Shown here: piece by piece, positions 1-64,000 of the stretch
Layout of the letters: the number at the start of each line of letters is the position of its first letter
How positions within the stretch are numbered: position 1 is the stretch's first letter
Assembly (NCBI GenBank): GCA_013298775.1
Contig: JAAFIV010000002.1
Location: 62,001 to 126,000 of the forward strand
Direction: 5' to 3'
DNA from: Ignavibacteria bacterium
GTDB taxonomy: Bacteria; Bacteroidota; Ignavibacteria; Kapaibacteriales; UBA4661
DNA length: 64,000 nt
Notes under the pieces: generated by a model
The model's input: only the letters and a program-made list of their open reading frames with translations
Told to the model about the DNA's origin: nothing
The model's database searches: none
Translations under genes and position numbers: made by a program

Positions 1-132
1 TTAGGAATTACGCTGGCATATTTGGCAATGCCCAAAGCCGCACAACCCGCACATTTGCTTGTAGCGAGCGGCATTTTTGCAGCACAATTATTTGCGGCAT
101 TAGAAGTACGTTTTCTGCAAAAACAACGCTAA
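1..132 (+). CDS. C-terminal fragment of a hydrophobic membrane protein
   Basis: An open frame runs in from the left edge and stops with TAA at 130-132, giving 43 residues. It is mostly two hydrophobic stretches with a short Pro/Lys/Gln linker, a His at the start of the second helix (AHLLVASG), and a basic tail (FLQKQR). This looks like the last one or two transmembrane helices of an inner-membrane protein. The pattern recalls the C-terminus of CtaA/COX15-type heme A synthases, but the fragment is too short to assign. The NarL-type regulator starts 67 bp downstream. Confidence 0.5.
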   Translation, partial: LGITLAYLAMPKAAQPAHLLVASGIFAAQLFAALEVRFLQKQR

Positions 133-199
133 AACATTACACACAATTCCCCTGAACCCCAGTATTGACAAGCCTTCTTTGTCTATATTAAGATTACCT

Positions 200-871
200 A
201 TGACACAAGACCCAATCACGCTCTGCATTGTGGACGACCACGAGCTTATTCGTTTTGCGATGGAATCATGGATTCAACAAGACCTTGAGACACAATCTAA
301 TGTGCGACCAATTCACGTTGTTGGTACTGCGGAAAGTGGGGAAGCCGCATTAGAGCTTGTTCCACGAGTAAAGCCCAAGGTGTTGTTAGTAGATTTTCAG
401 CTCCCAGATATGCTTGGAAGTGAGATTATATCACGCTTGCGTAGTGGTGGATTGGATAAAGAAACAATGAGCATTCTTGCCTTGACTGGCATGGAAAACG
501 CTCCCATAAAGGAAATTCTTGCAAGTGGGGCGAATGGCTATTTATCAAAATCTGAATCTAGTACAACCATTGTGCAAGCAATACGTCATGCTGCCGAAAA
601 GCCGCATGAACTCTGGCTCAATCCCGCAGAAGCAAAAAAAATGGTAAACGCAGACCGCGCTTTGACGATGGCGGGAATTACGGCAGCAGAAAAAAATATC
701 CTAAAAATGCTTCTTTTTACGAATGAAGAAATCGCCGAAACGCTTGATATTTCGCGAGGTACATTGAAATCCCATTTGAATAATATTTATCAAAAACTTG
801 GGATAAATTCTCGCGAAGAAGCAGAGGAATTTGCTACGAAAATTGGTTTGCTGCCGAAAGTTATTCGGTAG
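200..871 (+). CDS. NarL/LuxR-type response regulator
   Basis: A 223-residue two-component regulator. The N-terminal receiver domain (about 8-125) has an acidic pair in IVDDHE, the phospho-acceptor Asp65 in LLVDFQLPD, the switch Thr in ALTG, and Lys in YLSKSE. The C-terminal helix-turn-helix (about 160-215) reads TAAEKNILKML, then TNEEIAETL and SRGTLKSHLNNIYQKLG, the LuxR/GerE pattern. I use the ATG at 200; an in-frame TTG at 179 would add seven residues without domain content. No kinase is directly adjacent. The LytS kinase 190 bp downstream normally pairs with LytTR regulators, so the partner is unknown. Confidence 0.9.
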   Translation: MTQDPITLCIVDDHELIRFAMESWIQQDLETQSNVRPIHVVGTAESGEAALELVPRVKPKVLLVDFQLPDMLGSEIISRLRSGGLDKETMSILALTGMENAPIKEILASGANGYLSKSESSTTIVQAIRHAAEKPHELWLNPAEAKKMVNADRALTMAGITAAEKNILKMLLFTNEEIAETLDISRGTLKSHLNNIYQKLGINSREEAEEFATKIGLLPKVIR

Positions 872-1057
872 GGAACTCAAGAACAAACGTTTGGGAAAAT
901 CAAACAAATCAGTAGGTTCAATCAATAGACTTTATTCCGAATAGACTTTTTTACTAAACAAGGCAGCATGCTGCCTTGCTCCAAAACTCTAAAAACCTTA
1001 TTCGAGATAAACTCTAATAGATTCTGTCAATTTCATTCAGTTTCACTGGATTTGGTA

Positions 1058-2407
1058 ATGCAAAAGTCATGGAAACATACCATTACAAGCATTCTTCACA
1101 TTTGGAAACTTCCACTGTGGCAATGGGGTGTGATTGTATTTGCGTGCTTTTCGCTTATGTGGCTTTTCAATATTGCATTCTTTTTGCAAATCTATCTTCT
1201 TGCTCCAAGCTCGACCAATACTCCCGTTCAGCCGACAATGGTCTTTTTTCAACATTTTTTACCTGGTGAATTTTCGAGAAGATTAACATGGATTTTCGCT
1301 ATTCCGCTTGGATTATATTTCATCAAAAAGTTTCCGTTTCGGCAACAAGGTAACCATGCTATCGCTAAGTATCTTGGCTTGCAGAGCGCATTCAGTCTAG
1401 GCTTTGGCTTGTTGTGCGCAATTGTTACTGCCCTGCATGCTCAAATTACCGTCCCCATTATTTGGCAACAACTTTCCGATGGTGTGCCGAGCGTGTGGCG
1501 CATTCTTGCAATTCATTTTTCCCTCGTCAGTGGCTTTTTTGCCTCAGTCGCTTTGTATTGGCTGATGGTATTTGCTGTTCAAGCCGTTCAAAACTTACGT
1601 GCTTTTAGAAAGGAGCGCGACCTGCGGAAGGAAGTGGAAACTGAGCTTGTCAAGGCGCAGTTGTACGCACTTCAAAGCCAGCTCCAGCCTCATTTTTTGT
1701 TTAATGCGCTCAATTCTGTTTCATCGCTCATGTTCGAGGATATTCATCGTGCAGACCGCATGATAGCTCGGCTAGGGGAATTTCTCCGTATTAGTTTGAA
1801 TTTTCATCATATCCAAATGATTCCGCTTGGTGAAGAAATTGGGTTTGTTGAGCGATATTTAGAAATCGAACAAATGAGATTTGAAGAGCGTTTGGAAATT
1901 CATTGGTCAATTTCAGACGAATCGAAGCAAGCACTCGTGCCAGCATTTCTCTTACAACCCTTGGTTGAAAATGCGATAAAACATGGGGTCTCGCCGCTCA
2001 ATAGGGGTGGTTCTATCACGCTTTCAACAAGAGTACATGCGGCAGAGAAGGTGCTTTCGTTGCAGGTGATAAATTTTCCTGCACAACAGGTTTTTCTCAA
2101 TGGTAATGCAAATGCAAATGGGAATGGAAATGATTATGAGCATTTCGTTGAAAAATCGTATGCGGTAGGGCGAGAAGAAGATTTGACGTTTGTTTCCTCA
2201 AAAGAACGTGAAATCCTCTCAAAGAATACCTCTGTATCGAATGACAGAATAGGTCTCAAAAACACACAAGCACGCTTAGAAAAACTCTTTACAGGCTCGT
2301 ATGTGCTTGATTTTGGGAGCGTTTTTTCAGCAAATCCTTCGCCCCTACATGAAGATAAAAACATTGGTTTTTTTGTGAATATTCGTATTCCATTTCAAAC
2401 CGCTTAA
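1058..2407 (+). CDS. LytS-family sensor histidine kinase with degenerate G1 box
   Basis: A 449-residue membrane kinase of the LytS/YehU type. Four to five hydrophobic segments fill the first ~170 residues, followed by a short coiled region and the His_kinase motif QPHFLFNALN with the likely phospho-acceptor His212. The N box (QPLVENAIKHG) is intact, as is the late glycine motif (RIGLKNTQARLEKL). The usual D-x-G-x-G box is absent: the expected place reads VINFPAQQ and is followed by an Asn/Gly-rich stretch. Either ATP binding is unusual or the kinase is impaired. An earlier in-frame ATG at 968 adds 30 polar residues; I prefer 1058, just before the first helix. The LytTR regulator begins 11 bp after the stop, so the two form an operon. 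Confidence 0.88.
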   Translation: MQKSWKHTITSILHIWKLPLWQWGVIVFACFSLMWLFNIAFFLQIYLLAPSSTNTPVQPTMVFFQHFLPGEFSRRLTWIFAIPLGLYFIKKFPFRQQGNHAIAKYLGLQSAFSLGFGLLCAIVTALHAQITVPIIWQQLSDGVPSVWRILAIHFSLVSGFFASVALYWLMVFAVQAVQNLRAFRKERDLRKEVETELVKAQLYALQSQLQPHFLFNALNSVSSLMFEDIHRADRMIARLGEFLRISLNFHHIQMIPLGEEIGFVERYLEIEQMRFEERLEIHWSISDESKQALVPAFLLQPLVENAIKHGVSPLNRGGSITLSTRVHAAEKVLSLQVINFPAQQVFLNGNANANGNGNDYEHFVEKSYAVGREEDLTFVSSKEREILSKNTSVSNDRIGLKNTQARLEKLFTGSYVLDFGSVFSANPSPLHEDKNIGFFVNIRIPFQTA

Positions 2408-2418
2408 CATCTGCATTT

Positions 2419-3291
2419 ATGAGCAAAACGCCCAAACAGAGCGAACATCTACGCGTAGCCATTGTTGATGATGAACGCCTTGCACGCACGAAAATACGCC
2501 GTTTCCTTGAACAGATGTCCGATGTCGAAATTGTTGCAGAATGTTCCAATGGGAGTGAAGCATTGGAATTATTGTCCAATGATACAATTTCTATCAACGT
2601 CATGTTTCTTGATATTCAAATGCCTGAACTTAGTGGCTTGCAGGTTGTTCAAGAATATTTCCGGCATCAAGGGGAAGAGTACGAGACTGAAAAAAAATTG
2701 AGCGCGAATACTCAGGAAAGCTCGCCAATAGGTGAAAAAGCACCCTTGTTTGTTTTCATAACTGCATTTGAGGAGTATGCAATTCAAGCGTTTAAGGAAA
2801 ACGCTCTTGATTATTTGGTAAAACCTTTTGACTTTGAGCGATTCGCGCTTACAATGGAACGTGTACGAAAAATGTACCACTTGAAGTCTATGGCTCAATT
2901 GCACCATGAATCCTTGCAAGGGATGATTCTCCGCCATGAGGAACTTGTCGCAAGCGAAGTGCTTGAACGCTTTGTGGTGCGAACACGAGGTAAAATCACG
3001 CTTGTAGATGTTCTGTCGGTAGATTGGATAGAGTCCGACGGAAATTATGCAATTCTACATGTTGGAGGGGCAACCCATCTTATTCGTGAAACGCTCTCAT
3101 CGCTTGAAAACCGCTTGCCACCAAAGGAGTTTATTCGCATACATCGCTCGGTCATCGTAAAAATTTCCTTTCTTACAACAATAGAATTAAGCCCCGACGG
3201 CACATATCAAGCTGTGCTGAGAGATTCTACACGCTCTTTTGTTGGTCCAACCTTCCGAGAAGCTGTCCGCAGGGTGCTTGGTTTGGTGTAG
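2419..3291 (+). CDS. LytTR-family response regulator
   Basis: A 290-residue regulator: a CheY-like receiver (about 10-150) followed by a LytTR DNA-binding domain (about 185-288). Asp65 in MFLDIQMPEL is the phosphorylation site, and VKPF supplies the conserved Lys. The receiver has a ~25-residue Glu/Lys/Ser-rich insertion (near EYETEKKLSANTQ) before the ITAFEEYA segment. The LytTR domain shows the typical IESDGNYAILH and FIRIHRSVIV strands. It follows its LytS partner by 11 bp and is probably co-transcribed. It is paralogous to the regulator at 5519-6346. The 220 bp after it hold no gene that I can see. Confidence 0.92.
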   Translation: MSKTPKQSEHLRVAIVDDERLARTKIRRFLEQMSDVEIVAECSNGSEALELLSNDTISINVMFLDIQMPELSGLQVVQEYFRHQGEEYETEKKLSANTQESSPIGEKAPLFVFITAFEEYAIQAFKENALDYLVKPFDFERFALTMERVRKMYHLKSMAQLHHESLQGMILRHEELVASEVLERFVVRTRGKITLVDVLSVDWIESDGNYAILHVGGATHLIRETLSSLENRLPPKEFIRIHRSVIVKISFLTTIELSPDGTYQAVLRDSTRSFVGPTFREAVRRVLGLV

Positions 3292-3511
3292 TTCTGCTCC
3301 TATCCTCGTGCAATTGTCAATTTATCACTGCAATCATGGTCTTCATCCCAGAATACTTTTTTTGATATTCGTACCGTAGTATTTTTCCTGTGCATTCATC
3401 AACAGTTCTTGTGAACGTACAACCGTAGTAAAAATCGAGGTTGGAAGCATTTGTTCAAGAATTACTGTTTGTTGCACAGAAAATTTTTTCACCCATCTTC
3501 AAAGTATTCTT

Positions 3512-3910
3512 ATGAACATCTTTAACCCAACCTTTCTCCTCCGATTTGCTTTAGCAGTTATTCTCATCATTCATTCAGTTCCTGGAATGTTTAATGGTGG
3601 TGTGAATGCTTTCGGCACTCTTTATCTCGAACAGATAGGTTTTGCGCCCTTTGGTCTTTTTCTTGCATGGGCAATTAAATTATCCCACGTTGTTTGTGCT
3701 ATCTGTTTGCTTTGGGATAGATATATTTTGTACCCAGCTTTGGCAACAATTTTCATATTCGTTGCAGGTATCGTCATGATTCATGGCAAGGAAGGATGGT
3801 TTGTTGTTGGTGGTGGGCGAAATGGTATGGAGTTTAACTTTTTGCTCATTTTTGCGTTGCTTATGCTCATTTTTCCTGATGGCTTGCGACGCAAACCAAA
3901 AACCACGTAA
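3512..3910 (+). CDS. DoxX-like small membrane protein
   Basis: A 132-residue protein with four hydrophobic segments. It begins with an Arg-containing first helix (LLRFALAVILIIHSVPGMF), and the third-to-fourth helix junction is GKEGWFVVGGGRNGMEFN. Both match the DoxX/YphA pattern of small four-helix inner-membrane proteins. Members are linked to thiol and respiratory redox balance, but no catalytic residues are known that would prove function. It sits between two LytS/LytTR pairs and may be a target of one of them; that is inference from position only. Confidence 0.75.
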   Translation: MNIFNPTFLLRFALAVILIIHSVPGMFNGGVNAFGTLYLEQIGFAPFGLFLAWAIKLSHVVCAICLLWDRYILYPALATIFIFVAGIVMIHGKEGWFVVGGGRNGMEFNFLLIFALLMLIFPDGLRRKPKTT

Positions 3911-4049
3911 AGAAAGAATACAACTCGAAAACATGGGACAAACCTTGTAAATATCGGGACAAAAGGGAATAGACGTACATACAATGTTTACGAAAAAAGT
4001 GTAATTTTGCTGGCATATCAATTCGAGGGCGTTACTTTTTTTGACCAGC

Positions 4050-5486
4050 ATGCACACGTCGGTCTTGTGCATCTTTTTTGTATGTGGGCTTTCCATGAAT
4101 CTTGGGGCTGTACCTTTTTTTCGTACCTTTTTTCAATCACAATCGTTTCAAGACAAACCATCGAAGCAAGCATTCATGCGGTGGTTTGTCTGCTTGTGTT
4201 TTGCTTTTTTGCTTGAATCAGTTCTTATTTCCTTGATGTTTTTCTACCAAAGTGTAGAGTATATCAATACGCCGCAACAAAACGCTTGGCTTGCAAGCTA
4301 TGGTACTCGGTCATTGTATGAATTTATTTGGACAAAATTTATCCTGTTTGAATTCATTCGCCGTTTGCCATGGGTTTTCTATGGACTAGTATTGGTGAGC
4401 TTTGCGGGGAATTTCCCCTTATTTACCTCTCATTTTCCGACGAAATTGTACACGCGCAATCTCTTCCTGCATGCTGGATTTGCGCTTCTTCTCGGTATCG
4501 TTCATGGTATTTGTACCCAACTGACGCTGGGCTTTTTGTTTCCTATGGAAGAATTCCCCGTGCAGATATTCTTGCGCACTTTCAGTGGATTATTTCTCTC
4601 TATCCTGCATTATTGCTTGATTGTAAGCATCTTTTCTATGTTGCAATATTTTCAAAAATTCCAAACCCAAGAACTTCGTGCTGCACAGCTAGAATCAACA
4701 ACAGCACGCTTAGAAACGGAGCTTGCTCAAGCACAGCTCCAAGCATTGAAAATGCAACTGCAACCGCACTTTTTGTTTAACTCTTTGAATTCAATTTCTG
4801 CGCTGCTTTACAGCAATCCACGACGCGCAGATACGATGATTGCTCGCTTGGGGGATTTTCTTCGTATGACGTTGGAAAATCCAAACACACAGTTTATCAC
4901 GCTCCAGCAAGAACTAGATTTGCTCCGGTGCTTCGTTGATATTGAAATGATGCGGTTTCCTCAACGTTTGCATGTAGAATTTAGTATTGAAGCGGGTTTG
5001 CAGGGCATTTTTGTTCCGAATTTACTTTTGCAACCACTTGTTGAAAATTCAATTAAATATGGCATCCTTCAAAGCACCTCTGGAGGGCGCATAGATATTG
5101 GTATTCGACGATTGCCCTCACGACAAAACCATTGTATCGAAATCACTGTCAGAGACAATGGTCCAGGCATACAACCAACGGAAAAGGCAACCACCCAATA
5201 TCCTGCACAATATTCCTCACAATATCCTGCACAATATTCCTCACAATATTCTTCAATAGAAAACGAGCAGGGAAGCGGGATGAGTGGTATTCTCTTGCGA
5301 AAAAAATCAAGTATTGGTCTGGCAAATACAAAGGCGCGTTTGGAGAAACTCTATGGCACGGATTTTCGGTTTGATACCTACAATGCGCACGAAGGAGGCT
5401 TTGTTGTGTATATGGAGATTCCATTGCAGAGAAACATTTCAACATTTGACGAAAAGCAACATCTCTTTGCGAGAGAAAGCGCGTAA
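4050..5486 (+). CDS. LytS-family sensor histidine kinase with repeat-bearing ATP lid
   Basis: A 478-residue paralog of the kinase at 1058-2407. Hydrophobic helices occupy roughly residues 1-200. The phospho-acceptor motif QPHFLFNSLN carries His240, the N box is QPLVENSIKYG, and unlike its neighbour the G1 box is intact (VRDNGPGI). The late motif is SIGLANTKARLEKL. Between the glycine boxes lies a perfect five-unit Gln-Tyr-x-x repeat, placing low-complexity sequence in the ATP lid. The start is uncertain: TTG 4041, ATG 4050 or ATG 4095 are all in frame. The LytTR regulator follows after 32 bp. Confidence 0.87.
   Translation: MHTSVLCIFFVCGLSMNLGAVPFFRTFFQSQSFQDKPSKQAFMRWFVCLCFAFLLESVLISLMFFYQSVEYINTPQQNAWLASYGTRSLYEFIWTKFILFEFIRRLPWVFYGLVLVSFAGNFPLFTSHFPTKLYTRNLFLHAGFALLLGIVHGICTQLTLGFLFPMEEFPVQIFLRTFSGLFLSILHYCLIVSIFSMLQYFQKFQTQELRAAQLESTTARLETELAQAQLQALKMQLQPHFLFNSLNSISALLYSNPRRADTMIARLGDFLRMTLENPNTQFITLQQELDLLRCFVDIEMMRFPQRLHVEFSIEAGLQGIFVPNLLLQPLVENSIKYGILQSTSGGRIDIGIRRLPSRQNHCIEITVRDNGPGIQPTEKATTQYPAQYSSQYPAQYSSQYSSIENEQGSGMSGILLRKKSSIGLANTKARLEKLYGTDFRFDTYNAHEGGFVVYMEIPLQRNISTFDEKQHLFARESA
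5196..5255 (+). repeat. five-copy 12-nt tandem repeat inside kinase gene
   Basis: Five contiguous 12-base units of form CAATATYCYKCA encode QYPA, QYSS, QYPA, QYSS, QYSS (codons 383-402 from the ATG at 4050). The period is a multiple of three, so copy-number change would keep frame and alter only the length of the ATP-lid loop of the kinase. Confidence 0.95.
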
Positions 5487-5518
5487 AAACTGAATTTTTC
5501 AATAGTAATTTTTTCTGT

Positions 5519-6346
5519 ATGCTTCCTCAACATCAAAAAATATCAATACTGATTGTGGATGATGAAGACCTTGCTCGCGAGAAAATACGCCACTTTTGCG
5601 GTGAAGACCATGATTGCGTTATCATAGGAGAATGTTCCAATGGATTTCAAGCCGTAGAAGCATTGTGTCATCACGTTCCCGATGTGGTTTTTCTTGATAT
5701 TCAAATGCCAGAACTAGATGGTTTCGAGACCTTGCGTCTCATCCAAGATTCTCTTGAAGATGAGGCAACCGCACCATTTGTGGTATTTATTACCGCCTTC
5801 GATGAATATGCTTTGAAAGCATTTGAGGCACATGCAATTGATTATTTGCTCAAACCATATGATTTTGAGCGATTTCACGCAATGCTCTTTCGCGTGAAAA
5901 ATTATGTTCGCAACAGGCAAACCCTCAACTCCCATGAACACTTGTTGCGAGAAATATCCACGTTACAACAATTACAATCTATTGCGTATTCAGAACGTTT
6001 TGCCTTCAAAACTCGTGGTAGAATCTACTTTGTTGAAAGTGAACATGTCAATTGGATTGAAGCAGACCGTAATTATGCACTTTTTCATGTTGGGGAAAAT
6101 ACACATGTTTTACGCTCAACGTTCCATGAATTGGAAAAACGGCTCAATCCCGCACAATTTCTGCGCATTCACCGCTCCTTTATTGTACGAAAAGATTTTG
6201 TTGGCTCCTTAACGAAGCGGACGGATGGTTCGGAACGATTATTTGAAGTTGTTCTCAAGAATGGCAAAATACTTGATATTGGCGAAGGCTACCGCGATAG
6301 TGTTTTCGCTGCGTTGGGCGTACATGGTGATTGGCAGAATCAATGA
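5519..6346 (+). CDS. LytTR-family response regulator
   Basis: A 275-residue receiver plus LytTR regulator. The receiver begins ILIVDDEDLAREKI. Asp60 in VFLDIQMPEL is the phosphorylation site, followed by FITAFDEYALKAF and LLKPYDFERF. The LytTR domain (about 165-270) contains VNWIEADRNYALFH and FLRIHRSFIVR. It lacks the extra receiver loop of its paralog at 2419. It starts 32 bp after the LytS gene and is most likely its partner. Close similarity of the two pairs and their placement around one DoxX gene suggest local duplication. Confidence 0.92.
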   Translation: MLPQHQKISILIVDDEDLAREKIRHFCGEDHDCVIIGECSNGFQAVEALCHHVPDVVFLDIQMPELDGFETLRLIQDSLEDEATAPFVVFITAFDEYALKAFEAHAIDYLLKPYDFERFHAMLFRVKNYVRNRQTLNSHEHLLREISTLQQLQSIAYSERFAFKTRGRIYFVESEHVNWIEADRNYALFHVGENTHVLRSTFHELEKRLNPAQFLRIHRSFIVRKDFVGSLTKRTDGSERLFEVVLKNGKILDIGEGYRDSVFAALGVHGDWQNQ

Positions 6347-6392
6347 GAATGTAAACAGAATCAATCTTATGTAAAGTATTCATTTGCAAGGA

Positions 6393-6893
6393 CTACAACA
6401 AATGAGCGTCTTCAGGAGTAAAGATGCGTTGTGAAAATTGTTGTTCCACCTCAAGCTGATGCTCGTCTGCAAGGCGAAAAATAGCAGGAAATTTCGTTTT
6501 ATATTCGGCAAAAAGCTGCAAAATAGCACGTGTACTATCGGAAGATTTTTCCAAAGGAGCATCGCTATATTGCGTTCCCTTGCGGTCGAAGATGCCAGTA
6601 ATGATGCCATCTTTACAAAAACCAATGCGGTCAATTTCTTGCATGGGGCGTGGAACACCGATTGCTTTTACCCAAAAAACACGATGCTCGTTTTTCTTTG
6701 ATTTGTACGTAAAAAGATACATCGCAAAATTGGCTCTCAGCCCTGTTTCTTCGTACAGCTCTCGGACAGTCGCTTGCATTCGAGATTCAAATGGGTTTGC
6801 CCCACCTCCCGGCAACAGAAATTCATCACGTGGCATTGCATCCAGCAAAATACCTTGTTCCATTTCCACAATTGCAGTTCCTCTACGTCCCAT
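6393..6893 (-). CDS. Nudix hydrolase
   Basis: The protein contains a complete Nudix box: a Gly-Gly start (LLPGGG), Glu in NPFES, then VRELYEETGL, matching GX5EX7REUXEEXGU. It should hydrolyse a nucleoside diphosphate linked to another group, needing Mg2+ or Mn2+; the substrate cannot be read from sequence. The ATG at 6893 begins MGRRGTAIVEM, the usual first strand of the fold (166 residues). A TTG at 7001 would add 36 residues with no recognisable motif. It converges with the LytTR gene (46 bp between stops). A terminator lies upstream at 7062-7104, between it and the ABC ATPase. Confidence 0.88.
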   Translation of the reverse strand: MGRRGTAIVEMEQGILLDAMPRDEFLLPGGGANPFESRMQATVRELYEETGLRANFAMYLFTYKSKKNEHRVFWVKAIGVPRPMQEIDRIGFCKDGIITGIFDRKGTQYSDAPLEKSSDSTRAILQLFAEYKTKFPAIFRLADEHQLEVEQQFSQRIFTPEDAHLL

Positions 6894-7061
6894 CTGATAT
6901 TCCAAGTTTTTCTGTGAATAAACGCTTCTCTGATACGGTTGCTTATCTAATACGGTAAAATTTGAGAATCGCAAAATGACAACAAAATCACTTGTACACA
7001 AGTATTGTCGTCAAAAAATTCATTGTACGATGAAAACCCTTGTACCTGACTTGCAAAAGCA

Positions 7062-7104
7062 AAAAGCCCTGAACGCTTGAAATAATCAAGCATTCAGGGC
7101 TTTT
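7062..7104. terminator. bidirectional hairpin terminator
   Basis: AAAAGCCCTGAACGCTTGA pairs with TCAAGCATTCAGGGCTTTT across a 5-base loop, with A/T tracts on both sides. It lies just downstream of the minus-strand ATPase gene (stop at 7130). Similar AAGCCC-type hairpins end other genes in this window. Confidence 0.85.
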
Positions 7105-7129
7105 ACGTTGTACATTTTGCGACAAAAAC

Positions 7130-7813
7130 TTAGTTCATTGAGCGAATATTTTCTGTGACAACTTGACCATCGAACAAATGAATCGTGCGCCCTGCGTACT
7201 CGGCAAATTCTGGCGTGTGCGTAACCATAATCACCGTCGAACCTGCTTTATTCAGCTCGGTGAGCAGCGTCATTACTTCTGAGCCATTTTTGGAATCCAA
7301 GTTCCCCGTTGGCTCATCGGCGAAGATAACAAGCGGCTTCCCGACTATTGCCCGCGCTACTGCGACACGCTGCTGCTGACCGCCGGAGAGCTGCTGCGGG
7401 AAGTGATTGCGGCGGTGCATCATTTGCATCTGCTCCAAGACTTCTTCCACGCGCTTTTTGCGATAATCTGCATCGAAACCCAAGTACAGAAGCGGCAATT
7501 CGACGTTTTCAAAGACGGTCAGTTCATCAATCAAATTGAAACTCTGAAACACGAAGCCGATAGATTTCTTGCGGAGTTCAGCGCGTTGGCGTTCATTGTA
7601 GCCTGCAATTTCGTGTTCGTAAAAATGGTATTCGCCATCGTCGGGATTGTCGAGCATTCCCAAAATGTTCAGAAGCGTGGATTTACCGCAGCCTGAGGGT
7701 CCCATGATGGCAACAAATTCGCCATTGTGGATTTCAAACGATACGCCGTTGAGCGCAGTAGTTTCTACCTCTTCGGTGCGGTAGAACTTTTTGATATTAT
7801 TGAGTTTAATCAT
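7130..7813 (-). CDS. MacB/LolD-type ABC transporter ATPase
   Basis: A 227-residue stand-alone nucleotide-binding subunit of the MacB/LolD/FtsE class. It has Walker A (GPSGCGKST), Q-loop (VFQSFNLI), signature LSGGQQQR, Walker B (LVIFADEPTGNLDS) and the switch His in VTHTPE. Such ATPases drive FtsX-like permeases that move lipoproteins, peptides or small molecules out of the envelope. The likely partner is the permease at 8711-11188, upstream in the same direction but separated by a VapBC-like pair on the opposite strand. No sigma-54 site was found upstream; instead there is a palindromic repeat at 7886-8030. Confidence 0.92.
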   Translation of the reverse strand: MIKLNNIKKFYRTEEVETTALNGVSFEIHNGEFVAIMGPSGCGKSTLLNILGMLDNPDDGEYHFYEHEIAGYNERQRAELRKKSIGFVFQSFNLIDELTVFENVELPLLYLGFDADYRKKRVEEVLEQMQMMHRRNHFPQQLSGGQQQRVAVARAIVGKPLVIFADEPTGNLDSKNGSEVMTLLTELNKAGSTVIMVTHTPEFAEYAGRTIHLFDGQVVTENIRSMN

Positions 7814-7885
7814 GGCTTCAATCCTTGAAATGTGAAGAATTTGAAAAATATTTGATACTGTTGATTCACGTAAAAAATGGTATTT

Positions 7886-8030
7886 TACTCACCTTACTCA
7901 ACACCAGCACCGCCCTCACCCCTCGCTGCGCGAGACCCTCTCCCAGAGGGCGAGGGTTGATGGAGACTAGCTCTGAAGCCCTCTCCCTCTGGGAGAGGGT
8001 TGGGTGAGGGTGGTTTGCGTAAGGTGAGTA
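7886..8030. repeat. 145-bp palindromic repeat with 12-bp terminal inverted repeats
   Basis: Outer arms TACTCACCTTAC (7886-7897) and GTAAGGTGAGTA (8019-8030) are exact inverted repeats. Inside are C-rich and G-rich halves (CCCTCACCC, CCCTCTCCC, then GGGAGAGGGTTGGGTGAGGG) that fold back. The core recurs at 52475-52571. No protein is encoded, so this is a non-autonomous MITE- or REP-like element. Confidence 0.8.
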
Positions 8031-8079
8031 TTTTAGAAAAAAGCGTACTTTGTTACTTCTCAACAATTTGAACTATTCT

Positions 8080-8316
8080 ATGGATGCTATTACGATTGAA
8101 CTCATTCAAAAGGTTCAGCAACTTCCGCTTGAGAAACAGAAAGCGGTCTTACAAATTGTCAATTCAGATTTTTCCCGCACTGAAGATACTCCTCAGCACT
8201 CACGCGAAGAATGGCGGAAACAGTTACTTGAATGTTCTGTTTGGTCCGATGAACAAATTCACAATATAACGGAAACACGACGCTGGATGAACCAATGGCA
8301 AACAGAATCCTTGTAG
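8080..8316 (+). CDS. probable antitoxin of a VapBC-like pair
   Basis: A 78-residue acidic/polar protein starting MDAITIELIQKVQQLP, overlapping the PIN-domain gene by 22 bp. The N-terminal pattern (I-x-L-I-Q-K-V-Q-Q-L-P-x-x-K-Q) is common in small antitoxins of the DUF2281/VapB-like group. The C-terminal half is rich in Trp, Glu and Gln and would be the toxin-binding part. No clear ribbon-helix-helix or AbrB motif is visible, so the antitoxin call rests mainly on gene order and overlap. The ATG at 8080 is preferred over a TTG at 8050. Confidence 0.7.
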   Translation: MDAITIELIQKVQQLPLEKQKAVLQIVNSDFSRTEDTPQHSREEWRKQLLECSVWSDEQIHNITETRRWMNQWQTESL

Positions 8317-8699
8317 ATACATCTGTGTTTATTGACTATTTCCGATGTTATGATAAATCCGGAACATTGTACTATCTCTTGAGTGGACAGTATGAATTAT
8401 GTGCCTCCGTCATCACTGCTTTTGAACTTGGAGCTGGTGTTCGCAATGAACGTCATCAAGCAGATTATGAAGGCGCATTATCATCAGTAGTAATACTTCC
8501 GCTTGATGTATCGTGCATCAAAGAAGCACTAATCATTCAAAATGCACTTCGGAGCATCAATAAAACTATTGGTTTTCCCGACACGCTCATCGCCGCAACT
8601 GCGCTTGCCCACGAGATTCCCATTGCCACATTCAACAGAAAACATTTCGAGCGAGTACCAAATCTGACTCTCTTAAATATTCCCGCCGAACAGCCCTAG
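8295..8699 (+). CDS. PIN-domain ribonuclease toxin, VapC-like
   Basis: A 134-residue PIN domain. The acidic site is visible as Asp8 (ILVDTSVFIDYF), Glu44 (TAFELGAG) and Asp96 (GFPDTLIAATA). The fourth position is the usual Asn in ATFNRKHFERV. VapC toxins are Mg2+-dependent RNases held inactive by the antitoxin encoded upstream, here overlapping by 22 bp. The pair lies antisense between an ABC permease and an ABC ATPase that look like parts of one transport set, which suggests insertion of the pair. The stop is 11 bp from the convergent permease stop. Confidence 0.9.
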   Translation: MANRILVDTSVFIDYFRCYDKSGTLYYLLSGQYELCASVITAFELGAGVRNERHQADYEGALSSVVILPLDVSCIKEALIIQNALRSINKTIGFPDTLIAATALAHEIPIATFNRKHFERVPNLTLLNIPAEQP

Positions 8700-8710
8700 C
8701 AACCTCACCA

Positions 8711-11188
8711 TTACTCATGCCTGAGCGATTCCACCGCATTTGCCCGCGCCGCTTTCCATGCCTGCCCTGCAACGGTCATAAATGCTACGACCGCAGCCAC
8801 AATGCCCGCACCGACTAACACCGCAACACCAAAACCAGAGCGGAGTTCGACGTGGTAGGCGAAATCTTGCAGCCACGTGTTCATCAGCCAAAATGCAAGC
8901 GGCGTACCAATCACAAAAGCGATAGCAACTAATTTGAGAAAATCTTTGCTCAGAAGCCCGACAATACTTGCTTCCGACGCACCCAACACCTTGCGAACAC
9001 CAATTTCTTTCGTGCGCGATTCCGCCGCAAACGCTGCCAAACCGAACAGTCCCAAGCACGCAATCACGATAGCTATTGTGCTAAAAATTGCGAATAAATT
9101 TCCGCTGCGACTATCATCTTCGTATTGCTTTTGAAAAATCTCGTCTGCAAACCGCACAATGAAGGGGTTTCCGGGCAGAATGCGCTTGTAGAGCTGCTCC
9201 AGCGTTGCCATGTTTGCTTGCACGTTGTTGGTTGTCATGCGAAGGGTGAAGCAACTCGTTGCATCGCTTGGACAAAAAATAATTGGCTCAATCGCGCCGT
9301 GGAGCGACTTGTGATGGTAATTCTTCACCACACCACAAATTTGAATGCGCTGACCTTTTGCATCATCGCCCCATTTGATGAATTGTCCAATCGCCTCCGA
9401 TGCTGTTCTGAAGCCAAGTTGCTGCATTGCCGCCTCATTCACAACGACATTGCGCAATTTGAAATCGCCCATATTATCGGTGTTTTGATAGCCTTTGCCG
9501 CTCACAAATTTCATTTCGTATGTTGCGAAGTAGTTTTCATCAGCAATCAGCATATTGTAGCGTTTTTTCTCGTCGCCTTTTTGCCCCGCAGTGCTGGTAA
9601 TTCCTTCAGTGGAGAAGTTATAGCCTTCGCCAGGAATATTCTGGCTGCCAGCGACTTTTTGAACAAATGGCAACCGCGCCAATTCTTGCTTGAAGACCAG
9701 TGCTGGTCGCATATCTTTTTTGCCTTCGGGTGTTTTTTCTACGATTTGCGGTCCGTCAATCACGAGAAGCTGTTCCAAATTCATTCCCAAATCGCGGTTG
9801 CGCATAAAATTTAACTGTTGCCAGACAATTAATGTTCCCGCAATAAACGCAATAGACACTGCAAACTGCACCACGACAAGCGTTGAGCGAATCCGACCGC
9901 CACGCGCCGAGCGTGAAAAATTGCCGCGCAGAACAATAATCGGGTCCACGCCCGTCAAAACAAGCGCGACGTAACTGCCCGACAGCACTGCACCCAGCAC
10001 CAATGCGACGATTCCCCACGAACCAATGCCAAACGAAACTGCATAACCAAGATGTAATTTCGCACCAAGCAAGGTATTAAGCGGCTTTTGGAGAAGTTCA
10101 ACTGCAGTGAGCGCAATAAGAAACGCGGCGAGTGTCAGCACAGCGCATTCCAGCAAATACGGCAAAACAAGGTGCTGACGCGATGCGCCGATTGCCTTAC
10201 GAACCCCGATTTCACGCGCTCTGGACAGCCCAAATGCCGTCGAAAGATTGATGTAATTTATCCACGCCAAAGCAAGCACAAAAAACGCGATAGAACTAGC
10301 AATAACCACGAGTTTCAGTGCTGCGTTATTTGGAAGCGGGTCGTTGAAGCTGTCGCCTGTGTGAATGGAGCGAATTGGTTGCAAGTGCCAGGTAACATCT
10401 AAATTGCCCATTTTTTGACTGATTGCTCGCATTTGCGCTTCCATTTCTGCGGCTTTCCCGCCTTCTTTCAGCAAAATATACGCCGTCAAAAAGCCAGATG
10501 TATTCTGCGGGTCTAAACTCGCCCAACTGTTATTGTTCAAGTTTGTAGGATTGGCGAGGGTTGTGAGCGAAAAGAGCATATTTCCTTTCAGGTGCGAATT
10601 TTCAGGAATATCCTGCATCACGCCTGTAACGGTGAACTCATTGGGAGTAAATTGATTCGCTACGAGCAAACGTTTTCCAATCGCGCTTTGGTAATTTCCG
10701 TTGCAAGCGAAGTATTTCTGCGCTGCCGAGGCAGTTATCACCATCGTATTGGGCTTATCAAGGTCGGGGCTGCCGGCGAGGAAGGAGAATGAAAATGCGC
10801 GGAAAATATCGTTGTTGCCGTATGCCACATCTCCTTCTTGGAAAGTGAGTGTTTGTGCGCCTGCGCTGGCATTTTGTGGTCTATAACTCACTACGCCACC
10901 CGCGCTTGTCATAAACGTCGGAATGGCTTCAATGCTGGAGAAACGGTCGCGCAGAGCAAGCATAGCGGGCGAAACATTGCCAATGGCTCCCATACGCGAT
11001 GTTCCTACAAGGCGAAAAATACGGTTTGCGTTTGTGTGAAAAGCATCAAAACCCGCATGAAAGCTGGCAAATTCCATCAAAAATAAAAATGCCGTCATGC
11101 CGAGCGCGAGACCAAGCACGTTTAAGCCGGTGGTAAACTTACGCCGCCAAAGGGCGCGGAAAGCGAGTTTGAGGTAATTTGCAAACAT
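8711..11188 (-). CDS. MacB/FtsX-type ABC permease
   Basis: An 825-residue permease with two FtsX cores. An N-terminal anchor helix (LGLALGMTAFLFLMEF) is followed by a MacB-PCD-like periplasmic domain (about 45-270), three helices ending with REIGVRKAIGAS, a second periplasmic domain (about 440-680), and a final three-helix FtsX block with RTKEIGVRKVLGAS and the family ending ANAVESLRHE. It has no ATPase domain and must pair with a separate subunit such as 7130-7813. It is one of four permease loci of this type here. Upstream are a sigma-54-like promoter (11271-11286) and a tandem operator (11340-11376), so it is probably inducible. Confidence 0.93.
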   Translation of the reverse strand: MFANYLKLAFRALWRRKFTTGLNVLGLALGMTAFLFLMEFASFHAGFDAFHTNANRIFRLVGTSRMGAIGNVSPAMLALRDRFSSIEAIPTFMTSAGGVVSYRPQNASAGAQTLTFQEGDVAYGNNDIFRAFSFSFLAGSPDLDKPNTMVITASAAQKYFACNGNYQSAIGKRLLVANQFTPNEFTVTGVMQDIPENSHLKGNMLFSLTTLANPTNLNNNSWASLDPQNTSGFLTAYILLKEGGKAAEMEAQMRAISQKMGNLDVTWHLQPIRSIHTGDSFNDPLPNNAALKLVVIASSIAFFVLALAWINYINLSTAFGLSRAREIGVRKAIGASRQHLVLPYLLECAVLTLAAFLIALTAVELLQKPLNTLLGAKLHLGYAVSFGIGSWGIVALVLGAVLSGSYVALVLTGVDPIIVLRGNFSRSARGGRIRSTLVVVQFAVSIAFIAGTLIVWQQLNFMRNRDLGMNLEQLLVIDGPQIVEKTPEGKKDMRPALVFKQELARLPFVQKVAGSQNIPGEGYNFSTEGITSTAGQKGDEKKRYNMLIADENYFATYEMKFVSGKGYQNTDNMGDFKLRNVVVNEAAMQQLGFRTASEAIGQFIKWGDDAKGQRIQICGVVKNYHHKSLHGAIEPIIFCPSDATSCFTLRMTTNNVQANMATLEQLYKRILPGNPFIVRFADEIFQKQYEDDSRSGNLFAIFSTIAIVIACLGLFGLAAFAAESRTKEIGVRKVLGASEASIVGLLSKDFLKLVAIAFVIGTPLAFWLMNTWLQDFAYHVELRSGFGVAVLVGAGIVAAVVAFMTVAGQAWKAARANAVESLRHE

Positions 11189-11270
11189 ATTCGTTCCTTA
11201 ATTGCGAGTAAAAATACTCCGTGAGTTTCTGAAAATGAGTACGATAATTTCAACCGATACGAGAGTTTTC

Positions 11271-11286
11271 TCAAATGCTGTGCCAA
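11271..11286 (-). promoter_or_regulatory. sigma-54-like promoter of permease 8711-11188
   Basis: Read on the minus strand the site is TTGGCACAGCATTTGA: the -24 GG lies within TGGCAC, and a -12 TTGA follows at the proper spacing (GG-N10-GA instead of GG-N10-GC). The distal palindrome of the tandem operator sits 75 bp further upstream, where an NtrC-class activator would bind. Confidence 0.65.
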
Positions 11287-11339
11287 AACTTCAAAGCGTG
11301 TATTTGTGAGGCATTCAAGGTTTTCTATTCATCCTTCAT

Positions 11340-11376
11340 TGTTCACCAGCGCACACAAACTGTTCAAAAGCGGACA
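11340..11376. promoter_or_regulatory. tandem palindromic operator (UAS)
   Basis: Two 16-bp imperfect palindromes, TGTTCACCAGCGCACA (11340-11355) and TGTTCAAAAGCGGACA (11361-11376), are separated by CAAAC. Centres are 21 bp apart, two helical turns. The second unit is identical to the one at 13601-13616. Confidence 0.75.
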
Positions 11377-11446
11377 CTTTGAAGGACGGTGAAAAAGTTG
11401 TAATATTGCAATGATTCAGCCAGTAATTTCATTCCCTAGAAACCGC

Positions 11447-12118
11447 ATGAATACTCGTCTTACCAAACAAGTGCTTGCACTGCCAAACGCGCTCTTATTC
11501 ATTTCCGAGATACAAAAATCCTTGGAAGAAGAACGTGCGAAGCGGCTTCACTTCTACGAAATCGTTGATGAAAATAAAAAAATGGAATTCATCAATGGTG
11601 AAATTGTGTTCCATTCGCCCGCAACAATGCAGCAGAATCAAGTTACAGGGAGACTTGCAGCTCTTTCAAGTACCTTCGCATCATTAACACATCAGGGTTT
11701 TGTGGGTATAGAAACAATCATGGTTTCTCTTTCTCGAAATGACTACACACCTGACATCTGCTTCTTTCCCGAAGAAATTGCTCGAAATTTTACTGATGAG
11801 CAAACACACTTTCCCGCTCCCAGATGGATTGTCGAAGTTCTTTCACAATCAACCGTGCAAAATGATAGAGGCATAAAATTCAAGGATTATGCGGCTCATG
11901 GGGTGCAAGAGTATTGGATTATCGACACTAACGCCGAAACGATTGAGCAATATACATTGCTGGAAGGCGCGTATAATCTTGTTTTGAAGGCAAAAGAGGG
12001 AATAATTTCAAGTACAACTTTACATGGCTTCACAATTCCTATTCGTGCTGTTTTTCATCGCCAAGAGAAGGCAGCAACACTTCAGGCAATGATTGAGCAA
12101 ACCAAAAAAACTACATAA
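11447..12118 (+). CDS. Uma2-family PD-(D/E)XK protein
   Basis: A 223-residue member of the Uma2/DUF820 family, whose fold is a PD-(D/E)XK nuclease core. Visible elements are FINGEIVFHSP, the acidic YTPDICFF, IVEVLSQST, and the KFKDYAAHGVQEYWIID segment. Function in cells is unknown for the family. The ATG at 11447 gives an N-terminus (MNT...) matching its paralog at 50467-51171; an ATG at 11411 would add 12 residues. It lies on the opposite strand between two pieces of the MacAB-like set. A hairpin terminator separates it from the convergent adaptor gene. Confidence 0.88.
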   Translation: MNTRLTKQVLALPNALLFISEIQKSLEEERAKRLHFYEIVDENKKMEFINGEIVFHSPATMQQNQVTGRLAALSSTFASLTHQGFVGIETIMVSLSRNDYTPDICFFPEEIARNFTDEQTHFPAPRWIVEVLSQSTVQNDRGIKFKDYAAHGVQEYWIIDTNAETIEQYTLLEGAYNLVLKAKEGIISSTTLHGFTIPIRAVFHRQEKAATLQAMIEQTKKTT

Positions 12119-12124
12119 AACGAC

Positions 12125-12150
12125 GAAAGCCCGCATAAATACAGGCTTTC
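12125..12150. terminator. bidirectional hairpin terminator
   Basis: GAAAGCC(C)G pairs with C(A)GGCTTTC around an AT loop between the convergent stops of the Uma2 gene and the adaptor gene. The stem is short but well placed. Confidence 0.6.
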
Positions 12151-12173
12151 TAAGAGATTCGCTTCTTTGAAAT

Positions 12174-13424
12174 TTACTTCACCACGAGCTTTTCCGCATC
12201 GCCAAAGGTATCATAGCTTGAAGTGATAACCTTCTCGCCGACCTGCAAACCTTCGATAATCTCAAACGTATTCGGATTTTGCCGTCCAAGCCGTACATTG
12301 CGCTTGATTGCTTGCTTTCCGTCTTGCGCAAGCACAAACACCCACTGTCCGCCTGTTTTTTGGTAAAATCCTCCGCGAGCCAGTAAATTCGCCTGTTCCT
12401 CGCTGCCAAGCTCCAAGCGGATTTGCAACGATTGTCCGCGCCGAATACCTTCTGCCGCCGCGCCTTCAAAGTACATATCCACTTCAAAGCGACCATTTTT
12501 TACTTCCGAAAACACCTTACGAATAATCAATCTATGCGGCTTTCCAGCGATTTCACATTGTCCAATTTGCCCAACATTGATTCGCGCTAAATAGAATTCA
12601 TCTATCGGAACGCGGATTTTGTAGGCATCAATCACATCAATCTGCCCCAAACGCTGACCGCTCGTTTTTGCTTCGCCAATTTCGCAGTTGAGCGAGGTTA
12701 GTTGCCCCGAAATAGGAGCGCGAACCAGCATATTATCAAGGTTTTGCTTCACAACGCCAAAGTTCGATTTCAAGCGGTCGGTGGAATTTTCAAGTTGATT
12801 CACCTGCGCCAACCGCATGATGGAATCCGTGCGCGAGGTTTCGAGCGTGAGAGCTTTGCGCTTGACCAAAAAATCGTAATTGTCCCGCGCCCGCTCAAAC
12901 TCTTCCTTCGAGACGAGTTGCTTTTGCACGAGAAGTTGATTCTGCTCAAAGACGCGCTTTGCGTTGGCAATCTGATTTTCGAGGTCGAGAAGCTGATTTT
13001 TCAAGGTGAGGCGGGTTTGCTCCATCGCCACGCGGCTGTTTTGCAAGTTGTTCATTTGGTCGAGCATTTGCGCCTCACGATTGACGGCATCCAGCACCAT
13101 TGTTGAGTTCTTGAGCAAAACAATCGGGTCGCCTTCCTTCACCATCGCGCCCGCTTCGACGAACATTTTTTCTACGCGCCCACCATCAACGGCATCAAGG
13201 AAAATCGTGCGTTGCGGCTGCACCGTGCCTGTAACGGGGATAAATTCTTGGAACACGCCGCGCTCCACCGCCGAAACCGTGATTTTATCACGCTCGACGT
13301 TTAGCGTGCTGCGCGTATCACCCAAAACGACGGTGTAAATCACGAAGCCGGCAAAGACGGCACTTGCCGCAAGAATCGTGATTTTACGCGCCGTCCAGCG
13401 TTTTTTTTCAATTTTCTTATCCAT
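12174..13424 (-). CDS. MacA/HlyD-type periplasmic adaptor
   Basis: A 416-residue membrane-fusion protein. A basic N-terminus and one transmembrane helix (ILAASAVFAGFVIYTVV, about 15-33) are followed by a beta-barrel/lipoyl half (GTVQPQRTIFLDAVDGGRVEKMFVEAGAMV), a long coiled-coil hairpin (about 95-205), the second lipoyl half (VRAPISGQLTSLN) and a C-terminal barrel. It should bridge an inner-membrane MacB-type permease to an outer-membrane channel. The ATG at 13424 is chosen because a longer frame to 13514 would run through the sigma-54-like promoter. No TolC-like outer-membrane gene is in the window. Confidence 0.92.
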   Translation of the reverse strand: MDKKIEKKRWTARKITILAASAVFAGFVIYTVVLGDTRSTLNVERDKITVSAVERGVFQEFIPVTGTVQPQRTIFLDAVDGGRVEKMFVEAGAMVKEGDPIVLLKNSTMVLDAVNREAQMLDQMNNLQNSRVAMEQTRLTLKNQLLDLENQIANAKRVFEQNQLLVQKQLVSKEEFERARDNYDFLVKRKALTLETSRTDSIMRLAQVNQLENSTDRLKSNFGVVKQNLDNMLVRAPISGQLTSLNCEIGEAKTSGQRLGQIDVIDAYKIRVPIDEFYLARINVGQIGQCEIAGKPHRLIIRKVFSEVKNGRFEVDMYFEGAAAEGIRRGQSLQIRLELGSEEQANLLARGGFYQKTGGQWVFVLAQDGKQAIKRNVRLGRQNPNTFEIIEGLQVGEKVITSSYDTFGDAEKLVVK

Positions 13425-13510
13425 GATATTTTGCGTTTGAAGAGTGAGAATGTTGAGTTGCGTGAAATGATAGTCAGCAATGATGGTCGTGCAATGATTT
13501 CTTGATTTGT

Positions 13511-13526
13511 TCAATTAGCGTGCCAA
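13511..13526 (-). promoter_or_regulatory. sigma-54-like promoter of the adaptor gene
   Basis: The minus-strand sequence TTGGCACGCTAATTGA carries a consensus -24 element (TGGCACG) and a -12 TTGA. Predicted transcription would start near 13500, about 75 bp before the ATG at 13424. The operator unit at 13601 lies 75 bp upstream, exactly as at the permease promoter. Confidence 0.72.
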
Positions 13527-13578
13527 ACTGTAAGAACACGATTTTACGCGCTTTGTAGGACTATTCCTGCATAAATAC

Positions 13579-13616
13579 TGTCCGCAAATAGCACACAAAC
13601 TGTTCAAAAGCGGACA
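13579..13616. promoter_or_regulatory. tandem palindromic operator (UAS)
   Basis: TGTCC-N7-GCACA (13579-13595), spacer CAAAC, then TGTTCAAAAGCGGACA (13601-13616). The stretch from GCACA through GGACAC is identical to the site at 11340-11376. It lies in the divergent region between the adaptor and the OpgC-like gene. Confidence 0.75.
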
Positions 13617-13746
13617 CTTTTTTGTAAAACCTCTTGCCACAATGGATGCTTCGAGCGTATCTTTGTTGGAATTTTTGGTTAAGTTTTTGATTGAGTTTTT
13701 GAATCCCCAAACTGCGCATTTTTTCTCATTTTTCACGCTAAAAAGT

Positions 13747-14925
13747 ATGACAATTATTCCCAAAGAATGGCACTACACGCAAGACGGGAAGCGGGATTTA
13801 CGCATTGATTACCTGCGCGGTTTTGTCATGCTCATTCTTGTCATTGTCCACTTCGATTTTTTCTCGTTATTCAACTTCATTGCGTGGGAGCGCATTGGCG
13901 TTATCGCTGGCGCGGAGGGATTCGTGATTTTATCAGGGTTTGTGGTTGGAATGCTTTACGGCAGCAGAATTCAAGAAGATGGCTGGCGCAGCATTTCACA
14001 AAAGCTCTGGAAGCGAGCAATCAAGCTGTACAGAGCGAATCTTGGCGTGATTCTGGCTGTCGCGCTTCTCAGCCTCCTTCCCTTCTGGTCAGCGTGGAAA
14101 CTGATGACGTTCACGGACGTTGCCACAAGCACCGTTTATCAACTTTACCCGCAGCCAGGACTTCCCTTCCCGCAAGCACTGATGCAGCTTTTGCGCTTGC
14201 AATTTGGTCCGCATCAATTTCAAATCATGGGCTTGTACGTGATTCTCCTTTTTGCAACGCCTGCTTTGCTGTGGATGCTCCATAAACGGCTTGTAATCGT
14301 GCTTCTGGCAGCTTCGTGGGGAATGTATATTTTCAATGTATATTCGCCCAATATGCCGACGGGTGCGCAATTTGAGTACGGTTTTCCGATTCTCACGTGG
14401 CAAGTGCTGTATCTGCATGGCTTGGCGGCGGGTTACTATAAAAAATCGCTCACAATGCTGATGGATTCTAGTTTCCGCGTTCCGATTCTTGTTCTGAGCG
14501 GCATTCTTTTTTGGGGATTTATGTTGTTCACGCTCAACAACCCAAATCCTGAAATGCCAGCATTTGCAAGGCTTTCATTCATTCCTCCGCAAGTGTTTGG
14601 CGAATTGTACAACAAGTATTTCCTCAAAAATACGCTTGGCGTTTTGCGTTTGGTGAATTATGTGGCAGTGTTGGTGTATGGCTCGTACATTCTTACGATT
14701 TGCTGGAAGCCGCTCCATAAGGCGTTTGGCTGGTTTTTTCTACCGATTGGACAAGCCTCGCTCTACGTTTTCATCATGCACATTTTTGTTTTATACGTTG
14801 TCAGCAATATCCCGATTTTTTGGCAACAACATTTCATCATCAATTCTCTCGGACACACCGCGTCGTTACTCACGTTGTGGTTACTTGTGCGGTACAAGGT
14901 TTTATTTGATTACATTCCGCATTAG
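13747..14925 (+). CDS. OpgC-domain integral membrane protein
   Basis: A 392-residue protein with about ten hydrophobic segments. Its start RDLRIDYLRGFVMLILVIVH fits the OpgC / acyltransferase-3-like family. OpgC proteins transfer succinyl or related groups to periplasmic glucans; the family in this phylum is uncharacterised, so the substrate is unknown. The ATG at 13747 follows a long poorly conserved in-frame stretch beginning at 13642 and matches the family N-terminus. It diverges from the adaptor gene across the region holding the sigma-54-type control sites, and is followed after 86 bp by the NtrC-class regulator. Confidence 0.82.
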   Translation: MTIIPKEWHYTQDGKRDLRIDYLRGFVMLILVIVHFDFFSLFNFIAWERIGVIAGAEGFVILSGFVVGMLYGSRIQEDGWRSISQKLWKRAIKLYRANLGVILAVALLSLLPFWSAWKLMTFTDVATSTVYQLYPQPGLPFPQALMQLLRLQFGPHQFQIMGLYVILLFATPALLWMLHKRLVIVLLAASWGMYIFNVYSPNMPTGAQFEYGFPILTWQVLYLHGLAAGYYKKSLTMLMDSSFRVPILVLSGILFWGFMLFTLNNPNPEMPAFARLSFIPPQVFGELYNKYFLKNTLGVLRLVNYVAVLVYGSYILTICWKPLHKAFGWFFLPIGQASLYVFIMHIFVLYVVSNIPIFWQQHFIINSLGHTASLLTLWLLVRYKVLFDYIPH

Positions 14926-15011
14926 GTTTTATGCGATATTGGGAATGAAACAAATTCATCCAAGCACTCGTCTTCTTTCAAAAATTGAACTTTCACCACC
15001 ACAAAATTTTT

Positions 15012-16421
15012 ATGAGCAAAGCTACCTCCAAACAAGGAACAATCCTTGCGATTGACGATAATACCGACATTCTCACCTCGCTGCGTTTGCTTTTGAAGCA
15101 GCATTTTCAAACTGTTCACACCGAAGCGCATCCCGACGCGCTGCCCACGTTGCTCAAGAACACGCGCTACGACGTAATTTTGCTGGATATGAACTTCACA
15201 AAGGACGTTTCAAGCGGTGCGGAGGGTTTTCATTGGTTGGAACAAATTCATCACATTGACCCCAATATTCCCGTCATCATGCTCACGGCGTATGGCGATG
15301 TGGACACCGCAATCCAAGCAATCAAGCGTGGCGCAACCGATTTTGTGCTAAAGCCTTGGCAAAATGAAAAGCTCCTTGCAACCATCAACTCCGCATTAAA
15401 TCTCGCTTCTTCGCGCCGTGAAGTCGAAACCTTGAAAACCAGCGAACGCTCGCTCAAAAACGCCATCAACGCACAAAGCGCACCAACACACGATTTCATC
15501 TGGTCTTCCCCCGCCATGCAAAGCATCAATGCGCTGATTGACAAAGTTGCCGTCACCGATGCAAACGTGATTATTCTTGGTGAAAATGGCACGGGAAAAG
15601 AGGTGGTCGCCCGCGAACTGCATCGCCGCTCGCTTCGGGCGCAGGAAGTGTTTATCGGCGTGGATATGGGCGCACTTCCCGAAACGCTCTTTGAAAGTGA
15701 ACTTTTTGGCTACGTGAAGGGCGCGTTTACTGATGCGAAGGAAGACCGCGCAGGGCGTTTTGAGTTGGCAAATGGCGGCACGTTGTTTCTGGATGAAATT
15801 GGAAATCTCTCCTTTCCAGCGCAATCCAAACTCCTTGCCGCGCTGCAAAACCGCATGATTACTCGCTTGGGGTCGAGCAAGCAAATTCCGCTCAACATTC
15901 GCCTCGTCTGCGCAACGAATATGCCTCTGTACACGATGGTCGAAGAAAAACAATTCCGCCAAGACCTTCTCTACCGCATCAACACTGTGGAAATTCACCT
16001 CCCGCCGCTTCGTGAGCGCAAGGAAGATATTCCGCTTTTGGCAGAACATTTCCTCAAAAGTTATTGCGCAAAATACCGCAAACCCGCAATGCGTCTCACT
16101 CCGCCAGCACTAAAAAAATTGGAACAATATCCTTGGCGTGGCAATGTTCGTGAATTGCAGCACACGCTGGAGCGCGTTGTGATAATGAACGATGCCACGC
16201 TCATTGACGCAAGCGATATTGCGCTCTCCACTCCAAACAGCGCATCACAACAAGGTTCTGAAGGGAATCTCCACGTGGATAATTTGAATTTGGACGATTT
16301 GGAAAAACTCGCTATTCGCAAATCGCTCCAAAAGCACAACGGCAACGTGAGCCATGCGGCTGAAGAACTAGGTTTGACGCGGGCTGCGTTATATCGGCGT
16401 ATGGAAAAATATGGGTTGTAA
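15012..16421 (+). CDS. NtrC-class sigma-54-dependent response regulator
   Basis: A 469-residue activator: receiver with Asp59 (ILLDMNF) and VLKPW; AAA+ domain (about 165-395) with Walker A GENGTGKE at about 190, the sigma-54 contact loop GAFTDA at 237-242, Walker B (GTLFLDEIG) and an arginine-finger region; and a Fis-type helix-turn-helix at the end (NVSHAAEELGLTRAALYRRM). It needs sigma-54 and acts from upstream sites. Its kinase is encoded 159 bp downstream and the adaptor gene lies 1.6 kb upstream. I infer that it binds the tandem TGTYC-N6-GGACA palindromes near the export genes. The ATG at 15012 is preferred over a start at 14985. Confidence 0.95.
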   Translation: MSKATSKQGTILAIDDNTDILTSLRLLLKQHFQTVHTEAHPDALPTLLKNTRYDVILLDMNFTKDVSSGAEGFHWLEQIHHIDPNIPVIMLTAYGDVDTAIQAIKRGATDFVLKPWQNEKLLATINSALNLASSRREVETLKTSERSLKNAINAQSAPTHDFIWSSPAMQSINALIDKVAVTDANVIILGENGTGKEVVARELHRRSLRAQEVFIGVDMGALPETLFESELFGYVKGAFTDAKEDRAGRFELANGGTLFLDEIGNLSFPAQSKLLAALQNRMITRLGSSKQIPLNIRLVCATNMPLYTMVEEKQFRQDLLYRINTVEIHLPPLRERKEDIPLLAEHFLKSYCAKYRKPAMRLTPPALKKLEQYPWRGNVRELQHTLERVVIMNDATLIDASDIALSTPNSASQQGSEGNLHVDNLNLDDLEKLAIRKSLQKHNGNVSHAAEELGLTRAALYRRMEKYGL

Positions 16422-16446
16422 AGTTGTAGGCATAGTCATTCTAAAT

Positions 16447-16522
16447 TGGGCAGACAACAGTGTCTGTTTGTGCCGAAGCTAGTCTTTATGAGGTAGCGCA
16501 GACACTCTTGTCTGCGCCACAA
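16447..16522. repeat. dispersed CAGACA/TGTCTG repeat
   Basis: An imperfect palindrome of the family built from GGCRCAGACAnnnnTGTCTGYGCC-like halves: the left half is degenerate, the right half is GTAGCGCAGACACTCTTG then TCTGCGCCAC. It lies between the regulator and the kinase. Relatives occur at 17967-18044, 19596-19774, 39557-39640 and 51202-51592. Confidence 0.75.
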
Positions 16523-16580
16523 GACGCACTTTTTTTGAGTCCATACCCTTATTGATTGCTCACTTTCTTTCCCCCGCCTC

Positions 16581-17954
16581 ATGCCCAGAAACTACGCGCC
16601 TTCCAAGCCCATTCGCTATTTGGGAAGTTTTCAAGTAAAAATTATCCTTCGCATACTTTTCCTCACGACAAGCATTGGTGCGGTGTTGTGGGTTTGTACG
16701 CAAACGTCGCTGTACGCAACGATGACCATTCTTATCCTCGCCTGCATCGCTCAAGTGTGGTCGCTCATTCGCTTTGCAGAGCAGACAAATCGCCATTTGA
16801 TACGCTTTTTGGAGTCGGTGAAATACGGCGACACCGTGCAGATGCAATCTGTGGCTCGCTTGGGCGGCTCGTTTGAAGAATTAACAAAAGCATTTACGGC
16901 GGTAGTGCAAGATTTTGAGCGCATTCGCGGCGAAAAAGAGGAGCAATATCTCGCCTTGCAAACTATTCTCCACCACGTATCTATCGGGCTTCTGTCCTTC
17001 GACGACAACGAAATGATAGATTTTATCAACCCCGCAGCCCGCAAACTTCTTGGACTGACGCAAATTCGCACCCTCGCAACACTCAATGTCCACCACAAGC
17101 CGCTTGCCGACGCGCTTCGGAGCATTCCGCAAAATGGAAAATTACTTGTAAAACTCGTTGTCGGCGAAGAAATTCTCCAGCTCGCGCTTGCTTCCACGAC
17201 CTTCCGCCAGCGCGGGCGCGACATCACGCTTATTTCCTTGCAAAACATCGTGAGCGAATTGGAAGAGCAAGAAATTATCGCGTGGCAAAAGCTCATTCGC
17301 GTTCTCACGCATGAGATTATGAACTCCGTCGCGCCAATTACGTCGCTCGCCGAAACAGTATCCACGCTGCTTGCAGAAGATTTGCCCGACGACGAACACG
17401 ACCGCCGCGAACTTTTAAGCGATGTGCGCGATGCCGTTGGAACGATTGCCCGCAGAAGCGCAGGATTACTGGGGTTTGTGGAGAATTACCGCACCCTTTC
17501 GCGCATTCCTGAACCAAATTTCAGCCTCTGCAAAATCGAACCATTGCTGAAAGATTCCGTACGCCTTTTCGAGCAAGAAGCGCGTGAACGCTCGGTTTCG
17601 CTCGAATGCAGCACGGAGCCTCGCACGATGGAAATTCCCGCTGACCGCACGTTGCTGGAACAAGTGATAATCAATCTTGTAAAGAATGCGTTGCAAGCAA
17701 GCACAAAGGGTGGTGTGGTAAAAGCGAAAGCGTTTCAAAGCCCCACAGGGCGCATCATTATTGAGGTTTCAGACAATGGCACAGGAATCGCGCCAGAAGC
17801 GATTGACAAAATTTTTATTCCTTTTTTCACCACAAAGCCCGAAGGCTCTGGGATTGGGCTGTCTTTTGCTCGTCAGGTGTTGCGCAAACATAGTGCGACA
17901 ATAAGTGTCGTTTCTGAGGTTGGCAATGGTACAACGTTTACTATCAAGTTTTGA
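16581..17954 (+). CDS. sensor histidine kinase, partner of the NtrC-class regulator
   Basis: A 457-residue kinase. Two transmembrane helices span about residues 18-60 with little periplasmic sequence between them, so it may sense the membrane itself. A linker and a PAS-like region (about 110-215) lead to the phospho-acceptor motif LTHEIMNSVAPITSL with His244. The ATPase domain has N box (INLVKNALQAS), G1 (VSDNGTGI), F box (IFIPFFTTK) and G2 (GSGIGLSFARQV). It follows the regulator gene on the same strand, separated by a repeat element. The pair should control sigma-54 promoters. Confidence 0.92.
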   Translation: MPRNYAPSKPIRYLGSFQVKIILRILFLTTSIGAVLWVCTQTSLYATMTILILACIAQVWSLIRFAEQTNRHLIRFLESVKYGDTVQMQSVARLGGSFEELTKAFTAVVQDFERIRGEKEEQYLALQTILHHVSIGLLSFDDNEMIDFINPAARKLLGLTQIRTLATLNVHHKPLADALRSIPQNGKLLVKLVVGEEILQLALASTTFRQRGRDITLISLQNIVSELEEQEIIAWQKLIRVLTHEIMNSVAPITSLAETVSTLLAEDLPDDEHDRRELLSDVRDAVGTIARRSAGLLGFVENYRTLSRIPEPNFSLCKIEPLLKDSVRLFEQEARERSVSLECSTEPRTMEIPADRTLLEQVIINLVKNALQASTKGGVVKAKAFQSPTGRIIIEVSDNGTGIAPEAIDKIFIPFFTTKPEGSGIGLSFARQVLRKHSATISVVSEVGNGTTFTIKF

Positions 17955-17966
17955 TGGGCTTTTTTC

Positions 17967-18044
17967 AATAGTGGCACAGACATTCTTGTCTGTGAGAACC
18001 CGCAGCAACGCTCACAAACAAAAATGTCTGTGCCACTAAAGACT
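17967..18044. repeat. dispersed CAGACA/TGTCTG palindrome
   Basis: AGTGGCACAGACATTCTTG on the left pairs with the reverse complement in AATGTCTGTGCCACT on the right. It forms a long hairpin just after the kinase stop and may also act in transcription termination between convergent genes. Confidence 0.8.
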
Positions 18045-18088
18045 GATTGTTGCTACTCTCCTGAGATTTTTTAATCCCAAAAACAGCG

Positions 18089-19798
18089 TTACAACAACAG
18101 AAACATTCCCAAAGCAACCACCACGCAGACCGCACCAATCCAGCGTAAACGCGGATTTTGAAAGAGAAAACTTCCCCAAATACTTGCGCCGCCAGCAACA
18201 AGCAGCAAAAACTCCAAAATGCGAAAATGAAACGGATGCTCTGCTGCTTTTTTCGGAACACCAGAACTCACTACCAGCGCACGGAGACTGGCTTGGCTCT
18301 CGAAGCCGATAGAATCTATGTTGGTGAGGCGCACGAAATATGTTCCTTCGGGAAGCAGCACATTCGCCGTACCGTTTTGGTGAATGGCATTGTGAACAAA
18401 TTCGCTGAACTCCGCATTGGAAGCGACTTCCAGCCTTGTTGTGTAGCCGCCATTGTTCCAGCGAAAAGGCGTTGGATTGGGGTTCGGTGCAATGCGCTCT
18501 TCTGGCTCAAGAAGTTCTGGCTTGCGTGGAAGTGGCACTATTCCTTGTGCGGTGAGGTTATCACCCAAGCCAGCACCACCTACAACAACGCCGAAATCTT
18601 CCCCAATATCCAGATTTTGCCCCGCTCTTGGGTCATCATTCAAAACCTGTACGTTTGCTCTGCCTTGCAAAACAGAAATAATCGACCGCTCTTTTGCGTC
18701 CACCTTCACTTTCGCAGAGGCTTGTGCTGACGCGCTATTGAAGCCGATATGAGAATTTTTCGTGCGTACCGAAAAGGTATCCTGCGCTTTCATTTCACGC
18801 AATTTCACCATCAAATTCCCCTTCGCCAATTCGATGTTTTTCACGGCTTCGCTTGATGCAGCAGAAGATTGTCCGCCCGCAGAAGCAAGGCGTGATGCTG
18901 CTTCAAAGCCATAGACAAACATTGTTGCATTTTCGTCCAAACGCAGGACGCTATTGTTGCGAAAGGTAATGTCCAACCAGGCATTATCACTGGTGTTCAG
19001 GCGAAATGCCTCGTACAATTCATCATTCATTTTGGCTTCGCGCCAATCCTCTTCCCACGCTGATTTTATCTGCACACTCGGCTTTATAGCACTGATGCGG
19101 GCTTCAGGTGGAAGCGGCTTCCCATCTGGGCTGACGAGCAATTTCCCCGTGAGCGCACTTAGCCCGATAATCTCCACGCGGCGATTTTTCGTGCGTCCCT
19201 CTTGTGTCGCATTGTCGGCAATCGGAAACTGCGCACCGTAGCCGCGAGTTCTGATGCGACTTGCAGCAATGCCATTCTCCACCAAAAATGCCCGCACAGA
19301 CTCGGCTCGCTGCAAGGACAACGCCGTATTTTGCGCCTCATTTCCTTGATTGTCCGCGTGTCCACCTATTTCGATGTTCAGCAAATTGCGCTTTGCTAAA
19401 TACTCCACAAGGCGCGTGAATACTTGCTTTTGGCTTGCTTCCAGCTTTGCACTTCCGAGCGAAAAAGCAGCATCGGTGAGCGTGATTTTTTTTCCTGGAC
19501 TGAGATTGAATTGCTCTTGCGCAAATACATGTTGTTCTGAAAAAATGAGCATGAGAACAAGAAATAATGCGACAAGGCTCATATTTGCGCGTCCTGTGGC
19601 GCAGACAGGAGTGTCTGCGCTACCTGCAAAACTTGGCTTCGGTAGCACAGACACTCTTGTCTGTGCCGCTCTCAATGCTGTGTGTGAGTGAGCGCGTCCC
19701 GTGGCGCAGACAAGAGTGTCTGCGCTACCTGCAAAACTTGGCTTCGGTAGCACAGACACTCTTGTCTGTGCCGCTCTGAAAGAAATGAAACGATTCAT
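18089..19798 (-). CDS. OmpA-domain protein with FecR-like domain, repeat-invaded signal region
   Basis: A 569-residue envelope protein. After an odd N-terminus come an OmpA C-terminal peptidoglycan-binding domain (about 95-205; IEIGGHADNQG, AESVRAFLVENGI, GRTKNRRVEI), a FecR-like beta domain (about 245-385; WLDITFRNNSVLRLDENA, AKGNLMVKL), a Pro-rich linker, an extracellular Ig-like segment and two C-terminal hydrophobic helices. The N-terminus reads MNRFISF, then two copies of a repeat-encoded peptide (AAQTRVSVLPKPSF...), then a hydrophobic signal core (SLVALFLVLMLIFS). Export may therefore start from an internal Met near residue 72. It starts 13 bp after a kinase gene stop. Confidence 0.85.
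   Translation of the reverse strand: MNRFISFRAAQTRVSVLPKPSFAGSADTLVCATGRAHSHTALRAAQTRVSVLPKPSFAGSADTPVCATGRANMSLVALFLVLMLIFSEQHVFAQEQFNLSPGKKITLTDAAFSLGSAKLEASQKQVFTRLVEYLAKRNLLNIEIGGHADNQGNEAQNTALSLQRAESVRAFLVENGIAASRIRTRGYGAQFPIADNATQEGRTKNRRVEIIGLSALTGKLLVSPDGKPLPPEARISAIKPSVQIKSAWEEDWREAKMNDELYEAFRLNTSDNAWLDITFRNNSVLRLDENATMFVYGFEAASRLASAGGQSSAASSEAVKNIELAKGNLMVKLREMKAQDTFSVRTKNSHIGFNSASAQASAKVKVDAKERSIISVLQGRANVQVLNDDPRAGQNLDIGEDFGVVVGGAGLGDNLTAQGIVPLPRKPELLEPEERIAPNPNPTPFRWNNGGYTTRLEVASNAEFSEFVHNAIHQNGTANVLLPEGTYFVRLTNIDSIGFESQASLRALVVSSGVPKKAAEHPFHFRILEFLLLVAGGASIWGSFLFQNPRLRWIGAVCVVVALGMFLLL
19596..19774. repeat. two in-frame copies of the CAGACA/TGTCTG repeat
   Basis: Copies at 19596-19669 and 19701-19774 start 105 bp apart, a multiple of three, and are nearly identical. 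Both halves (GTGGCGCAGACA and TGTCTGTGCCGC) are present. They lie inside the coding start of the OmpA-FecR gene and are translated as two near-identical 29-residue blocks. Confidence 0.9.
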
Positions 19799-19810
19799 TG
19801 AGTGCAAAAA

Positions 19811-21940
19811 TTAAAGAGGAAGAGTGAACCAAAACCGCGAGCCAGCATCGCGTGTGCTTTCTACGCCAACCGTGCCGCCGTGCTGCAGCGCAATTTCCTT
19901 GACAAACGCCAATCCAAGACCTGTTCCAGCGTTTGTGCGGACACGTGCATCGTCGTCGGCGCGGTAAAATTTTGTGAAAAGTTTCGATTGCGCGCGTTCG
20001 GAAATACCGTAGCCTTCATCGCGTACGGAAAGCTCTATTTCACTGGCTTTGAGGCGAATTTCGATGCACATTTTTTTGCCTTCGTCCGAATATTTCACAG
20101 CATTGGTGAAAAGATTCAAGACCGCTTGCCCCAGCAAATCTGGGTCGCCAAGCACAGGCGGCGTGGTTGCGGGGAAAATGGCATCAATAGAAATATTCTT
20201 TTTTTGTGCAAGTGATGAATTGATTGCAACGACCGAACGCACGATTTCATCAAGGCGGACGGGTATTCTCCGAACTTCTGCTTTGCCCGATTCCATACGG
20301 CTCAAATCCAAAAACTTCGAGATAATTCCTGCCAATTTTTTGCTTTGCGAGGCGATAGTGCGCCCAAATTCTTCCGCCTCTTCTTTCGCCAATTCGCCTT
20401 CGCCAATCAGCTCGGCAAGCCCATTGATGCTGTTGAGCGGCGAGCGGAGTTCGTGCGCGACAATCGAAACCAATTCCGTTTTCATGCGGTCAATTTCCAC
20501 TTCGTGCGTTACGTCGCGCAGCAAGCCCATGAGCGCAAGCACCGCACCATCCTGCTGCACTTTTACGAGCGTTCCGCGTAGCACAAGTTCGCGCACTTCC
20601 CCGCTTCGGCTGAGGCGAAACTCCACAGAGCGCACCATTTCTTGTGTTTCAAGCATATCGCTTGCAATGGTGGTAAAATCATGTTCCGCCAGCACATCAT
20701 CCAGCAAAAGCCCTTCGGAAGCCAGTTCTAAGCCGAACCACTCTGCGCAAATACCGTTCAACAGTTCGATGCGTTTTTCCGCATTCAGCAAAATAATTCC
20801 ATCCTGCGCTTGGCGCACCATCGTTTCGAGCTTGTTACGTTCAGCAATGATGCGGCTTACGTTCAATCGCTCGTATTTTGCAAGTTCTTCGGCAACGGCA
20901 TTTTGCTGAGAAAAAAGCATCGCAAATTCGTCCCTGCGCTCTGGGTTCATTTTCACAGAAAAATCTCGCCGAGCCAGTTTTGATGAGCTTTCCAAGAGTT
21001 CTTGCAAGGGCTTAGAAAGTTCACGCGAGAAAAAAATACCCGCAACGCCAGCAATGAAGCCGCACAGCAGCATCCAAAGAAGAGTGTTTTGCTGAATCTC
21101 GCGCACTCGTTTGTAGGCAATCTCGGTAGGCTCTTCGACAAGAATCACGCTGCGCAAAAGCGGTACAGACAAGGCTGCACCAAGCATTCGCACTCCTTCG
21201 CTCTTCGAGTATTCTCGCAATGTTCCCACGAATGCTGTTTGAGAATATGCTTGATTATTCAGAAATGCTTGTGTCGCTGCACCCTGCTTTTGTGCGGCTT
21301 GGACGGCATTTCGGTTTGAAGAAGCAAGGAGAACGAGCGAATCCGATAACAAGGAAATTCGGTCTGGCGCACCCTGAAACAATCGGCGTGAATCCTGCTC
21401 CACAAGGGCGCACAAATCCTCTGTTTTCACGAGTGCCGCCACGTAACCGATACAGCGATTATTGCTCACAAGCGTCGTGAGAACTGGTATTGCGGGCATG
21501 AGCATTTTTTCTGTAAAAATTGCATCAAGCAGTGAAATTGTCCCAGAACTCTGCGAAATACCAGCATTGATGCGGAGTTTCACAGGAACAGTGCTGCCTT
21601 GCTGCTTCACAACAGCATCAACAATTTCCCCGCGCACATCGTACACGCCAAGTACATCAACATTTTCTGCTTCCGCAAGAAGGCTGCGAACCTGCATCAA
21701 TGCTTGGCTTTCGGCGTTTTCATTCACTAATGTATTTGCTACGTTGCGCAAAAGTTGTGCTTTTTCTTGAATATGAGTATTCACGCGCTCTTGGACACGC
21801 TCTGCTGCAAGAAAGTATTTCTCCTCAGCAAGTTCACGGATGCTGGAAGCCTGTATTTGCGCCATTCCATAGCCAACAATGCCAACAGGAAGGACTGCGG
21901 CTGCGACGAGAGCAAGCGTGATTTTTGTTGAGAATTTCAT
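19811..21940 (-). CDS. membrane sensor histidine kinase (Cache-HAMP-PAS-HisKA)
   Basis: A 709-residue kinase. An N-terminal helix is followed by an extracytoplasmic Cache-like sensor (about 35-270), a second helix (LLWMLLCGFIAGVAGIFF), HAMP (about 305-355), PAS (about 370-475), HisKA with His496 (VAHELRSPLNSI) and an ATPase domain with N box (LNLFTNAVKYS), G1 (VRDEGYGI) and G2 (GTGLGLAFVKEI). No response regulator is adjacent. The OmpA-FecR gene starts 13 bp downstream, so the two are probably one operon in which the envelope protein could modulate the sensor; that link is inference. Confidence 0.93.
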   Translation of the reverse strand: MKFSTKITLALVAAAVLPVGIVGYGMAQIQASSIRELAEEKYFLAAERVQERVNTHIQEKAQLLRNVANTLVNENAESQALMQVRSLLAEAENVDVLGVYDVRGEIVDAVVKQQGSTVPVKLRINAGISQSSGTISLLDAIFTEKMLMPAIPVLTTLVSNNRCIGYVAALVKTEDLCALVEQDSRRLFQGAPDRISLLSDSLVLLASSNRNAVQAAQKQGAATQAFLNNQAYSQTAFVGTLREYSKSEGVRMLGAALSVPLLRSVILVEEPTEIAYKRVREIQQNTLLWMLLCGFIAGVAGIFFSRELSKPLQELLESSSKLARRDFSVKMNPERRDEFAMLFSQQNAVAEELAKYERLNVSRIIAERNKLETMVRQAQDGIILLNAEKRIELLNGICAEWFGLELASEGLLLDDVLAEHDFTTIASDMLETQEMVRSVEFRLSRSGEVRELVLRGTLVKVQQDGAVLALMGLLRDVTHEVEIDRMKTELVSIVAHELRSPLNSINGLAELIGEGELAKEEAEEFGRTIASQSKKLAGIISKFLDLSRMESGKAEVRRIPVRLDEIVRSVVAINSSLAQKKNISIDAIFPATTPPVLGDPDLLGQAVLNLFTNAVKYSDEGKKMCIEIRLKASEIELSVRDEGYGISERAQSKLFTKFYRADDDARVRTNAGTGLGLAFVKEIALQHGGTVGVESTRDAGSRFWFTLPL

Positions 21941-22010
21941 AGTTCAAAATTCATGGCACAAACATTTTTACAATTCTTCCCGTCAGGCGGCTGAGAAGTG
22001 CGCCAATGCT

Positions 22011-22054
22011 GCCGTCTGGCGAGTTTGTCGCTTGCACAGCACTCGCCGGACGGC
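22011..22054. repeat. GC-rich hairpin
   Basis: GCCGTCTGGCGAGT and ACTCGCCGGACGGC form a 14-bp stem with one G-U pair, 16 bases apart. A third related piece (CCCGTCAGGCGGCTGAG) lies at about 21979. It sits upstream of the kinase at 19811-21940 and is probably a REP-like element; function unknown. Confidence 0.6.
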
Positions 22055-22182
22055 TACTGCGCTTGTGATAACAGCCGCTTGGGCGAGACGAGATAGAACC
22101 TGACTCGTTTACGAAACCACAATATAGGGAAAGCGATGGAATTATTGCTTATTCCGCACGTTTTTCGCCAATGAAAAACATA

Positions 22183-22214
22183 AAAAAGCCCCACCACAAG
22201 GCGTGATGAGGCTT
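22183..22214 (-). terminator. intrinsic terminator of the TonB-dependent receptor gene
   Basis: On the minus strand AAGCCTCATCAC pairs fully (with G-U pairs) with GTGGTGGGGCTT across loop GCCTT and is followed by a T-run. It lies 49 bp past the receptor stop. Confidence 0.85.
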
Positions 22215-22262
22215 CGAGAGTTGTTGTAATGAGTTTTCCCCTAGAATAAACGGCATTAAATT

Positions 22263-24797
22263 TTAGAATCCAAATCCACCACCACCGCCATCTTGCGGCG
22301 CGTCGCCACTATCGCGGCGGCGGCGTGGTTGCTCGCCTTGAATGCCACCCAAGCGGCAACTTACATTCAGCGTAGCAATGCGGGTTTCAGGCTTTTGTTG
22401 CACATTCGCGGTGAACGCCGAACCTTGCAAGAGCATATTAAATCGCTGCGTGTCGAACACGTCCGAAACATTCAGCGTAACAGACCATTCTTTACTCAAA
22501 TCTTGGCGGAAACCGAGCGTTAATGCGTGCCACGCTTGCATTGTGCCTTGTCCAAATTGGATTGGTCCGTTGTACATATAATTCACCTGCAAATTGCCGC
22601 CTTCCCAGGGCATTTTGAGTGTGGAATTTGCGCGAAGATTGTAGGCAATCGCTCCAGAGCTGATGTTATCTACCTCGCTGCCGCCTGAAACGCTGTTGTA
22701 GAAAACGTTTACATTTGCCATTGCCGTCCAGAACGGTAGAATTTGCCCGCGATAGACGAATTCAAAACCTGTATTCACAATAGCATCAAAATTGCGGAAA
22801 GTAAGAATCGTATTTGTGCCGACAGGCTTGGTGGGATCTACGTCGGCGAAGAATTGCATGGCATCGTTTGTGCGGCGATAATAGCCTGTTGCGGTCAGCG
22901 TGTGTTTTTCAATTTGCGACACAAACGAAAGCTCGGCTGCATCAATGGTTTCAGGGCGCAAGTTCGGATTTCCTTTGCGCAATGCTGCGGGGTTGGAGTA
23001 ATCAGTAAACGGATTCAGTTGCCAAAAGTTCGGACGGTTGATGCGGCGACTGTAGCTGGCTTGCAAGGTATTTGACGAATCCAATTTGCGCGACAAATGT
23101 ATCGTTGGGAACAAATGCGTGTAGCTCTGACCACCGCGCTCACCGCTTGTAACCTGCAAGGTATTCACGAACGTATGCTCAAGGCGCAATCCCGCTTGAA
23201 CGTTGATGTCGAGAAGGCGCGTGGAGAGCATTCCGTAGCCCGCAAGCACGTGGTCGCTGAAGTTGAAGCGATTGATGGCATTGCGATTTGGCACCATTTC
23301 ACCCGAAGCACGATTGAGCGAATCCAAATATGTGTCGTTGTCAATCAAGCGCAAGGTAGATTTCAAGCCAGTTTCGAGCTTGCCAATCGCTATCGGCTGC
23401 ACGTAATCAGCTTGCACGGTCCAAATGCGGAAATTGTTGATGAAGTTATTATGTTCCACGCTCGCCCTGGATTGGAGCGGGTTTCCAGTTGCGTCTAATT
23501 CTTGCTGGGTGAAGGTGCCGAAACTATTTGCATCGTTGTTGGAATAGCGCGTCGAAACGTCGAGATAGTGCTGTTTGCTGGTGAAAAGTTGTTTGTAGCC
23601 CGCACCAAATTCGTAGCTTTTCCAGCCGCGTTTTGTGATGTTATCGCGCTCAGCACGGCGGAAAATCTCGTTGCTGGTGCCGTTTTTGTAAGTATAATTC
23701 CAGTTTTCTGTGTTCGCGCCATCGTTGAAACGCACTTGCCCGTTTACGTTCAGCGTTGCTGCGGTTGTGAGCGAATAATCAGCGTTGAAATTGCCAAAAT
23801 GTCCGAGTCCCGCCCACTGCCCATCAATGCGCTGTTGCAAGACATCACGAATGCCTGTAAGTGGCGTATTTTCTATATTTCCACCAAAATACTGTTGGTG
23901 ATACCGCGCTCCATAGCCCGCCGTTACTGCAAGCGGACCGTTTTTGTATCCGAAATCCGTCCCAAGATTGTACTTGTGATTTGTTCCCGCGCCACCGTTA
24001 AAATTTAAGTTCCAGCTTGATGTAATCTCGGTTTTGGTAACGATATTGATAATTCCGCCCATTCCTTCAGCATCGTAGCGAGCGGACGGGTTCGTGATGA
24101 CTTCGATTTTGTCAATCAAATTTGCGGGAATTTGTTGCAGCAATGCCGCACGGTCGCTGCCCGCAAAGCCTGTTTGCTTACCATTGATTTGAATAACAAG
24201 ATTGCTGCTTCCGCGCACACTCACGTTGCCGTTCACATCCACATCCACCGTCGGGACTTGGCGCAGCGCATCAACAGCCGTACCGCCAGTAACGGTCGCA
24301 TCTTTGGACACATTGAAGACTTTCTTTTCTGCCGAAAGCTCCATCACTTCTCGCTCGCCAGAAACGGACACCTCGCCCAATTTCGCTGCTGAAAGGGGCA
24401 GACTTACGGAACCGAAGTCGTAGAGCGGCCTTGCGGCATCAAGTTCGATAGTGTCTTTGAATTTTGCATACCCTAAAAGCGTTACCGCAACGTGGTAGCG
24501 TCCGGGTTTGGCGTTGCTTACGGTAAATTTTCCATCCGCATCTGCCAAATCACCAGTAATGGAGCCGTCGCCAAGATGTTTCATATATACACTTGCCGAT
24601 TTCAAGCCTTTCTGCGAACCATCCTCTACAACCCGCCCCGCTACTTTGATTTGCGGTCCTTTTGCTTGTGGAATTTGCGGTGTATTTTGTTGAGCGAAAA
24701 GGGCTGCACTCGGCATCAATACAAATGCTGAGAGCAAACAGAAACAAAACGGCACAGCAATAACGCTGCGCACTGCAGAAGCAGTCGCTTGGTACAT
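22263..24797 (-). CDS. TonB-dependent receptor-like outer-membrane protein
   Basis: An 844-residue outer-membrane protein. A signal peptide ends near SAALFAQQ (about 36). A carboxypeptidase-D-like regulatory domain follows (about 50-140; GRVVEDGSQKGLKSASVYM, GKFTVSNAKPGRYHV), then a plug domain (about 155-250; VDALRQVPTVDVDVNGNVSV, RYDAEGMGGIINIVTK) and a long beta-barrel of the CirA / OMP_b-brl_3 type. The end is a Gly/Arg/Asp-rich tail finishing GGGFGF. No SusD or TonB gene is nearby, and the substrate is unknown. A Fur-like sequence at 24882-24896 hints at iron control but is weak. Confidence 0.88.
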   Translation of the reverse strand: MYQATASAVRSVIAVPFCFCLLSAFVLMPSAALFAQQNTPQIPQAKGPQIKVAGRVVEDGSQKGLKSASVYMKHLGDGSITGDLADADGKFTVSNAKPGRYHVAVTLLGYAKFKDTIELDAARPLYDFGSVSLPLSAAKLGEVSVSGEREVMELSAEKKVFNVSKDATVTGGTAVDALRQVPTVDVDVNGNVSVRGSSNLVIQINGKQTGFAGSDRAALLQQIPANLIDKIEVITNPSARYDAEGMGGIINIVTKTEITSSWNLNFNGGAGTNHKYNLGTDFGYKNGPLAVTAGYGARYHQQYFGGNIENTPLTGIRDVLQQRIDGQWAGLGHFGNFNADYSLTTAATLNVNGQVRFNDGANTENWNYTYKNGTSNEIFRRAERDNITKRGWKSYEFGAGYKQLFTSKQHYLDVSTRYSNNDANSFGTFTQQELDATGNPLQSRASVEHNNFINNFRIWTVQADYVQPIAIGKLETGLKSTLRLIDNDTYLDSLNRASGEMVPNRNAINRFNFSDHVLAGYGMLSTRLLDINVQAGLRLEHTFVNTLQVTSGERGGQSYTHLFPTIHLSRKLDSSNTLQASYSRRINRPNFWQLNPFTDYSNPAALRKGNPNLRPETIDAAELSFVSQIEKHTLTATGYYRRTNDAMQFFADVDPTKPVGTNTILTFRNFDAIVNTGFEFVYRGQILPFWTAMANVNVFYNSVSGGSEVDNISSGAIAYNLRANSTLKMPWEGGNLQVNYMYNGPIQFGQGTMQAWHALTLGFRQDLSKEWSVTLNVSDVFDTQRFNMLLQGSAFTANVQQKPETRIATLNVSCRLGGIQGEQPRRRRDSGDAPQDGGGGGFGF

Positions 24798-25149
24798 AAA
24801 AATTCTCCGAAATGGAATGAGGTAAAACTATTTGATAAGCAAATGGTAGGAAAAACGAATCATCAAATTTTTAAACTATTACGATAACAATTATTGAAGA
24901 ATCAACAGTCGAACTATCAACGAAAAACATTTTTAGAACCCCAGACTATTGACAAACACTTGTGTATGAGATAGCATTTACCAAAGATGAGCGTGTTGAT
25001 TTTCTATGATATACTTAGCTTTGTGGAAAAAGTTGCAGGAAAAATGTGGCGAGTGCAGAATTAACAGAATTTTAACAAACCTTTATCATAAAAAAATGAG
25101 AGCCTGACAAAGAAGTCAGACCCTCATTCTTCTTGTGAGCATTGAATAT
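24798..25149. other. AT-rich intergenic region with weak Fur-like box
   Basis: About 350 bp without a gene between the receptor start (24797) and the Nramp-Usp stop (25150), both on the minus strand. It holds a weak Fur-like sequence at 24882-24896 (CGATAACAATTATTG, about 10 of 14 positions of TGATAAT-N-ATTATCA) and a terminator hairpin at 25094-25129. I see nothing else. Confidence 0.4.
25094..25129 (-). terminator. hairpin terminator after the Nramp-Usp gene
   Basis: AATGAG-ag-CTGAC pairs with GTCAG-ac-CTCATT around AAAGAA, with an A-run before it (a T-run on the minus strand). It starts 21 bp past the Nramp-Usp stop. Confidence 0.65.
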
Positions 25150-27057
25150 TTATCGCACAATCAGCATCGGAATCGAGAGTTCATGCCGCACAGGGGAGAT
25201 TGTTGCACCAAAGATAAAATCAGCAATACCACGATGTCCATGCCCGCCCATCACGAGTGCGTCAATCTGGGTTTCTTTTGCAAGATGAATAATTGCTTTC
25301 GGGACATCGCCAAAGCCTAGATGTGGTGCGGCTTGCAATCCATCTTGGCGAAGAGCTTCGGCAAGACGTTCCAAGTAGAGCGCATCTTCGCGGGCTTCTG
25401 AATCAAACGCCTCCGTACCATACACCACGCCGCCTACGCCCTCCACGACGTGAAAGAGGCACAGTTCCGCGCCGTGCTGCTTTGCAAGATGAATCGCGTG
25501 GCAGAGAACATTACGGTCGCTCTCTGAGAAGGCAATCGTAGCGCCAATTTTCGCAAAACGTGGTTCTTGCAACGCCAAGCGTCCGCCTTCGGGCAACATC
25601 GTAAACACCGCATCACGCCTACGCTCGCGGGCGATGGTATTCGAGCGTTTATCCAAAAATGGCTTTACCAACACGTAGCCAAGCAATACCGCCCACACCA
25701 TTGCACCAATGCTCACAAGCAGCTTTATTCCTGTATTTGGGGTTGTTGCAATCAATTCCAGTGCTTTTTCCACAACCAATTTTGCATTCAGCACAATAAT
25801 AATTCCTGCCGAAAGCCACGCCAAACCTTGCACCCACGCCTTATTCGCAAACTCGCCCATAATGCGCTTATCGCTTGTGAAGTGGATGAGGGGGACAATC
25901 GCAAAGGGAAGCTGAAGGCTAAGGACAACTTGGCTTAAAATCAGCAAACTATACGTGCCGCTCTCGCCGACCGTCAGCAACACCCATACCGCCGGAACAA
26001 TAGCAACCATGCGGGTTACAAGCCGTCGCACAAAAGGGCGAATTTTGAAATGCAGAAAACCTTCCATGATAATCTGCCCCGCGAGCGTTCCTGTAAGCGT
26101 GGATGATTGCCCCGCCGCAAGCAAAGCGACCGCAAAAAGTGTTCCTGCGAGTGAGGTTCCGACAAGCGGCGAAAGCAGTTGGTGTGCTTGTTGTAGCTCA
26201 TTCACCACAATACCATTTTTGTAAAACGTCGAGGCAGCAAGGATAAGAATTGCAGCATTGACAAAAAAAGCAGCATTCAGAGCAATTGCGGAATCAAAAA
26301 AGTTGAGTTTTGCCGCAGACCTCTTCCCTTCTGGGCTGCGGTCGAAAGCGCGTGTTTGCACGAGTGCGGAATGGAGGTAGAGATTATGCGGCATCACGGT
26401 CGCGCCGATAATGCCAATCGCTACGAACAATGCACCTTCTGGCAAACTCGGCACAAAACCCTGTACAATGCCCGCAGCGTCTGGCTTTGCAAGGAACATT
26501 TCCACCAAAAAACATCCGCCAATAAGCGCGACAAGAGCGATAATAAACGCTTCAAACTTCCGCACACCAAGATTTTGAATCGCCAGAAGCAGCATCGTAT
26601 CAAAGCCCGCAATGACCACGCCCCAAATAACGGGAATGTGAAAAAGGAGATTTATCCCGATTGCCGTTCCCAAAACTTCCGCCAAATCACACGCCGCAAT
26701 CGCTACTTCGGCAAGAAACCAGAGCGCGTAGGCAATGGGCGCGGGATAGTTGTCGCGGCAGGCTTGCGCCAAATCGCGCCCGCTCACAATGCCGAGCCGC
26801 GCAGACAAGGTTTGAAGCAGCACCGCCATGAGATTCGACATGAGCAGCACCCACACAAGCGCGTAGCCAAAACGTGCGCCGCCTTCAATGTCGGTCGCCC
26901 AATTTCCCGGGTCCATGTAGCCGACGCTCACCAAATATGCGGGTCCGAAAAATGCAAAAATTCGCTTCCAACGCTTGGTTTCATGCGGTATTTCGACGCT
27001 GCGGTGAACGTCGGAAAGAGAAGTATTTTCGCGTGGATTTGTGTTTAATTTGCTCAT
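25150..27057 (-). CDS. Nramp-family metal transporter fused to a universal-stress domain
   Basis: A 635-residue fusion. Residues ~35-440 are an Nramp (MntH-like) proton-coupled Mn2+/Fe2+ importer, with metal-site motifs DPGNW at 49-53 and MPHNLYLHS near 220, and about 11 helices. Residues ~495-635 are a UspA-type alpha/beta domain with the nucleotide-loop motif MGGHGHRGIADFIFG and ending SPVRHELSIPMLIVR. The soluble domain should lie in the cytoplasm and could tie transport to nucleotide or stress state. A palindrome resembling MntR/DtxR sites lies 67 bp upstream. Orthology to mntH is likely by the transporter half only. Confidence 0.92.
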   Translation of the reverse strand: MSKLNTNPRENTSLSDVHRSVEIPHETKRWKRIFAFFGPAYLVSVGYMDPGNWATDIEGGARFGYALVWVLLMSNLMAVLLQTLSARLGIVSGRDLAQACRDNYPAPIAYALWFLAEVAIAACDLAEVLGTAIGINLLFHIPVIWGVVIAGFDTMLLLAIQNLGVRKFEAFIIALVALIGGCFLVEMFLAKPDAAGIVQGFVPSLPEGALFVAIGIIGATVMPHNLYLHSALVQTRAFDRSPEGKRSAAKLNFFDSAIALNAAFFVNAAILILAASTFYKNGIVVNELQQAHQLLSPLVGTSLAGTLFAVALLAAGQSSTLTGTLAGQIIMEGFLHFKIRPFVRRLVTRMVAIVPAVWVLLTVGESGTYSLLILSQVVLSLQLPFAIVPLIHFTSDKRIMGEFANKAWVQGLAWLSAGIIIVLNAKLVVEKALELIATTPNTGIKLLVSIGAMVWAVLLGYVLVKPFLDKRSNTIARERRRDAVFTMLPEGGRLALQEPRFAKIGATIAFSESDRNVLCHAIHLAKQHGAELCLFHVVEGVGGVVYGTEAFDSEAREDALYLERLAEALRQDGLQAAPHLGFGDVPKAIIHLAKETQIDALVMGGHGHRGIADFIFGATISPVRHELSIPMLIVR

Positions 27058-27123
27058 GTTTTACCATTTTTTGTGATGGAAAGTATTTGTAAAATAGCGA
27101 AACTATTGGAAAAACTAAAATAA

Positions 27124-27143
27124 TTTTTAGACAAGGCTAAAAA
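27124..27143. promoter_or_regulatory. possible MntR/DtxR-type operator
   Basis: TTTTTAG-ACAAGG-CTAAAAA is a 20-bp palindrome with 7-bp perfect arms and an inner C/G pair. It is 67 bp upstream of the Nramp ATG, where a metal-responsive repressor would act. The TTTAG...CTAAA form is like DtxR-family boxes. No MntR gene is in the window. Confidence 0.5.
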
Positions 27144-27158
27144 TTTACCCCAAAACAT

Positions 27159-27202
27159 AAAAAAGCCTGCAAACCTTGAATTGATATGTCTTACAGGCTT
27201 TT
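27159..27202. terminator. terminator-like hairpin in a divergent promoter region
   Basis: AAAAGCCTG and CAGGCTTTT are inverted repeats with a 24-base loop and flanking A/T runs. They lie between two divergently transcribed genes (Nramp at 27057, giant kinase at 27441), where no known transcript should end. From 27203 to 27440 I see no gene. Confidence 0.55.
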
Positions 27203-27440
27203 CACTTCGTTAGAAGCACATAAACCCCTCTTACACGCTGTGGAGTAGATACTTTCTAAATTTCTATTGCTTTTTTTGGTGTGAACGATTACCAAAAAAG
27301 TATTTCCCAACTAACGGGATTGTTTTATATTGAGTGCTCATCACACCAGATTTCCGCTCGCTGTACATTGCTGCCCATCCCACACGGTATGTAAAGCCTT
27401 GATTTGACATTGTTTTCCCGTTCATCCTTCATCCGCCGCT

Positions 27441-30400
27441 ATGATTACCCTTCCCGGTTATGACATTCGTTCTAAGGTTTTTGAGAATCACCAAACGCGC
27501 GTCTATCGCGGCATTCGTCAAAGTGATGGCGAACCAACCATCATCAAAATTCTCAATAAACAATACCCGCTTTCTGAAGAAGTCGCACGCTTCACACGGC
27601 AGCACGATTTATTGCAACTTGTCAGCCATCCCAATATCGTCCAATCGCTCGGAACGGAGCACTACGAGAACGCTCCCGCGCTGGTGATGCGCGACATTGG
27701 TGCTGTGGCATTGACAAGTATCATTCTTGACGCTGCCAAGCCCTTGGGCATCAAACCATTCCTTGAACTTGCCATTCAACTTGCGGGCGGGCTTGCCGCT
27801 ATTCACGCTGCACGGATTCTTCACAAAGACATCTGCCCGAATAATATCATTGTTACCAATGATTTCCGAACAGCACAGATTATTGATGTGAGCATATCGT
27901 CTCGTCTTAGCCGTGAGCAAGCACCCAATCTCACGCCGCACCAACTAGAAGGAACACTCGCTTATATCGCTCCCGAACAAACCGGCAGAATGAACCGCGT
28001 CATTGATGCCAGAAGCGATTTATACTCGCTCGGAGCCACGTTCTATACCATGCTCACGGGAGAGACGCTTTTCCCTGCCCACGACCCCGTAGAACTTGTC
28101 CATTCCCACATTGCCCGTGTCCCGAAGCGTGTGGATGAGGTGAATCCTGCTGTTTCTACGGCGGTGTCAGATATTATTGCTGCTCTTCTCCGCAAAAATC
28201 CCGAAGACCGCATCCAAACGGCATTGGGGTTGAAATTAGATTTGGAAACGTGTTTGGAAGCATTGCAGAATGGTACGCCCTTGAAGGATTTTCAACCGGG
28301 GAAAAACGATATGGTCAGCGAACTCCGCATACCACAAAAACTCTACGGTCGCGGGGCGCAGGTGCAGGAATTATTATCGTCCTTTGAGCGAGCAGCGACC
28401 CAAAAACCAGAAATAATGCTTGTTTCGGGGTATTCCGGCATTGGGAAAACAGCGCTGGTGAATGAAATACACAAACCCATCATGCGTGAGCGCGGGTATT
28501 TCACCCAAGGAAAGTTTGACCAATTCACCCGCACCGTCCCGTATAGTGCGCTCGTGAGCGCCCTCGACGGGCTTATTCGCCAGATACTGACCGAGCCGGA
28601 GATGCAGTTGCAGGCATGGCGCACAAGGCTCTTGGAGGCGGTTGGGGTGAACGGAGGTATTATCACTGACCTTGTGCCGAAAGCGGCTTTATTACTTGGT
28701 TCGCAGCCATCCGTTGCTGAAACTACTGATTCTCAAGCCTCTCAATATCGCTTTCAAAACGTTGTGCTGAAGTTTTTACAGGCACTCTCTGAAGAAGGTC
28801 AGTCTTTGGTGATGTTTTTGGATGATATGCAGTGGGCTGACGCTGCAACACTAAGTCTGGTGCAGCAATGGATGGCTTCGCCCCAAACGCACCATTTGCT
28901 AATAATTTGTGCCTATCGTGATAATGAAGTGAGTGCGGCACATCCCTTTATGCAGATGCTTGGTGTTTTGCGAGAGCGCAATATTTCCATTCAAGAAATC
29001 CGCGTTGCTGCCCTGAGTGCGGGGGATATAGCAGAACTTTTGCATGATACCGTGCAGATTACTTCGGAAGACGATAAGAACGAAACAATAAGGCTGCTTG
29101 CACAGGAGATGCTGAAAAAAACAGGCGGTAATCCGTTCTTTGTTCAGCAACTTCTCCGAACATTCTATGAACGAGAAATAATCCGCTTTGACACAGCAAC
29201 GCATCGTTGGCTTTGGAAACACGAAGACGTTGTAACAGCCGACATCACGGAAAATGTTGTGGAATTGGTGGCAAATACCCTGAAATCAATGCCTTCGGCA
29301 ATGCGCGAAATCCTGAGTTTTGCTGCGTGTTTGGGCAATAGTGTGGAAGTGGATGTCCTTCTGAAGTTGTGCCGCAGCCATTTTCAGTACGATACAGCAA
29401 CCATGCTGGACAGCCTCTTGCAAGCGATTGAGTTGGGTTTTCTTCATATCCAGCAAGGGCAGTTCAACACGCTCTACAACGTGCGTATTGGTGCAGAATC
29501 CGAGACAACGCTAGAGAACACGGTGCGGTGCAAATTTTCCCACGACCGTATTCAGCAAGCCGCATATTCCATGATTGATAGCCAAGATTTGCCGAAAATA
29601 CACTTGTTCATTGGGCGCTTTTTTGTGGAATCTGGGGCAGACAGTCAGTCTATCTTTGAAACAGTACGGCATTTGAACGCAGGAGGTGAATATATAATGG
29701 AATACAGTGAAAAATCTGTTGCCGCAAAACTGAATGTCGAAGCTGCGCGACAGGCAAATACCGCGTCTGCCTTTGCTTCGGGCTATGAGTATGCCCAAAA
29801 AGCAATAGAGTATGTAGGCGAAAAAGGCTGGCGACTGGATAAAAGTATCATGCTTCAAGCCTCCGAGCAGGCAGTCCTTAGCGCCGCACGAATGGATATG
29901 ACCGATAGTGTTGAACGTGTTGCACTATTGGCTCAAAAACACTCACAATCGGTCGTTGAGCTTTTACCGATTGAATTTTATCGTGTCCGTTTTTACCGAT
30001 CCAAGAATAATTTTCCAATGGCTTTGAAACTCAGTGAAGAATTAATACGCTCACTGGGATATTCTTTGCCGCAGATGGAAAAGATAGGACCACTACGGAT
30101 GCTGACTTCATTTATCCGGCTGGAACTTGCCCTGAAAGGCAAAACTATTGAAGATATACAAAGCGCTCCGATAGTCAGTGATGAAAAAAAATTAGCAATT
30201 CTGAAAATTTTAGGTTTGCTTCTTATTACCACTTTTTTCTCAAATCGGTGGGCGGGACTGTACGCAGGGTTTGAAAACCTTCGGCTTTCACTCCGATATG
30301 GGGTTGACGAAGAAACAATTTCCATCTGGGGGATGTATTGCATGATGGCGAGTGTGATGGGGAATATTGATAAAGCATATTCGTACCAGAGGATTATTCA

Positions 30401-32813
30401 GTATTTTGGGCAACGATTTGGCATAGCGACAGTCTCCGCAAAAACATCAGCAATATTTGCCGTCTTTGTTATGCCATGGAAACAAAGTTTGCATGAAGGG
30501 ATCTCAACATTGGTTGAAGGGTATCATCATGCGACGGACATGGGATTAGTCTTGGAAGCAGCGACAAATCTCCAAGCTGCTCAGTTGTATCAGTTCTGGA
30601 CGAGCAATGATTTGCAGGCTGCCGTGCAAACAATGTCCTCTTATACCGAAACCGTCGGTACGATGAATGAAGCAAATCATCATCAAATGATGTTGGCTCG
30701 ACTACAAGCTGCTCATAATCTTCTTGGCGAAGGCGAGTACGCATTTGTTGATGAACCGGCGCGTCTGGAAGGGGAATTGTTTCATGAAGCCAAGCAGATA
30801 CAATTCTACGAAGAGGTGAAAGACCGTGTATCGTTGCAAGTGCTCTATTTCATGAAAACGATGCTGGCATTTTTGCTCGGTACAAAGGAAGAATCTCTCC
30901 GACAAACCCGAATATTGCAACAATATCAAGGAGCGGGATTTGGAGGAATTATGCCCGTTATATCTCAATATTTCATTGCCCTTTCTTGCGCACAAGCCTA
31001 TTCGGTTTCTGCCCCCATTGCCGAGAAAATCCAATTTCGCCGCGCTATAACAAAGGCAAAAAATACCCTTAAAAAAAGGGCGAAAAATGCCCCGATGAAT
31101 TTCTTGCATAATTTCTACCTTGTCTCTGCAGAAGAAGCACGGGTGCTGAAAAAGTACGAAGAAGCAGAAGAACTCTATGACAAAGCAATACAAAGTGCCG
31201 AAGAAAACAAGTACCTCCGCGAACAAGCACTCGCTAATGAACTTGCAGCCAAAATGTATATCGAACGCGGAAGAACAAGGGCTGCGAAGGCATATATGAC
31301 CGAAGCGTACTATCTCTATACACGCTGGGGGTCGAAGGCAAAAACGCGCCAGTTGGAGAGCAGCTTTGCGGAGTATATTGATAAAAACAGCCTTGCCAGC
31401 CGCCCGCGTACAGAAGGTTCGCTGACAACGATTGCAACCAGCATTGGCTCTTTTTCCAACAGCACCAGCATTGGCTCTTTTTCCAACAGCACCAGCATTA
31501 ACCCTTCGGTACTTGATATTGCCTCACTAATGAAAGCCGCGCAATCTATTTCCGGCGAAGTCGAGGTTGAAAAACTCCTCCAAACGATGATGAACGTCGT
31601 GATGGAAAATGCCGGAGCCGACCGTGCCTGCTTTTTGGCAAAATCCGGTAACCAATGGCTTGTACAAGCAAGCGCTTCGGTGGGGCAGAATGCGACTATC
31701 ATTGCCAAAATGTCTTCGCTGCCGATGCAAGGCAACGTGCCGGAAGCTGTCATCAACGTCGTCGCCCGAACCCAAGAACTGGTGCTGCTTGCCGATGCGC
31801 GGACCCAAAGCCAGTTTCTGCGCGATACCTACATTCAAGAACGTAAGCCGCAATCGGTCTTGTGTCTGCCGTTGCAAAATCAGGGACAACTTGTTGGAAT
31901 ATTCTATCTCGAAAATTCTCTTGCGCCGAATGTTTTCACGCCGCAGAGGTTGGAAGTATTGAAATTGCTGAGTGCGCAGATTGCTATTTCGCTGGATAAC
32001 GCACGTTCCTACGAGCTTTTGGAACAAAAAGTCGCCGAGCGCACCAATGAACTCCGCATTGCGAATGAAGTTCTCCATGCCAATAACATCAAGCTGGAAG
32101 AACTCAGCAACGAAAAAACCGAGATTATGGGCATCGTCTCTCACGATTTGAAGAACCCCATCGGAGCGGTGCGCGGCTTTGCAGACCTGATACAAAACGG
32201 CTTTGTGGAAGGTGATGAAGAAGTGCGGGATATTTCGGGACAAATCGTCAAGACCTCCGAGCGAATGCTGGAAATGGTGCAGAATCTCTTGGATATGAAC
32301 CGGTTTGAGTCCGGCGGAGTTATGGTCAATGCTATCAGCCTTGACATCAATGATTTTCTGGAAGGTATTTTGAATGAACATCGTGTTGTGGCTGGGAAGA
32401 AAGATATTACACTCCATTTTACCCCGTCCGGTGGTATGCCGCCAGTCGTTGCCGATGAATCTATGCTTGTGCAAATTGTTGATAACCTGGTCTCCAACGC
32501 CATCAAGTATTCTCCCCATGAGCGGAATGTGTTTATCCGAACCGTGTACCAAGAAGGTGCGGGAACGGTACGCTTAGAAATACAAGACGAAGGACCCGGC
32601 GTTTCGGAAAAAGATATGCAAAAGATGTTCGGGAAGTTCGCCCGTCTTTCTGCGCAGCCGACAGGCGGGGAACATAGTACAGGTCTGGGCTTGAGCATCG
32701 TGAAAAAAATAGTCGAGGCTATGAGCGGTCGTGTGTGGTGCGAATCGGAATTGGGCAAAGGCGCGACGTTTTTTGTGGAATTGCCTCATGAAAATCATCC
32801 ACAAACCGTATGA
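27441..32813 (+). CDS. giant Ser/Thr kinase-ATPase-GAF-histidine kinase
   Basis: A 1790-residue signalling protein of the Hstk type. Domains: Ser/Thr protein-kinase-like (about 5-270; catalytic loop HKDICPNNI, later LEGTLAYIAPEQTGRMN), AAA/STAND ATPase (Walker A GYSGIGKT near 331-338, Walker B VMFLDDMQWAD), a long helical repeat region (about 640-1300), a nine-residue tandem repeat (SIGSFSNST), GAF (about 1355-1510), a short coiled coil, HisKA with His1568 (VSHDLKNPIGAVRGF) and ATPase (VSNAIKYS, DEGPGV, GLGLSIVKKI). The protein-kinase Gly-loop is weak and DFG reads DVS, so phosphotransfer there is doubtful. No transmembrane segment is seen, so it is cytoplasmic. No regulator is adjacent. Confidence 0.93.
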   Translation: MITLPGYDIRSKVFENHQTRVYRGIRQSDGEPTIIKILNKQYPLSEEVARFTRQHDLLQLVSHPNIVQSLGTEHYENAPALVMRDIGAVALTSIILDAAKPLGIKPFLELAIQLAGGLAAIHAARILHKDICPNNIIVTNDFRTAQIIDVSISSRLSREQAPNLTPHQLEGTLAYIAPEQTGRMNRVIDARSDLYSLGATFYTMLTGETLFPAHDPVELVHSHIARVPKRVDEVNPAVSTAVSDIIAALLRKNPEDRIQTALGLKLDLETCLEALQNGTPLKDFQPGKNDMVSELRIPQKLYGRGAQVQELLSSFERAATQKPEIMLVSGYSGIGKTALVNEIHKPIMRERGYFTQGKFDQFTRTVPYSALVSALDGLIRQILTEPEMQLQAWRTRLLEAVGVNGGIITDLVPKAALLLGSQPSVAETTDSQASQYRFQNVVLKFLQALSEEGQSLVMFLDDMQWADAATLSLVQQWMASPQTHHLLIICAYRDNEVSAAHPFMQMLGVLRERNISIQEIRVAALSAGDIAELLHDTVQITSEDDKNETIRLLAQEMLKKTGGNPFFVQQLLRTFYEREIIRFDTATHRWLWKHEDVVTADITENVVELVANTLKSMPSAMREILSFAACLGNSVEVDVLLKLCRSHFQYDTATMLDSLLQAIELGFLHIQQGQFNTLYNVRIGAESETTLENTVRCKFSHDRIQQAAYSMIDSQDLPKIHLFIGRFFVESGADSQSIFETVRHLNAGGEYIMEYSEKSVAAKLNVEAARQANTASAFASGYEYAQKAIEYVGEKGWRLDKSIMLQASEQAVLSAARMDMTDSVERVALLAQKHSQSVVELLPIEFYRVRFYRSKNNFPMALKLSEELIRSLGYSLPQMEKIGPLRMLTSFIRLELALKGKTIEDIQSAPIVSDEKKLAILKILGLLLITTFFSNRWAGLYAGFENLRLSLRYGVDEETISIWGMYCMMASVMGNIDKAYSYQRIIQYFGQRFGIATVSAKTSAIFAVFVMPWKQSLHEGISTLVEGYHHATDMGLVLEAATNLQAAQLYQFWTSNDLQAAVQTMSSYTETVGTMNEANHHQMMLARLQAAHNLLGEGEYAFVDEPARLEGELFHEAKQIQFYEEVKDRVSLQVLYFMKTMLAFLLGTKEESLRQTRILQQYQGAGFGGIMPVISQYFIALSCAQAYSVSAPIAEKIQFRRAITKAKNTLKKRAKNAPMNFLHNFYLVSAEEARVLKKYEEAEELYDKAIQSAEENKYLREQALANELAAKMYIERGRTRAAKAYMTEAYYLYTRWGSKAKTRQLESSFAEYIDKNSLASRPRTEGSLTTIATSIGSFSNSTSIGSFSNSTSINPSVLDIASLMKAAQSISGEVEVEKLLQTMMNVVMENAGADRACFLAKSGNQWLVQASASVGQNATIIAKMSSLPMQGNVPEAVINVVARTQELVLLADARTQSQFLRDTYIQERKPQSVLCLPLQNQGQLVGIFYLENSLAPNVFTPQRLEVLKLLSAQIAISLDNARSYELLEQKVAERTNELRIANEVLHANNIKLEELSNEKTEIMGIVSHDLKNPIGAVRGFADLIQNGFVEGDEEVRDISGQIVKTSERMLEMVQNLLDMNRFESGGVMVNAISLDINDFLEGILNEHRVVAGKKDITLHFTPSGGMPPVVADESMLVQIVDNLVSNAIKYSPHERNVFIRTVYQEGAGTVRLEIQDEGPGVSEKDMQKMFGKFARLSAQPTGGEHSTGLGLSIVKKIVEAMSGRVWCESELGKGATFFVELPHENHPQTV
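31441..31494 (+). repeat. two-copy 27-nt tandem repeat in kinase gene
   Basis: Two identical 27-base units encode SIGSFSNST twice, just before the GAF domain of the giant kinase. The repeat keeps frame and lengthens a flexible linker. Confidence 0.95.
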
Positions 32814-32936
32814 ATACTCATAAATCAGGCAATTTGAACGAGTTATTTTTCAAAAAAAATATCCTTGATTCGTGTCAATTCGTGCGATTCGTGGATGTTT
32901 TTGGCAACCTGCCCGACCAACTTCCAAACGCTTAGA

Positions 32937-33596
32937 TTACTTTACCCAACCATCCAGCATAGTAATGGTGCGGCTTCCATACTCTGCATTGCGCTCCGAG
33001 TGCGTTACCTGCACGATTGTCGTGCCTTCGCTATTCAATTTTGTGAAAAGCTGCATGATTTCTTCGCCTTGTTGTGAGTTCAAATTACCAGTTGGTTCAT
33101 CAGCAAAAATAATTTTTGGTTGTGCAATAACGGCACGAGCAATGCCAACAAGTTGTTGCTGCCCGCCTGAGAGCTGATGCGGAAACAAATCTTTTTTCGC
33201 AACGATATTGAATTTATCCAAAATATCGGCAACCATGCTTTTACGCTCATCTTTCTTGACGCTTTGGTACAAAAGCGGCGTTTCGATGTTTTCATACACC
33301 GTGAGTTCGTCAATGAGATGGTAGCTTTGGAACACAAATCCGATATGCTCTTTGTGCAATTCTGTTCGTTGTTTTTCGCTCAGTTTCATCACGTTTTTGT
33401 CCGTGAAGGTGTATTCCCCATCGCTTGCTTCGTCGAGCATTCCCAAAATATGCAGAAGCGTGGATTTTCCCGAGCCAGATGGTCCCATGATGGACACAAA
33501 CTCGCCTTGTTTGATATCTAACGTGATATTGCGCAGCACAAAGGTTTTGAGCGAACCAGATTGGTAATACTTGTTGATGTTTTTAAGCTGAATCAT
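32937..33596 (-). CDS. MacB/LolD-type ABC ATPase, stand-alone
   Basis: A 219-residue ATPase with Walker A (GPSGSGKST), Q-loop (VFQSYHLI), Walker B (IIFADEPTGNLNS) and switch His (VTHSER). The signature reads LSGGQQQLV, with Leu where its paralog at 7130 has Arg. No permease gene is adjacent, but its control region has the same operator and -24 element as the permease operon at 42624-45383, which lacks an ATPase. I infer they work together. The ATG at 33596 is chosen because a longer frame to 33686 would include the promoter. It stops 124 bp from the giant kinase stop (convergent). Confidence 0.9.
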   Translation of the reverse strand: MIQLKNINKYYQSGSLKTFVLRNITLDIKQGEFVSIMGPSGSGKSTLLHILGMLDEASDGEYTFTDKNVMKLSEKQRTELHKEHIGFVFQSYHLIDELTVYENIETPLLYQSVKKDERKSMVADILDKFNIVAKKDLFPHQLSGGQQQLVGIARAVIAQPKIIFADEPTGNLNSQQGEEIMQLFTKLNSEGTTIVQVTHSERNAEYGSRTITMLDGWVK

Positions 33597-33658
33597 ACAA
33601 ATTTTTGAAAAAAATTGAGAGAAAAAGTATTTGTTTTGTTCAATCTTTGAAGGACGTA

Positions 33659-33674
33659 AGAAAATTCGTGCCAA
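33659..33674 (-). promoter_or_regulatory. sigma-54-like promoter of the lone ATPase gene
   Basis: Minus-strand TTGGCACGAATTTTCT has a consensus -24 element (TTGGCACG), but the -12 position reads TTCT instead of TTGM, so it is the weakest of the four main sites. The operator unit at 33748 is 74 bp upstream. Predicted start of transcription is near 33647. Confidence 0.55.
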
Positions 33675-33725
33675 TCTTTCAAGCACGTGTTTATCAGCTT
33701 TACAGAGGAGCAGCTCAATAATGAA

Positions 33726-33763
33726 TGTTCATTAACAGCACACATAGTGTTCATTTTCGGACA
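33726..33763. promoter_or_regulatory. tandem palindromic operator (UAS)
   Basis: TGTTC-ATTAACA-GCACA (33726-33742), spacer CATAG, TGTTC-ATTTTC-GGACA (33748-33763). The layout is the same as at 13579-13616, and the second unit is identical to that at 45543-45558. Confidence 0.75.
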
Positions 33764-33957
33764 GTTTATTGAAAAAGGAAGGAGACTATTTACTGCAATG
33801 CACCTTGTGAGAGAAAAACCCTACAAGCAAGATGTTATCTATAATGCAGGGTTTCGAGCTTGGAAAGGCGGTTTTTGAAAAACAACCTTTGAGGCAAGAT
33901 GGAATAACGGCTTGAAGGTAGTGGAAGTATCTGTAATGCTCTAAAGATCTTGGATAG

Positions 33958-36357
<2,400 letters not shown>

Positions 36358-36372
36358 GATGTTGTGAAATGT

Positions 36373-36416
36373 GAAAGCCCTGTATGCTTGATGTTATCTT
36401 GCATACGGGGCTTTTT
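36373..36416 (+). terminator. intrinsic terminator of katG
   Basis: GAAAGCCC-t-GTATGC pairs with GCATAC-g-GGGCTTTTTC around a 13-base loop, 16 bp after the katG stop. The GC-rich stem followed by TTTTT is classic. It also marks the left edge of the AT-rich island. Confidence 0.88.
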
Positions 36417-36420
36417 CATT

Positions 36421-36433
36421 TTCAAACTGACAA
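36421..36433 (+). repeat. 13-bp direct repeat, left copy
   Basis: TTCAAACTGACAA occurs here and again at 38341-38353, 1920 bp apart and bracketing the S41 protease gene with its attC-like tail. From 36434 to 36727 there is no gene. Two TACATTTG motifs (36497-36504, 36564-36571) could be TAnnTTTG promoter elements, and AAACTTTCGTACATTT-like sequence occurs twice. Confidence 0.6.
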
Positions 36434-36727
36434 GACGAAACATACGACAAAACTTTCGTACATTTATGAGTTTGTGCGTCAAGCCAGAAGAACACTTACA
36501 TTTGACAATTAGCTTTCCAATATAAAAATTGTTAAAAAGTTTTCCATCTTACGAAACTTTTCGTACATTTGAAATCAAACAAAAATAAGGTTCCGATTTG
36601 AGCGACTGAGCTTTCTCAAACAAGCACTTTCGACCACCATTTCAAACCCGAATTTCAACTAACTTTTGGACAATCTCGAAATATTGCTAGATAAAAATCG
36701 TCATAATTTATTAAAATAAATCAAAAA

Positions 36728-38008
36728 ATGAAAAAGCTAATTTTTAGTGTTATGGTAATGGTATGCTCATTAGGTAACACTTTCTCACAAGAAGTTCCTA
36801 AAGTAACAGACAAAGAAAAAACAGAAGTAATAAATAATCTTTGCAAATTGGTCGAAAACGAATACGTTTCTGCTGAAACAGGTATTTTAATAAGCAAAAA
36901 GATTAACGAAAACTTAAAAGCTGGTAAATACAACTCCATAAAAAATATAATTCAGATGTGTGATGTACTCACTCAAGATTTACGAGCTATTTCAAAAGAT
37001 GAACACTTTGGTATAGCTCATTCTCCTCAGTATGTGCGTAGCATACAGACAACACTTTCAAAGACAGACAGCCTTGAAATGGAGAAAACACAAATAAAAG
37101 AAGGTCAAAAAAACAATTTTGGCTTTAAAGAACTATCCATTTTAGAAGGTAATATTGGCTATCTAAATTTTACAGCATTTTACGATCTTCGTCATGCAAA
37201 AGAAACCATTACTGCTGCAATGAATTTCTTATCTTACACAGAGGCTATCATCATAGATTTAAGAAATAACACTGGTGGAAGTCTTGATATGCCTCCTTAT
37301 TTAGCAAGTTATTTTTTAAGTGACGATAAAAAAGTTTTATTACAATTTATAGACCGTAACAATAAAGTAAATAGTAAAACCGAAACTACTCAACAATTAG
37401 ACGGAAAAAGATTATTTGGGAAGCCACTTTATATTTTAACCAGCAATAAAACAATTTCGGCAGCAGAAGCATTTATTTATTCACTGAAAAATAGAAAAGC
37501 AGCTATAATAATAGGTGAGACCACAAAAGGAGCCGCTAATCCTAGTGAAGCCAAAGTATTAAACGAGAACTTTCTTGTATTACTACCAAACTATCGTCCG
37601 ATTGATCCACTAACGGGTACAAATTGGGAAGGTACAGGCATACAGCCAGATGTAAAAATTACGGCAGACAAAGCAAAAGAAACAGCACATATTTATGCAA
37701 TTGAAAACATTGCTCGTCAATCACAATGGGGCATAATTGGCAACGCAACGCCCAGCAATTGGGACTCTGACCAACCAATGACCTACAACGAGGCAAGCAA
37801 GACGTGGAAAATCACCCTTAATCTCAAAGCTGGTGAATTTAAATTCCGTGCCAATAGTTCTTGGAATATCAATCTCGGTGACAGCGATGGTGATGGCGTT
37901 TTGAAACTCAACGGAAACAATCTTAAAGTTAATGCTAACGGAAATTATACGGTCTCACTTATACTGAACGTCGCTGGTAATTACACTTATAAACTTATCA
38001 AAAATTAA
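36728..38008 (+). CDS. S41-family protease with C-terminal SusE/F-like domain
   Basis: A 426-residue exported protein. Signal peptide MKKLIFSVMVMVCSLGNTFS; an N-terminal helical domain (about 25-110); an S41 (IRBP/tail-protease-like) catalytic domain (about 115-330) with nucleophile Ser244 in TISAAEAF, GETTKGAANP, and the substrate motif TNWEGTGIQPDV. Residues ~335-426 are a small beta domain (WGIIGNATPSNWDSD, WNINLGDSDGDG) like the starch-binding SusE/SusF modules. Base composition is AT-rich up to about 37720 and then closer to the local average, suggesting a chimera. No PDZ domain is seen. It is probably a transferred gene. Confidence 0.85.
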   Translation: MKKLIFSVMVMVCSLGNTFSQEVPKVTDKEKTEVINNLCKLVENEYVSAETGILISKKINENLKAGKYNSIKNIIQMCDVLTQDLRAISKDEHFGIAHSPQYVRSIQTTLSKTDSLEMEKTQIKEGQKNNFGFKELSILEGNIGYLNFTAFYDLRHAKETITAAMNFLSYTEAIIIDLRNNTGGSLDMPPYLASYFLSDDKKVLLQFIDRNNKVNSKTETTQQLDGKRLFGKPLYILTSNKTISAAEAFIYSLKNRKAAIIIGETTKGAANPSEAKVLNENFLVLLPNYRPIDPLTGTNWEGTGIQPDVKITADKAKETAHIYAIENIARQSQWGIIGNATPSNWDSDQPMTYNEASKTWKITLNLKAGEFKFRANSSWNINLGDSDGDGVLKLNGNNLKVNANGNYTVSLILNVAGNYTYKLIKN

Positions 38009-38023
38009 ATATCTATAGCAATA

Positions 38024-38331
38024 CCTCGCCATTAGGCGTTACTATAACGAGTAAACGGAAAAACTTGTGAAAACCTGTAAAAGACTTTTGTAAAACGAAT
38101 TTTCAGAAAATTGCAAGACGAACAGAAATTTAAAAACGAACTTTTTGGCAAATCTGCAAACAGATTTTCAGAAAACTTAGAAACAAACTTTTTTTCAGAA
38201 ACTTAAAAGTGAACTTTTGAAACATCTGTAAAACATATTTTCAGAAAATTGTAAAACGAACTTTTGAGAGGAGACAAAACAAAGTTTTGCACGAGCAAAC
38301 TGCAAAAAACAGCAAACGCCTAATTATGAGG
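38024..38331. repeat. inverted attC-like ends with internal imperfect repeats
   Basis: CCTCGCCATTAGGCGTT (38024-38040) and AACGCCTAATTATGAGG (38315-38331) are inverted repeats matching at 14 of 17 positions. They resemble the R' and R'' ends of integron attC sites. The ~275 bp between carry four to five imperfect copies of a TTTTCAGAAAA-t-g-AAAACGAACTTTT motif and no gene. Confidence 0.55.
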
Positions 38332-38340
38332 TTGTGGTCA

Positions 38341-38353
38341 TTCAAACTGACAA
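38341..38353 (+). repeat. 13-bp direct repeat, right copy
   Basis: TTCAAACTGACAA, identical to 36421-36433, immediately after the attC-like end and before the next AT-rich gene. Confidence 0.6.
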
Positions 38354-38411
38354 TACACATAGACACATACAACCTTGAATTCACATCTCATTACATTTAT
38401 TTAGTTTATTT

Positions 38412-39494
38412 ATGAAAATTGTTAAGGTTCTCGTTAAGTTTTTTATGCTGCCTCTGATAATTTTGACTGTTATTCCGGTTGTATTTTTTTCTGTAAAAAA
38501 TAGAATGTACTTGAGTGGTGAAGACGAACAACACATTGCGTATTTACGCCAAAATATGGAGGTATTACAGAAAGATGGCTCTCAATTTAAGTGCTTTGAC
38601 AGCAGTTTTTACGAGAGTAATATCTTTTTATTAGCAGAAAATCACGGCTATGCAGACGTTCAAGATATAGACTTTCAAATCTTTCAACATCTTAATAAAA
38701 AAGTAGGAGTACGATTTTATATAGCTGAAATGGATAGCATAAGAGCGAATATGCTCAATGAGTTTTTACGAAACAACAAGCCTGATGTATCGTTATTACA
38801 ATCAATTGTAAAAGATATTGCCATTCGTATTCCACAACAAAGCAGTAAACAGCTGTATGATAAATGGATGAAATTATATGATTACAATAAGACCTTGAAT
38901 GATAGCTTGAAAATAGAAGTCCTCGGTATAGACAAAAATTTTAATGATACGCAATCGAAAATTGGTAGAGATAGTTCTATGCTTCTCAACTTTGAAGCTA
39001 TTGTTGAAAAAAGGGCTTTACAAAAAGAAAAATTTTATGGCTTATTTGGTTTTTATCATGGTATGCAATCTGGTATAAGCGAAAGCAATATTTACCCATT
39101 TGCTGGAAAATTAAAACGACAAAACATGTATCCGCAATTCCAAAATGTACAGACAATTGCCTGTTTGACACTTGAAAGCGAAATGTATCTTCCGCCCACT
39201 GAAGAGATGATAACACCACCCAATAAGAAGATGAGCCAGTTTAACGTAGATGGACCTATTCTCTTAACGAAAGGTATCAATGATATGAAAGGCATTACAA
39301 CTGAAAATTCCATCACATTGTTTCATCTTAACAAACCAAACTCTCCCTACGGAAAAAGCCAACGATTAGCTGGTATAAAAGTAAATGTCGTAGGCGAGGA
39401 CGTTCTTCCGAATAATTTGCAACAAGCAACTACAGATTTTTATCAGTATGTAATGTTAATTAGAGGTAGTAAAAGCTTATCGCCAATTGAGTAA
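38412..39494 (+). CDS. EreA/ChaN-like membrane-anchored protein
   Basis: A 360-residue protein with one N-terminal hydrophobic helix (FMLPLIILTVIPVVFFSV, about 11-28) and a large outer domain. The motif FLLAENHGYADVQDIDF (Glu76, His78) followed by FYIAEMDS, VLGIDKNF and FYGLFGFYHGM resembles the erythromycin-esterase / ChaN / TIKI superfamily, where such Glu/His residues bind metal or act in hydrolysis. Similarity is limited, so no substrate is proposed. It is AT-rich like the S41 gene 400 bp upstream and ends just before a small mobile element at 39530. Confidence 0.6.
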   Translation: MKIVKVLVKFFMLPLIILTVIPVVFFSVKNRMYLSGEDEQHIAYLRQNMEVLQKDGSQFKCFDSSFYESNIFLLAENHGYADVQDIDFQIFQHLNKKVGVRFYIAEMDSIRANMLNEFLRNNKPDVSLLQSIVKDIAIRIPQQSSKQLYDKWMKLYDYNKTLNDSLKIEVLGIDKNFNDTQSKIGRDSSMLLNFEAIVEKRALQKEKFYGLFGFYHGMQSGISESNIYPFAGKLKRQNMYPQFQNVQTIACLTLESEMYLPPTEEMITPPNKKMSQFNVDGPILLTKGINDMKGITTENSITLFHLNKPNSPYGKSQRLAGIKVNVVGEDVLPNNLQQATTDFYQYVMLIRGSKSLSPIE

Positions 39495-39529
39495 TACTTC
39501 CTTCTTGAATGCAAGAAAGAAGTATAGGT

Positions 39530-39652
39530 AGGACTTTCGCAAAATGCTCGTTTTGTGGCACAGACAAGAGTGTCTGTACTACCGAAGGCTCGTAAAACCT
39601 GCATCATGTGGTAGCGCGTAACACTCCTGTCTGCGCCATTTGCGAAAGTCCT
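39530..39652. mobile_element. MITE-like element with 14-bp terminal inverted repeats
   Basis: AGGACTTTCGCAAA (39530-39543) and TTTGCGAAAGTCCT (39639-39652) are perfect inverted repeats 123 bp end to end. The inside is one copy of the CAGACA/TGTCTG repeat family (GTGGCACAGACAAGAG ... CTCCTGTCTGCGCCA). No transposase is encoded, so movement would need one elsewhere. The right end abuts the remnant of an oxidoreductase gene. Confidence 0.75.
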
Positions 39653-39658
39653 CATAGG

Positions 39659-39781
39659 GTTATTTTTGATAAATGGTTTGATGACGATAAAGACCTTTCA
39701 AGAGCTGACCTTGCTCACTATTTATTGAATTGTGTAGAAGAAAAGAAAATTTCAAACCGAATTGTTGGAATTTCATATTAA
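39659..39781 (+). pseudogene. C-terminal remnant of an SDR-type NAD(P)-binding oxidoreductase
   Basis: A 40-codon open frame ends in TAA at 39779-39781 and encodes VIFDKWFDDDKDLSRADLAH followed by YLLNCVEEKK and a GISY end. This is the typical C-terminus of atypical short-chain dehydrogenases (NmrA/SDR-a5-like: SRADLAHFLL...SY). No start or Rossmann part is present; the mobile element lies just upstream. Its stop codon touches the end of the truncated permease fragment on the other strand, so this is a deletion scar. Confidence 0.65.
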
Positions 39782-40057
39782 TCAATGTATAAAATAGAGC
39801 GTATCCAATTCCTTTTCAAAGCTCGCGGAAACAATCAAACTTGTTGTTTTCTCTTGTAAAATGCGCATATCGCTTAAAACTCGAAATGTACGCTCTGCGC
39901 CTTTATAGTGCGTGTCGAAAGTTAATTCATTCCGAACATACAACAGCACAACACCTGTCGCAGCCGCACACACCGCCAGTCCGACGATGTTAATGACAGC
40001 ATACCACTTTTGCCGCAGAAGGCTTCGGAAGGCGGTTTTGAGATAGTTTTTGAGCAT
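39782..40057 (-). pseudogene. truncated N-terminal fragment of an FtsX-type permease
   Basis: 91 residues, of which the first ~80 are nearly identical to the start of the permease at 42590 (LKTAFRSLLRQKWYAVINIV and VRNELTxDTH). After SASF the sequence diverges and ends ELDTLYFIH. The rest of an ~800-residue permease is missing; the frame ends at the oxidoreductase remnant. It starts 33 bp after the preceding permease's stop, so it was the last member of the tandem array. Confidence 0.88.
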
Positions 40058-40090
40058 AGAATTTATCTTGCAAAGGTAGATACATTGTAA

Positions 40091-42590
40091 TTACTCCGTC
40101 CTCAGAGACTCCACAGGATTTGCCCGCGCTGCCCGCCACGACTGCCCTGCAACGGTCATGAATGCTATCACCACAGCCGCCACACCCGCCAGCGCAAACA
40201 TCCACCACGAAAGCTCTATCCGATACGCATAGTCCTGAAGCCACTGCCCTGCAGCCCAGTACCCAAGCGGTATTGCGAGAATAATTGCCAGCACCACCAA
40301 TTTAATAAAATCTTTCGTCAGAAGCCCGATAATACTCGCCACCGACGCGCCCAGCACTTTGCGAATGCCGATTTCCTTCGTGCGACGCTCCACCGTGAAC
40401 GCCGTCAAACCAAGCAAGCCTAGGGACGAAACCAGAAGCGCGATTCCGCAAAAGATATTCACGAGTGTCGTCATGCGCGTTTCGTTTTTGTACATGGCTT
40501 GAAGGTCATCATCCAAAAATGAAAATTCAAAAGGTTCATTTGGCACAACGCCTTTCCATGAGGTTTCTAAGGCTATAAGAGTTGATTGTACATTTCCTTT
40601 TTCCAAACGCACCGCAAGATGAGAATATGGAGAATATTGCTCCACGAAGCCAGAATCATTTTTCCAAAAGGGAGTGTTCAAAACAATAGGTTCTATGCGG
40701 TCTTTGAGCGAGGAGAAGTGGAAATTCTTCACAACACCAATAATTTCGGATGTTTCATTCGTATCTCGCGGAGCGGCGTTTCTACGTTGCAATTCCGCTT
40801 CATTGACAATAATTTTATCAATATTTTCCAATGGATTATGCGAAAACCATCTACCAGAAACAAGTGTTAGTCCCATTGTTCGAGCATAATCAGCATCAAC
40901 ACGTTGCATATACTGCATCCTGCTGGTTTTTCCTTTTTCGGGAATGACCATAAATCCATCAACATCACCAGCCAATTTATTCCCGCATCCACTCACCGCA
41001 AGAACACCCGGAGCTTGTTGTAGTGAGCTTTTCAGGGTATTGATATTTTTCCCAAGTTCTCTATTCCGAATCTCCAGCATCACGATATTTTCTTTATCGA
41101 AACCAAGATTTTTCGCCTGAATGAACTTCATCTGCTGCGTCATAATCAGCACACCAATAATCAACATCACGGTTACAGAAAACTGCGTAACAACCAGTAT
41201 TTTTCGGAGCGTACCAGACTGCTTGCCCTGCACCGTGAACGCCCGTAAAATGGTCGCTGGAGCAAAGCCCGAAAGAAAATAGGCAGGATACACGCCGCAA
41301 AGAAGAATCATCACAATCCAAAGAGCAAAAACTCCTCCAAAAAGCTGTAATGGTGAGCTTTGCAGAACATAGGACATGGATAAATGCACTCCAAGAAACT
41401 TGTAAAAAAGCGGCAAAGAAAGCTCAACCATACACAACGCAAGCAATAATGCGGCTGTCGAGATGAGTGCCGTTTCGAGAAGCATTTGCCAAACAATCAC
41501 ACTACGCCCTGCACCTAAGGTCTTGCGCACCCCGATTTCATGCGCTCTCATGGCGGCTCGCGCTGTTTGAAAATTGATGTAATTGATACAGCCCACAAAC
41601 AAGACCACCAGCGCGATTGCGGCAAGAATACTGATTTGTGCCGCTATCTCCGTGAGTATCGTGAACGTTATTGTGCCGCAAAACGCCCTCTATTCCTGAT
41701 GTATTGAGGTGAATATCACTGAGCGCTTGCAAGAGAAAGGCTTCGTGCTGAAGTTTTTTCCATTCGGCAAAGTTGCCGTTTACTTTCTCTTTGTTTTGAA
41801 GAAAAATTTTCTCCATGTACTGCTCTACAGCCCGCTTCATTGCTACAACGTTCACCCCTTCACGAAAACGAATAAACGTCTCAGCGTACCATGCAGTAAA
41901 AAGCTCTTCTTTCGTCATTGTTGCTCGTTTGGCGCGAAGAAGCTGCTCCTGTTTAGCAAAGGGAATGAGAATGCCAAAATGAAACGATGTATTGCTTGGC
42001 AAATCGCGCATCACTGCTGTAATATGTAGATCCATTGCGGCTTGTGGTATTCCAGCAAATTGATTGTTCATGCGTACAGAAAGTATTTCGCCTACTACAT
42101 TTGTTCGACCAAAATACTTCTTTGCAAGAGATTCCGTCAGCACGATGGAGTTTGGCAAAGCCAGTGCTGACGCGGCATCGCCGTAAAGAACGGGAAAAGA
42201 AAAGCCCGCAAGAAACGCAGAATCAGCATAGGAAACGAGCCAATCTTCAGCAAAGCTCACATTTCCAGCCCGCACAACTGCAGGCACGGGCGGCGAACAT
42301 CGTTGTACAAGCTCAATCTCGCGCGGAAAATCTCGTTGCAATGCCTCTGCAAAGCTGGCAGAAACAATCGAACTTGTTGTTTTTTCTTGTGTAATTCGCA
42401 TATCGGTCAAGGCACGAAAGGTACGCTCCGCGCCTGTATGGTGCGTGTCGTAGGTGAGTTCATTGCGAACATAAAGCAAGACAACACAAGCCGCCGCCGC
42501 ACACACCGCCAGCCCCACAATGTTGATTACAGCGTACCATTTTTGCCGAAGAAGGCTTCGGAAGGCGGTTTTGAGATAATTTTGAAGCAT
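40091..42590 (-). pseudogene. FtsX-type ABC permease split by a frameshift
   Basis: Two overlapping frames make one permease. 41538-42590 encodes the N-terminal half (anchor helix, MacB-PCD domain) to IEGVLRHN, and 40091-41608 encodes the C-terminal half from VLFVGCINYINF through the final FtsX block ending ANPVESLRTE. Near 41670 the reading shifts by one base: in the downstream frame the expected TM sequence continues as ITFTILTEIAAQISILAAIA. Rejoined length is about 830 residues, normal for the family. It may be a recent mutation or a sequencing error. It is preceded by the intact permease at 42624, 33 bp upstream, likely co-transcribed. Confidence 0.88.
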
Positions 42591-42623
42591 AGAATTTTTC
42601 TTGCCAAGGTAAATAAATTGTAA

Positions 42624-45383
42624 TTATTCAGTTCTAAGAGACTCCACAGGATTTGCCCGCGCCGCCCGCCATGACTGCCCTGCAACGGTCATAAATGCTA
42701 TCACCACAGCCGCCACACCCGCCAGCGCGAACATCCACCACGAAAGCTCTATCCGATACGCATAGTCCTGAAGCCACTGCCCAGCAGCCCAGTATCCAAG
42801 AGGTATTGCAAGAATAATTGCCAGCACCACCAATTTCAAAAAATCTTTCGTGAGAAGCCCGATAATACTTGCCACCGACGCACCCAGAACCTTGCGAATG
42901 CCGATTTCTTTCGTACGCTGCTCGGCAGTGAAGGCTGCCAAGCCAATCAGCCCCAAACACGCAATGATGACCGTGAGAATTGTGCAAGCGTTCAGAAGAG
43001 CCGCAAATTCGCGGTCTTTGGTGTATTGTTCTTGAAAAAATTCATCTAAAAAGCGAAACTCGAAGGATGTTCCTGCAAAAACGCGCTCGTATTCTGTTTT
43101 GATTTTTTCTATCGCAGAGCGCACCGATACTGTGCTTGCGGGCTTTTTCTGCAATTTCACTGAAATAAAATCCGAACCAACGTAGTAGGTGAAAATAAGT
43201 GGCTGAATGCGCTCATGAAGCGAGGTTTGGTGGAAATCTCGCACTACGCCGACGATTTTTGCCGTTTTTGTCCAAGGAAATTTTAGCTGTTCCCCAATCG
43301 CCTCTTTTGCAGTGCGAAAGCCGAGAAGTTTCAGTGCAGTTTCGTTCACAACAACGTTCTGCGTCTCTGGTGAATACTCATCTTGACGGAAATTGCGCCC
43401 TGCGATAAATTGCGCTTTGTAGCTTGTCAAATAGTCAAAGTCCACACCCGCAACGTTGAACGAATAGGTATGCGTGGGATCGTTGTCGTATAGCCGCTTA
43501 ATTTGCCCGCCGCCAAAGACATTTGTACTACTGCCGGGAATAGTCGTGGAAGCAGTAACGGCGAGGACTTCGGGAAATTGCTTCACAGAATTTTTGAATG
43601 CTTGCACTTGTTCGGGATAATTCTGATTCGTGTATGCTGGACCCGGCACAATCAGTGTTTGTGCGATGTCCAAGCCTAAATCTTTATCAATCGCAAACTG
43701 CAACTGACGATTCATCACGAACGCCGTGCTGATAAGCGCAATCGAAATCACAAACTGCCCCACCACCAACACTTTGCGGAATGAATACAGCCCAAAACCC
43801 TCACGAATACTGCCTTTCAGGGCAAGCGTCGGATTGGTCGAAGAAAATACCAACGCTGGATACAAGCCCGCAACAACGCTTGTAAGCATCACGCCACCCA
43901 GAGCAATCGCCCAAAAGCCAGCACCCGCGCCGCCGAGCGACAATGTACGATGCGTAAATGAACTTAAAAATGGCAGCAAAATTTCCACCAAGCCCAATGC
44001 CAACACAAGCGCGAGCGCAGTCAGCAAGAGCGGCTCGGTGAGAAATTCCTTCAACAGCGCACCACGACTTGCTCCCATAACTTTGCGAATGCCCATATTT
44101 TTCGCTCGCTCTGAAAACCGCGCCGTTGTGAGATTGATGTAATTGATGTACGCAATCAAAACAAGCAGTAAGGCAACAAGGCTCAAAGCCCAGATAATAT
44201 CAGCGTTGGAGAGCGGTTCGGTTTTTGTGTTTGGCGTAATTTCGAGCGAGCGAAGTGCTTGCAGCGTAAAAACCTCTTTTGCTCCAGCGCGGCGGAGCGC
44301 ATCGCCTGTACCGCGCTCGCACAGCTCACCAATACTTGCCGCAACACCAGCAAGATTCGCATTCGGCTTCAAAAGCAAATATGTTTGGTAGGAATAGCGA
44401 TACCAATTTGAGCGAATTGCTGGGTCAAGAGCTTCAATCGTAGCAAAGGAAACAAGCAGATTGTAGCGTACACGCGAGTTTTGAGGCGGGTCTTGGATTA
44501 CGCCCGTTACTTGCCAAAGCTGGTCGCGCTGATAGTCCAAAAACTTGCCAATCGGATTTTCCTTGCCAAAATATTTTCGTGCAGTGGATTCCGTCAGCAC
44601 AACCGTATTCGGTTTGGAGAGCGCATCATTTCTATTGCCGAGAAGCATTCGGAACGAAAAAATCTGCAAGAACGAAGCATCAGCATAAAAAATATCTTCT
44701 TCCTTAAACTGTGCGGCTTGCAGCGTGATTTTAGGCTTTTGAACGCCGAGCGATATTTCCGAGTTGAGATTTCCCTTGCCATCGCTCACGCGGCTTGCAT
44801 TGTCGGGGTCGGTCATCCATTCACCATCCACAACGAACTTGTATTGATACGTGCCTCTGGCGACATTTTTCATCGTATATGACCATTCACGCGCTTCCCC
44901 GCTTTTGCCATTGCTCACAAGGCTGATGTTGTCTGGCTTCCAGCCATTAAAATTGCCTGCAAGCATTACCTTTTTTGCAGCAGGAAAGCCCTTTAATCGA
45001 AATTCTAATATTCCAACGGAATCCTTTGCAAGCAGCACGGAATCTTGCTTGACAACCTTCGCAATCGTGACAATGCCACCCGTGCGGTACATTCGTGTTG
45101 CGTCCAGCACATCGGGGTTTTCGGCTGCCAGTTGCGCGGCGATGGGCGCGTAGGTTGTTGCTGTTTTGTACTGCGATTCTCCATTCACAAACCGCTCCTC
45201 GTGAACGCGGTAGATGTTGTCGGCGTTGGCGTGAAAATCATCGTGGCGGAAATCGTAGGAGACGTACAGACCAATCAGGAAGGCACTTGTAAGGCTTATC
45301 GTCAAGCCAAAAAGCATGATGAAGGTAATGAGCGGGCGGCGGCGAAGATTGCGCAGCGTGAAGGTGAGTTGGGTGGAGAGCAT
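42624..45383 (-). CDS. FtsX-type ABC permease with inserted CBM48-like domain
   Basis: A 919-residue permease with the usual anchor helix, periplasmic domain, three-helix block (NMGIRKVMGAS), second periplasmic domain and final block (RTKEIGIRKVLGAS). Inside the first periplasmic domain, residues ~121-212 (44745-45020) form a CBM48/AMPK glycogen-binding-like module: VMLAGNFNGWKPDN, GTYQYKFVVDGEWMTDPDN, NSEISLGV. I know of no such module in this transporter family. The ATG at 45383 is used because the frame upstream to 45518 crosses the sigma-54-like promoter. It heads an operon of degraded permeases and lacks an ATPase. Confidence 0.92.
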   Translation of the reverse strand: MLSTQLTFTLRNLRRRPLITFIMLFGLTISLTSAFLIGLYVSYDFRHDDFHANADNIYRVHEERFVNGESQYKTATTYAPIAAQLAAENPDVLDATRMYRTGGIVTIAKVVKQDSVLLAKDSVGILEFRLKGFPAAKKVMLAGNFNGWKPDNISLVSNGKSGEAREWSYTMKNVARGTYQYKFVVDGEWMTDPDNASRVSDGKGNLNSEISLGVQKPKITLQAAQFKEEDIFYADASFLQIFSFRMLLGNRNDALSKPNTVVLTESTARKYFGKENPIGKFLDYQRDQLWQVTGVIQDPPQNSRVRYNLLVSFATIEALDPAIRSNWYRYSYQTYLLLKPNANLAGVAASIGELCERGTGDALRRAGAKEVFTLQALRSLEITPNTKTEPLSNADIIWALSLVALLLVLIAYINYINLTTARFSERAKNMGIRKVMGASRGALLKEFLTEPLLLTALALVLALGLVEILLPFLSSFTHRTLSLGGAGAGFWAIALGGVMLTSVVAGLYPALVFSSTNPTLALKGSIREGFGLYSFRKVLVVGQFVISIALISTAFVMNRQLQFAIDKDLGLDIAQTLIVPGPAYTNQNYPEQVQAFKNSVKQFPEVLAVTASTTIPGSSTNVFGGGQIKRLYDNDPTHTYSFNVAGVDFDYLTSYKAQFIAGRNFRQDEYSPETQNVVVNETALKLLGFRTAKEAIGEQLKFPWTKTAKIVGVVRDFHQTSLHERIQPLIFTYYVGSDFISVKLQKKPASTVSVRSAIEKIKTEYERVFAGTSFEFRFLDEFFQEQYTKDREFAALLNACTILTVIIACLGLIGLAAFTAEQRTKEIGIRKVLGASVASIIGLLTKDFLKLVVLAIILAIPLGYWAAGQWLQDYAYRIELSWWMFALAGVAAVVIAFMTVAGQSWRAARANPVESLRTE

Positions 45384-45442
45384 AGTGCTTGTGGTGATAG
45401 TGGTGAATTGCTCACGTTCATTTGCATATTCAAGATGATATT

Positions 45443-45458
45443 TCAAACAGTATGCCAG
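45443..45458 (-). promoter_or_regulatory. sigma-54-like promoter of the CBM48-permease operon
   Basis: Minus-strand CTGGCATACTGTTTGA has -24 TGGCAT and -12 TTGA at the same 10-bp spacing as the other sites. The operator unit at 45543 is 85 bp upstream, one helical turn farther than at 11271 and 13511. Confidence 0.68.
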
Positions 45459-45521
45459 TTCAGGAAAGCACGATTTTACGGGCGTTGTAGGCGGAATGCA
45501 CTTGTGAATATCCACCAAAAA

Positions 45522-45558
45522 TGTTCATGTACGAACAAGAACTGTTCATTTTCGGACA
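45522..45558. promoter_or_regulatory. tandem palindromic operator (UAS), best match
   Basis: TGTTCATGTACGAACA (45522-45537) is a perfect palindrome. Spacer AGAAC is followed by TGTTCATTTTCGGACA (45543-45558). Centres are 21 bp apart. Confidence 0.8.
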
Positions 45559-45613
45559 CAAGGAAAACTCATTTTCAATACAGAATAGAAGAAGTGTAGT
45601 TTTTCAAAACAAA

Positions 45614-45645
45614 GCGAGGGTTTCGCTAGGAAACGAGACCCTCGC
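45614..45645 (-). terminator. hairpin terminator of the FG-GAP gene
   Basis: GCGAGGGTTTCG pairs with CGAGACCCTCGC (one G-U type mismatch) with an 8-base loop; on the minus strand it is followed by a T-rich tract. It insulates the FG-GAP gene from the permease operon. Confidence 0.78.
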
Positions 45646-45671
45646 AAGAGCAGTATTTATCAGCTTTCTCG

Positions 45672-46940
45672 CTAATTCTGTTTGCTCAGAAAGAGCAAAT
45701 CCACGTCTCCAAACATTCCAAAAAACACATCTTTTTTGCCATCTTTGTTGAAGTCGGCAATTTCGAGTGAAATTCCTCGCCCAGACACCGCTTTGCCAAA
45801 GGGTTGGTCGGTGGTTGCTTGGAAAGTTCCGCGTCCGTTGTTGATGAACATTGTGAAAGGGACATTGGGGTTGAAGCCAGCAGTGATGAGGTCTGCATCG
45901 CCGTCGTTGTCGAAATCCAGAAACATTCCGTCCAAAGTGAAATTTGCGTTTGGATTCAATTGAGTTGGCGAAACATCAGTAAATATGCCGCTTCCATTGT
46001 TCAGAAACAAGCGTGAATCCGCATTTTTTCCCTGCCGAAAAGCGACGTTGGACAAATACACATCTACATCGCCATCCGCGTCCACATCCTGAAACGTAAC
46101 CTTGCGTGTTTCGAGTGCGCTCAGGCTTACAAACTGAGATATGAGGCGGCGTTGCGTCTCATCGCTAAAAACTCCCTGCCCATTATTGACCAAAATTTTA
46201 TTCCCATTTTCGTTGCCCAAAAACATATCAAGGTCGCCATCGTTGTCAATGTCGGCAAGTTTTACATCCTGCGTAATATCGCTCAGAGACGGCATCCTGA
46301 CTTCAGTTTCATCAATAAACCCGCCTGCCTTGTCGTTGATGAGGACGAAATCTTGTCCCGCATTACCAATGACAATATCAGGATAAGTATCGTTGTTCAG
46401 GTCAGCAACGGCAATCGCATTTGCTTCCGAGTCGGGCAAGCGGTACGGAGCAGCCGTAAATACGCCCTTTCCGTTGTTGAGGTAGTATTCATGCGTCGGG
46501 CGGCGATTTGTGAGAATATCGTCCTCACTGACAAAAATAATATCAATGTCGCCATCTTTGTCAAAATCCGCGAGCGCAATATCCTCGCTATCCCGCATTA
46601 CTTGCGGCAAGCGCGAGAGGCTTTCGTTAGAGAAATTTCCTGCGCCGTCGTTTATCAAAATCACATTGGGAATAAATTCCATTGCCAGCACAAGGTCGTT
46701 ATCGCCGTCGCCATCAAGGTCGGCAGCCGCTACGTCCATTGTCGAGCCTTGTGTGCCGGAAGGGAGCATCGCGCTCACATCTGTGAACAACGCTTGTGTT
46801 CTGGGTTTTGTTGTCGTGTCCACTGCAACGGGCTTTGGTGGTGCGAGTGGTTGCACAACGGGTTCTCGGCAGCTTATTCCCACAACAGAAAAAATAGCGC
46901 ACAAGGCGCAATATATCTGGGTTTTGGAGGTTTGTTTCAT
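45672..46940 (-). CDS. FG-GAP/VCBS-repeat lipoprotein
   Basis: A 422-residue predicted lipoprotein. The signal MKQTSKTQIYCALCAIFSVV ends in lipobox VGISC, followed by a Pro-rich linker. Seven Ca2+-binding FG-GAP/VCBS repeats follow, each with a D-x-D-x-D-G-D core (AADLDGDGDNDLVLA, LADFDKDGDIDIIFV, LADIDNDGDLDMFLG, FLDFDNDGDADLITA and others), consistent with a seven-blade beta propeller. Such proteins are surface-exposed binding or adhesion proteins. The ATG at 46940 matches the signal peptide; an upstream start at 47003 would bury it. It is divergent from the HigA-like gene. Confidence 0.88.
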   Translation of the reverse strand: MKQTSKTQIYCALCAIFSVVGISCREPVVQPLAPPKPVAVDTTTKPRTQALFTDVSAMLPSGTQGSTMDVAAADLDGDGDNDLVLAMEFIPNVILINDGAGNFSNESLSRLPQVMRDSEDIALADFDKDGDIDIIFVSEDDILTNRRPTHEYYLNNGKGVFTAAPYRLPDSEANAIAVADLNNDTYPDIVIGNAGQDFVLINDKAGGFIDETEVRMPSLSDITQDVKLADIDNDGDLDMFLGNENGNKILVNNGQGVFSDETQRRLISQFVSLSALETRKVTFQDVDADGDVDVYLSNVAFRQGKNADSRLFLNNGSGIFTDVSPTQLNPNANFTLDGMFLDFDNDGDADLITAGFNPNVPFTMFINNGRGTFQATTDQPFGKAVSGRGISLEIADFNKDGKKDVFFGMFGDVDLLFLSKQN

Positions 46941-47144
46941 GATGATTTCTCTGAAAATTTTGCTTGAAAAATGCACCGAATTCTTCTCTGTACAAATTCC
47001 CAATTTGGGAATTTATATTTTTGGCAATAAATTACCCGATGGGTATATGTTTTGTGCGGTTTATCGGCACTCATGCCGCTTACGATGCGATTGATGCAAC
47101 AACAGTTTGAATCATTTTTCCCAAAAAACTTAGACTAACAAGCA

Positions 47145-47522
47145 ATGAAAAAAGCACGGCTAAACATCAGTCCAATCAAGAATGAAGCCGATTACAAGGC
47201 AGCATTAACCATGATTGAGCGTCTTTTTGATGCAGAACCAAATACCGCCGAGGGCGACCATTTGGAAATACTTACAACGCTCGTCGAAAGCTACGAAGCG
47301 AGGAATTACGCGATATTCCCGCCCGACCCCGTTGAAGCAATTCGCTTTTACCTCGAGCAAAATAATCTCACCCAAACTGATATTGCCGACGTGCTGGGCG
47401 GGCGCAATCGTGCATCGGAAATCTTAAACCGAAAACGCCCACTCACAGCAGCAATGATGCGCTCTCTGCATCATAGACTTGGCATTCCTGCGCAATCGCT
47501 TTTGGCGATGCCACAAGGATAA
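47145..47522 (+). CDS. HigA-like helix-turn-helix antitoxin, no toxin adjacent
   Basis: A 125-residue protein. The C-terminal Xre-type helix-turn-helix (about 65-120; LEQNNLTQTDIADVLGGRNRASEILNRK) and the N-terminal INNEADY-like segment (IKNEADYKAALTMIERL) match the HigA antitoxin family. The usual HigB/RelE toxin gene (about 100 codons, directly upstream) is absent: the 204 bp to the divergent lipoprotein gene holds no such frame. It may be an orphan regulator or the survivor of a pair. It ends 13 bp from the convergent permease stop. Confidence 0.82.
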   Translation: MKKARLNISPIKNEADYKAALTMIERLFDAEPNTAEGDHLEILTTLVESYEARNYAIFPPDPVEAIRFYLEQNNLTQTDIADVLGGRNRASEILNRKRPLTAAMMRSLHHRLGIPAQSLLAMPQG

Positions 47523-47534
47523 CGACAACAGCAT

Positions 47535-49928
47535 TTATTCCGTTCTCAGTGACTTCACCGGATTCTGCTTCGCAGCCCGCCACGCCTGCCCTGCAACCGT
47601 GATGAATGCTATTGCCACCGCTAATGCTCCTGCTCCCGCGAACACGCCTACGCCCAAGTTCACACGAAAGGCAAAATCCTGAAGCCACTTGCTTGCACCC
47701 CAGTATGCAAGCGGTGTTGCGACGACGAGCGCGATGCCGACTAATTTCAAGAAATCCACACTGAGTAGCCCGATGATATTTGCCGACGACGCACCCAAAA
47801 CCTTGCGAATACCGATTTCCTTCGTGCGCTGCTCCGCCGAGTATGCTGCCAAGCCAAACAAGCCCATGCAAGCAATTATCACGGTTACGGCGGCAAAGTA
47901 GAGAAACACTGTCTGCAAGCGTTCTTCAGCGCGGTATTGCTTGTTGAAATGGTCGTCCAAAAAGTAGTATTCCATCGGGAAGCGCGTGGAAAAACGTTTC
48001 CATTTTTCTTCAACAAATGCAATCGTTGCCGTCATATTTTCGGGGCGAACTTTCAGCATCAAATACTCGGGCGTTTGCTTGACAAGCACCATCACAAGCG
48101 GTTCAATCGGACTGTGGAGTGAGGTAAAATGGAAATCTTTCACCACGCCAATAATCTCACCCGAATAGCCCACACCGTTTTCTACCTTCATTCCAAGCGG
48201 ATTTTTCCAGCCGTAGGTGCGCACTGCCGCTTCGTTCACAATAAAACCGCCCTCTTTATCAGAAGGAAAATCCTTAGAAAAACCGCGCCCTTTGGACACT
48301 TGAATCCCCAACATCGGCATCAAATCTTCATCCACCGACACAATGTTAATGGCGCGTTCTTCCTTCGCACTACCATTTTGGATGACGTGAAAAATTTGTC
48401 CAAACGGCGAACCCGGAACATTGCTCATGCCCGCAACCCGCGTAATTGCGCTGTTTTGGAGAAATTCATTTTTGATAAGTTGCAACTGCTTGGTAACGCT
48501 GCTATCCTGCATCGGCACTTTCAGCACCAGCGTTTGGTCTTTGGCAAAGCCCAAATCCTTGTTCTTCATAAACTGCATTTGCAAATACACAACGCCCGTA
48601 GCGATAATGAGGGCAATCGAAATGCTAAACTGCACCACAACTAAGGTTTTACGCACCGTTGCAGCACCGCCCTTGGGAGCGCGAATACTTTTCATCACGT
48701 CCATCGGTCGAAAGCCTGATAAATACAAGGCTGGATAGCTTCCCGCCGCAACGCCGACAAGGAAAATTATCGCCAAAATCATTCCCACAAAACCGAAGGA
48801 AAGCGAGAATTGGAGCGACTTCCCCGTGAGTGCATTGAAGGTTGGCAAAAATAATTCTGCAGCCACGATAGCCATTAGCACAGCAATAGTTGTTATGACA
48901 AGCGATTCCCCAATAAATTGTCCAATCAAATGCAGACGCTCCGCACCAATCGTTTTACGCACCGCTACATCTTTCGCTCGCTTCAGAGACCGAGCCGTTG
49001 CTAGGTTCATATAGTTGATACTTGCCACAAGCAAGATAAATACGCCTACCAAACTCAAAATTACTAAGTACGATTTATTCGTGCGCTCGGCGAGGTCGAA
49101 CTGCAATGACGTATCGAAATGTATCTCCGACACAGGCTGCAAGCCGTAGGTGAGGTTTCCTTGCACTTGGTAGGTTTTCAAAAATGGTGCAATGTAGTTC
49201 TCGTGAACTTGTTGCAATTTCGCCTCAAACCCCGCACGTTTTCCTGCATCTTTGAAAAGAATGTAGTTAAATTGCGCCATGTAGAACCAATCCGATTCCA
49301 ACTGCGCCACAAGCGGCTTTGGCAGAGAACTCGCCGAAAGCAGCATTTCCCACTCAATATGCGATGTGTAGGGCTTGTAGCGCACCACGCCCGTAATTTT
49401 GTAGGATTGTTTGCTGAATTGCAGCATCTTTCCCACCACGCCTTGCTCCGTGCCAAAATATTTTCGCGCAATGTCGTCGGTAACAACGACGGAATTCGGC
49501 TCTGCAAGCGCAGTTGCGGGATTTCCCTCAATAAAATTGAAATCAAACATTTTGAAAAATGCCGCTTCGGTGAACCACATTTTTTCAAACGTAAACACCT
49601 TGTCGCCGTACCACACAGGCTGCTTATTCATGGGCATAAGGCGCGTGGATTCTTCGATTTCGGGATAATCTTTTTTCAAGGTCGGCGCGACCATCCAGGA
49701 ACTCCGCGCCATTGCTGTTGTTTGACCGGAGAGCGTCATATTCGATGTTACGCGGTAGAGACGGTCGAGTTTGCTGTGCTGCTTGTCGTAGGCAAGCTCA
49801 TTGCTCACAAACAGCCAGACCAGCAAACACGCGGAAATTCCAACTGCCAAACCAATGATAGTAAGCGCGGAATAGCCTTTTTGCCGCATGATGCTGCGAA
49901 GCGCGATTTTAACGTAGTTGCGGAACAT
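47535..49928 (-). CDS. MacB/FtsX-type ABC permease
   Basis: A 797-residue permease of the same family as 8711-11188: MFRNYVKIALRSIMRQKGYS start, first periplasmic domain (about 45-285), LKRAKDVAVRKTIGAE block, second periplasmic domain, and a final block with RTKEIGIRKVLGASSANI ending NPVKSLRTE. No ATPase gene is adjacent, and no tandem TGTYC operator or TGGCA element was found upstream, so its regulation probably differs from the others. The ATG at 49928 matches paralog N-termini; 50033 would add 35 residues overlapping the divergent gene. Confidence 0.92.
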   Translation of the reverse strand: MFRNYVKIALRSIMRQKGYSALTIIGLAVGISACLLVWLFVSNELAYDKQHSKLDRLYRVTSNMTLSGQTTAMARSSWMVAPTLKKDYPEIEESTRLMPMNKQPVWYGDKVFTFEKMWFTEAAFFKMFDFNFIEGNPATALAEPNSVVVTDDIARKYFGTEQGVVGKMLQFSKQSYKITGVVRYKPYTSHIEWEMLLSASSLPKPLVAQLESDWFYMAQFNYILFKDAGKRAGFEAKLQQVHENYIAPFLKTYQVQGNLTYGLQPVSEIHFDTSLQFDLAERTNKSYLVILSLVGVFILLVASINYMNLATARSLKRAKDVAVRKTIGAERLHLIGQFIGESLVITTIAVLMAIVAAELFLPTFNALTGKSLQFSLSFGFVGMILAIIFLVGVAAGSYPALYLSGFRPMDVMKSIRAPKGGAATVRKTLVVVQFSISIALIIATGVVYLQMQFMKNKDLGFAKDQTLVLKVPMQDSSVTKQLQLIKNEFLQNSAITRVAGMSNVPGSPFGQIFHVIQNGSAKEERAINIVSVDEDLMPMLGIQVSKGRGFSKDFPSDKEGGFIVNEAAVRTYGWKNPLGMKVENGVGYSGEIIGVVKDFHFTSLHSPIEPLVMVLVKQTPEYLMLKVRPENMTATIAFVEEKWKRFSTRFPMEYYFLDDHFNKQYRAEERLQTVFLYFAAVTVIIACMGLFGLAAYSAEQRTKEIGIRKVLGASSANIIGLLSVDFLKLVGIALVVATPLAYWGASKWLQDFAFRVNLGVGVFAGAGALAVAIAFITVAGQAWRAAKQNPVKSLRTE

Positions 49929-49995
49929 GGTGATTTGAAAAAAGTGGTGAAAAATGTAGATTTGTAGTTCTTGTTTAACTTCTAGGAACAACAGA

Positions 49996-50442
49996 ATGAT
50001 TACCCGCGAAGAAGCGTTAATACTGGGCTTCAAGGCGAATCGTGAGCATCAGCGCACACTTGGGCGTATTGCAACAGCACTGCACTGGCACTATAAACAA
50101 GGAGCATTTCGCCTCGAACCTTTCAGCGAAACAAATTTGAACGAAAGCGAACCAAGCCCCGTGCCTGATATTTCCTTATTTGACGAGGAATCATACACAA
50201 CGCCCGTCATTATTGAGGTCAATGATACGTCGGGTGTTCGGAACGACCTTTTACGCATTCGCACTGTTCTTCACACAACTGATTTTGGCGTGGTTGAAGG
50301 CTTTGTGTATGATTTTGCCCGCAACGAATGGCATAAATATCATCGTGATAAAGGCGATATTACCGAGAATCCTGCCTTTTGCGAAGCAATCAATCTTGAC
50401 CTTGCAACCTTGCTAGAAGTGATTCCGTCAGCAGCTTTTTAG
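49996..50442 (+). CDS. small PD-(D/E)XK-like protein (Uma2-related?)
   Basis: A 148-residue protein. VPDISLFDEESY followed by PVIIEVNDTSGVRNDLLRIR resembles the PD...EXK core of Uma2-type nucleases, with Asp and Glu conserved. It lacks the N-terminal FINGEIV segment and the YWIID C-terminal part of the two larger Uma2 proteins here, so it may be a different branch of the superfamily. It lies 24 bp before the Uma2 gene at 50467 and is probably co-transcribed with it. Biological role unknown. Confidence 0.6.
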   Translation: MITREEALILGFKANREHQRTLGRIATALHWHYKQGAFRLEPFSETNLNESEPSPVPDISLFDEESYTTPVIIEVNDTSGVRNDLLRIRTVLHTTDFGVVEGFVYDFARNEWHKYHRDKGDITENPAFCEAINLDLATLLEVIPSAAF

Positions 50443-50466
50443 CAATCAAAACCACCCATAAGCCTC

Positions 50467-51171
50467 ATGAATACTCAGTTTTTTCAACAAGTTTTTGCAA
50501 TGCCAGATGTGACACTTTTCGTAGCACATTTGCAAAACGCGCTCGCCAAAGAACGCGCACAACGGCTTCATTTCTACGAAGTCATTGATGAAAACAAAAA
50601 AATGGAATTCATCAATGGTGAGATTGTTTTTCATTCGCCCGTGATGATGCGTCATAACACGGCTTCAGGTTGGTTGTACAAACTCGTTGATACTTTTGCT
50701 CGCATGACCAAGCAAGGTTTTGTCGGCATTGAGAAGATTTTGATTTCGCTCACCCGCAACGACTACGAGCCTGACATCTGCTACTTCGATGCCGCAACTT
50801 CCGCAACCTTTTCGCCAAAACAAATGCAGTTTCCCGCGCCGACGTGGGTGGTGGAAGTGCTGTCGAAATCTACGGAGAAAAATGATAGAGGCATCAAATT
50901 CAGAGATTACGCGGCTCACGGCATTCAAGAGTATTGGATAATTGACCCCGACAGCGAAACGATTGAGCAATATCGCCTCATTTCAGGCGACGATGAAAAT
51001 GGCAATGAAACGGAAAACAGTGGCGAATACGAACTCTTGCTCAAAGCAAAAGAAGGCATGATTCATTCCTGTACGCTTCAGGGCTTCTCCATCCCTATTC
51101 GTGCGGTGTTCGAGGAAGAAGCGAACCTCAAAGCTCTCGCCGACCTTGTTGAACGCGCAAAGGCGCAGTAA
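50467..51171 (+). CDS. Uma2-family PD-(D/E)XK protein
   Basis: A 234-residue paralog of the protein at 11447-12118, with the same blocks: RLHFYEVIDENKKMEFINGE, YEPDICYFD, WVVEVLSKSTEKNDRGIKF and YAAHGIQEYWIIDPDSETI. It has a slightly longer Asp/Glu/Asn-rich loop after YRLISG. Both Uma2 genes lie close to ABC permease genes on the opposite strand. It follows the small PD-(D/E)XK-like gene by 24 bp. No known partner is visible. Confidence 0.88.
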   Translation: MNTQFFQQVFAMPDVTLFVAHLQNALAKERAQRLHFYEVIDENKKMEFINGEIVFHSPVMMRHNTASGWLYKLVDTFARMTKQGFVGIEKILISLTRNDYEPDICYFDAATSATFSPKQMQFPAPTWVVEVLSKSTEKNDRGIKFRDYAAHGIQEYWIIDPDSETIEQYRLISGDDENGNETENSGEYELLLKAKEGMIHSCTLQGFSIPIRAVFEEEANLKALADLVERAKAQ

Positions 51172-51201
51172 ATTTTAGTCAGTTAGCAATTCTTCTCTTT
51201 C

Positions 51202-51592
51202 ATAGTGGCACAGACATTCTTGTTATCTGCACTGGAGTAGACGGTAGTATGGTCTTTGACAACGAAAGTTTTGGTAGTTCGGTCTTTTGCCGACAATGCC
51301 GTGAAAGTCGCATCAATCCTTCGCCCCCTTGATGAAGGGGGAACGGGGGATTTGGCCGCCTTCGCGTGAGCTTGGGGTGGTGGAGACCGCGCAAAACAGC
51401 AATCCCCCGTTCCCCCTTTATCAAGGGGGCGAATGCGACAAGCTGCAAAGCCATTTTCCATGGACTATCAAAACTCTCATTGTCAAAGAACTCTATGACT
51501 TCTACTCCACTACAGATAACATTCTTGTCTGTGTGTTTTTATAGCCAAAACCCTGCACCAACACTCACAGACAGGAATGTCTATGCCACTTA
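51202..51592. repeat. nested inverted-repeat element, ~390 bp
   Basis: Three layers of inverted repeats. The outermost, AGTGGCACAGACATTCTTG at 51202, faces AATGTCTATGCCACT ending at 51592. Next, ~70-bp arms (about 51207-51276, and the complementary arm at about 51463-51532) share GTTATCTG, TGGAGTAGA, TTTGACAA and GAGAGTTTTGATAGT-like blocks. The core is TTCGCCCCCTTGATGAAGG with GGAACGGGGGATT (51320-51352) against its complement at 51401-51433. No convincing gene lies inside. It fills the gap between the Uma2 gene and the beta-barrel gene. Confidence 0.75.
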
Positions 51593-51617
51593 CAAAAAGA
51601 CTTTACTAAAGCAAATA

Positions 51618-52430
51618 TCAAAAGCGGAATCGCGCTGAAATACCTCCGCGAAGGTCATTTACCCGCCACGAAAGATTTGCCACAACAGGCATCAAACCTA
51701 GCGAGTACGATACTTCTGGTGTAATCACCAAACGCTCGCCCAGACTCACATCGTAGCCCACACCCAGCACACCTGCCACCTGCACCGCACTCACATCAGG
51801 AATTGTCTCACCAGAACGTTCATTTGCAACTTTCTTAAAATCGTCAGGCGTGAAGCCGCCTGTGGCGGGACTAAGCAGCGTTTCTGCTTGCGCATAACTG
51901 CTGGAGAGCGCGAGATTCACCCGCGCACCAAGCGAGGCGTGAAGCCCTTCCCAAATGAAATACTTCACAAACGGCTCTACGCCAAGCGTGTTGATGTTCG
52001 CCGTGAGTGCATATTGGATTGTGCCAAGTTCACTCGCGCCATTGGGATTACCAAAGCGGCGTTGGTGCGAGGTCAGGAATGATGCGCTTTGCGGAGCATA
52101 GCCCGCACGAAGTCCGACCGTGAGTTCTGGTATAATTCTGTATTCCGCGAGAATGCCAACGGCAAAGCCGATGGTGTTTACATTGCCAAAATTCGGCGGT
52201 TCTTGACCGTCGCCGCGTGGCGTAAATACTGGCACGCCGCTTAGTTCAGGGAAATTTGCTGCGTGTTGTTGAAGTGCTGCGCTGCCGAAAATGCCGAAGG
52301 AAAATTTGCGCACATTTGCCGCAGAGCTAGTATTTGTGCTGCTTTGGTCTTGGGCAATGGCTGTATTTATTCCAGCGAACATTGTCAAAATCAGTGCGGC
52401 GGTTGTTGAAATTTTATGTTTGAGATTCAT
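51618..52430 (-). CDS. outer-membrane beta-barrel protein
   Basis: A 270-residue protein with signal peptide MNLKHKISTTAALILTMFAG ending near AIAQ. Alternating hydrophobic strands typical of a small outer-membrane barrel follow (FSFGIFGSAAL, IGFAVGILAEYRI, ELTVGLRAGYAPQ, LHASLGARVNLALS, VAGVLGVGYDV), ending RGGISARFRF with the terminal Phe favoured by the barrel assembly machinery. It resembles PorT-like / OmpA-like barrels but shows no diagnostic motif. The ATG at 52430 fits the signal peptide. Upstream of the start is the GC-rich repeat 52475-52571. Confidence 0.82.
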   Translation of the reverse strand: MNLKHKISTTAALILTMFAGINTAIAQDQSSTNTSSAANVRKFSFGIFGSAALQQHAANFPELSGVPVFTPRGDGQEPPNFGNVNTIGFAVGILAEYRIIPELTVGLRAGYAPQSASFLTSHQRRFGNPNGASELGTIQYALTANINTLGVEPFVKYFIWEGLHASLGARVNLALSSSYAQAETLLSPATGGFTPDDFKKVANERSGETIPDVSAVQVAGVLGVGYDVSLGERLVITPEVSYSLGLMPVVANLSWRVNDLRGGISARFRF

Positions 52431-52474
52431 AGTTTGGAGGAAAATTTGTGTTGAAAAATTGAAACCAATCTTGC

Positions 52475-52571
52475 GCCCCCTCATCCCAACCCTTCTCCCA
52501 GAGGGAGAAGGGCAAGATTTGATGATATCTCTGAAGCCCTCTCCCTCTGGGAGAGGGTTGGGTGAGGGTGG
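52475..52571. repeat. palindromic repeat, second copy of the 7886-8030 core
   Basis: CCCCTCATCCCAACCC and CTTCTCCCAGAGGGAGAAGG on the left face TGAAGCCCTCTCCCTCTGG and GAGAGGGTTGGGTGAGGG on the right. The right half matches the copy at 7975-8012 almost exactly. The outer 12-bp TACTCACCTTAC arms are missing here. Confidence 0.8.
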
Positions 52572-52579
52572 TAAAATAC

Positions 52580-55500
52580 TTATCGAAGCGTCTGAACCCG
52601 CGCCGTTGCTTGCGTTCCAATGCCTGTGAGCGTAAGGAAATACGTTCCTGAAGCAAACTCGCCAAGCGGCACATCCAGCGTGTACTCACCTGCTGTCAGG
52701 CTTCCAAGGCTTTTTGCGGAAAGCGTTCTGCCGTACACGTCCGTTGTGGTGAGGTTCACGGGCATTGCGTTTTGCGCATCGGATTGGGTGAGCGTGAAGG
52801 TGATGCTTACCACGTCCGATGCAGGATTGGGGCTGCTTGCAAGCACTTTCAGGTTTGGTTTGTTGGAATAGTACAAGCGCGTTCCGCCCGCTTGATTCAA
52901 GCCTCGAAGCGTGAATAGTGCTGGCGCGGCTGTGATGCGCAAACCATTTGCCAAACCAGAAGTAAAGCTAGAAACAAGGCGTAGTGCGGTGTTTGGCGCA
53001 TTGCCAATCGCAGCTTTGAAATTCAGCGTAACCGTAGAATCCGCCGTGCCAGTCGGGATGCGGAAGGTAAGCGTACTGAGGCGCGTGGTAGTGTTATACG
53101 AGCGCGGGATGGTTGGCGATTGCAAATCCAGCAAACTCGCATTGTACTCCATCGTCGTAGTCATCGGGCTTGTAGCGGGAATGCTTGCGCGATTGCGAAA
53201 GACAATCGGAATAGCAATATCGCGGTCTTGGAACTGTTCGTAGGCAGCTTGGGAGAAATTCGCGCTCGGCGGATTGGCGAGCGTAAAACGCCCTGAAGAG
53301 AGCGTCAGTTGGACGTTTCCGTTATCGCTGTTTGCTGTTGCGCCAAGTTGCAGAGCCGTTGAAACGTCGGTGCCAAGTTGTGTGCGGAAGCGGAGGCGCG
53401 TGAGAACGGAATCGCCGGTGTAGCGCAGCGAGAGAGGAATGATGCGCTGTCCATCCACAACCACGCCTTCGGGCGTTGGCGCGACTGGCACAAGCAACGA
53501 CGCATTCACGCGAACATCAGCAAATACCTGTGTTCCCGACGGTACGCCTTGAATTTCTGACATGACAATCGGCACATCTACCGTCGCGCCAACGTCCGCC
53601 GACGCAGAAACGGTGCGGAGTGTAGCTCTTGTAACGGAAATGGCATTGCCAATTAAATTGATAGTAATTGGTCCAACATCGCTTTGCAACACGAATTGCG
53701 CCTGTTTTCTGCCTAGCGATTTCGGTGCAAACGCAACGCGAAACTGCGCAAGGCTATCCATCGGCAAGCGGCGCACAAAGGGGCTTGGCAGCGTCAGCAC
53801 AAACTCCGTAGAATCCTTGCCTTCGATACGTGGTGTTCCAATGATATTGACCGTTTGGTTTGCATCGCCAAAAACGGAAATCGTCTGTGTCGCGCTGGTC
53901 ATGCCGACTTCTGTCGTGAAGACCCGCGCAACGCGGCTTACGAAGAAGCGACGTTCCAAGCCAATTCCCGCCAAACTCACATCTTCCTCCGCAGGAATAC
54001 CGTCGGCAGTAAGCACCAGCGATGCAAGGCGGTCTGCGGGCGCAGTTGGGCGGAAGGTGACGGAAAATGCTGCCAACTCGCCCGGCGCAAGCTGAAGCGG
54101 CAAACGGCGTATGAATGCTGAATCTATGAGATAATCCCCTGCTGCTTCGCCGCGAGTGCGCAATGCAGTGATGCGGGCGCGTGCTGTGCTGGAATTTAGC
54201 AAGCGTACAACAAAGCTACTCGTTTCGCCAACTTCCGTCGTCGGAACGGCAAGCGGGAAGCGTTCTCGTGGATTATCTGGTGCGACTGCAGGAAAGATTT
54301 CCGCTGCCGTGCGCGGCGTTACTTGAATGAAGCGCGGAACAGCAGCAACACTTGCAAATGACAGCGAGCCTTGATTTTGCACGTCGCCATTGAAGCGCAC
54401 CTGCACATCTTTTTCGCCCGCAACAAGCGGACGATATTCCACGCGCAACGCCTGTACCTGCCCTGGACGCAGCGTAATTGGGAATGCTGGTTCGGTGATA
54501 GCAAACTCCGTCGCGCCAATGCCTGTGAGCGTTACGCCCGTTACAGTGAGCATTTCCGTACCGCGTGAACGAATTTCAATATCCGTCGCAACCCTCACAG
54601 AACCTATCGTTACAGGTGTTAAGCGTCCTTGTGCATTTTGCGGCAAGCGGTCGAAACGGCTGAGAATGCGGCTCACGGGGAAATCTGCTCCGCCCGTGAA
54701 GCCATAGACCAGAACCCTCGTATTTGCTGCTGCGGGAGATGTTCCCAAGCCGAGCATCGGAATTTGCAAGGTTGGCGCATTTCCTTCCAAGCGGAAGCCC
54801 GCAGCAAATGTGCCATTGGTACTGGGTGCGAAGCGAATTCGCACACGCGCTGAATCGCCAGACGCGATTGTCAGCGCGGAATCAAGAATGGTGAAGGTTC
54901 CAGCCGGCACCGTTGGTGAGGTTACGATGGATAGTTGCGTTGCCGTGAGCGGCTGAGAACCGATATTGCGAATGGTGAGTGTGCGCACAACGACGTTGCC
55001 CACCGTTGTTGTTGGAAACGTGTTCAATACGGAGGTTGTCGAGGTTGCAAACGCGCCAGAGCGCAATTCTGCTTGCAGTGCGGCGGTGCGTTGGACGGCA
55101 GTTGCCACAGGCACGGAAGCGGCATAATTCCAGCGATACGTCAAGCCGCTTGGTGGCGTACTTGTTGATGAAACTTCCGCAAAGCTCGTTAATCCGCCCT
55201 CCACAGAGCTTTCCCACGTGTTGGGAATGTTCGTGCGCACTGTCGTTCCGCCAGCAACCCCAAGATTGGCGCGGACTCTACGGGATTGAAAATCGCCATC
55301 GCTCTCTCCCAACATTCCAACTTGCCCAACGCCCATGTACGGACCCGTTCCACGCGGCGAGCCGGTAAACGTCATTCCACCATAGACTTGCTCAATGCGA
55401 TTCGAGCTTTCGTACAAACGAATTTGAAAGTTTAAGTTTGCATCTTGCGCAAAATTTGTTCCTTCATCCCAAAACGACATCCTGCGCCATTGCACCGTAA

Positions 55501-58228
55501 ACACACGGTTTGGTGCGGTTCCTGTGGTACGCACACGAATTTCGCCATCGGTGCGGCATTGCAAATCGGAGGCAAATCCCATCACCCAACCTGCGGCATT
55601 GACATTGCCGCGAGCGTACAACGGGGCTTGTACCGTAAAACCTTGTGCGTTTTGTGCGGTAATTGGTCCCGACGGAGCAAAAGCAATGTAGCCATTCGAG
55701 CTAACGGTAACGCGGTTAAACTCCCTATTTCCGAGCCTGAACACGAAACCTAATTGCGCGGTGTAATCTTCATCATCCACCGCCGAGCCACCAGCCAAGC
55801 GGGTTCCGTCGGTAAATTCTTGATATTCGCCACGAACATTTTCAAAAGTGTAATCGCCTGTGAAGCTGCTTGCAGAACCGCCATCCACTTCGCCAAGTGA
55901 GCGTCCGGTGAAGGTGATAGTTGCGGTGCGAAGGTCGGTGTTATCTTGTCCGGGAACTGGATTCAGAGCTTGCGCGGGCGTGAAGCGAATCGGGTAGGTG
56001 CGTGAAGCTCCTGCGCCGATGAATGATGAATCAAAGGGCGAAATGTGCGCAAACGCGGCGGCATTCGCGCCCGAAAACGTTGGTCGCTGCACCCACACGC
56101 CTTGATTGCCGATATTCCGCACCGTTACTGATTGCGTAGCACTTGTTGTTGGATTTACCACACCAAAATTCGCAAGCGGCGAGGCAACAAGCAAGGGCTG
56201 GCGCACCGCTTGAACACGATACGAAACCGTGATGCGGTCATAATTCAAGAACCGTGCGCCCGTTGCAGATGTGGCGCGGTACGTAACCAAAAAGTCCGTC
56301 GTCCCAGAGCCATTTGCATTTGCGGCAAGTTGTACATCGAAGGTTGCGGTTTTTTGTTCCATCGTGTTCAAAGTGCCAATCGTCCGCGCCGCGCCAAGCA
56401 CCACGCCACGCCCGTCAATCGGTGTAAGCTGGACGGTGAGGTCGCGGGCATTCGAGAGAACGTTTTGCACACGAAGCACTAAACGGTGCGGCTGGTAGCT
56501 GCCAATCACGCCATCTACCCCAGCAATGCTTGTTCCTGCCGTGATGACACCCGCAAGCTGGTCATCACCTTCGTTCAACTGGCGGTTTGCGGTAACGGCG
56601 CGGAATGCGTTCAAACGCCCGAAAAATAAGGGTGGACGGTCGTCGGGATTACCACGCACCGCAGTTCCGCCGACATTAAAAACGTTATCGCTTGAAAAGC
56701 GAATTTGCTGCGTAACTTGCATGGGAGACCAGTCTGGATGCTGCTTGCGGACAAGCGCGGCAATGCCCGCCACAATGGGCGACGACATAGACGTTCCCGT
56801 GAGCGGACCGTATTGATTGTCGTTCAAATACGTGCTTTGAACGTTGGTGCCGGGCGCCCAGACTTCAGTTTTTATGCCAAAACTAGAGCCACCAAAATTG
56901 CCATTATCTTCACTGAGCGGAATATCGTTTATCGTGCTGTTTCCAACGGTTAAAACGTTGTCGTAGGATGCGGGAAAGCCGATATTATCCATGAGTTCGC
57001 CATCGTTCCCCGCCGATGAAACCACCAACGAACCCAGTGCTGTTGCGGTGTTTACGATGTCTTGGCTATACAAACTAAACGAACCAGTTCCGCCCCACGA
57101 ATTGTTGATGACGTGTGCGCCCATGAGCGCGGCGTAGAGGATGCCTTCGTAACCGCGATACACAAAGCCGCCATCGCCAGCACGGTCGGTACCGCATTTT
57201 ACGGGCAGAATACGGCAGTTATACGCCGCGCCCGCAACACCTTTGCCGTTGTTCGTAACAGCACACGCCAAGCCCGCAACGTGTGTTCCGTGCAGGTTGT
57301 CATCGGCTTCAATTGCAATCTGCCGACGCGCTTTCGGGTCGTTATCTTCGCGGTAAATGCCCAAATCTATTTCTTCGTTTGTAACTGCGCCCGTGAAATC
57401 CCAGCCGTGCCAGTCATCTACTTTGCCGTTGCTGTCGTCGTCCACACCGTTGGTGCGTCGGTCGCGTCCACGAGCATCCATGCCGCTTTCGCGGGGATTT
57501 GTCCAGATATTTGCTGCCAAATCTTCGTGTTCCCAATCCACGCCGCTATCCACAATGGCGATAATCATGGTAGAATCGCCCTTCACCACATTCCATGCGC
57601 GGCTTGCTTGGACGCGTTCAAGCGCGAACTGCATAGCAAACATCGGGTCGTTAGGAATGGAGCGGTCTTGGTGCTGTTTGTCAATGGTGATTGGTTCGGC
57701 GTATTCGATGTCGGGATTGGTGTTCAAGTCGCGGCAGACCGCAATCACGTCTGTTGGCGTGGAAAAGCGGACTTCGTAAATGCGCCCCAAGCCGTATTCA
57801 TCGAAAGCGTGTGCCGCACTAGAGGAAAACCTCGTCTGCGGTGCAATATTGCGAATGCCGCTAACCACGTAGGCATCAAGCACACCAGAAATGGACGACG
57901 ACGGAAAAGAGCGACTGCCCTTGCCCATATCAAAGCGTTCTTTTGTTTTGATGATGATAGACCTCTGTAAATACGAGCCTTTGGCGGGACGAGCAATGCG
58001 GACAATCTTCGCAAGCGAGTACGTGCCGTCGCTCTGGAGCTTTCCCGGAACGGTCAGCGTGTAGCCATCGCCCGCCAAAACCTTCGGCGAAACCTGTGCC
58101 GATGGGAATTTCACCCGCGTTTGCGCACGTGCTATTGTTGTGCTTGCCATTTGCAGTAAACAGCCGAGAAGCAGCATCAGGACTGCTATTCGCAGGAAAT
58201 GGAAGTGAGTAGAAAATTTGTTTTTCAT
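52580..58228 (-). CDS. secreted subtilisin-like (S8) protease with T9SS sorting domain
   Basis: An 1882-residue exported protein. Signal helix (FLRIAVLMLLLGCLLQMA); propeptide to ~195; S8 domain (~205-530) with Asp227 (IVDSGVDW), His313 (HGTHVAG) and Ser480 (GTSMSSP). Then come several beta-sandwich repeats of the ASPM/SPD-2/Hydin (choice-of-anchor-D) type, with TFRPT/RIRFAP signatures (about 680-1500), cohesin-like segments, and a C-terminal ~75-residue type A sorting domain (SPNPASDVVSITF, DVYGRTL, SGTYFLTL). It should cross the outer membrane by type IX secretion. Upstream is a tandem operator that also folds as a terminator (58456-58492). An ATG at 58243 would add five residues. Confidence 0.93.
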   Translation of the reverse strand: MKNKFSTHFHFLRIAVLMLLLGCLLQMASTTIARAQTRVKFPSAQVSPKVLAGDGYTLTVPGKLQSDGTYSLAKIVRIARPAKGSYLQRSIIIKTKERFDMGKGSRSFPSSSISGVLDAYVVSGIRNIAPQTRFSSSAAHAFDEYGLGRIYEVRFSTPTDVIAVCRDLNTNPDIEYAEPITIDKQHQDRSIPNDPMFAMQFALERVQASRAWNVVKGDSTMIIAIVDSGVDWEHEDLAANIWTNPRESGMDARGRDRRTNGVDDDSNGKVDDWHGWDFTGAVTNEEIDLGIYREDNDPKARRQIAIEADDNLHGTHVAGLACAVTNNGKGVAGAAYNCRILPVKCGTDRAGDGGFVYRGYEGILYAALMGAHVINNSWGGTGSFSLYSQDIVNTATALGSLVVSSAGNDGELMDNIGFPASYDNVLTVGNSTINDIPLSEDNGNFGGSSFGIKTEVWAPGTNVQSTYLNDNQYGPLTGTSMSSPIVAGIAALVRKQHPDWSPMQVTQQIRFSSDNVFNVGGTAVRGNPDDRPPLFFGRLNAFRAVTANRQLNEGDDQLAGVITAGTSIAGVDGVIGSYQPHRLVLRVQNVLSNARDLTVQLTPIDGRGVVLGAARTIGTLNTMEQKTATFDVQLAANANGSGTTDFLVTYRATSATGARFLNYDRITVSYRVQAVRQPLLVASPLANFGVVNPTTSATQSVTVRNIGNQGVWVQRPTFSGANAAAFAHISPFDSSFIGAGASRTYPIRFTPAQALNPVPGQDNTDLRTATITFTGRSLGEVDGGSASSFTGDYTFENVRGEYQEFTDGTRLAGGSAVDDEDYTAQLGFVFRLGNREFNRVTVSSNGYIAFAPSGPITAQNAQGFTVQAPLYARGNVNAAGWVMGFASDLQCRTDGEIRVRTTGTAPNRVFTVQWRRMSFWDEGTNFAQDANLNFQIRLYESSNRIEQVYGGMTFTGSPRGTGPYMGVGQVGMLGESDGDFQSRRVRANLGVAGGTTVRTNIPNTWESSVEGGLTSFAEVSSTSTPPSGLTYRWNYAASVPVATAVQRTAALQAELRSGAFATSTTSVLNTFPTTTVGNVVVRTLTIRNIGSQPLTATQLSIVTSPTVPAGTFTILDSALTIASGDSARVRIRFAPSTNGTFAAGFRLEGNAPTLQIPMLGLGTSPAAANTRVLVYGFTGGADFPVSRILSRFDRLPQNAQGRLTPVTIGSVRVATDIEIRSRGTEMLTVTGVTLTGIGATEFAITEPAFPITLRPGQVQALRVEYRPLVAGEKDVQVRFNGDVQNQGSLSFASVAAVPRFIQVTPRTAAEIFPAVAPDNPRERFPLAVPTTEVGETSSFVVRLLNSSTARARITALRTRGEAAGDYLIDSAFIRRLPLQLAPGELAAFSVTFRPTAPADRLASLVLTADGIPAEEDVSLAGIGLERRFFVSRVARVFTTEVGMTSATQTISVFGDANQTVNIIGTPRIEGKDSTEFVLTLPSPFVRRLPMDSLAQFRVAFAPKSLGRKQAQFVLQSDVGPITINLIGNAISVTRATLRTVSASADVGATVDVPIVMSEIQGVPSGTQVFADVRVNASLLVPVAPTPEGVVVDGQRIIPLSLRYTGDSVLTRLRFRTQLGTDVSTALQLGATANSDNGNVQLTLSSGRFTLANPPSANFSQAAYEQFQDRDIAIPIVFRNRASIPATSPMTTTMEYNASLLDLQSPTIPRSYNTTTRLSTLTFRIPTGTADSTVTLNFKAAIGNAPNTALRLVSSFTSGLANGLRITAAPALFTLRGLNQAGGTRLYYSNKPNLKVLASSPNPASDVVSITFTLTQSDAQNAMPVNLTTTDVYGRTLSAKSLGSLTAGEYTLDVPLGEFASGTYFLTLTGIGTQATARVQTLR

Positions 58229-58376
58229 ACGTTCATCCTTCAAAAATTGAGATGTTGTGAAATGCTTTATGTACTGGTGAATCGCGATATTACTTGCTCC
58301 GAACAGATTTTACTTCGCTTGTTGCGCAAATGGACGCGCTAGCAAATAAGAAAATTGGTGTAACCTGTTCTTGCAA

Positions 58377-58392
58377 CAAATAACTATGCCAC
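58377..58392 (-). promoter_or_regulatory. candidate sigma-54-like promoter of the S8 protease gene
   Basis: Minus-strand GTGGCATAGTTATTTG has a -24-like TGGCAT, but the -12 TTTGT is shifted by one base. It is 85 bp from the operator unit at 58477, the same distance as at the CBM48-permease operon; this spacing is the main argument for it. Confidence 0.4.
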
Positions 58393-58455
58393 ACTCTGAG
58401 AATGAGATTTTATGCGGCTTGTAATGATTTCGCTTTATTTTGCTCATAAAAAAAC

Positions 58456-58492
58456 TGTCCGCAAATGAACGTTTGGTGTTCATTTGCGGACA
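58456..58492. promoter_or_regulatory. tandem operator that is also an intrinsic terminator
   Basis: TGTCC-GCAAAT-GAACG (58456-58471), spacer TTTGG, TGTTC-ATTTGC-GGACA (58477-58492) has the layout of the four other operators. The whole block is also a near-perfect hairpin flanked by A and T runs. On the minus strand it ends the DUF433/DUF5615 operon (stop 58526). The rest of 58229-58525 shows no gene. Confidence 0.7.
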
Positions 58493-58525
58493 GTTTTTGT
58501 TGGAGATGATGGTTAAGACATCACC

Positions 58526-58915
58526 TTACCAATGGCGCACCCGAACTTTCAGAATATCTCCATTTCGCTCTGCAACGATGATATACGGCGGCTCAAGCCG
58601 CGGCTGATTTGTTGAATGATTGAATAATGCACGTAAGGTTTGAATCGTAAAAGCAGCCTGAATATGCCCTGGACGCAGATAAAGAATAGCAAATGTGGCG
58701 TGCTGCCCAGCAATAGCCAGGGTACTAAAATCTCGGTCATGCGTAAGGATTATTCGTTGCTGCTCGAAAGCGTAGCGTAAAAGCTCAGTATCAGCCGTGC
58801 CTTCAGGTAATACTTCTTTGGCAAGCGCGACATCAAATCCTTCAGAGCGCAGAAAATCAACAACCTCACCTTGAATATTTTCATCGGTGAGAATTTTAGC
58901 ACCACGGGAAATCAT
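58526..58915 (-). CDS. DUF5615 PIN-like toxin
   Basis: A 129-residue PIN-like protein: ILTDENIQGEVVDFLRSEGFDV at the start, RIILTHDRDFSTLA in the middle (acidic D-x-D), and a C-terminal segment ending YIIVAERNGDILKVRVRHW. This matches the DUF5615 family, usually paired with DUF433 proteins as toxin-antitoxin modules. It overlaps the upstream DUF433 gene by 4 bp (ATGA type), so the two are translationally coupled. RNase activity is inferred from the fold only. The hairpin at 58456-58492 ends the operon. Confidence 0.85.
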   Translation of the reverse strand: MISRGAKILTDENIQGEVVDFLRSEGFDVALAKEVLPEGTADTELLRYAFEQQRIILTHDRDFSTLAIAGQHATFAILYLRPGHIQAAFTIQTLRALFNHSTNQPRLEPPYIIVAERNGDILKVRVRHW

Positions 58916-59163
58916 GCAGGAACTCCAATATTTTCATTATCAATAGCCACTGTAAATAAGGTTTCATGTCCCATGGAGAACGATGCAAAACGAAGGGCTT
59001 CTTCAACATCAACGACTGTTAATTGTGGATAGGCTCGTACAATGTCGGAAATATGCGCCCCACTTGCGACAAGCTCCAAAATAAAAGCGACAGAAATGCG
59101 CGTACCGCGAATACAGGGCTTGCCCGAAAGTACGGTAGTATGGGAAATGATGCGTTCAAACAT
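58912..59163 (-). CDS. DUF433 antitoxin
   Basis: An 83-residue DUF433 protein with the family blocks VLSGKPCIRGTRISVAFILE, YPQLTVVDVEEALRFAS and an acidic tail. DUF433 proteins have a winged/helix-turn-helix fold and act as antitoxins to PIN-like partners. The toxin gene starts inside its last codon block (4-bp overlap). The operon starts 74 bp from the stop of the SbtA-like transporter gene, on the same strand. Confidence 0.88.
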   Translation of the reverse strand: MFERIISHTTVLSGKPCIRGTRISVAFILELVASGAHISDIVRAYPQLTVVDVEEALRFASFSMGHETLFTVAIDNENIGVPA

Positions 59164-59236
59164 AGCAAAAGAAAAATAGAAATGAAAAATGGTTTGGATT
59201 CAAAAAACTCTCTCAGCAACACAGCAAACATCACCT

Positions 59237-60202
59237 TCAACGCAAGTAATAATGGGCTGTTTCAGCCATCCACACATACAAAGACAGTCCGAGCGCGATA
59301 TTGAAAGGAAAGGTTATCCCAAGTGCCGTCGTAACGTAGTAGGTGGGATTTGCCTCTGGTACTGCAATTCGCACGGCTGCTGTTGCGGCGATGTAGGACG
59401 CGCTTGCCGCCATCGTGATAAGTACCGCAGTTCCGCCCAGAGAAAGTCCCGCGAATGTCCCCAAGACCGCAGCAATACTAGCGGAAATGAGCGGCATGGT
59501 GAGCGCGAAGAGTACCAGAAATATTCCAGCATTGCGAAATTCATTCAAACGCTGCGAAGCAACGATGCCCATTTCCAAGAGGAAAAAGGCGAGAATGCCC
59601 GGAAATGCGTCCGTAAACACGAGTTTGAGCGGCGCAATTTTTGCACCCGCAATCATGCCTACGCACAAGCCGCCGAGCAGCAAATACACACCACGATTCA
59701 GGAAAACTTCGTGCAACATATCTTTGGAAAAGACGCTTTCATGCGCTGCCCCAGCTTTTTTGTAGCGAGCAAGTCCAATACCAATGATGATTGCAGGAAT
59801 TTCCAGCAAAATGAGCAATACCGCCATGTAGCCTTCGTAGCTGATGTTGCGAGAATCCAAATAACTTTGAATGACCGCAAAGGTAACCGCGCTCACCGAG
59901 CCATAATGCGCTGCAAGTGCCGCCGCATCTGGTCTGGACATTTTTCCAATTGCACGAACAATCGCAAAAGCAATGATGGGAGTAATGATGCCAATCAGCA
60001 AGGTCATAAACGCTGGCAAAAGCACGCTTCCAACGCCTATTTTCGCAAGCTGCGTCCCACCTTTGATGCCGATTGCAAGCAACAAATAGGTACTGATGAT
60101 ATCATAAATTTCCTTCGGCAAACGCAAATCGGATTTCAAAAAACCTGCGAGCAAACCCAAAAGAAAAAAGAGCGGTAAAGGTTCGAGAAGATTCGAGAAC
60201 AT
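59237..60202 (-). CDS. SbtA-like sodium-dependent bicarbonate transporter family permease
   Basis: A 321-residue inner-membrane protein with about ten helices. It has the two inverted halves typical of SbtA: FFLLGLLAGFLKSDLRLPKEIYD with LAIGIKGG, HYGSVSAVTFAV, and in the second half LLLGGLCVGMIAGA, FFLLEMGIVA and AASASYIAATAAVRIAVPEANP. In cyanobacteria SbtA imports HCO3- with Na+, inhibited by a PII-like SbtB; no SbtB or carbonic anhydrase is seen here. The ATG at 60202 gives the family N-terminus (MFSNLLEPLPLFFLLG); an upstream start at 60277 adds a polar stretch. Confidence 0.88.
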   Translation of the reverse strand: MFSNLLEPLPLFFLLGLLAGFLKSDLRLPKEIYDIISTYLLLAIGIKGGTQLAKIGVGSVLLPAFMTLLIGIITPIIAFAIVRAIGKMSRPDAAALAAHYGSVSAVTFAVIQSYLDSRNISYEGYMAVLLILLEIPAIIIGIGLARYKKAGAAHESVFSKDMLHEVFLNRGVYLLLGGLCVGMIAGAKIAPLKLVFTDAFPGILAFFLLEMGIVASQRLNEFRNAGIFLVLFALTMPLISASIAAVLGTFAGLSLGGTAVLITMAASASYIAATAAVRIAVPEANPTYYVTTALGITFPFNIALGLSLYVWMAETAHYYLR

Positions 60203-60451
60203 AGCGTCGTTCCTTGTTTGTATTGAAGAAATGCGTTGCGAAATTACACAAATCGCACGGCGTGGCAAGGCTTTCACGAGGTTTGATAGAAAAAAGGTTT
60301 GTGAAAACCCTGAAAAGGCAGCAAATTCGCGCTGTTCACTGTTGCCACGACACTGTTGCCATGAAATAGTATTTCACAGCTCATCATGGCTCATACGCGT
60401 TTTCAACCAAAATCCTTGACGTGGTTATTTTTTCATTTCTTTTTTTGACCA

Positions 60452-62440
60452 ATGTACTTTTTCTCTCAGCTCGTACTCGCGCTCATCACCGCATTATTCC
60501 TTCCATTCACATCGTTATCCCAAACACCGCCTTGGCAAAAAAATTGGGATAATGGTATTGCGTATTATGAATTTTCTAAAAACTACGAACGCGCAGTCGA
60601 AGAGTTTTCAAGCGTGATTGACATATCTCCAAAACTCTGGGAAGCGTACTTCCGGCGCGGTTTGGCGTATGCTCGCTTAAATTTTTTTCTTGAAGCAAAT
60701 ACTGATTTCAAGAAGGCAGTTGCGCTGAATCCAGTCTTGCCCAAAACGCTTAGAGCAGAAATGGATAAATACAGAAAGCAAGAAACCCTTGTAAATGTCG
60801 TAGAAGCTATATTCTACACCTCTGCAAACAAATATGACGAAGCACTTGCCGCACTTCAAAAAAGTAGCGAGTTCAAAGATTTGCCAGAAGCACTTCTTTA
60901 TCTCTGTCGTGGCTTAGTCAATACACAATCGCGGCGCAATATTGTGGAAGGCTGCAAAGACTGCGAAGCAGCAGCAAATCTTGGTTACGGTGAAATTATT
61001 GACCCAGTTTGGAAGCAATATTGCACTCAAGGACAATCGAACTCGTTTTCAAAAAAAGTGGTCTCGCGCCAGTTTTTACCACGCTTGAAGAATGATTCGG
61101 GTGTGGTTGAAATTGCAGGAGTAGTCTCAGGAGGCGCGTATTCGCTGGTGGAATTGGAGCAATATCGAAATGGCGTTCTCCAAAAAAAGCAAGCACAAAC
61201 ATTGACCTTCACGAAAAAGAAAGGTATTCCTGAAGCACAATATAGCCTGAAAACCAGCATAAAATCTGAGTTTGCGCAGTATGGTTTTCGTGTATTTTTG
61301 CGAGCAAAACAAAGCACAGCAAATATCCAAGACACCTTGATTTTGAAGGCAGATAGCATCGTCTGTGGTGATGTGATTCTTTGCTCTGGGCAATCGAATA
61401 TGATGGGCGGAAACGTACCATCATCTCCAAACGCAGATTTTATGCGGACGTTCATGTATGACATTGCGGGAAATAGTTGGAAACTTTCGATTGAAACGAA
61501 CAGCTCGGGTGTGCAAAATGGTCGCGTGGGTGCATTGGCTGGAGAATTGCAAAAACGCTTGGTAGAGGAATTCAAACGCCCTCTGTGCGTGATAAATGGC
61601 GCACTCGGCGGCACAACGATAGAAGAACATTTGGATTTCCCTCGCCGCTTAAATCAAAGTATGCTCCAACGCACACAACGTGCAAAGCTGCTTGAATACG
61701 CCTCTGCAATCTTTTGGTATCAAGGGGAATCCAATACTTCGGCATCCAATTACGGTGAAAATTTTGAAGCCTTACTCCGCGAGTGGAAAGAACGTTTGCC
61801 GAATTTGCGCAAGGTATATGTGGCGCAAATTCGCTCGGCAAATTGCACGCCTGGTACGGAATATTTTACCCTACGCGAGATGCAACGCCGCTTTCAAGAC
61901 AAACACCCAAACGTGGTTTCCTTTGCAACAAACGCTATTCCTCTGTATGATGGTTGTCATTTTCAGGATTCTGGCTATTACGCGCTCGCAAACCAAGCAG
62001 TAAAGCTGTATGCACGGGATTTTCACGCTTCACCAGATACGCTCAATATCGCTTCTCCCACCATTCGCAAAGCATATTTTTCGCCCAAAGACAGCACGGA
62101 ATTGGTCTTGGAATTCGCACCCGCGACAACAACTTTTTCGGCACCAATCGCCTACAAGCAAGATTCTGTACAGTTCGCGCTGCATCAAGCATTTACGGCA
62201 GATGTGATTGACAATGTGAGTGGCTCACTTCAACGAAACAAGAGTATCTTTACGAACATTAAGGTTGAGGGAAATATTGTGAAACTGCGCTTGCCCCGCG
62301 CTATGAATCTTAAATCCATTAGTTATGGGAATGACACCTTCTATCCCGCATCATATCTTGTTTTCCAAGGACCTTGGTTGCAAAATACACGAGGAGTTGG
62401 AGCGTTTTCTTTTTACCGTTTTCCATTAAGTTCGCCGTAA
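60452..62440 (+). CDS. TPR protein fused to SGNH sialate-O-acetylesterase-like domain
   Basis: A 662-residue exported protein. Signal peptide (LVLALITALFLPFTSLS), TPR-type repeats (about 30-175; AYFRRGLAYARLNFFLEANTDF), a beta domain (about 205-300), then an SGNH/SASA esterase domain: block I GQSNMMGG with Ser315, AIFWYQGESN, and the catalytic YDGCHFQDSGYYAL with Asp500 and His503. It probably removes acetyl groups from a sugar in the periplasm or outside the cell. The C-terminal beta domain resembles those of family members. It diverges from the SbtA gene across 249 bp in which I see no further gene. Confidence 0.88.
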   Translation: MYFFSQLVLALITALFLPFTSLSQTPPWQKNWDNGIAYYEFSKNYERAVEEFSSVIDISPKLWEAYFRRGLAYARLNFFLEANTDFKKAVALNPVLPKTLRAEMDKYRKQETLVNVVEAIFYTSANKYDEALAALQKSSEFKDLPEALLYLCRGLVNTQSRRNIVEGCKDCEAAANLGYGEIIDPVWKQYCTQGQSNSFSKKVVSRQFLPRLKNDSGVVEIAGVVSGGAYSLVELEQYRNGVLQKKQAQTLTFTKKKGIPEAQYSLKTSIKSEFAQYGFRVFLRAKQSTANIQDTLILKADSIVCGDVILCSGQSNMMGGNVPSSPNADFMRTFMYDIAGNSWKLSIETNSSGVQNGRVGALAGELQKRLVEEFKRPLCVINGALGGTTIEEHLDFPRRLNQSMLQRTQRAKLLEYASAIFWYQGESNTSASNYGENFEALLREWKERLPNLRKVYVAQIRSANCTPGTEYFTLREMQRRFQDKHPNVVSFATNAIPLYDGCHFQDSGYYALANQAVKLYARDFHASPDTLNIASPTIRKAYFSPKDSTELVLEFAPATTTFSAPIAYKQDSVQFALHQAFTADVIDNVSGSLQRNKSIFTNIKVEGNIVKLRLPRAMNLKSISYGNDTFYPASYLVFQGPWLQNTRGVGAFSFYRFPLSSP

Positions 62441-62582
62441 TGAGATTGAAGGAACAACAAGTTTGAGGACACAAATATTTGGGGGATGTTTGTGATTTTT
62501 GAATAAATTCATATATTTTCTCCACCACAAGATTGGTTAAAAAACCATCCCCCACCCACCCACCTATCCCACCAAAGTTGTT

Positions 62583-64000
62583 ATGAATAATTTTTTGTCT
62601 TGGTTTAATAACCGTAAGGTTGGTAGTAAAGTAACGCTGATTCTGGGGTCAATTATTGTCCTTTTGGTTGTTCTGAGCCTTGGTACTATTTTCTCTATGA
62701 GAATACTTTCCAAAAATACCGAAGAAATTTTTGAGAAGAACCTAAAACCAATCGCCACGCTTGGACTTATTCGGCAAAATATCCCCTATACACGCGTATT
62801 ATTGCGCGATATGATAATTTTTACCGATAATTCCATTGTTCAAGCGCGACTAGCAGAAATGCAAAACAGTATCAAGGAAACGAATACAAATATTGCCTTG
62901 TATCAATCCTTGATTTCAAGCCCGGAAGAACGTGCTGCTTTTGAAGATTTCCAACAAAAATTGAAAATATTCCGAGAAGCACGGCAGACTATTATTAACC
63001 TCGTATTGCAAGAAAGGCGGCAAGAAGCCATTCTGCTTTTAGAATCTCAATGTATTCCCAAAAGCCGCGATGTGTTGTCTGCCTTACAAAAAATTGTTGA
63101 TATAAATTTTCAACAAGCAGAAGCATTTGCCCAAAAAAGTCGGCAAAGTAGCTTCATTGCTACTCTTTGTATTGTATTTGCTTGCTTTGTGTGTATTCTC
63201 ACAGCCTTTATCGGACGCTATGTATTGCAACATAGCATTACAAAACGTCTCGGCTTGCTCACGCAGAAAGCCCAGCTTGTGGAGCAAGGCAATTTAGACC
63301 AAACCATTGATGTCCACGCGGAAGATGAGCTTGGGAAACTCGCATCTTCCTTTGCTGGGATGGTGAAAAGTATCAAACTTGGCATTGATAATCTTCACGC
63401 TGAAAAATCTTCGGTTGAAGCAAAGGTCGTGCAAGCAGTGGAAAAGAGCGAGCAAGAACGACGGTACTTGCAAACAAGTTCGGAAAAACTCCTCGCTGTT
63501 TTAGAAGAATTTGCCGACGGCGATTTACGTGTACGTGTGAGCGAAGAGAAAAGTGCAATCAAACACGACAATGACAACATGGAAAAAATATTTCACGGCT
63601 TTAATCATAGCGTAGAAGCGGTCGAAAATTTGGTATGCGAAGTAGTAACAAATGTGGACCAAACAACCGTTGTTTCCACGCACATTGGGTTAGCAACACG
63701 GCAAATCGCCGCCACAAGCCAAGAACAAGCGGCGCAAATCACGCAGATTGCCTCCAGCATTGAAGAAATGGCGCGGTCAATCACGGAAAATGCGCACCAC
63801 GCCGCACAGGTGGATTCTTTGACCCGCGAAGCAGGAGAAAGCGCGATGCAGGGTGCGCAGGTGGTTCAATCGGCTGTAAGTAAAATTCAAGAAATAGCGA
63901 CCGTCGTCAGCGATGCCGCTATAACGGTTGAGAAACTGGGGAATTCTAGTGCAGAAATTGGTGAAATTGTACAGGTGATTGAAGAAATTGCCGACCAGAC
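62583..64000 (+). CDS. methyl-accepting chemotaxis protein, 3' end missing
   Basis: An open frame from ATG 62583 to the window edge (472 codons, no stop). A short basic N-terminus leads into helix 1 (LILGSIIVLLVVLSLGTIFS). A four-helix-bundle periplasmic sensor follows (about 43-190; RVLLRDMIIFTDN, RRQEAILLLESQC), then helix 2 (FIATLCIVFACFVCILTAFI), HAMP (about 220-270; LVEQGNLDQTIDVHAEDELG), a second coiled HAMP-like segment (EEFADGDLRVRV), and the start of the MCP signalling domain (TSQEQAAQITQIASSIEEMA). Methylation-site Glu/Gln pairs are visible; the CheW/CheA-binding hairpin lies beyond the window. No other che genes are in view. Confidence 0.92.
   Translation, partial: MNNFLSWFNNRKVGSKVTLILGSIIVLLVVLSLGTIFSMRILSKNTEEIFEKNLKPIATLGLIRQNIPYTRVLLRDMIIFTDNSIVQARLAEMQNSIKETNTNIALYQSLISSPEERAAFEDFQQKLKIFREARQTIINLVLQERRQEAILLLESQCIPKSRDVLSALQKIVDINFQQAEAFAQKSRQSSFIATLCIVFACFVCILTAFIGRYVLQHSITKRLGLLTQKAQLVEQGNLDQTIDVHAEDELGKLASSFAGMVKSIKLGIDNLHAEKSSVEAKVVQAVEKSEQERRYLQTSSEKLLAVLEEFADGDLRVRVSEEKSAIKHDNDNMEKIFHGFNHSVEAVENLVCEVVTNVDQTTVVSTHIGLATRQIAATSQEQAAQITQIASSIEEMARSITENAHHAAQVDSLTREAGESAMQGAQVVQSAVSKIQEIATVVSDAAITVEKLGNSSAEIGEIVQVIEEIADQ

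Follow-up and report, generated by a model that had tools for sequence, protein, structure and literature searches.

We found that an OmpA-FecR envelope protein gene in the stretch of DNA analysed here (the window, 64,000 nucleotides from an Ignavibacteria bacterium) probably carries a mobile repeat within its signal peptide. The reading we prefer, at a probability of roughly 0.6, is that a REP doublet inserted behind the start of this gene and was tandemly duplicated, and that translation from ATG 19798 through both copies is tolerated. The inserted element would be a GTAG-type REP doublet, the kind mobilised by RAYT transposases, and a transposase would have moved it to a position just behind the start codon. 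Duplication in tandem with a 105-nt (35-codon) period would then have allowed the reading frame to survive. Translation most likely still begins at ATG 19798 and would place about 72 residues, with a net charge of about +7 by hand count, ahead of an intact hydrophobic core. A signal peptide could tolerate this extension since the n-region is under little constraint in length and sequence and since the REP in this frame encodes a basic peptide with no stop. We take the insertion to be tolerated rather than useful, with the protein presumably translated and exported. The n-region of a signal peptide mainly needs positive charge, and for this reason REP doublets that land near gene starts would be expected to survive between start and core if the frame allows.

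The window belongs to genome G000 (5.19 Mb) and was compared with the related genomes G001 to G007. The part of the OmpA-FecR protein from position 19582 onwards matches Pfam OmpA (1.5e-22) and FecR (1.1e-8), and the gene has a dN/dS of 0.084 against its G005 orthologue over 497 codons. The features of the locus, together with the recG loci described below, are given in Table 1.

Table 1. Coordinates of the OmpA-FecR locus in the window and of the recG genes that contain a RAYT
Feature	Position	Strand	Remark
OmpA-FecR envelope protein gene	18089..19798	-	569 codons + stop, counted from ATG 19798
ATG start codon, favoured	19796..19798	-	12 nt past kinase stop
REP doublet copy closer to start	19692..19780	-	units 19704-19728 and 19747-19771
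REP doublet copy closer to hydrophobic core	19587..19675	-	units 19599-19623 and 19642-19666
Internal ATG, rival start codon	19580..19582	-	residue 73 counting from ATG 19798
Signal-peptide hydrophobic core	19538..19579	-	SLVALFLVLMLIFS, from translation
Histidine kinase gene directly upstream	19811..21940	-	HAMP, HisKA, HATPase_c; upstream in G005 too
Single unit of GTAG-type REP family	16493..16520	none	outside any long frame
REP pair	17971..18036	none	between converging ends of kinase-like gene (16581-17954) and OmpA-FecR gene
recG with RAYT, L075	G005:C139:5700-9500		
recG with RAYT, L076	G006:C10:38000-41800		
recG with RAYT, L077 and L045	G007:C20 and G007:C58		

The initial annotation described two near-identical in-frame repeat copies ahead of the hydrophobic core, and this was borne out. 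The direct repeat consists of two 89-nt copies that are 97% identical and spaced 105 nt apart (3 x 35), and the minus strand can be read in frame without a stop from the end of the kinase gene across both copies as far as the core. The interval originally assigned to the feature, 19596-19798, rightly takes in the start codon at 19798, but it truncates the first copy, whose true beginning is at 19587. Two 25-nt palindromes in inverted orientation make up each copy, and the units bear a GTAG foot on one strand.

With the unit pattern GTAGCRCAGACANNNNTGTCTGYGC and up to 2 mismatches, G000 (5.19 Mb) gave 460 matches on the forward and 431 on the reverse strand, many sites being counted on both since the unit is near-palindromic; the reversed control pattern gave 0. 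Chance is thus ruled out for the window repeat, and the claim that it is dispersed and also lies between genes is supported. The unit is a short palindrome with GTAG at its foot (GTAGCGCAGACACTCTTGTCTGCGC and GTAGCACAGACACTCTTGTCTGTGC). Inverted doublets are common: the window gene has 2 inverted pairs, and many clusters of ~70-84 nt were seen in the survey described below. Further units of the GTAG-type family or of near relatives occur in the window at 39555-39582, 51205-51232 and 51565-51589. Among G000 and 60 relatives the family was matched in 8 of the 61 genomes, namely 7 out of 8 from the genus and 1 out of 2 from elsewhere in the taxonomic family; no match was found in the 51 genomes sharing only the order. 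We file the window feature as a GTAG-type REP insertion, built as are the REP doublets described in PMC3733652.

The same REP family flanks a RAYT gene in the congeners G005, G006 and G007. A cognate RAYT was not found in G000 by searches with Pfam PF01797, the L027 protein and NCBIfam NF047646. G000 has two RAYTs (L026, G000:C1, and L027, G000:C8), each embedded in a distinct repeat family of its own, and the L026 RAYT contains an internal TAA. Apart from these the searches gave one weak fragment on contig C14 (15.8 bits); REPs of the window family were absent from the 3.1 kb around it.

To place the insertion we compared the window gene with its orthologues. The G005 orthologue is 91% identical; the alignment continues for 6 nt beyond the kinase stop and resumes at the end of the hydrophobic core, where the G005 core (LIFIFSEQHVIAQE) has a similar ending, and between these two aligned stretches both repeats are absent from G005. 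The REP doublets are therefore an insertion, as the initial annotation had proposed. The REP unit was likewise not found in the corresponding stretch of the G001, G002, G003 and G006 orthologues. The G007 orthologue (L004, G007:C71) has one degenerate unit with 4 mismatches, which sits in a similarly extended N-terminal frame, ~90 codons long, that precedes the mature part. The repeat-encoded residues are thus not conserved across the relatives, the intact repeat being present only in G000 among the 7 species compared.

We then surveyed stretches around REP places, picked without regard to gene context, that made up 123 clusters in G000 and 28 in G005; they follow the list order of contigs and matches and hence are a non-random sample. 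Chance openness is high, with 403 of the 738 frames open across the 123 G000 clusters, which rules out an open frame as proof of coding. A stricter sign was therefore used, namely a coding-like downstream ORF with no ATG, GTG or TTG separating the REP from the hydrophobic core; it leaves a start within the REP itself possible, as the REP holds GTG codons. Here "signal peptide" means a hydrophobic core near the N-terminus, judged by eye and with a hydropathy window. Frames that were open through a REP and followed by at least 60 codons numbered 81, and 31 of these had a dicodon score above 0.02, a score trained partly on the same ORFs that it scored. Two of the 31 (0.144 and 0.110) were discarded as likely spurious, so that 25 ORFs in G000 and 4 in G005 were kept.

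In fourteen of the 25 G000 ORFs an ATG separates the REP from the protein, which is what ordinary extragenic REPs would show, and by eye these include HrcA-, CysK-, PheT-, GcvT- and LepA-like proteins. Six lack any start codon before the core (L084, L091, L110, L131, L146 and L170). The others are the window gene, three ORFs with internal REPs (L109, L114 and L148), and L083, which has only GTG and TTG codons between REP and core and for that reason was moved from sure to ambiguous. The 4 ORFs of G005 comprise one of the strict kind (L174), two with downstream starts and L183, which we rejected as a clear case and count as ambiguous since an ATG lies at the edge of its core.

Orthologue tests covered four of the six strict genes (L091, L110, L170 and L084; the other two are L131 and L146). 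In L091, a POTRA-domain gene, the N-terminus M(Y/F)xExPLEGxPxxPFA precedes the REP and is common to G005; it is present in looser form in G006, G007, G002 and G003, and no REP was found at this site in any of the five. The REP of L091 lies within old coding sequence, because the upstream N-terminus is kept in these REP-free relatives. L110 encodes a lipoprotein by its LTSC motif. Its start is kept (MHYLLFL, MQFLLFF in G005), and the G005 orthologue has the same frame and no REP.

The YfiR-like gene L170 has a REP doublet in G000 (L203, G000:C56) and a different, single unit in G001 (L206, G001:C553). Both fall within the N-terminal reading frame. G006, which has no REP, shares the start seen in G001, and no REP was found in the G004 and G005 orthologues either. 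This suggests that the gene received separate REP insertions in two species, a single unit in one and a doublet in the other. L084 has a tandem doublet in G000 spaced 102 nt (C31, places 1313 and 1415). It was dropped as a clean case since the Met of its G005 orthologue comes after an upstream REP of its own, and ATGR residues in that orthologue resemble, by eye and with no statistic, an eroded REP end. As judged from these comparisons of sequence, REP insertion between start and signal-peptide hydrophobic core is real in this genus, and what the initial annotation described for the window gene is seen in other genes as well.

REPs also lie further inside proteins. In L148 (G000:C23:151941-151968) a Pfam cytochrome b match over residues 132-278 spans a REP at residues 186-195. 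L109 (G000:C40:11264-11334) is a penicillin-amidase homologue with two Pfam stretches; its REP is at residues 324-347, and the best Pfam stretch begins after it, at residue 417. In L114 the REP lies between two coding halves of a protein with no Pfam match.

The main alternative to translation through the repeats is that ATG 19582 is the working start, in which case the REP doublets lie in a leader between the kinase and OmpA-FecR genes and are at most RNA hairpins that alter downstream expression. The Met at 19582 (MSLVALF) aligns by eye with the only candidate start of G002 (MRHFLLIL) and with the second Met of G005 (MRHLVPLF), which agrees with a leader; however, MSLVALF is without the basic residue that relatives carry near their start. 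Distances from the kinase stop also speak against it. The first in-frame ATG follows that stop by 4 nt in G007, 12 in G000, 14 in G002, 24 in G005, 34 in G001, 44 in G003 and 47 in G006; ATG 19798 fits this range of 4-47 nt in 7 species while ATG 19582, at 228 nt, does not. RNA of the window REP region folds unusually stably (-121.5 kcal/mol, z -9.7), because two REP doublets should fold so, and this suits a leader, although it is possible that REP hairpins affect expression under either start. The fourteen surveyed ORFs with an ATG behind the REP point to a leader too, and De Nocera et al. judged many N-terminal REPs extragenic for such downstream ATGs (PMC3733652). Against this stand the other G000 genes that carry a REP before the core with no start codon between. 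Taken together, the sequences make ATG 19798 the likelier working start, and we regard a leader as rather unlikely.

Two further explanations concern the tandem arrangement itself. The copies could form a regulated or phase-variable device in which recombination of the 105-nt repeats alters n-region length and with it export efficiency, much like the switchable export signal that had been suggested for this gene. The periods of 105 nt in the window gene and 102 nt in L084 are both divisible by 3, and loss of a copy would keep the frame, but frame-keeping periods are expected from survival alone and members of the family are scattered across the genome in unrelated settings. Apart from the 105-nt period nothing suggests phase variation, and we hold a switch to be very improbable. 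The chance that the second copy or the whole insertion was misassembled appears slighter still. G000 is a 95-contig draft and the doublet pair of ~194 nt may exceed a short read; yet the contig, of 239,872 bases, extends well beyond the site on both sides, the copies differ slightly from each other (97% identity), and in-frame REPs occur in other genomes too (L174 of G005 and L206 of G001).

The RAYT flanked by this REP family in G005, G006 and G007 was found in frame within recG, between DEQHRFGVLQRAELK and MSATPIPRTL. It has no frame of its own; the recG-RAYT frame is otherwise continuous, with 1060 codons in G005 and 997 in G006; in G007 two contigs share it, with the break close to the repeat. 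Against the NF047646 cut-off of 80 bits the G007:C58 RAYT scores above (95.7) and those of G006 (79.3) and G005 (78.3) just below. The HUH (DHVH) and YIxxNP motifs are intact in all three, and the G006 RAYT aligns to PDB 4er8 (E 0.00058), with the catalytic Tyr 115 counted by hand on the alignment. RAYT identities are 0.47-0.54, against 0.83-0.92 for the RecG C-terminal part, and synonymous sites are saturated. In the one computable pair the RAYT dN/dS is 0.17, a rough value consistent with constraint on the recG RAYT.

The insert reads REP-RAYT-REP and leaves no room for an intein splicing domain. No RAYT insert was found in recG of G001 to G004. No further recG scored above the cut-off; the remaining strong hits, whose frames span 1177-1289 codons, may be Mfd. 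In G000 (L074, G000:C78:61000-64500) the same linker of recG has an in-frame insert with a different palindromic repeat, of the CCTCTCCTTCTGGGAGAGG type; a repeat related to it is present at other loci that were retrieved. The linker has thus taken inserts more than once.

REPs are extragenic by name, and overlap of a REP with the front of an ORF is usually blamed on a wrong start call. The relatives place some REPs inside the coding frame, contrary to this view, and REPs held to be extragenic are probably read as protein in several envelope genes. In this light signal peptides resemble a landing zone at which mobile DNA gains cheap entry to proteins, one way for new protein sequence to arise. 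A RAYT that stays intact within recG would give a testable answer to RAYT persistence, since any imprecise loss would deprive the host of a repair gene. Tentatively, the REP system of this genus may have its home inside host proteins, with the RAYT an in-frame guest in the housekeeping helicase RecG that keeps its catalytic residues despite near-saturated synonymous sites and the REPs repeatedly kept as translated inserts, above all in signal-peptide n-regions, where they would give envelope proteins new and variable N-termini.

In-frame REPs as such are already known (PMC3733652; Rickettsia palindromic elements, PMC10969869). De Nocera et al. 2013 describe REPs within ORFs in several species, many in DNA repair genes, and some inserted twice in one ORF (PMC3733652). 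The window family shares with their GTAG REPs the GTAG-footed palindrome, high copy number, inverted doublets and association with RAYT. They doubt most N-terminal cases; here, in contrast, the N-termini upstream of the REP in L091 and L110 are conserved in relatives. The main text of PMC3733652 mentions neither recG nor membrane, and its 2 occurrences of the stem "signal" are unrelated to signal peptides. Searches of open-licence main texts turned up neither REPs within signal peptides nor an in-frame RAYT within recG.

The Rickettsia palindromic elements (RPEs) of Ogata et al. are dispersed palindromes that lie in frame in unrelated protein genes and are translated (PMC10969869), and the window-family REPs are likewise dispersed palindromes in frame within unrelated genes. 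RPEs are ~150 bp and encode a conserved peptide (PMC10969869), whereas the window-family doublets are ~75-90 nt and two reading frames are used. R. conorii RPEs are marked by a CGTC tag (PMC3733652), which is absent from the window family, whose foot is GTAG. Unlike RPEs, the window family has a RAYT associated with it, flanked by the same REPs, in relatives of the window genome. That RAYT resembles those of known REPtrons (TnpA_REP, PDB 4er8; PMC6006769, PMC3733652) in its HUH and YIxxNP motifs and in its flanking REPs of the same family in G005, G006 and G007, but differs in lying in frame inside recG with no frame of its own. The extended signal peptides of autotransporters (PMC2805444) also have a long N-terminal segment before the core, a likeness of layout and not of kinship; in the OmpA-FecR gene, in contrast, the extension is a dispersed repeat missing from the orthologues.

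Follow-up and report, generated by a model that had tools for sequence, protein, structure and literature searches.

The 64,000-nucleotide stretch of an Ignavibacteria bacterium genome analysed here (the window) encodes a duplicated FtsX/MacB-type permease, P0001 (42624..45383, minus strand; 919 aa), whose first periplasmic domain is interrupted by a carbohydrate-binding module (CBM) of the kind found in the beta subunit of AMPK. The module (AMPK1_CBM, PF16561; 44742..45023, minus strand; residues ~121-214) occupies a beta-hairpin turn of that domain. Module and permease are each known, and their fusion is new to the literature we searched and rare in genomes. A preliminary description of this DNA had proposed an AMPK/CBM48-type E-set module inside the first periplasmic domain of an FtsX-type permease, citing the peptides GNFNGWKPDN, YQYKFVVDGEW, DPDNASRVSDG and NSEISLGV. 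We located all four in the minus-strand reading frame at 42624-45383, at residues of about 121-214, and the PF16561 match, predicted fold and alignments presented below bore out the assignment.

The permease itself has two periplasmic domains and eight predicted transmembrane (TM) segments. By hydropathy, the N-terminus ahead of TM1 is basic, and the periplasmic domains follow TM1 and TM5; because the module lies between TM1 and TM2 and the N-terminus is positive-inside, we place it in the periplasm. P0001 scored above the Pfam cut-offs for both MacB_PCD (PF12704, 103.5 bits) and FtsX (PF02687, 95.1 bits), with the MacB_PCD match split around the module. Alignment with the Porphyromonas gingivalis permease domain 3is6 and with paralogues assigned the first half of periplasmic domain 1 (45051..45272, minus strand; residues 38-111) to the first beta-alpha-beta unit of the Porter subdomain and the first strand of the Sabre subdomain. 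The second half, carrying MacB_PCD, spans residues 223-394 (44202..44717, minus strand), and periplasmic domain 2 (42987..43715, minus strand; residues 557-799) is module-free.

Among NCBIfam models, ADOP (TIGR03434) matched residues 332-919 at E=1.2e-83 with a score of 281.7, below its cut-off of 622.3, and DarB (NF038008), the darobactin exporter permease, matched at E=1.5e-35 with a score of 122.4 against a cut-off of 700. Judged by these matches, P0001 is a relative of the ADOP family and not a member of it. It shares with ADOP and DarB the duplicated FtsX/MacB_PCD architecture without a fused ATPase, and differs from them in its CBM insert as well as in scoring below both cut-offs. It also shares a Porter and Sabre periplasmic domain and an FtsX transmembrane core with YbbAP(-TesA), MacB, LolCDE and FtsEX; YbbP follows the same duplicated plan but has 10 TM segments, compared with eight by hydropathy in P0001. 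The earlier characterization as a MacB-like transporter therefore stands only in the sense of an FtsX/MacB-type permease. MacB proper, with its fused N-terminal ATPase and single 4-TM unit, was rejected as an identity, since P0001 contains no ABC domain and has eight hydrophobic segments and two periplasmic domains. Its predicted topology and domain content place it among the duplicated Type VII ABC permeases of the ADOP/DarB/YbbP kind, with eight TM segments and no ATPase of its own.

We then considered the family and fold of the insert. PF16561 matched residues 136-211 (E=2.3e-12; 47.4 bits, gathering cut-off 26.8). The preliminary description had named CBM_48 (PF02922) as an alternative profile, and this gave a weak match below its cut-off (E=0.0027; 18.4 bits against 22.4), leaving PF16561 as the better model. 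Searched alone against the PDB with phmmer, the module retrieved AMPK-beta glycogen-binding domains (GBDs; E=3.2e-06). An AlphaFold model, built from a shallow three-row alignment, was an all-beta sandwich (pLDDT 76.1, pTM 0.67) whose top structural matches were again AMPK-beta GBDs (Foldseek E 6.9e-07), with VIA-align Z scores of 12.7 to 6c9h and 12.4 to 1z0m (81 residues, 1.5 Å). Lower-ranked matches were other CBM48-type domains from starch enzymes and esterases. The predicted fold of the module is thus the E-set beta-sandwich of an AMPK-beta GBD, and the structure prediction that the preliminary description had proposed as a check came out in its favour. Compared with AMPK-beta GBDs (PDB 1z0m, 4yee), the module shares the fold (Z about 12.5, rmsd 1.5-1.7 over 81-83 residues) and 26-30% identity. 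It differs in being an internal insert within the periplasmic domain of a bacterial ABC permease, where carbohydrate binding is putative.

The insert departs from related permeases at one place. In an alignment with 12 homologous permeases and 3is6, which among solved structures matches periplasmic domain 1 best (profile E=5.4e-32), the single point of departure was one inter-strand turn, at which P0001 has about 110 extra residues and the other permeases only a few. The four-residue turn of 3is6 at this point is EDNK (residues 71-74), and the window's own paralogues gave the same departure point. A model of domain 1 built from those paralogues alone was poor in the module region (pLDDT about 45-50), with flanks that matched 3is6 and MacB. 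Both a chance motif and a misread ordinary MacB domain were ruled out by the Pfam and fold matches and by the alignments with paralogues, homologues and 3is6: MacB_PCD is split around the segment, and the relatives have a short turn in its place. The module was also absent from the other three permease loci of the window (8711-11188, 40091-42590 and 47535-49928), in agreement with the initial reading. That reading had located the module in the periplasmic stalk, and here our alignments point elsewhere. Residue 234 of P0001 aligns with residue 394 of Aggregatibacter actinomycetemcomitans MacB, whose Sabre subdomain covers 347-465 (PMC5985334); since this position is within Sabre and the Porter beta-alpha-beta unit precedes the insert, we assign the module to early Sabre and not to the helical stalk. 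The insert is seated at a beta-hairpin tip where the Sabre part of this periplasmic domain begins.

Residues that contact sugar in AMPK are partly retained. In AMPK-beta1, carbohydrate contact depends critically on W100, K126, W133 and N150 (PMC4032982), and mutating W100, K126 or W133 strongly lowers glycogen binding (PMC2642990). By alignment, these four correspond to W148 (codon 44940..44942), K182 (44838..44840), W189 (44817..44819) and N207 (44763..44765) of P0001, all on the minus strand, and they were kept in all module-bearing permeases (3/3) and in most of the related bacterial modules aligned. Two further AMPK contacts, L146 and T148, are replaced in the P0001 module by K203 and N205. 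About half of the module columns were invariant across the three sequences, and because the four residues are part of the family signature, their conservation in three sequences is by itself weak evidence.

The module-bearing permease recurs within the genus. The same insert was found at the same site in two congeners, G006 (66% identity overall) and G007 (51-52%), and its recurrence in these two independent genomes ruled out an assembly artefact. In a fourth congener, G002, the C-terminus of the permease was present at 89% identity on a contig that ends before the module region, and no copy was seen in four of the eight species of the genus. Module identity across the three species pairs was 65.9, 51.1 and 50.0%, similar to that of the flanking domain. 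Likewise, dN was 0.25-0.46 for the module and 0.23-0.44 for the flanking domain among the three species, with synonymous sites near saturation. These rates indicate that purifying selection has constrained the module and the permease equally in the three species. In a tree of 26 permeases with the module columns removed, the three CBM permeases formed one clade with 100/100 support, and we therefore conclude that the module was gained once.

Outside these species the fusion was not encountered. We searched genomes of the family, class and phylum, and of Acidobacteriota, with a profile spanning the domain-module-domain stretch. The full span was present in 3/10 family genomes, only the same three species were recovered among 294 class and 395 phylum genomes, and the profile found no fusion in 297 Acidobacteriota genomes; module-free permeases were abundant in the genomes searched. 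Such a profile could miss a module placed elsewhere in another permease, and we therefore read ten long-frame PF16561 proteins of the phylum (809-1413 aa), a sample from among further such frames; PF16561 itself occurs in 188/395 phylum genomes. None of the ten was a permease: nine were GH13 alpha-amylases, GH57 enzymes or similar alpha-glucan proteins, and one was CBM-only. The literature we searched, with subscription papers covered only in part, contained no report joining an AMPK-type module to an FtsX/MacB permease.

A search for related loci returned only two other bacterial modules, one stand-alone and one on a TIR-WD40-like protein. An Acidobacteriota protein (L034, 4528-6255, plus strand) starts with a TIR-like region, continues into WD40-like repeats and ends in an AMPK-type CBM. 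Congeners (L036-L038) also encode proteins in which a signal-like N-terminus is combined with three AMPK1_CBM modules in tandem. The window's genome lacks such a protein; it encodes several GH13 enzymes, one of which shows a signal-like N-terminus along with an N-terminal module of weak similarity. The tandem proteins and the CBM-bearing GH13/GH57 enzymes of the phylum share with P0001 the module family and a likely extracytoplasmic setting, and differ in that their modules are terminal or in tandem and belong to soluble or secreted proteins instead of a transporter.

P0001 lies among other permeases. A module-free permease (40091..42590, minus strand) begins 33 bp downstream of it; a frameshift near 41.54-41.69 kb breaks this permease into two overlapping frames, reflecting either a pseudogene or an assembly error. 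Over their final 325 bp, the CBM permease (42624-42948) and this neighbour (40091-40415) are 90% identical in DNA, and elsewhere they show no DNA similarity of this order, which suggests that their C-termini underwent gene conversion. Upstream is a module-free ADOP-like permease (47535..49928, minus strand). The CBM permeases of G006 and G007 likewise have module-free permeases around them.

As candidate engine we consider an orphan ABC ATPase of the DarD/LolD/MacB type (32940..33725, minus strand), on grounds of type, strand and proximity. A second, DarD-like ATPase (7133..7813, minus strand) is beside the permease at 8711-11188 and a DarC-like adaptor at 12177-13514; this region (7133-13514, minus strand) resembles a darobactin exporter in its DarD-like ATPase, duplicated permease and DarC-like adaptor, all scoring below equivalog cut-offs. 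Neither ATPase is adjacent to the CBM permease, and a third ABC ATPase of similar size is encoded elsewhere on the same contig. Within the 36-38 kb read around the CBM permease in G006 and G007 there was no ATPase of the DarD/LolD/MacB type, and no alpha-glucan or glycan-synthesis gene was linked to it in the neighbourhoods read in the three genomes.

What might such a module do on a pump? Type VII transporters couple ATP use to movement of the periplasmic head, and partner-binding features of the head set their role (PMC7668044, PMC5985334). MacA docks on the Sabre and Porter of MacB, LolA on a hook in the Sabre of LolC, and EnvC on the X-lobe of FtsX, which replaces Sabre (PMC7668044, PMC5985334); TesA partners the duplicated YbbP (PMC12646458). 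Partner-specific periplasmic inserts are known, and none of the Type VII structures we compared has a carbohydrate-binding module. In AMPK, the same module converts glycogen binding into allosteric inhibition (PMC2642990). The explanation we favour, at roughly even confidence, is that an ATPase-less duplicated Type VII permease gained an AMPK-type module once, in one genus, and uses it for periplasmic alpha-glucan contact in sensing or tethering. The permease would be powered by a shared LolD/MacB-type ATPase, with the stalk opening and closing the periplasmic domains by mechanotransmission as in MacB and YbbAP. The module would project from the pump head and hold an alpha-glucan chain in the periplasm, candidates being maltodextrin, a fragment of starch or glycogen, or an envelope component that bears alpha-glucan. 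Sugar occupancy could then tether the pump to the glycan or signal its presence to the pump, as glycogen does for AMPK.

The preliminary description had suggested glycan export or sensing, or docking to polysaccharide. Such roles are plausible for the module-bearing permease, because all three species keep the four contact residues and PF16561 was mostly on alpha-glucan-acting enzymes in our sample; sensing or tethering seems likelier than export through the pump. Counting against alpha-glucan contact are the two replaced AMPK contacts, the lack of a linked alpha-glucan gene in the neighbourhoods read, and the failure of CBM48 domains of CE1 esterases to bind any glycan tested (PMC8040265). 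A stronger form, in which alpha-glucan binding alters the permease cycle and makes P0001 a glycan-gated ABC mechanotransmission machine, we consider unlikely. If true, a eukaryotic kinase and a bacterial envelope pump would use one protein fold, the former to sense glycogen and the latter to sense glycan.

Loss of sugar binding is somewhat doubtful, yet the most credible of the rivals: the module would be a protein-docking or structural lobe holding an adaptor or envelope protein. Its position at the Sabre edge is one that serves partner docking in MacB and LolC, and the CBM48 domains of CE1 esterases bound no glycan tested and pack on their enzyme (PMC8040265). Docking alone, however, would not need the four critical sugar contacts that persist in three species. 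Alternatively, the module could bind another glycan (xylan-type, capsule, O-antigen, peptidoglycan or a glycoprotein sugar) that is exporter cargo or an anchor. CBM48-type modules do occur on xylanolytic esterases, one xylobiose complex appeared in the fold list, and this pump family exports or extracts diverse molecules; with the alpha-glucan-binding AMPK module as nearest relative in both sequence and structure, and no glycan-synthesis locus seen beside the CBM permease in any of the three neighbourhoods, we regard this as improbable.

Chance accretion of a functionless domain, tolerated in a large and redundant permease family, has been largely refuted by purifying selection, which acts on the module as strongly as on the permease across three species whose synonymous sites are near saturation; retention of the ligand residues in these species also counts against it. 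We give it very little credence, even with at least 13 permeases of this kind among the matches listed in the genome, a frameshifted permease adjoining, and four of eight species in which no copy was seen.

Many MacB/FtsX-type permeases are orphans, grouped in large families for which no cargo is known. Under the preferred reading of alpha-glucan contact, a built-in sugar-binding module names a class of ligand and offers two tryptophans as a handle, and it would show that pumps gain substrate- or partner-recognition modules through domain insertion.

Several other features of this genome were observed. About 2 kb from the pair formed by P0001 and its downstream neighbour, an S41 peptidase (36728-38008, plus strand) carries at its C-terminus a SusF_SusE-like domain (PF16411, E=1.1e-8), another sandwich of the starch-binding type; the peptidase was not seen beside the CBM permease in congeners. 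On contig C12 of the same genome (196-218 kb; L085-L086), seven ATPase-less duplicated permeases form a tandem array of about 22 kb. Type IX secretion tails, which probably point to Bacteroidota in the wide sense, are also encoded in the window.
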